Of a stretch of 20,138 nucleotides of DNA, positions 1 through 20,138 are shown piece by piece. The notes under the pieces were generated by a model. It was not told where the DNA came from. It saw only the letters and a program-made list of their open reading frames with translations, and made no database searches. The DNA is from a virus. A program made the translations under genes and the position numbers. The stretch covers positions 1 to 20,138 of the IMG/VR virus record IMGVR_UViG_3300020122_000655; one strand, 5' to 3'. Each line of letters opens with the position of its first letter. Position 1 is the first letter of the stretch.

Positions 1-315
1 TGCTTTTGCAGGCATTTGTGATAATTTAGCTTCAGCTACTGCAAGAGAGATATCACTGGGAATAATATCCAAATTGTTTATATAAGTTTTTTGTACAACG
101 TCTTTTGCTTTTACATTTTCATCAATCAGTAATTCAGCCAATGTATATTTTTCAGTTGTTGAAACACCTAATCCTATCGTGCTATGCCCTTGGCTATCAC
201 AATCTACCAACAAGACCTTTTTCCCTAACTTGGCTAACCCTGCGCTGATATTTTAACATGAACTTGTTTTACCTGTTCCACCCTTATTGCTCCAAAAAAC
301 AATAGACCTTTGCAT
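1..315 (-). pseudogene. parA: ParA partition ATPase, N-terminal part, interrupted by in-frame TAA; runs off the window edge
   Basis: ParA/Soj ATPases bind non-specific DNA when ATP-bound and move plasmid copies apart with a centromere-binding partner. Translation from ATG (315-313) shows the deviant Walker A KGGTGKT at residues 11-17. Codon 21 is TAA (255-253). The frame then continues in perfect ParA register with NISAGLAKLGKKVLLVDCD (switch I/A' region) and LDIIPSDISLAVAE, up to the window edge. TTA to TAA is a one-base change that would explain the stop, with Leu expected from the context. No downstream start can restore the P-loop, so a full protein would need readthrough or suppression. 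AAAGGA lies 6 nt before the ATG, which supports the start. The C-terminal part is at the other end of the window. Identity as ParA is secure; whether the stop is biological or a sequencing error is unknown. Confidence 0.85.
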
Positions 316-351
316 ACTCTATCCTTTCTATTTAAAAGATCTTAAACAAAT

Positions 352-388
352 GTTACTGTCATATTGCAACAAACAATATGACAGTAAC
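352..388. promoter_or_regulatory. 15-bp perfect inverted repeat upstream of parA (operator or centromere candidate)
   Basis: GTTACTGTCATATTG (352-366) and its exact reverse complement (374-388) flank a 7-nt spacer. A third half-site, TACTGTCATA, recurs at 467-476 ahead of the decayed plus-strand gene. The dyad lies 37 nt upstream of the parA ATG, where the parA promoter should be, and there is no T-run, so an operator for the Par proteins is more likely than a terminator. A role as partition site is also possible. Confidence 0.6.
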
Positions 389-518
389 TACATATCGCCT
401 TATTAAAGGATAAAAGAGGCATTATTTTAATTATGTTGATGGTAAAATTTAATGCTGTATAAAGTATACTGTCATAACATTACCAGCAGGACAGCATGCT
501 TGTAAAAATAATTTAAAA

Positions 519-788
519 ATGAAAAACTTAACAAGCGAGATGCTCTTAAAAGCTATAGTTACATGTTTTGATGATGCCGAAATAGAACAGATTGCCATGG
601 CATTATTATAAAGATTCCCTTCAATCGTAAAAGAATTTTTACACAATGAAGCAGAAAGTAACAACATGAGTGATGAATTATTTTTTGCTGAACTTATTAA
701 ATCAGGACAACTTAAAAGAATCTCTATCGATTTTTTAACAAAGGCAGAACAAAATTCATTCAAAATTTTATCAGAATTTATTAACTAG
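519..788 (+). pseudogene. Decayed small gene of unknown function with in-frame TAA
   Basis: From ATG 519 the plus strand reads MKNLTSEMLLKAIVTCFDDA and continues to TAA at 609-611. It then stays open in the same frame for 58 more codons (RFPSIVKEFLHNEAES ... KILSEFIN) to TAG 786-788. Both halves have the helical, charged composition of a real protein, so one gene broken by a nonsense change is the simplest reading. The frame is also open upstream of 519 back to about 450 (for example KYTVITLPAGQHA) without a start codon, so the 5' end may be lost as well. No clear ribosome binding site precedes 519. The terminal TAG shares the palindrome CTAG with the stop of the convergent gene. The protein family is not recognised. 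A minus-strand frame also spans 449-763 but looks like its shadow. Confidence 0.45.
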
Positions 789-1081
789 GAGTTACCAATG
801 GTATATTCATTTTCGTTTAGCAATACAGAGACATGCTCACCATTACACTTACATTCCCAAATTTTTTTCTTATCAAGATCTTCAAAGCAATCAGATTCGC
901 ATGTATCTAATTTATAGGCCACGGGCCACAAAGTGGTAACTAACTTTTTTGAACGAATAGTATTATTTTGAAGTATGTTTTTGAATACTTCTTCTATAGC
1001 TTGCATTCCTCCGTCTTCATAGACGCCTTTCAAAGTTTGAATAACATATTTTTTAGACAGAATCTTATTTTCATTTATCAT
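785..1081 (-). CDS. Small Cys-containing hypothetical protein, second gene of terS-like operon
   Basis: A 98-residue protein of unknown function. It has a helical N-terminal half (TLKGVYEDGGMQAIEEVFKN) and a C-terminal half with paired cysteines (CESDC and CKC), which could bind a metal or form disulfides. The start ATG (1081-1079) has AAGGA 6 nt upstream, inside the 3' end of the preceding gene. That gene stops only 10 bp away, so the two are co-transcribed and probably translationally coupled. Association with the terS-like gene hints at a DNA-packaging or regulatory role, which is inference only. It ends at TAG within a CTAG shared with the convergent decayed gene. Confidence 0.65.
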   Translation of the reverse strand: MINENKILSKKYVIQTLKGVYEDGGMQAIEEVFKNILQNNTIRSKKLVTTLWPVAYKLDTCESDCFEDLDKKKIWECKCNGEHVSVLLNENEYTIGNS

Positions 1082-1091
1082 TTAGGTTCCT

Positions 1092-1565
1092 TCAAAACGG
1101 CTTCTGAGCTGCTACCAATAATTCTTTTATTTTCTCAAAATTATTTTGCTCAGTTTGGTTTTTTAAGTTCGCGTGATACTGGTCCACTTCCACCCATGAA
1201 GGATCAAGCCTGTGCATATCCCTATATGCGTAATTCCCATTGATTTTATTAGTCATGGAAAAGACTCTACGACGAGAAGCTATAATTATTTTCACATCAT
1301 CAATTGTTTGTCTTATATCGTCATATTGTTTAGCCCAATGATATAATGTGCGCTTTGGAATCTTATATTCAATGCAAAATTGTTCAACTTCTAAAGAGCT
1401 TTCTTTTTCAGACCACTCTAACATTGAGTATCTCAATCTTTCCCGCCATTGTGTTTTGGAAGGATAAAAATTATTCGAAGTATCAGACATGTAACCTAAG
1501 TAAGCACAATCTTTGGAAACGGGTTCTATAGCTTTTAGATTATTTATGCGTTCTGGTTTTTTCAT
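1092..1565 (-). CDS. Terminase small subunit-like DNA-binding protein
   Basis: A 157-residue protein. Small terminases recognise the packaging site on phage DNA and hand it to the large terminase. Residues 56-82 (SLEVEQFCIEYKIPKRTLYHWAKQ) form a helix-turn-helix of the type that opens many small terminases. A basic helix follows (RRR at 98-100), then the region around DMHRLDPSWVEVDQYHANLK, whose DPxW...E.D.YHA.L pattern I associate with this family from memory. The N-terminal extension (1-55) contains SKTQWRERLRYSMLEW, which is shared with the truncated paralogue at 1922-2143. GGAGG lies about 10 nt before the ATG, and the 785-1081 gene follows in the same operon. No large terminase is visible in the window. 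A transcriptional regulator with the same HTH is the main alternative. Confidence 0.5.
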   Translation of the reverse strand: MKKPERINNLKAIEPVSKDCAYLGYMSDTSNNFYPSKTQWRERLRYSMLEWSEKESSLEVEQFCIEYKIPKRTLYHWAKQYDDIRQTIDDVKIIIASRRRVFSMTNKINGNYAYRDMHRLDPSWVEVDQYHANLKNQTEQNNFEKIKELLVAAQKPF

Positions 1566-1879
1566 AAGTCATTGGCCTCCACAACATTTATAGCATAAAG
1601 ATGTAACTAGATAAAGTAACAGAAATAAAGAACTAGTTGAAAAATATTGCACTTGAAATGGCGTGACATCAAAGAAAATAGATTAGCTTAACATTTTTTA
1701 GTTTTAACTTACAAAATATCCGAGTCATATTAGCAGAATAAAATTAACAATCATAATATTTATTTAAATTAATCACAAAAACTCGCCTTACATAAGACAG
1801 CTATAAATCAAACTTATGATTATACAATAACAACTCGATTGATTTCAAATTTCAGGACATCGTATAAGTACATTAATTG
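1566..1879. other. Non-coding AT-rich spacer with promoter-like sequence for the terS-like operon
   Basis: No convincing gene is present. The part next to the terS-like gene (about 1590-1665) resembles the region upstream of the truncated paralogue (about 2175-2255). On the minus strand both contain TTTTCA or TTGTCA, 18-19 nt, then TACTTT, followed by GTTACAT or GTTTACAT. This is a plausible duplicated promoter. The rest, about 1670-1879, is AT-rich with no feature I can name. Confidence 0.45.
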
Positions 1880-1930
1880 GCGGATATTATTATAATGATA
1901 GTGCGCGCGGGCGAGAGAATGTTATTTTAT
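1880..1930. repeat. Repeat A, copy 1 (3' flank tag of truncated terS-like gene)
   Basis: GCGGATATTATTATAATG followed by a GCGC-rich stretch and GAATGTTATTTTA. It is near-identical to 2382-2425. In both copies the segment, read on the minus strand, starts at the last codon and stop of a gene (AAATAACATTC) and runs about 45 bp past it. Confidence 0.75.
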
Positions 1931-2143
1931 CAGCCAAGCCAAGTGGATTCTTTTGCAATCATCTTCAAGTGCATTGTGATCTTTCTCTGCCCATTCTAAC
2001 ATGGTATAGCAAAGGCGTTCTCTCCACTGACTTTTTGAAGGATAAAAATTATTTGAAGTGTCAGACATATAACCTAAATAGTCACAGTCTTTTGAAATTC
2101 TTTCTATAGGCTTTAGTTTATTTGTGCGTTCTTGTCTTTTCAT
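1922..2143 (-). CDS. Truncated terS-like paralogue
   Basis: A 73-residue product starting MKRQERTNKLKPIERISKDC. It matches the first ~55 residues of the 1092-1565 protein closely (DTSNNFYPSKSQWRERL and MLEWAEK are shared). After that the sequence departs into DDCKRIHLAWLIK and stops, so the HTH and C-terminal domain are absent. The start at 2143 has AAAGGGA upstream, and a promoter-like region resembling that of the full-length copy precedes it. It could be a dominant-negative or N-domain-only partner, or simply a recombination product. The DDCKRIHLAWL ending recurs without the rest of the gene at 2324-2366, so the 3' end was acquired as a mobile block. Confidence 0.55.
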   Translation of the reverse strand: MKRQERTNKLKPIERISKDCDYLGYMSDTSNNFYPSKSQWRERLCYTMLEWAEKDHNALEDDCKRIHLAWLIK

Positions 2144-2255
2144 ATACTGTCCCTTTATATATACTGTTAGATATATAACATAATAATGTAAACGTATAAA
2201 GTAACAGATAAAAAGCTTCATTGACAAAGTATTGCTATTGAAACCAGGGGAAAAA

Positions 2256-2348
2256 ATGACAAATCAATTTAAAAATCATGAAGAGCTGCTTAATAATTTA
2301 ATAAGAATTATGAAACAGAAAAACTATTTATTCAACCAAGCCAAATGA
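2256..2348 (+). CDS. Possible 30-residue small protein
   Basis: ATG at 2256 is preceded by AGGGGA about 5 nt upstream, one of the better ribosome binding sites here. The product is MTNQFKNHEELLNNLIRIMK and ten more residues, ending at TGA inside repeat B. It is short, charged and helical. The gene is divergent from the truncated terS-like gene and may be the 5' remnant of a longer gene cut off where repeat B begins. At the corresponding place upstream of the full-length terS-like gene the frame is broken after seven codons. Function unknown; it may not be expressed. Confidence 0.3.
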   Translation: MTNQFKNHEELLNNLIRIMKQKNYLFNQAK

Positions 2349-2366
2349 ATTCTTTTACAATCATCG
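2324..2366 (-). pseudogene. Repeat B, copy 2: orphan 3' end encoding DDCKRIHLAWLNK
   Basis: The minus strand reads DDCKRIHLAWLNK and TAG, matching the last residues of the truncated terS-like protein (DDCKRIHLAWLIK, encoded at 1922-1965). No start codon or upstream gene body belongs to it, so it is a gene remnant. Copy 1 (1922-1965) and copy 2 lie in opposite order relative to repeat A. Confidence 0.7.
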
Positions 2367-2381
2367 CAACAGTAATAATGT

Positions 2382-2425
2382 GCGGATATTATTATAATGT
2401 TAGTGCGCAGGCGAATGTTATTTTG
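2382..2425. repeat. Repeat A, copy 2 (3' flank of primase)
   Basis: GCGGATATTATTATAATG then a GCGC-containing stretch and GAATGTTATTTT, matching 1880-1930 apart from small indels. It covers the last codon and stop of the primase and the DNA just downstream of them. Confidence 0.75.
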
Positions 2426-3440
2426 TGATTTCCATAATCCATTCTCTAATATTAAAATCTCGTTCAACGGCTTCGCCTATATCCTTGCCGATTGGCGTAG
2501 GATATGCAATAGAATGAGAATATAAGCGTTCCCACTTTTGGAACATTTTTTTTCCTGCTTCGTCATTGTCATGACAAATTAAAAGAGTTTTAGATTTTTT
2601 TGCTAAGTCATCAACAAGATAATTTGGATTTTTAAGATTACTTCCAACAGCAACAAAAAAAGCAATATCCCCAACACAATAATCTAAAACAAATTGATCC
2701 AACTCAGACTCAACAATAACCATAATTCTATTATTCAAATCACCAATTAAATTAAGCCCATTCATACTACCAGTAACTGCAATATATTTTGGAATACTGT
2801 CATTTTCGTTCCAATCAGTCCTTCGAATTTTTAAACGAGTTACATCTCCATTTAATTCAATTGATGGTATGACAATGCCTGCAGGTAACCAAAGTTTTTT
2901 TGTATTACCTTTCTCATCTTTTTCTTCAACTAATCCCCATGAAGATCTATCTCTAAAAATAGTATTAGGATTGTAACCAATCTTATATTTGATAATTGCA
3001 TCTTTTGGTAAACCACGTTTGTTTAAAAAAGTTAAAATATCTGAATATTTCCATACTTCTGCATGACACCATTCAACAAATACTTTCGCTTTATCTATCC
3101 ATTCTGCTGAAGGAGCAATTAATTTCACAGGCTTAAATTTATTTACTTTGTACTGCGGATAATTCAAATTAGTTTCAGAAATTTTAGCACCAACTCGTTG
3201 AACAGCTTCCTTAAAAGTATAACCAAGAAAATCTATGCAGAACTGAATTGAATCACCGCTGATTTCGCATTGCCTACATTTATAATAGCCAACACAATTT
3301 TTCATTCTGCGGTTAGGTTGAATAAAAAATCTGTCTTCACCTCCACAAGATGGACATTCAGAGCTATATTCTCCACCGTGTGTGCCAGCCTTCCATTTTG
3401 GATTGAGACCTATTTGACTTACCAATTCAAGAAGAATCAT
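2418..3440 (-). CDS. Phage/plasmid-type DNA primase (zinc finger plus Toprim)
   Basis: A 340-residue primase that would make RNA primers at the element's origin. The N-terminal zinc-binding domain has CPSC (Cys29, Cys32) and CRQC (Cys55, Cys58), as in CHC2-type primases, but with four Cys as probable ligands. The Toprim domain shows the catalytic Glu in VESELD (Glu244) and the metal-binding DND (291-293) in CHDNDEAGK. It is shorter than DnaG (about 600 residues) because no DnaB-interacting C-terminal domain is present, which is usual for phage and P4-like primases that pair with a separate helicase. That helicase is the next gene upstream. The ATG at 3440 has AAGGA 7-8 nt before it. The 3' end lies in repeat A. 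Confidence 0.88.
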   Translation of the reverse strand: MILLELVSQIGLNPKWKAGTHGGEYSSECPSCGGEDRFFIQPNRRMKNCVGYYKCRQCEISGDSIQFCIDFLGYTFKEAVQRVGAKISETNLNYPQYKVNKFKPVKLIAPSAEWIDKAKVFVEWCHAEVWKYSDILTFLNKRGLPKDAIIKYKIGYNPNTIFRDRSSWGLVEEKDEKGNTKKLWLPAGIVIPSIELNGDVTRLKIRRTDWNENDSIPKYIAVTGSMNGLNLIGDLNNRIMVIVESELDQFVLDYCVGDIAFFVAVGSNLKNPNYLVDDLAKKSKTLLICHDNDEAGKKMFQKWERLYSHSIAYPTPIGKDIGEAVERDFNIREWIMEITK

Positions 3441-3517
3441 ATTTTTTCCTTAAAAAAATTAACTTTCATTTAGTAAAGCAAAATTAAATTTACATTTTTA
3501 TAACAATTAATTTTTCT

Positions 3518-3535
3518 ACCCAGTCTACCTAGTCT
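3518..3535 (+). repeat. Origin inverted repeat, left arm
   Basis: ACCCAGTCTACCTAGTCT, exact reverse complement of 3671-3688, 135 bp apart. On the opposite strand it reads as two tandem 9-mers. Confidence 0.9.
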
Positions 3536-3553
3536 AAATAATAATGTTATACA

Positions 3554-3611
3554 ATTTGTATTATAATGCCTTTCTAATTTTTATTTGATATTACTTTTTT
3601 ATAATACAAAT
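3554..3611. repeat. Inner 13-bp inverted repeat in AT-rich core
   Basis: ATTTGTATTATAA (3554-3566) and TTATAATACAAAT (3599-3611) are exact reverse complements with a 32-nt spacer. They are nested inside the 18-bp outer repeat and could form a cruciform or a DNA-unwinding element. Confidence 0.8.
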
Positions 3612-3670
3612 ATTGAGCAATTTCTATATTAATCATTATCCAATCGATAATCCCAAGAAGTTGGGTGGGG

Positions 3671-3688
3671 AGACTAGGTAGACTGGGT
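3671..3688 (-). repeat. Origin inverted repeat, right arm
   Basis: AGACTAGGTAGACTGGGT, made of tandem 9-mers AGACTAGGT and AGACTGGGT, preceded by a G-rich stretch (GTTGGGTGGGG). Exact inverse of 3518-3535. Confidence 0.9.
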
Positions 3689-3753
3689 TAATTGTTTCAA
3701 TGGTAAGAAAAAATAGTTTTAAAAAACAATTTATCATATAAGCGCTTAAACAA

Positions 3754-3779
3754 CCCCGTCCTACCCCGCTGCCCACCCC
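3754..3779 (-). other. G-quadruplex-forming motif
   Basis: Plus-strand C-runs at 3754-3757, 3764-3767, 3772-3774 and 3776-3779 give four minus-strand G-runs of 3-4 with loops of 1, 4 and 6 nt, the canonical G4 pattern. Such G-rich DNA stands out in this AT-rich element. It lies 20 bp past the helicase stop codon and next to the candidate origin. Confidence 0.6.
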
Positions 3780-3799
3780 AAAATATTGAAATCAAGGAC

Positions 3800-5689
3800 T
3801 CAATCAGCACTTTGAGAGGATTTCCCGATTTTTAAAACTCTCCAACAAACACTTCCATGATCAAACCCATCAGTCTCTAAACGATAATTACCAATAATAT
3901 TATTTTTATATTCACGCATTTTTCTACCTAAATTTGTAGTATCGATTTCAAGTTCATTTTTACCTGGAGCTAAGCAAATAAAAGATTCTTTAAGTCTAGA
4001 ATGTTTATTTTCTTTATCAGGGTTTATAATAATAAATTTAATTGCTTTTTTTATTGGCATTGCTTTTGATTCAAAAACATCAAACCAACTTTCTAATAAA
4101 TTTGATATAGCAATCCTATTGGGGTCCTCGGCTTTAATCCTTTTTATACTATCGCATGGATTTGGTAATCCCAGCCAACAAAGTGCTGATGGAATAAGAT
4201 CACTCCAATCTTCAAAGCTACCGAGATTAACCTTGTTTGGACTACCAGCCTTTTTATAAGCAATCAATATTGTATAAATTGCTTTGATAATTTTAGATCT
4301 ATTTTCAATAACTTCAGTTTTAATATCAGGAAGTTTTCTGTTTTCTGGATTTTCAACATTAGCATCAATAATTGATAGTAAGGTTCGTCGTGGCATATCA
4401 CCTGAGATTATTAAATTATTCCCATTTGCAGAGATTGCTAAATTATTGATCAATGCATGATTTTCATTAACTCCTAATTTTCTGCCTTGAAAATATTCTG
4501 CAGTAACAAGACTGGAAATTATTGAACTAGAAAAATCTTTATCAATATTATCATAATTAATAATTTGATCGCCAGCCATTAAAGATGAGAATAATCTTTT
4601 TTCATCTTCCGCTTCATTACCAGTATAAGCCATGACAGCACAACGTTTGCCCGTTATAATTAATGAAACTAAATCGCTTATTAAAGTTTTTCCAGTTCCA
4701 GGCATTGGAGAAGAAAAACAATTGATAGGCACTGTAGGTAGGGCTTTGCGCGCAGCAACTGTTAAAATCCAAGATATGGCTATAGATTCACTAAGTGGAT
4801 TTTCAAAAGGGAAATCTCTAAATATATTTTTCAATATTTTTAATGATTCAATAGCATCTTCTTTAGTTGGATTATCTGGAATTTTCTCAAAATTATTATT
4901 TTCTGATATAAATAACAGTCCTGTATCAGGATCGTAACCTGGTTCATCAAAAATAGTTCCGTCAGGGCGCATTGTTGGGGCATTAACAAAACCATTTAAA
5001 ACTCTTAGTTTGTTATGTGGTCTTGATATTAAATGTTTTGCTATTTTCTCAGGGCAATTGTCTATTACTTTAATAGAATCACTTCTACCATCATATTTTG
5101 ACCATGATGCTAACCTTGTTAATATTTCGGTCAAATATAAATGGTCTATTATTGTAATAACATAAGGATCTTCATATCTCTTTATTTTGTCTTTTTTTAC
5201 TTTGGGAATTGATGATATTTTTACTACACAAACTAATTTTCTACATCTTTGATAAATATTAGTGGCTTTTTCAATTAATAATTCCTCTGCAGTATCAACA
5301 AGTGATGATATGCTTGAGCCGATAAAAATAGAATTAGCTTTCTTAAAAAAAATTTCTATTTCTTTATATAGCTTATGGATATCTTCTTTTAGTTCCATTA
5401 ATGTTTCAGCTGTAGCCTGAGACAATTTTGAATTTGGTTCAAAATTAGAATTTATAAGATCATCAAAATTATTTATAAACTTGTTTTGATTATGTGAGCT
5501 TAATGCATTATTGATGTTATCAATTCGTTTGATTAATGCATATTTTTCTTTGTCTAATATTGGCCATGATTCCTCTGGAATATATTTATATTTAATATCA
5601 TTCAATTCTTGTAAAATATTATTATTAATTTCTACTTCAAATTCGTTTCTTGATATTTGTTTTGGTGGTATTATTGTTATGTCATTCAT
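3800..5689 (-). CDS. Phage AAA+/SF3-like replicative helicase
   Basis: A 629-residue P-loop ATPase. The N-terminal ~220 residues are helical and unassigned. A segment around residues 225-260 (RVLNGFVNAPTMRPDG, then GYDPDTGLLF) is a signature I associate with phage and mobile-element helicase or primase-helicase proteins. The ATPase domain has Walker A PMPGTGKT (328-335), Walker B-like IINYDNID (376-383), a sensor-1-type NGNN and a conserved PRR that may supply the arginine finger. Together with the separate primase downstream this gives a split primase plus helicase. The ATG at 5689 has AAGGA 8 nt upstream. It lies 64 bp after the SF2 helicase gene in the same leftward operon, with a hairpin in the gap. 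Replicative helicase is the likely role; the exact family is not certain. Confidence 0.75.
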   Translation of the reverse strand: MNDITIIPPKQISRNEFEVEINNNILQELNDIKYKYIPEESWPILDKEKYALIKRIDNINNALSSHNQNKFINNFDDLINSNFEPNSKLSQATAETLMELKEDIHKLYKEIEIFFKKANSIFIGSSISSLVDTAEELLIEKATNIYQRCRKLVCVVKISSIPKVKKDKIKRYEDPYVITIIDHLYLTEILTRLASWSKYDGRSDSIKVIDNCPEKIAKHLISRPHNKLRVLNGFVNAPTMRPDGTIFDEPGYDPDTGLLFISENNNFEKIPDNPTKEDAIESLKILKNIFRDFPFENPLSESIAISWILTVAARKALPTVPINCFSSPMPGTGKTLISDLVSLIITGKRCAVMAYTGNEAEDEKRLFSSLMAGDQIINYDNIDKDFSSSIISSLVTAEYFQGRKLGVNENHALINNLAISANGNNLIISGDMPRRTLLSIIDANVENPENRKLPDIKTEVIENRSKIIKAIYTILIAYKKAGSPNKVNLGSFEDWSDLIPSALCWLGLPNPCDSIKRIKAEDPNRIAISNLLESWFDVFESKAMPIKKAIKFIIINPDKENKHSRLKESFICLAPGKNELEIDTTNLGRKMREYKNNIIGNYRLETDGFDHGSVCWRVLKIGKSSQSAD

Positions 5690-5706
5690 TATCTATTTCC
5701 TTGTGC

Positions 5707-5735
5707 AGGCTGGCCAAGCTCAAACCGACCAGCCT
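5707..5735. terminator. Intercistronic hairpin (attenuator-like)
   Basis: AGGCTGG (5707-5713) and CCAGCCT (5729-5735) form a 7-bp stem with a 15-nt loop between the SF2 helicase stop and the AAA+ helicase start. On the plus strand it is followed by TAATTTTTAA. On the minus strand, the coding direction, it lacks a T-run, so it may be an mRNA-processing or attenuation element rather than a full terminator. Confidence 0.45.
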
Positions 5736-5753
5736 TAATTTTTAATATCATAA

Positions 5754-7403
5754 CTAATTACTTTTTATTAGAAAATCTATAATTACCGATGCTTGGCCTT
5801 TTGATAAGTGATCAAGACCACTGCGGTATCTAAATTTATGCAAAGTATTAATTTGCCCTTCGGATATTGGCTCATTGTTCCAAGCAGCATTTTTATCGCT
5901 TAAAATAAATAATCGTCTATTCTCTTTTGCAAAAGTATCAGCTGCAGCGAATGCATAATCGAAACTTAAATTCTGAGCAATAATTTCAATAGAATTCTTT
6001 TTATCGAAAACAACTGAGAATCTTTCATTTTCGGGGATGATTTTTAAATAACAATCTTTGGATGATTTTAGGGCATAACCGCTTGTTTGCTTTTCCCATT
6101 TAAATTCTTCAGAAAGCAAATTTATATTTCTTTTTAGTGCTGACTTAAGTTTTGGATTTAAATTTCGCGGTAATGATTGAATAAATTCTAGTTGAGCTTT
6201 TTCCTTTTGAATTTGCTTAATATTTTTTGCATCTTCAAGTAATAATGTAACTGAAGATAACTCATGTGTTTTTGAGGAGAAATCTAAAATTAAAGCGTCA
6301 TCTTTTTTAGGATATAATCTGAGAGCGCGTCCGCACATTTGCATAAAAAGACCTATGGACTGCGTAGGTCTAGCAATAATTACACAAGATGTTTGAGGTG
6401 CATCAAATCCCTCAGTCAAAACACTGCAATTACATAAAGCTTCTATATCACCATTAGCATATCTTCCCAAAACTTCTTCACGATCTGCTTTTGGCATATC
6501 ACCATAAATTACATCTGCTTTGATATTGTTTTCATTAAAACATTTAGATAAGTTAATTGCATGTTTAACAGTACATCCGAATGCTATAGTTTTTCTACCT
6601 CTACCATTCTGTAAATATGAATCAACAACTAACTGATGCATATCAGGAGTATCTAAAACTTCTGCTAAACTTGCTGCTTCAAAATCACCACCTGTAGTTT
6701 GAACAGCAGAAAGATCTAAATCATTTAAAATTTTTATAGCTTTAGGCTCAACCAACCAACTATCTTCAATCATTTGTTTTATTGAACGTTCATATGCTAT
6801 ATATTCGAAGACTTCACCTAAACCATACTTGCTTTTATACCTGAATGGAGTTGCAGTAAATCCACATAATAATTTTTCATTGGATATATTTTTATCAAAA
6901 CCTAAATTAGTTAAAACTCTGCGAGCAGAAAGAGTTGCATAATGATGTGCTTCATCGCAAATAATTAATTTTATATTAGCTTTAATTAGTTCTACTAAAT
7001 TATTATCCCTAATTGCTGATTGAATTGAACATACGATAATGTCTTTATCGAACTCTTTGCAATCTTGATTAACAACTCCAACATCAGCATTAGGAGAAAT
7101 CATTTTTATTTTATCTACTGCTTGTTGCTGTAATTCATTTGTATGAACTAAAACTAAAGTTTTTTGACCAAATTCTTCAATTAAATGTGAAAATATAACT
7201 GTCTTACCTGCAGCTACAGGCAATGAAATTATTTGTCTGTTTTTACCTTCTTTAAATAGTTTAAAAATATTATTAATACATTCTTGCTGATAATCTCTTA
7301 ATGGTAATTGTTTGTTAAAATTATTGTTAATGATATTATTTGATAATTCAATTTTATTGCCCATTGGATTTGGTTGGTCTGATGGGCTCATCATTTTTAA
7401 CAT
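5754..7403 (-). CDS. SF2 DEAH-type helicase (RAD25/UvsW-like), copy 1
   Basis: A 549-residue DNA helicase or translocase. The motifs in order are a Q-motif-like LRDYQQECI (35-43), Walker A LPVAAGKT (61-68), DEAH (150-153), FTATP (182-186), a motif V region NCSVLTEGFD and motif VI QMCGRALR (355-362). A C-terminal extension (about 430-549) ends in a small domain with GQINTLHKF ... SKGQASVIIDFLI that also closes the paralogue at 11635-13158. I chose ATG 7403 because AAAGGA sits 7 nt upstream and the preceding gene stops 4 bp away; the longer frame from 7499 would overlap that gene. UvsW-like helicases act in origin remodelling and recombination-dependent phage replication, so a replication role here is inferred from family and operon. 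It sits between the AlpA-like regulator and the AAA+ helicase. Confidence 0.88.
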   Translation of the reverse strand: MLKMMSPSDQPNPMGNKIELSNNIINNNFNKQLPLRDYQQECINNIFKLFKEGKNRQIISLPVAAGKTVIFSHLIEEFGQKTLVLVHTNELQQQAVDKIKMISPNADVGVVNQDCKEFDKDIIVCSIQSAIRDNNLVELIKANIKLIICDEAHHYATLSARRVLTNLGFDKNISNEKLLCGFTATPFRYKSKYGLGEVFEYIAYERSIKQMIEDSWLVEPKAIKILNDLDLSAVQTTGGDFEAASLAEVLDTPDMHQLVVDSYLQNGRGRKTIAFGCTVKHAINLSKCFNENNIKADVIYGDMPKADREEVLGRYANGDIEALCNCSVLTEGFDAPQTSCVIIARPTQSIGLFMQMCGRALRLYPKKDDALILDFSSKTHELSSVTLLLEDAKNIKQIQKEKAQLEFIQSLPRNLNPKLKSALKRNINLLSEEFKWEKQTSGYALKSSKDCYLKIIPENERFSVVFDKKNSIEIIAQNLSFDYAFAAADTFAKENRRLFILSDKNAAWNNEPISEGQINTLHKFRYRSGLDHLSKGQASVIIDFLIKSN

Positions 7404-7407
7404 AATC

Positions 7408-7638
7408 TTATCCTTTAGATGAATTTGTTGAACCCTGAGCCATTCTTGCATTAATGAAATTGACGAGAGATGTTTTGGGATAAAGATATTTCCTGCCAAT
7501 TTTTAGATAATCTGGATGATCTATCTTACGCTTTCTACTTATAAAGACAGCCTCGCGACTTTTAAAAAGTCCGAGCTGGACTAAATGCTCTGCATTCAAT
7601 AAATCTGGATAAGATTGTAGCAATTCTGTATTTGTCAT
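7408..7638 (-). CDS. AlpA/excisionase-like HTH DNA-binding protein
   Basis: A 76-residue protein, MTNTELLQSYPDLLNAEHLV onward. The pattern of a helix with LLNAEHLVQLGLFKS, then basic RKRKIDHPDYLKIGRKYLYP and a closing helix, is the MerR-like winged HTH of AlpA and excisionase proteins (helix-turn-helix followed by an R-x-x-ly hairpin). Relatives activate integrase or satellite excision genes or repress their own operon. GAGG lies about 7 nt before ATG 7638. It is the first gene of the leftward replication operon, 4 bp before the SF2 helicase. Three ATGTACAT palindromes lie 45-103 bp upstream, which makes it the best candidate to bind them. That link is inference. Confidence 0.7.
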   Translation of the reverse strand: MTNTELLQSYPDLLNAEHLVQLGLFKSREAVFISRKRKIDHPDYLKIGRKYLYPKTSLVNFINARMAQGSTNSSKG

Positions 7639-7682
7639 AGTGAACCTCTTTATATTGAGGTTCATTAATAATGTTGTTTGAT

Positions 7683-7741
7683 ATGTACATGTATTTTTAT
7701 ATACACTTGAGAAAATGTACATAAGATGTTAACATGTACAT
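7683..7741. promoter_or_regulatory. Cluster of three ATGTACAT palindromes (operator candidates)
   Basis: Perfect 8-bp palindromes ATGTACAT at 7683-7690, 7715-7722 and 7734-7741, upstream of the AlpA-like gene. The outer part reads AACATGTACAT and the spacing is 32 and 19 bp. A fourth copy is at 9128-9135 upstream of the integrase. Three copies in 59 bp is far above chance. They probably control the replication operon and integrase together. Confidence 0.65.
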
Positions 7742-7784
7742 ATATGTAATGTTTATAGTACTTAATTAAGTATTATAAAATTTT

Positions 7785-7821
7785 AATAAGCCGATATAGT
7801 CACAAACCAAATCGGCTTATT
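7785..7821 (+). terminator. Strong hairpin with T-run, downstream of integrase
   Basis: AATAAGCCGAT (7785-7795) and ATCGGCTTATT (7811-7821) pair perfectly over 11 bp with a 15-nt loop, followed by a run of T to 7827 on the plus strand. It looks like a plus-strand intrinsic terminator, yet no plus-strand gene precedes it. On the minus strand it follows the integrase stop and is trailed by TTAAAATTTTAT, so it may work mainly as the integrase terminator. Its place beside the integrase 3' end also makes it an attachment-site candidate. Confidence 0.55.
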
Positions 7822-7859
7822 TTTTTCATCATTATTCAATGAACCATATTGTTAAACTT

Positions 7860-9008
7860 TCAAATTAAAATTAATTTCTTTGTATAATTATCTTCTGCGC
7901 TTGTCTTATCATAGCTATAAACCATTCGGCTGGAACTATGTCCGGTCACCTTCATTATTTCTGTATCTTGCACACCTTGCTGTTTTGCATAGGTAACCCA
8001 AGTCGTTCTAAGAACATGTGGCGAAACAGGATCAGTAAAACGACATTTTTCACTGGCTTTAGCAAATGAATAATTTAATCGTAATCGTGTTATTCCCGCG
8101 CCAGTTCTAGTAATAAATACTAAATCATTCTTTCTATTCGCTGCTGTTGTATCAATGTATTCCCGCAATTCTTGCATAAAATATTGTGGATAATTTACGG
8201 GTATATATTTTGTAGTTTTGCCATTTTTGGATTGTTTAAATTTAATTAGATTTTTTTCCCAATCAATTTGATTCAGCTTTACAGAAATAACTTCTGATAC
8301 TCTTTTTGCCCCCTGAAATATAGCTTTTGCAATCAGAGCATCCCGTTTATTTATTTCTGCTAGTTTATCGATGAATTTATACCATTGTTCTAAGGATAAT
8401 GCTTCAGTTCTGCATTTATCATATCTATTAAAAAATGTAGACTCATTTTTTTGAGTGTTAGGTATTGCTTTTCGGAACCATCCATATGTCTTTCTGTTGA
8501 GCCATTTTGTAAAGCTAATATATGCTGCTGCCCTGACTTGTCTTTTTGCTTCTATTTCAAGATCTCTATCTTCATTGTCAACTTTATCCAACTTTTTTAT
8601 ATCATCGAGAATTTTTTCATGAGGCCAATAATTAAAATGCCCTAAAGTAATAGCATTTCCTCTTTCATCATTTGTTGGAATGAAACCTCTTTTTATCAAA
8701 TCATTGATTGCATATTTATATGTACCATGTGTAGATGTTGTAATTGATATTAACCATTCTTCTTTTGCAACAATAATTTCCTTAATTTCCCATTCTGCTA
8801 GAAATTCACGTTTAACACGTTCAAATTCTTTTTGTTTTATAAATGACTCAATATATTTATCCGATTGATTTATTAAACCATCATTTTTAAGTTGATCCAC
8901 AATTTCTTTTGTTAGTATCCACTGTTCATTAGATAAAGGTAATTGTATTTCATTATTTGATTCAATTAACTTATCTAGTTCATTTGATGGTTTTGAAGCG
9001 TCATTCAT
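7860..9008 (-). CDS. Tyrosine recombinase, chlamydial-plasmid pGP7/pGP8-like
   Basis: A 382-residue integrase. The catalytic set is visible: Arg236 in GAKRVSEV, a Lys in QSKNGKTTKY (261/264), HxxR as His331/Arg334 in PHVLR, His357 in VTGHSS and nucleophile Tyr366 in VYSYDK. From memory, Chlamydia plasmid pGP7-D has matching strings at the same places (QVRAAxYIS, GxKRxSEV, YPQxFM, TPHVLR, DIMKVTGH, AYDKSS). The N-terminal ~60 residues are charged and variable; residues 60-190 are the core-binding domain. The start (ATG 9008) has no strong ribosome binding site. It would resolve plasmid dimers or invert or integrate the element. Neighbouring ATGTACAT sites suggest joint control with the replication operon. 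Confidence 0.88.
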   Translation of the reverse strand: MNDASKPSNELDKLIESNNEIQLPLSNEQWILTKEIVDQLKNDGLINQSDKYIESFIKQKEFERVKREFLAEWEIKEIIVAKEEWLISITTSTHGTYKYAINDLIKRGFIPTNDERGNAITLGHFNYWPHEKILDDIKKLDKVDNEDRDLEIEAKRQVRAAAYISFTKWLNRKTYGWFRKAIPNTQKNESTFFNRYDKCRTEALSLEQWYKFIDKLAEINKRDALIAKAIFQGAKRVSEVISVKLNQIDWEKNLIKFKQSKNGKTTKYIPVNYPQYFMQELREYIDTTAANRKNDLVFITRTGAGITRLRLNYSFAKASEKCRFTDPVSPHVLRTTWVTYAKQQGVQDTEIMKVTGHSSSRMVYSYDKTSAEDNYTKKLILI

Positions 9009-9301
9009 ACATTTATTATCTGGTGATTAAGTTTAGAACGACAAAATACTACATCAGAAAACTTTCAACGTCAAACAAAATCTCACTTTTGTATATAATG
9101 GAGCAATAGTGAAATATTGTACTTAGAATGTACATTTAATCAGAGATATGAAATTAATGCTTGGGTCATATTAGTTTAAAATAATGTAATTATAGATATC
9201 AATAAATTCTTCTTATCCTACCCTTTTGAACTTTTCTTATTTAGCCCTAATATTGAACATATAGGGCCAATAAAACTTTAAACCCTTTTATATAAAAGAT
9301 T
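9009..9301. promoter_or_regulatory. Divergent control region between integrase and secreted-protein operon
   Basis: No gene in 293 bp. It contains ATGTACAT at 9128-9135, the fourth copy of the palindrome, and a short dyad with GCCCTA (about 9244) and TAGGGC (about 9262) just before the plus-strand operon. TTGAAC occurs twice (about 9227 and 9254) as possible -35 elements, but I cannot choose a promoter with confidence. Confidence 0.4.
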
Positions 9302-9808
9302 ATGATTAAAAAATTAGTTCTTATATCACTTCTATTGAATATTACTTTTTTTACTAGCCATGAAAAAGGATCTTCTGCCATTTTTTCAAAAGTGTGGAAG
9401 CGGACATTTGTTGAAAGTTGGATTAATAAAGGAAGTTCTATAATCGCGGCCGTAATTAATAGATTCATAGGCAAAACAGAACCTAGATCTAAAGAACAAA
9501 AATATAAGTTCGTTCTGATTGCAAAAAAAGAAACTGATACATACATAAGTATTTCTAATTTAGACGATCTTAAAAGTGAATCTCAATTAACTTCGTTTAA
9601 AAAAATAACAAATGAAGCTTACGAAGACATAAAAAAAATGAACATTGAAGCACTAGAGTTTAAACAAACAGGGCATCATTTTATTTTCAATACATCTAAA
9701 GGAGAGCTAGGCTTTGAACTTCCCGATGTAAACACAGCTGAAGCTTTTTTGATGCCACAAGAAGATATTCTTAAGCTATTAGGTAAAATTTATGTTCTCA
9801 CGCATTAA
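9302..9808 (+). CDS. Secreted or membrane-anchored hypothetical protein, partner of M50-like protease
   Basis: A 168-residue protein of unknown family. The N-terminus MIKKLVLISLLLNITFFTSH is a Sec signal or single membrane anchor with a short basic n-region and hydrophobic core. The rest is soluble in composition, with charged helical stretches around residues 80-115 and a C-terminal FNTSKGELGFELPD. No clear ribosome binding site precedes the ATG. Its 3' end overlaps the protease gene by 17 bp, so the two are translationally coupled and probably act together, for example as regulator, substrate or chaperone of the protease. That pairing is inferred from gene order alone. Confidence 0.7.
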   Translation: MIKKLVLISLLLNITFFTSHEKGSSAIFSKVWKRTFVESWINKGSSIIAAVINRFIGKTEPRSKEQKYKFVLIAKKETDTYISISNLDDLKSESQLTSFKKITNEAYEDIKKMNIEALEFKQTGHHFIFNTSKGELGFELPDVNTAEAFLMPQEDILKLLGKIYVLTH

Positions 9809-10676
9809 GAGATTTTTATTTTTGCTCATATTATTAAATAGTGCTCCTGCATTTTCAAATATTATAACTAATCATCTTTTAAAACTGTCATTAATGTATA
9901 GTGCTACCTTAATGAGTACTATAAACCATGAAATGGGTCATGCAGCAATAGACAAATTACGAGGATTAGATCCAAAAATAATAATTGGTGATTATAATAA
10001 ATATAGAAATGGAATTCCAAATAGATTTATTACTTTTGATTCAATGAATCCTAATATAGGAGTAACTACAGCTGAGGAAGATGAACATGATAAAAAGAAA
10101 AGTTGGACATATATATTAACGATAGCAATGGGGGGCGTTTGTGGGGCTGCAACGCAAATTAGTCAATTATATTTATTAAAGAAATTTGGACACAAACTTC
10201 CTACTGGAATGGCAGATTCATTATCTACTTTTATTACAGTTCGTTCCATTCTAGATTTTGTTTATGCTTTTCTGCCATACTTTAATGGATTTAATGGCGA
10301 CGGTATGAAATTATTTCATGCTATTTTCTTAAAGACTCAAAAGGTTACAAATTTTTTTAGCATATTTAATACATTCAATACTGAAGGAAAGCTAACCTCC
10401 TTTATACAATCTTATGTTGGCATTTATATTGTTTATTCAATTGCATACTATTTTTTAAAGTATCTTAATAAAGCAGAATTAACCAATAGCATGAGTAAAA
10501 TTTATGACAATAAACTAGTTAAATTAATGAACAATCTTTTGATTAAAGAGAGCATCGTTGTGGAAGGGACGACTGTAATGATAGAACAGGCAACAGATAA
10601 ATCTAATATTGATGATGCAAAAAAATATCTACCTAGCTGGTTGATTCAATTATTAATTGAGAGCATGGTTTTTTAA
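9792..10676 (+). CDS. M50-like (site-2-protease type) integral membrane metalloprotease
   Basis: A 294-residue multi-pass protein with an N-terminal hydrophobic segment (residues 8-21). The zinc motif HExxH is present as NHEMGHAA (His46-Glu47-His50) in a hydrophobic helix. AMGGVCGAA (112-120) occupies the place of the small-residue AGP-type segment of M50 proteases. LPYFNGFNGDGMKLF (161-175) resembles the second M50 motif, in which an Asp-Gly supplies the third zinc ligand (Asp170). Family members cut membrane-embedded regulators such as anti-sigma factors or signal remnants. The substrate here is unknown; the coupled secreted protein is one candidate. AGGT lies 7 nt before the ATG. It is unusual cargo for a small phage-plasmid and could act on the host envelope. 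Confidence 0.6.
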   Translation: MFSRIKRFLFLLILLNSAPAFSNIITNHLLKLSLMYSATLMSTINHEMGHAAIDKLRGLDPKIIIGDYNKYRNGIPNRFITFDSMNPNIGVTTAEEDEHDKKKSWTYILTIAMGGVCGAATQISQLYLLKKFGHKLPTGMADSLSTFITVRSILDFVYAFLPYFNGFNGDGMKLFHAIFLKTQKVTNFFSIFNTFNTEGKLTSFIQSYVGIYIVYSIAYYFLKYLNKAELTNSMSKIYDNKLVKLMNNLLIKESIVVEGTTVMIEQATDKSNIDDAKKYLPSWLIQLLIESMVF

Positions 10677-10682
10677 ACCACT

Positions 10683-11564
10683 TCATCTTCTTGGATGCTT
10701 TGTAAAATATTCTTTTTTTAAATGCTCAATGTTAGTTGCAGCGTAGATTTGAGTAGATGATATAAATTCATGACCGAGAATATTTTTGATATGCATTAAT
10801 GAGATTCCTGAGTGAAGCATATGAGTTGCTATAGAATGACGAAAGAGATGTGGGTAAATTTTTAAGTCTGCACATTTACCTATTATTTTTAATATCATGT
10901 GAACGTGTGACCTGCTTAATGGAAAATCTGATTTCTTTTGAAGGAATAAATAATCTGATATTTTGTTTTTACTAATTATTTGCCTAGTCACATTGATGTA
11001 ATGCTGAAGATCGTCTACAACCGGACCGAGTAATGGCACCAGTCTCTCTTTTCCACCCTTACCTTCTATTATTAAGAACTTTTTATCTATAATTGAACTT
11101 ATTTTTAGATTGCACAATTCTGAAATACGTATACCAGTAGTATATAGTAGTTTTAATATCAGCACGTCTCTTATACCGATTTCAGTTTTATCCAATGATG
11201 CAATATTAAATAAATGTTCTATTTCATTTGTAGATAAATATCTTGGTAATCTCACTTCAGCCTTAGGGAATACCAAGTTAATTGCAGGATCAATTATGCC
11301 AAATTTGGCAGAGCAGAACTTGAAGAATGTTTTTATAGTAGTTAATTTCCTGCAAATTGATCTGGTTTTAAAATTTTTATTTTTTAATTCACCGATATAT
11401 TTTCTTAAAGAATCAATTGAGATCTCTTCAATGAATTTACAATTTAAAAAAGAAAATAATTGTTCAATGTCATATAAATAACTTGTATATGTATTTTTAC
11501 TTACGCGCTTTATGCACAGTAAATAGCTAAAAAACTTTTCCTTTGAAGACTCAATTGTTGTCAT
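10683..11564 (-). CDS. XerC/XerD-like tyrosine recombinase
   Basis: A 293-residue Xer-sized recombinase. Catalytic residues: Arg146 (TGIRISEL), Lys (GKGGKERLVPL, about 169-172), His239/Arg242 (PHLFRHS), His265 (LGHEF) and Tyr274 (QIYAAT). Residues 5-90 form the SAM-like core-binding domain (RVSKNTYTSYLYDIEQLF). I prefer ATG 11564; a frame open to 11630 would add a hydrophobic 22-residue stretch that Xer proteins lack, though neither start has a clear ribosome binding site. Such enzymes resolve dimers of circular replicons. It is unrelated in sequence to the integrase at 7860-9008, so the element holds two separate recombination activities. It is divergent from the second SF2 helicase, only about 70 bp apart. 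Confidence 0.88.
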   Translation of the reverse strand: MTTIESSKEKFFSYLLCIKRVSKNTYTSYLYDIEQLFSFLNCKFIEEISIDSLRKYIGELKNKNFKTRSICRKLTTIKTFFKFCSAKFGIIDPAINLVFPKAEVRLPRYLSTNEIEHLFNIASLDKTEIGIRDVLILKLLYTTGIRISELCNLKISSIIDKKFLIIEGKGGKERLVPLLGPVVDDLQHYINVTRQIISKNKISDYLFLQKKSDFPLSRSHVHMILKIIGKCADLKIYPHLFRHSIATHMLHSGISLMHIKNILGHEFISSTQIYAATNIEHLKKEYFTKHPRR

Positions 11565-11634
11565 GTAATTATTTAAATTATATGTAAAATATATAAGTAT
11601 AAAGATAATTGAAAAATAATTTACAAACAAGAAT

Positions 11635-13158
11635 ATGCAGCTACGTGATTATCAACAAGAATGTATAAATAAAATTAAAGAAAGTTTTTTAAAGGGCAAA
11701 AATTCCCTGCTAATAAATCTTCCGACCGGATCAGGAAAAACCAAAATTTTCTGTCATTATATTATTGAGTTAAATTTAAGAACATTAATCTTAGTTCCTA
11801 CGATCGAATTAATTTATCAAACAATACAAACATTACATTCAATCAATACGGAATTAAAAATTGGAATAGTGAACAAGGACAATAAAGATTTTTATCGGAA
11901 GATCGTTATTTCTACGTATGCAGCTGCGAAGATTGAATTAAACGAAAGAAGATTAATTCATCAAGATTTTTCTTGTTTAATTGCAGATGAAGCGCATCTA
12001 GCTAATTCTGAAGGCTGCAATCAATTGTTCCAAAGATTGGGATTCGGCGAAAATATTTCTTCTGCAAAAATCTTGATTGGATTCTCTGCGACTATATTCC
12101 CGGCGTTATACGAAAGATTCAAAACACTAGTATTTCAAAAAAGTATAAAAGAATTAGTTGAAGGAAACTTTCTTGTAAAGCCTGTAGGCTATAAAATTCT
12201 TAACAATATTGATCTATCTCAAGTTGCAATTCAAGATGGAGATTTTGTTGAATGTAGTCTATCCCAAGTAGTAGATACGCCTTTCTTTACGAATATGATT
12301 GTAGATTCTTGGCTTAAGAAAGTTAAGAATAAACGTACTTTAGTTTTTACACTAAATGTACAAGCCGCCATCAATCTGGCCAAAACATTTCGGACTCGTG
12401 GAATAGCAGCACAATGTGTTCACGCAGATACTCCAGATGAATTACGCGCTGAGATTTTGAATGATTTTAGAAATGGATCATTGAAAGTTATAACCAACTG
12501 CAATGTTTTTGCGACCGGCCTGGATATTCCGGAAACCGAATGTATCATTCCTTCTATTACATTGAGCCGAGTTCGATGGACACAACAAGTAGGGCGAGGA
12601 CTAAGAAAATGCGATTATATAAATAAATCTGAATGTATAATCTTCGATTTTAATTCTAGGAACTATGGACTTCATAATACGCAATCTTTGGAAAATGTTA
12701 CGCCACGAATAAACAATAGAAAAAAATATTTAAAAGAATTACCCAAAAAGCTAAATATTGTTTTGAAAGAAGCTTATATCGAGTATGTAGTTTTACATGT
12801 GGACTTACTGAATACTGATTTTTTTTGGTATAAGAAAAAAAATATATTCTATGTAAAAGGCATATTGAATTCAAAACTTGAAGTAATCGCTGGGCTATCT
12901 GGATATACAGTTATTTATTATGATTCATATTCTTTTAAAACACTTGCTGACGGATTGAGTTTTGAAGATGCATTTAAAGTTGCAGAAAATTTTCTTAGAC
13001 AGAATTACACATATTTTACAGATTCAGACAAATCAAAACATAAAGACAAACCAATAACTAATGAGCAAAAGAGTTTCTTTGAGAATCAGGAATATTATGA
13101 TGGCGTTGATGATTTAACATCATATCAGGCACAGGCAATTATATGTATGTTAATTTAG
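11635..13158 (+). CDS. SF2 DEAH-type helicase (RAD25/UvsW-like), copy 2
   Basis: A 507-residue paralogue of the 5754-7403 protein. Motifs: LRDYQQECI (3-11), Walker A LPTGSGKT (29-36), DEAH (118-121), SAT (151-153), motif V region NCNVFATGLDIPET and motif VI QQVGRGLR (317-324). The C-terminal tail (ITNEQKSFFENQ ... SYQAQAIICML) corresponds to the closing domain of copy 1. Copy 2 has the standard GSGKT P-loop whereas copy 1 has AAGKT. The proteins align nearly end to end, apart from copy 1's N-terminal extension, but have diverged widely, so duplication is old or they were acquired separately. There is no strong ribosome binding site before ATG 11635. Located next to Xer and before the virion genes, it may serve recombination or replication during the lytic phase; this is inference. 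Confidence 0.88.
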   Translation: MQLRDYQQECINKIKESFLKGKNSLLINLPTGSGKTKIFCHYIIELNLRTLILVPTIELIYQTIQTLHSINTELKIGIVNKDNKDFYRKIVISTYAAAKIELNERRLIHQDFSCLIADEAHLANSEGCNQLFQRLGFGENISSAKILIGFSATIFPALYERFKTLVFQKSIKELVEGNFLVKPVGYKILNNIDLSQVAIQDGDFVECSLSQVVDTPFFTNMIVDSWLKKVKNKRTLVFTLNVQAAINLAKTFRTRGIAAQCVHADTPDELRAEILNDFRNGSLKVITNCNVFATGLDIPETECIIPSITLSRVRWTQQVGRGLRKCDYINKSECIIFDFNSRNYGLHNTQSLENVTPRINNRKKYLKELPKKLNIVLKEAYIEYVVLHVDLLNTDFFWYKKKNIFYVKGILNSKLEVIAGLSGYTVIYYDSYSFKTLADGLSFEDAFKVAENFLRQNYTYFTDSDKSKHKDKPITNEQKSFFENQEYYDGVDDLTSYQAQAIICMLI

Positions 13159-13291
13159 TATTAGAATTCAATTGCACACAACAAAAAAAAATCTATCCTG
13201 AGGACATATAATTTTTTTACCCAGGAGATTCCATTATAACTGTTTCTGTAAATACTACCTTGGACAGTATATGTAATAGAAAGAATATAAA
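13159..13291. other. Spacer before structural genes, with possible remnant of a lost virion gene
   Basis: GGAG (about 13224-13227) is followed by a frame (13233-13313) reading IITVSVNTTLDSIC, with ATT in the place of a start codon. This resembles the beginning of small phage connector-type proteins that often precede gp10-like genes, but it collapses into the overlapping downstream gene. A short TCCTGAGGA palindrome followed by ATATAATTTTTTT (about 13194-13217) could be a weak terminator for the helicase. Both readings are tentative. Confidence 0.25.
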
Positions 13292-15661
13292 ATGGCTTTC
13301 GATAGATTTTTAATATCAAATTATTCTACCGGATTACAAAAAGACAAAAAACCATGGAAAATCATGGATGATGCATTCGAGCTACTCAAGAATGCTTATA
13401 TTTTTCGGGGACGAGTTAGAAAAAGATTCGGATCTTATTTGATGGGACCGACAAGAAGCAATCCCCTAACTTCAAGATTAAGAATTAATATAGGAAATAC
13501 TCCTGGGCCACTTAATATTCCAGGAACTGCAACCAATACATTATTACAAGTAGGTCAAATATTCTCAGTAGGTAGTGATATTTTTACCGTCTATCAATTA
13601 GGCGCAAACGTAGCAACTTTAGCAACTAATGGTGCAACTTCAGCGACAATAAATAGCACTGTTAATCCAAACACAGTAACGATAGTTGGCGAACCCGGAG
13701 GTACAGCTGTATATTGGTATCCATCATTTCCTGTTATGGGATTGACCCAATATGAAAGTGGCGCGATTAATGATTATCCTTCATATGCATTTGATCCCTA
13801 TTTTGCTTATGTATTTATTCAAGCAACGGGTTGGGTCCGTTCAGGAACGGGAACAGCACCATTATGGAACGGACAACTAGATACAACATTTATGAATTTT
13901 TTCTGGGTAGCAAACTGGAAGGGCATTATACCTTCTCCTGGATCAGGCTCAGGTGCAAACATAGTCACAATGTTTGTAACTAACTTTCAAGTAACAAATA
14001 AAAATGGAGTAGGTGCCGCAACTGATGATCCAATTTGGTTCACATCTGATGGAAATACATGGACTAAAGCAAGTGGAGCAAATGGATTTTATTTTTTGCC
14101 AGGCGGTGGTGCGCCACAAACGGGACCTTTTGTTCAAACCGCAAGAATTATTGTGCCCTTTCGAAATAGATTAATTTTATTAAATACCATAGAAAATGAT
14201 AATTCCGGAGGCTCAGGTGTTAACTCATGGTATTCTCAAAGGTGTAGATATTCATTTAATGGAAATCCTTTCGCAGTTAATGCTTGGTATGAACCGGGAC
14301 AAAGCGATAATGCGGGACTTGCTAATAGTAATGCAGCTGGTGCAGGTTTTATTGACGCATCTACTGACGAACAGATAATATCTGCCGAATTCATAAAAGA
14401 TCGATTAATAGTTTACTTTGAACGGAGCACATGGGAATTATCTTATACTGGCAATGAACAACTTCCATTTATTTGGAACAAATTAAATACCGAATTAGGA
14501 TCACAATCAACCTTTTCAACTGTTCCATTCGACAAAGCAGTCTTAACAATCGGTAATACTGGTGTACATTCTTGTAATGGATCTAATGTTGAACGAATTG
14601 ACCAAATAATTCCTGATGAAATATTTAATTTTGTAATAAAGAACAATAATGCTGTTCGTATAGCAGGCGTCAGAGATTACAGAGCTGAAATGGTTTATTG
14701 GGCAGTTCCTTATGACGACAAAGCTTCTACACAAACATTTCCAAATCGTATATTGGTTTATAACTATAGAACGCCTTCATGGTCATATAATGATGATACA
14801 TTTACAGCTTTTGGATATTTTGAACAATCATCGGATGTAACTTGGCAATCTTTGACAATGACATGGGCTGAAAATAATGATACATGGGAAAGCAATGTTA
14901 CGCCCGCGCAACAAATTCAGATCCTTGCTGGTAATCAAGAAGGATTTGTTGTAATTATAGATCCGACAGAAACGTCTACAAATTCGCAATCATTACAAAT
15001 TACAAATTTAACTAATAATGGCGCAACTATAAATTTAAATGTAATTAATCATAATCTATCAGCAAGCAATCCATCATCTGATGGAGATTGGGTTGCAGTC
15101 TATAATTCCGGAATGACAAATTTTGATGTTAATTATTTAACAAAAATGGGTATTTACCCGGTGGTTTCTGTTATAGATGCAAACAATATAACTATTCAAT
15201 TAAAGGCGGGACAAGTTGTTAGTGGAACTTACAATGGCGGCGGAACATTGGCACGAGTATCAAACATACAAATGCAATCTAAACAATGGAATCCATATGA
15301 CAAAGAAGATAGAAATGTGTATCTCCAAAGAATTGATTTTGCGGTACAGAAAACAACATCTGGTCAAATAACAGTAGATTATTGGCCATCGTCATCGGAA
15401 GTATCAATGTTACAATCAGGAACCGCAATAATGGGAACAGGTATATTAGAAACAACTCCATACAATCCAGTTTTTTATCCACTTGAACAAGCACAAACAA
15501 GATTATGGCATCCATTGTATTTTCAATCTGATGGAGAATGCATACAGCTAGACATTTATTTATCTGATGCGCAAATGGCAGATCCAAACATTGCATTTAG
15601 TGATTTTGAATTAGAGGCAATGCTGTTATTTGTAGAAAGAACGACGTCATATTTACAATAA
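13292..15661 (+). CDS. Phage tail protein, P22 gp10-like (tail hub/stabilisation) candidate
   Basis: A 789-residue protein rich in Gly, Asn, Thr and aromatic residues, with beta-strand patterning throughout and no signal peptide. The opening GLQKDKKPWKIMDDAFELLK and NAYIFRGRVRKRFGS is typical of phage proteins that list a fixed 'particle' to be read, as in P22 gp10-type tail accessory factors. The order of later blocks also parallels gp10 from memory: a FIKDRLIVYFERSTWEL block (367-381), IGNTGVHSCNGSNVERID (419-436), then a RILVYNYRTPSWSYND block (485-500). Gp10 closes the portal channel after packaging and connects to the tail needle. Length is greater than P22 gp10 (about 470 residues) owing to inserted and C-terminal beta domains. 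The start has only a weak AGAAAG upstream. The next gene follows after 68 bp. Confidence 0.55.
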   Translation: MAFDRFLISNYSTGLQKDKKPWKIMDDAFELLKNAYIFRGRVRKRFGSYLMGPTRSNPLTSRLRINIGNTPGPLNIPGTATNTLLQVGQIFSVGSDIFTVYQLGANVATLATNGATSATINSTVNPNTVTIVGEPGGTAVYWYPSFPVMGLTQYESGAINDYPSYAFDPYFAYVFIQATGWVRSGTGTAPLWNGQLDTTFMNFFWVANWKGIIPSPGSGSGANIVTMFVTNFQVTNKNGVGAATDDPIWFTSDGNTWTKASGANGFYFLPGGGAPQTGPFVQTARIIVPFRNRLILLNTIENDNSGGSGVNSWYSQRCRYSFNGNPFAVNAWYEPGQSDNAGLANSNAAGAGFIDASTDEQIISAEFIKDRLIVYFERSTWELSYTGNEQLPFIWNKLNTELGSQSTFSTVPFDKAVLTIGNTGVHSCNGSNVERIDQIIPDEIFNFVIKNNNAVRIAGVRDYRAEMVYWAVPYDDKASTQTFPNRILVYNYRTPSWSYNDDTFTAFGYFEQSSDVTWQSLTMTWAENNDTWESNVTPAQQIQILAGNQEGFVVIIDPTETSTNSQSLQITNLTNNGATINLNVINHNLSASNPSSDGDWVAVYNSGMTNFDVNYLTKMGIYPVVSVIDANNITIQLKAGQVVSGTYNGGGTLARVSNIQMQSKQWNPYDKEDRNVYLQRIDFAVQKTTSGQITVDYWPSSSEVSMLQSGTAIMGTGILETTPYNPVFYPLEQAQTRLWHPLYFQSDGECIQLDIYLSDAQMADPNIAFSDFELEAMLLFVERTTSYLQ

Positions 15662-15729
15662 TTTCATTAGCGCTCATTAATTTTCAGTTCTAAGCTTTTT
15701 TATATTATTTTTAACTCAAAGGAAAAACT

Positions 15730-18084
15730 ATGGCTATAACAATTCTACCTCGTGAAATTTCATCAGGAGCCGAAATAGCAAATAATTTTGCTCAAGGCGT
15801 AACGGCCGGACTTGATAGAATACTGACTCAATTAAGTCAAAATCGAGCACAAAGAATGCTTGCAACTCAACGGGCGCCGGCTCTTCAGCAATTGTTAAAT
15901 TTAGCATCTCCTGATGAAGCACTGCAGTATGGATACTTGCCCGATACTGTATTAAAAGAAGTCATTAAGCAACGAGCAATTTCTAATCCAAGTTATGAAC
16001 AAGGTTATAAAAGCTTAGGATTTAGTGATGATGATATTGCTGCATTACAGTCATTGCCGGAATATGCACAGAAAGAAATTATTAAATCAAAAATTTCAGA
16101 GCCAAGTAGATCTGCATATACATCAGCATTAGCACAGCTTTTGGGAAACGAACAAAATTCAACTACAATGCAACAAAATAATTTGAATCCTAATGTTCAA
16201 CAAGGCGCTCTTTCGGCTCTTTTAGGAAGCCCTAATCTTAATCAACAACAAGCTACTAATTTGGTAAATTTATCTTTTCAAAAACAACAACGCGACCTTC
16301 AACAAAAGCAATTAGAACAAAAAGAAGTGCGCCAACAACAACAAGCCGTAGAGAAAAAAAATTTACCATACTTAACTGAGCTACGTGAGAACGTTGATTG
16401 GGCAAATAGAGTAAAAAATATCGCTGATGAAATGATGCAATTGTTAGAATCCGGGAAAGTATCATCCGGACTTAAAGGGTATCTTCCGGGAGTTTTACAA
16501 TCATCTGAATCACAAAGATTTGAAGCATTAGCCAATGAACTTGCATCACTTAAGGCATCAGAACTTCGTGGGCCAGTAACATCATTCAAGCTCAAATTGG
16601 CACAGTTAATGAAACCGCACTTACTGCAAAAAATAGGAACTCAGAAATCATTATTGCAGAATATACTAAAAAATGTTGATGAAGTTTTGTTATCAGAACG
16701 TGCACGTGAAGAAATTCTCAATGAGCACGGAGGAAAGGAACCAAATAATTTTGAATCATTAATTAAAAGAAAAATACATGCACTAAAAAAAGAAGGATCA
16801 TCTTCTTCGACAAAAAAAGAATTAGATTCTACTTCCGATTCAGTGACTGACACAATTTTGAATGAAGCTCCCGGTTCTGCAATGGATAAAGTTAGATTGG
16901 CGCAGACGCCATCAATCCGGCAAACGGTTGCGAACCAAATGAATGAAGAATCTTTGCCTGAATCTGCTTTAAGAAATGCTACAGCTTTAGGCACTTCTGC
17001 TTTAGCAGGTGCAGCAGGAGCACCGGGCAACCTATTACAGCTTGGTCTTGGAGCAGGTAATTATTTAACTGGTGGAGCAATACCGAACTATGAACAAGTT
17101 CAAAATAAGTTGCCAATTTCACCTCCAACATCATCACAAATACAAAAAAAAGTATCGGAATATTTACCTGAAAAATATTTAGAACCAAAAAGCTATACGG
17201 AAAGATATGCTAATGAATTTGTTTCAGATCTTGCGACATTAGCAACACCATTTTCCTTTTTTGGGAAAATACCATTTGCAAAAGCACTTAAAACTTCGGG
17301 CGTGATAAATGCTGTACAAATTGGAGCTGAAGCCGCAGGACTATCACCTGAAGAAGCGCAAGTCGCAAAGATGGTAACCCTTGTTGCTCCATCAATTGTA
17401 CAAGCCACCCGCCTTGGAACGGCTGCAGATAAACTATTTAATATTGCTAAATCTAATGCAAATAATGTTGAAGTATCTGCCAAAGAATTACAAACGCCAA
17501 TGAACACTTTATATAATGAGTTAAAAAAAGGAGCTGCAAATCCTAAAAAGGATAAAGTAATAGATGAACTTGTAAATCTGGATTCCAAGATTGTTGGAAA
17601 CAAAGCTCCGGCTACAGATGTTATGAATTTATATACAAGCATTAATGATCTAGCAAAAGATTCTTCTTCCAGTTCAGGAGTTGAAAAATATCTTTCTAAT
17701 GCAACAAAAGATCTTAATAAAATATTAAGTTCAACAGCTAAAGAATCATTTTCAAAACCTTTTGAACGCGCGGCCTCCATTAATGCAGGATTAAACGAAT
17801 CGTCTAAAATTTATGAATTTTTGAGTGAAAGCTTAACACCAACTCAATTGAAAAAAATGAATCCCGTAACGTTAGCTTTGTTGGGTGTAGGATATAAATC
17901 CGGTGTATTAGTTCCGGCTGCAGCCGCAGGTACAGTTGCCACTGAAAAAGTAATACGTGCATTACAGCACAAGGGCATCCAGACTCATTTAAGAAATGTA
18001 TTAAAACTAGCAGCTGCAAGAAGAGGTAATGTTATCGCAAAATATGTTAATGATTTAAATAAAGCTGTTGAAGATAAAGAATAG
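15730..18084 (+). CDS. Large phage internal/ejection-type virion protein candidate
   Basis: A 784-residue protein, mainly helical. It has a Gln-rich coiled coil at about 183-208 (QKQQRDLQQKQLEQKEVRQQ), a conserved-looking helical block at about 255-345 (ANELASLKASELRGPVTSFK ... EEILNEHGGKEP), and Gly/Ala-rich hydrophobic segments at about 417-450, 530-570 and 710-743. This mixture is common in podovirus internal or DNA-transfer proteins that leave the virion and enter the host envelope. AAAGGA stands 7 nt before the ATG. It follows the gp10-like gene, matching P22-like order where ejection genes come after tail accessory genes. No lysozyme or transglycosylase motif was seen. A tape-measure or minor structural role is an alternative. 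Long minus-strand frames within it (for example 17193-17780) appear to be shadows caused by codon bias. Confidence 0.5.
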   Translation: MAITILPREISSGAEIANNFAQGVTAGLDRILTQLSQNRAQRMLATQRAPALQQLLNLASPDEALQYGYLPDTVLKEVIKQRAISNPSYEQGYKSLGFSDDDIAALQSLPEYAQKEIIKSKISEPSRSAYTSALAQLLGNEQNSTTMQQNNLNPNVQQGALSALLGSPNLNQQQATNLVNLSFQKQQRDLQQKQLEQKEVRQQQQAVEKKNLPYLTELRENVDWANRVKNIADEMMQLLESGKVSSGLKGYLPGVLQSSESQRFEALANELASLKASELRGPVTSFKLKLAQLMKPHLLQKIGTQKSLLQNILKNVDEVLLSERAREEILNEHGGKEPNNFESLIKRKIHALKKEGSSSSTKKELDSTSDSVTDTILNEAPGSAMDKVRLAQTPSIRQTVANQMNEESLPESALRNATALGTSALAGAAGAPGNLLQLGLGAGNYLTGGAIPNYEQVQNKLPISPPTSSQIQKKVSEYLPEKYLEPKSYTERYANEFVSDLATLATPFSFFGKIPFAKALKTSGVINAVQIGAEAAGLSPEEAQVAKMVTLVAPSIVQATRLGTAADKLFNIAKSNANNVEVSAKELQTPMNTLYNELKKGAANPKKDKVIDELVNLDSKIVGNKAPATDVMNLYTSINDLAKDSSSSSGVEKYLSNATKDLNKILSSTAKESFSKPFERAASINAGLNESSKIYEFLSESLTPTQLKKMNPVTLALLGVGYKSGVLVPAAAAGTVATEKVIRALQHKGIQTHLRNVLKLAAARRGNVIAKYVNDLNKAVEDKE

Positions 18085-18101
18085 TTTTTCTTTTTGAGAA
18101 T

Positions 18102-18139
18102 GCTACTGAGGCGAAGCCCAAAGCATAGCCTCAGCTAGC
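18102..18139 (+). terminator. Stem-loop after the structural genes
   Basis: GCTACTGAGGC (18102-18112) and GCCTCAGCTAGC (18128-18139) pair over 11 bp with one bulged base and a 15-nt loop, 18 bp past the stop codon. There is no proper T-run (TTAATATATTTT follows), so it could be a terminator of modest strength or an RNA-stabilising hairpin. Confidence 0.6.
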
Positions 18140-18255
18140 TTAATATATTTTAGGAACACATAGATCCAATGGCATCGTTCTTTATGTATCTAACCAATTT
18201 TATTGAATATGCAAAAACAAATCTGATAAATTATTCTCTAATGTGGAGGAGTAGT

Positions 18256-18468
18256 ATGAAAAAACTTTTGATTATATTCATTATTACAAATTACATTCAA
18301 TGTAAACCATGGGACGATATCAAAATTAAAGTTATTTCATTTGCATGTAAGGCAACCGGAAGAGGAAATTGCAAAGAAATCTTAAATCCGTTAATTGATG
18401 GTGATGTAGCTATAAGCGACAAGCGAGGATCAGAGGATCATATGTTTTTAAAAACTAACTATAACTAA
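18256..18468 (+). CDS. Small secreted hypothetical protein
   Basis: A 70-residue product starting MKKLLIIFIITNYIQCKPWD, a clear Sec signal peptide; the Cys after YIQ could be a lipid attachment site, though Gln at -1 is atypical. The mature part has two more Cys and ends near KRGSEDHMFLKTNYN. GGAGGAG lies 6-8 nt upstream of ATG 18256, which decides this start over the in-frame ATG at 18169 that lacks one and would bury the signal peptide. The family is not recognised. Its stop abuts the stop of the convergent antitoxin gene. It may be a late cargo gene (superinfection exclusion, envelope effect), which is speculation. Confidence 0.6.
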   Translation: MKKLLIIFIITNYIQCKPWDDIKIKVISFACKATGRGNCKEILNPLIDGDVAISDKRGSEDHMFLKTNYN

Positions 18469-18786
18469 TTATTTTTTTGACAGCTCATAGGGCTCAACAG
18501 TAAGCCTTAGTCCTACATTCTTTAAGATTGATTTCAATTTTGTGTAAGTTGGATTTCCTCGTTTGGAAAAGATTCGATAAAGATGTTCTCTATTTATTTT
18601 TGCATCCTCTGCCAATTGAGAGATGTTCTCACCTTGTGCGCTAAGAACTTGTTTTAAAGCTAATAGAAAAATTCTTTCATCTTCGTCATTCATTGATTCT
18701 TTAAGATATGCCAATGCAAATTTATTATCTTTTAGCTGTTCATTTAAAAAATCATCATATTTTAAATGTCTTCTTTTTTTATTCAT
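18469..18786 (-). CDS. higA: HigA-like (HI1420-family) antitoxin
   Basis: A 105-residue HTH antitoxin. The N-terminal part (KYDDFLNEQLKDNKFALAYL) is the toxin-contacting region. The HTH follows: ALKQVLSAQGENISQLAEDA, then INREHLYRIFSKRGNPTYTK, and a C-terminal LKNVGLRLTVEP, which is characteristic of the 'probable addiction module antidote' group. It neutralises the upstream toxin and represses the operon, most likely at the palindrome 19129-19146. GGAG is found 7-8 nt before ATG 18786, inside the toxin gene; the 8-bp overlap implies coupled translation. Confidence 0.88.
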   Translation of the reverse strand: MNKKRRHLKYDDFLNEQLKDNKFALAYLKESMNDEDERIFLLALKQVLSAQGENISQLAEDAKINREHLYRIFSKRGNPTYTKLKSILKNVGLRLTVEPYELSKK

Positions 18787-19120
18787 ATTCTTTCTCCAAT
18801 CCCCTATAATCTTGCCAATATTTTTTTGCTTTCTCTATATCGCGCTGTTGGCTTTTTTTCTCCCCAGCACAAAGTAATATCACTATTGTTTGTTTCTCTT
18901 TTGCAAAATAAATTCTATATCCCGGTCCATAATCTATTACTAGTTCCCAAATACCTTTAGCAGATTTGATTGGTTTACAATCACCAAAATTTCCGAGAAC
19001 AACACGGTTGATTCTTTTTGTGAATATTGCTTTTTCCTGCTCATCAAACTCTAGAAACCACTCTTTATATGGTATTTTGCCGGAAGGTAATTCATATAAA
19101 ATAACTTTTATTAATCCCAT
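18779..19120 (-). CDS. higB: HigB/RelE-superfamily (HI1419-family) toxin
   Basis: A 113-residue toxin of the Gp49-like/'addiction module killer protein' group, expected to cut mRNA on the ribosome. Diagnostic segments: LPSGKIPYKEWF, INRVVLGNFGDCKPI, IWELVIDYGPGYRIYF and LLCAGEKKSQQRDIEKAKKYW. The conserved basic and aromatic residues (Arg and Tyr of GPGYRIYF, Lys pair of EKKSQQ) are intact, so it should be active. Toxin precedes antitoxin, the usual order in this family. It has no ribosome binding site: the predicted transcription start falls on or next to the ATG. The module would stabilise the element in the host population. Confidence 0.9.
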   Translation of the reverse strand: MGLIKVILYELPSGKIPYKEWFLEFDEQEKAIFTKRINRVVLGNFGDCKPIKSAKGIWELVIDYGPGYRIYFAKEKQTIVILLCAGEKKSQQRDIEKAKKYWQDYRGLEKEYE

Positions 19121-19126
19121 ATTTAT

Positions 19127-19155
19127 ATTGTAGCTTATAAGCTACATAAAATCAA
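19127..19155 (-). promoter_or_regulatory. higBA promoter (leaderless) overlapped by 18-bp palindrome
   Basis: On the minus strand TTGATT (19155-19150), a 17-nt spacer and TACAAT (19132-19127) form a good sigma-70-type promoter. The start site expected ~7 nt further is at 19120, the A of the toxin ATG. The perfect palindrome TGTAGCTTATAAGCTACA (19129-19146) covers most of the spacer and most of the -10 box, as in an autorepressing antitoxin operator. Confidence 0.7.
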
Positions 19156-19373
19156 CAGTTTAAATTCTAAGAACATGTCTTGTAGTCCTATGGATGATTG
19201 ATAAATATTTTATGAACTATATTAGTAAGGCTTATATTTTAAATTCTGAAGTTCACGGTAAATTAGAGTAAAAATTAAAAAGTAAGAGTAAAAAAATGAT
19301 AGCTACGCTTTCAGTAATACTCCCTTTTATCAAATCTAACAAATTCTACTCTGATATTTATAATTTCAGTTGC
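19147..19373. other. Gene-free AT-rich spacer
   Basis: Apart from the higBA -35 box at its start I see only A-rich repeats (GAGTAAAAA at about 19265 and 19285). A 41-codon plus-strand frame from 19296 lacks a ribosome binding site and runs through the palindromes, so I do not annotate it as a gene. Confidence 0.5.
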
Positions 19374-19414
19374 CGACAATTTGTCGACAGTTCAACCCGT
19401 GACATTTTGTCACG
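19374..19414. promoter_or_regulatory. Two tandem palindromes, candidate parS/centromere
   Basis: CGACAATTTGTCG (19374-19386) and CGTGACATTTTGTCACG (19398-19414) share a GACA-N3-TGTC core (GACAATTTGTC and GACATTTTGTC) with different flanks. Their centres are 26 bp apart. They lie just past the stop of the RHH gene, where partition loci often keep their centromere. The second could also act as an RNA hairpin at the 3' end of the par transcript. Confidence 0.6.
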
Positions 19415-19417
19415 ACC

Positions 19418-19774
19418 TTAAAATTCATTTTTATATAAAAGTTTTATGGCTTCACATATTAAAGCAGACCTATCTGTTTTTTTATCATTCTTTAATCTGT
19501 TTATATATACTTCCGTAAGATATTTATTCGCATCTGAATCTAAGTAAAAAGTAGCCTTCAATTTAGGAACCATACTTTCATGCTTGCATGACTTGCAAGA
19601 TTCTGCTGGCTTAGCGGTTTGACTGCAATTGCTTATTAAAGGTGTTTTTTCTTCCGCAGGCTTAACAACAAGTTGTTCAACCGCTTTGTCATCTTGAGGG
19701 TGCTGGCTTGAAGTATAGTCGTTTAATGTCAGCTTCTTCTTAATATCTTTTGCAGCTTTATTCATATTGTTCAT
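19418..19774 (-). CDS. Ribbon-helix-helix partition partner (ParB-like/ParG-type)
   Basis: A 118-residue protein. The C-terminal ~48 residues (ATFYLDSDANKYLTEVYINR, then a KTDRSALICEAIKLLY helix) have the strand-helix-helix pattern of RHH DNA-binding proteins. The N-terminal ~65 residues are flexible, with a CKSCKHE cysteine cluster. Its ATG overlaps the parA stop as ATGA (19771-19774), with GAGGAG upstream, a tight parA-RHH operon like type Ib partition systems in which the small protein binds the centromere and stimulates ParA ATPase through its disordered tail. The twin palindromes directly downstream are the likely target. The Cys cluster is unusual for this group and might bind metal. 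Confidence 0.75.
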   Translation of the reverse strand: MNNMNKAAKDIKKKLTLNDYTSSQHPQDDKAVEQLVVKPAEEKTPLISNCSQTAKPAESCKSCKHESMVPKLKATFYLDSDANKYLTEVYINRLKNDKKTDRSALICEAIKLLYKNEF

Positions 19775-20138
19775 AATGCTCCTCTTTTTAGAATTTCTTT
19801 AGATAAATTTAAATAAGCTATGCTTCCCTTACATTCTTTATCGTAATCAAAAATTGCCTTTCCATTACTTTGCGATTCATTAATTTTTATATTCTGCGGA
19901 ATTGTTGTATCAAATACTTTGTCGCCAAAAATATCTTTAATTTTTTCATAAACTTCTTTTGATAATTTTGTTCGCGTATCAAAAAAAGTTAAAAGGATTC
20001 CCGCAAGATCAATTTTGTGATTTATTGTTGGTCCAATGTTTTTATTAACAAATGTTATTGTATCTAAAAAATTGTTAATTGATTCCAAAGAAAAATAACC
20101 AAGCGTTAATGGGCAAATAATTTCCTTGGCAAATGCAA
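19771..20138 (-). CDS. parA: ParA partition ATPase, C-terminal part (runs off window edge)
   Basis: The open frame enters from the window edge (with a partial codon at 20138-20137) as AFAKEIICPLTLGYFSLES and continues through GILLTFFDTRTKLSKEVYEK, FGDKVFDTTIPQNIKINESQ and KGSIAYLNLSKEIL, the classic C-terminal half of Soj/ParA proteins. Walker B (DxPP) and the segment before it are missing. An internal TTG at 20088 is not the true start. Together with 1-315 it would make one ParA of about 260-265 residues, lacking roughly 40 residues between the window ends. Direct joining of the ends is out of frame, so a short gap (3n+1 bases) must be missing if the molecule is circular. Confidence 0.88.
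   Translation of the reverse strand, partial: AFAKEIICPLTLGYFSLESINNFLDTITFVNKNIGPTINHKIDLAGILLTFFDTRTKLSKEVYEKIKDIFGDKVFDTTIPQNIKINESQSNGKAIFDYDKECKGSIAYLNLSKEILKRGAL

Follow-up and report, generated by a model that had tools for sequence, protein, structure and literature searches.

In a virus-derived stretch of DNA a gene for a predicted initiator helicase is separated from a gene for a primase by a short gap that is rich in repeats, and the question is whether this gap is an origin of replication and, if so, which of its elements would do the work. The analysed window is the whole 20,138-base IMG/VR virus record. An earlier note on the same DNA had proposed an origin made of nested inverted repeats plus a G-quadruplex (G4) motif, located between helicase and primase, and the gap 3441-3799 indeed separates both genes. 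The features to which we refer are the following:

3800-5689, minus strand: gene for a predicted D5/SF3-type AAA+ initiator helicase (629 aa; PHROG_29234, E 4e-91)
3441-3799: intergenic gap, 359 bp, 73% AT, flanked by two minus-strand genes
3753-3779, minus strand: cluster 1, a G-rich and apparently degenerate iteron array that coincides with the G4 motif, 21-47 nt past the helicase stop
3690-3752, no strand: AT-rich core and candidate melting site, 63 nt, 79% AT, its layout taken from comparison with relatives
3663-3689, plus strand: cluster 2, iterons AGACTAGG/TAGACTGGG at 3671-3688 plus a GGGTGGGG extension, inverted with respect to cluster 1
3599-3611, plus strand: arm of the inner 13-bp dyad on the side of cluster 2, from the inverted-repeat search and shuffles
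3554-3566, plus strand: arm of the inner 13-bp dyad on the side of cluster 3, from the same search and shuffles
3518-3535, minus strand: cluster 3, which repeats cluster 2 exactly in inverted form and points the same way as cluster 1
2418-3440, minus strand: gene for a DnaG-like primase with zinc ribbon and TOPRIM (PF08273, PF01807, PF13155; phrog_849, E 3e-23)

The gap begins directly at the helicase stop (3800), a placement that is the same in relatives, and the primase gene is the next one past the candidate origin. Clusters 2 and 3 together form the outer dyad of the earlier note, a perfect 18-bp inverted repeat (ACCCAGTCTACCTAGTCT, 3518-3535 / 3671-3688) with arms 135 nt apart. Each arm holds a pair of 9-mers, of TAGACTAGG and TAGACTGGG type, that are almost absent from the rest of the window even when one mismatch is allowed. 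Both the dyad and its iteron-like 9-mers are found where they had been placed, and in 2000 dinucleotide shuffles the intergenic region never gave an inverted repeat of 18 bp. The inner dyad (3554-3566 / 3599-3611, arms 32 nt apart) is likewise present, although it is nested relative to clusters 2 and 3 only; it is modestly above chance, a repeat of at least 13 bp occurring in 28/2000 dinucleotide shuffles. The AT content is 68% in the window, 79% in the core between clusters 1 and 2 and 77% in the interval between clusters 2 and 3. An Rfam search gave no match, and the GC skew across the window, a check that had been suggested before, tracks gene direction and leaves 3.6 kb unmarked.

Origin regions of helicase relatives

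The comparison covered 80 IMG/VR viral loci from an alignment-based scan together with plasmid and phage loci. These were picked by similarity of the helicase and not by repeats, so that the survey of repeats is not circular; several loci share metagenomes, and redundancy was reduced only by discarding near-identical origins. In most relatives the helicase stop is followed directly by two to three iterons of ~9 bp, an AT-richer core and the iterons again in inverted orientation. For instance, locus L032 (an Azospirillum plasmid) carries three copies of AGTGGGTTT followed 63 nt on by three inverted copies, L054 carries three copies of AGTGGGGTC plus three inverted ones, and L082, L049, L065, L081, L085, L098 and L099 have a similar layout. 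The median spacer of the relatives is 84 nt, with 50% AT in the core versus 40% in the flank, and a few of them (L063, L077, L059 and L068) have more than two clusters.

The arrays are far more frequent behind the helicase gene than elsewhere. In a strict test that scored 7-mers clustered in both orientations, a score of at least 4 was reached by 36 of 61 non-redundant loci versus 4 of 347 control segments drawn at random from the same loci, while 17 of the 61 had no array in this test. The window itself remains at just 3, since the 7-mer that scores best belongs to the inner dyad and the 250-nt span does not reach cluster 3. Perfect inverted repeats of at least 12 bp were found just behind the stop in 23/54 loci (p about 1e-13), and in controls in 0/54 inside the 3' end of the gene and in 1/48 at +1200.

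The sequence of the iterons varies among loci and agrees between the arms of each locus, which suggests that the arms are sites of one cognate protein. Since helicase relatives that share just ~30% protein identity with the window's helicase have inverted iteron arrays directly 3' of its gene, the comparison supports well both the origin candidate and the paired initiator binding that had been put forward for the dyads. With inverted iterons and an AT-rich core behind the helicase in the relatives, the most fitting interpretation of the gap is an origin of the SaPI/PICI kind that the helicase would recognise, and we consider it very probable that it is the replication origin of a phage- or plasmid-like element. 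IMG/VR single-protein scans with helicase and primase returned no relative above ~35% protein identity and an exact scan found the 18-bp arm absent from IMG/VR, so the window's arms lack verification by orthologues; at the DNA level, searches among plasmids and phages yielded just AT-rich chance matches.

Could the gap be regulatory and no origin, that is, an operator of the primase, a terminator of the helicase operon or a partition site? It is intergenic, the flanking genes are co-oriented, autorepression by the helicase is possible and the element carries a parA-like gene. This latter gene is ~3.2 kb off, however, and has a 15-bp dyad of its own, a terminator and promoter scan of the gap revealed neither a terminator-like hairpin nor a promoter excess above chance, and the relatives keep their arrays while the genes downstream vary, all of which makes a purely regulatory gap quite improbable.

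A structural origin similar to that of pRN1, in which a large stem-loop or cruciform with an 18-bp stem would be recognised as a structure and the iterons would be irrelevant, also appears improbable. The single-strand DNA fold of the gap exceeds that of shuffles in stability (z -3.7) and includes the 18-bp stem, and for pRN1 and phage BIP-1 origins with stem-loops 3' of the PrimPol-helicase gene have been proposed (PMC4234260). Nevertheless, the arms of many relatives consist of 2-3 tandem 9-bp units that a structural stem would not need, and several arms match by repeat yet are not perfectly collinear. A stable fold is expected of any long inverted repeat and thus does not single out a cruciform; the two cruciforms envisaged before are not needed, and nothing specific backs them.

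Inner dyads are not peculiar to the window. The core of 14/58 loci contains TGTCA...TGACA (shuffles: mean 1.1, maximum 4), so that nested dyads recur among the relatives of the helicase; the inner dyad of the window is a different one. We also observed in the core of many relatives' origins, no more than 150 nt behind the helicase stop, a conserved GTTTCA.CC...CGCG.GAAACTGTCAG plus inverted TGACAGTTT (loci L031, L032, L049, L051, L053 and L076), possibly the site of a second factor. This core motif (GTTTCA...CGCG.GAAA.TGTCA) was not found in the window, and a position-weight model detected no site in the gap.

The G-rich stretch and the pairing of the clusters

The G4 motif (GGGGTGGGCAGCGGGGTAGGACGGGG, minus strand, 3754-3779, 26 nt, loops of 1, 4 and 6) is the only one in the window, and none of 200 whole-window shuffles has any, in agreement with the view that such a motif is unlikely to arise by chance here. 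The further idea that it stalls or primes synthesis fared less well. Of the 44 relatives whose arms are clear, just one (L082) carries a G4 motif at this position, and because the motif is not conserved the mechanism is unsupported; with G-rich iterons explaining the motif, we regard an action of the G4 itself in initiation or fork stalling as highly improbable despite its uniqueness in the window.

Because G-rich iterons are usual at this place (36/44 loci have a proximal arm rich in G on the helicase strand), the stretch is better read as a degenerate iteron array. Cluster 1 occupies the position of the left array of the relatives and is G-rich on the helicase strand; it includes GACGGGGT, one mismatch off the iteron GACTGGGT, and its alignment to the inverted cluster 2 extends across 28 gapped columns and is equalled by 7/2000 shuffles. 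Together with its flank it aligns to the relatives' arrays better than 200 of 200 shuffles, the best match being the array of L054 (GTGGGGTCAGTGGGGTCAGTGGGGTCGTTTCAGCGCT versus GTGGGCAGCGGGGTAGGACGGGGTTGTTTAAGCGCT). Judged on these similarities, the G4 motif is most likely a worn G-rich iteron array and no structural device.

Its position, G-richness and alignments thus point to clusters 1 and 2 as the most likely canonical unit, and on balance we favour a unit that would consist of cluster 1, the 63-nt core and cluster 2. The inner dyad falls outside this stretch from G4 to cluster 2, which is the counterpart of the relatives' origin. It is possible, though doubtful, that the working pair is instead formed by clusters 2 and 3, with the inner dyad within the melting zone and the G4 stretch unrelated to the iterons. 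These two clusters are the perfect 18-bp copies, and the 135 nt that separate them are 77% AT. C-rich proximal arms do occur in 6/44 relatives, and arms start as far as ~80-100 nt past the stop in L030, L029, L077 and L059. The orientation of such a pair would, however, be opposite to that in 36/44 relatives, and it would leave out a cluster 1 that lies in the usual place, is like the inverse of cluster 2 and resembles the relatives' arrays (0/200 shuffles). If clusters 1 and 2 are the unit, cluster 3 probably serves as an additional site for docking or copy control.

The helicase and a possible course of initiation

No Pfam or NCBIfam model matches the helicase (3800-5689), and its match to PHROG_29234 spans positions 363-871 of the profile only. 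An AF2 model built on 55 relatives (mean pLDDT 81) gave Foldseek PDB matches to NrS-1 CTR (5e-11), SaPI5 PriRep1 (5e-8) and mpox E5 (2e-7), and ASFV PrimPol was also matched. The protein has the Walker A motif PMPGTGKT, with K334 invariant across 55 sequences, and by its modelled fold it is a D5/SF3-type AAA+ initiator helicase. A fused N-terminal PrimPol domain, the mark of the pRN1 type, is not recognisable in it: the N-terminal 170 aa are mainly low-confidence helices without a Pfam match. The related proteins of plasmids are frequently longer, with annotations as primase-type fusions.

The C-terminal 100 residues are modelled confidently as helices followed by a beta hairpin, compatible with a small winged-helix domain, and a PDB structure search with this domain gave no confident match. 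Binding of the iterons via the C-terminal domain, as in origins of the PICI/SaPI type, is putative here. Co-variation with the iterons is no stronger for the C-terminal domain than for the core (partial rho 0.12 versus 0.21) and therefore does not pin down the recognition domain.

From the observed repeats, gene identities and layout conserved in relatives, and from the analogy to experimentally tested origins, we infer a possible course of events. The helicase would dock on the 9-bp iterons of clusters 1 and 2, in opposite orientations on either side of the AT-rich core, two helicase rings would be loaded face to face and melt the core, and priming of the forks of a bidirectional start would fall to the DnaG-like primase, the product of the downstream gene.

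The element and known replication systems

The contig ends (1-240 and 19771-20138, minus strand) apparently encode the N-terminal and the C-terminal portion of a single ParA-like ATPase (AAA_31 positions 35-101; CbiA 56-123), which suggests that the element is circular, about 20.3 kb, and that its sequence was cut within parA and lacks roughly 130 nt. A perfect 15-bp inverted repeat with a 7-nt loop (GTTACTGTCATATTG, 352-388), a candidate operator or parS, lies just upstream of this gene; it has ACTGTCA in common with the inner dyad that some relatives have in their origins. Other features of the element are two paralogous SF2 (ResIII/DEAD) helicases on opposite strands (5754-7499, minus, and 11635-13158, plus; 35% identical), a tandem duplication of a small gene and flanking DNA (1092-1565 and 1922-2227, minus; blocks of 71-91% identity) of which the second copy is truncated, a toxin-antitoxin pair with a Gp49/HigB-like toxin and an HTH antitoxin (18469-19120, minus) and a large protein (13292-15661, plus) with relatives of 46-75% identity in 22 viral contigs. 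The replication module of the window is absent from the fetched DNA of these 22 contigs.

The family-wide pattern is the interesting part of these findings. It is plausible, although short of probable, that phages, prophages and plasmids share a widespread and so far unnamed replicon type, in which one D5-like helicase family lacking a Pfam model is combined with a self-contained origin directly behind its gene, made of inverted arrays of fast-changing 9-bp iterons and, in some lineages, an inner TGTCA...TGACA dyad. Dozens of unannotated phage and plasmid contigs would gain a predicted origin and initiator, and the rule for finding the origin is simple: inverted 9-bp iterons right behind the helicase stop. 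The natural matched pairs of helicase and iterons open origin recognition by D5/SF3-type proteins to study by cognate-pair swaps, and a seemingly exotic G4 claim is removed.

The closest parallels are found among SaPIs and Gram-negative PICIs, where the origin lies directly 3' of rep and always has two iteron sets around an AT-rich region, and where rep and ori drive plasmid replication (PMC6092414). The gap shares these traits, namely two iteron sets, an AT-rich middle and a position 3' of a gene for a hexameric initiator helicase (PMC6092414, PMC7581432), and the predicted fold of the window's helicase appears related to that of SaPI5 PriRep1. The window differs in the helicase family (PHROG_29234, without a Pfam model), in the separate DnaG-like primase past the origin and in having three clusters. 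We do not claim the 20-kb element as a PICI, as a comparison of gene content showed that it also carries the parA ends, the toxin-antitoxin pair and the large protein typical of viral contigs. The origin of SCCmec Cch2 likewise has repeats 3' of the helicase gene, and both SaPI Rep and Cch2 recognise their repeats via the C-terminal domain (PMC7581432); unlike the window, it involves another helicase family and three 5-nt direct repeats.

Plasmid pRN1 depends on an inverted-repeat element of 100 bp that lies 3' of the gene for its PrimPol-helicase (PMC4234260; PMC3869888), and pRN1 and phage BIP-1 resemble the window in having such an element just 3' of an SF3 helicase gene (PMC4234260). The pRN1 element, however, has been described as an iteron-free stem-loop, and no PrimPol domain is recognisable in the window's helicase. 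Phage P4 differs from the window in that its two sites lie apart and its primase and helicase are fused. By description, its alpha/ori-crr system is nevertheless similar in combining an SF3-type helicase, cognate repeats and a TOPRIM-type primase (in part from PMC4234260). A phage-derived origin of Bartonella was set aside, because it is described as being of the lambda-like type and lying inside a gene. The kind of origin proposed here is already known, and its layout is common to dozens of distant phages and plasmids.
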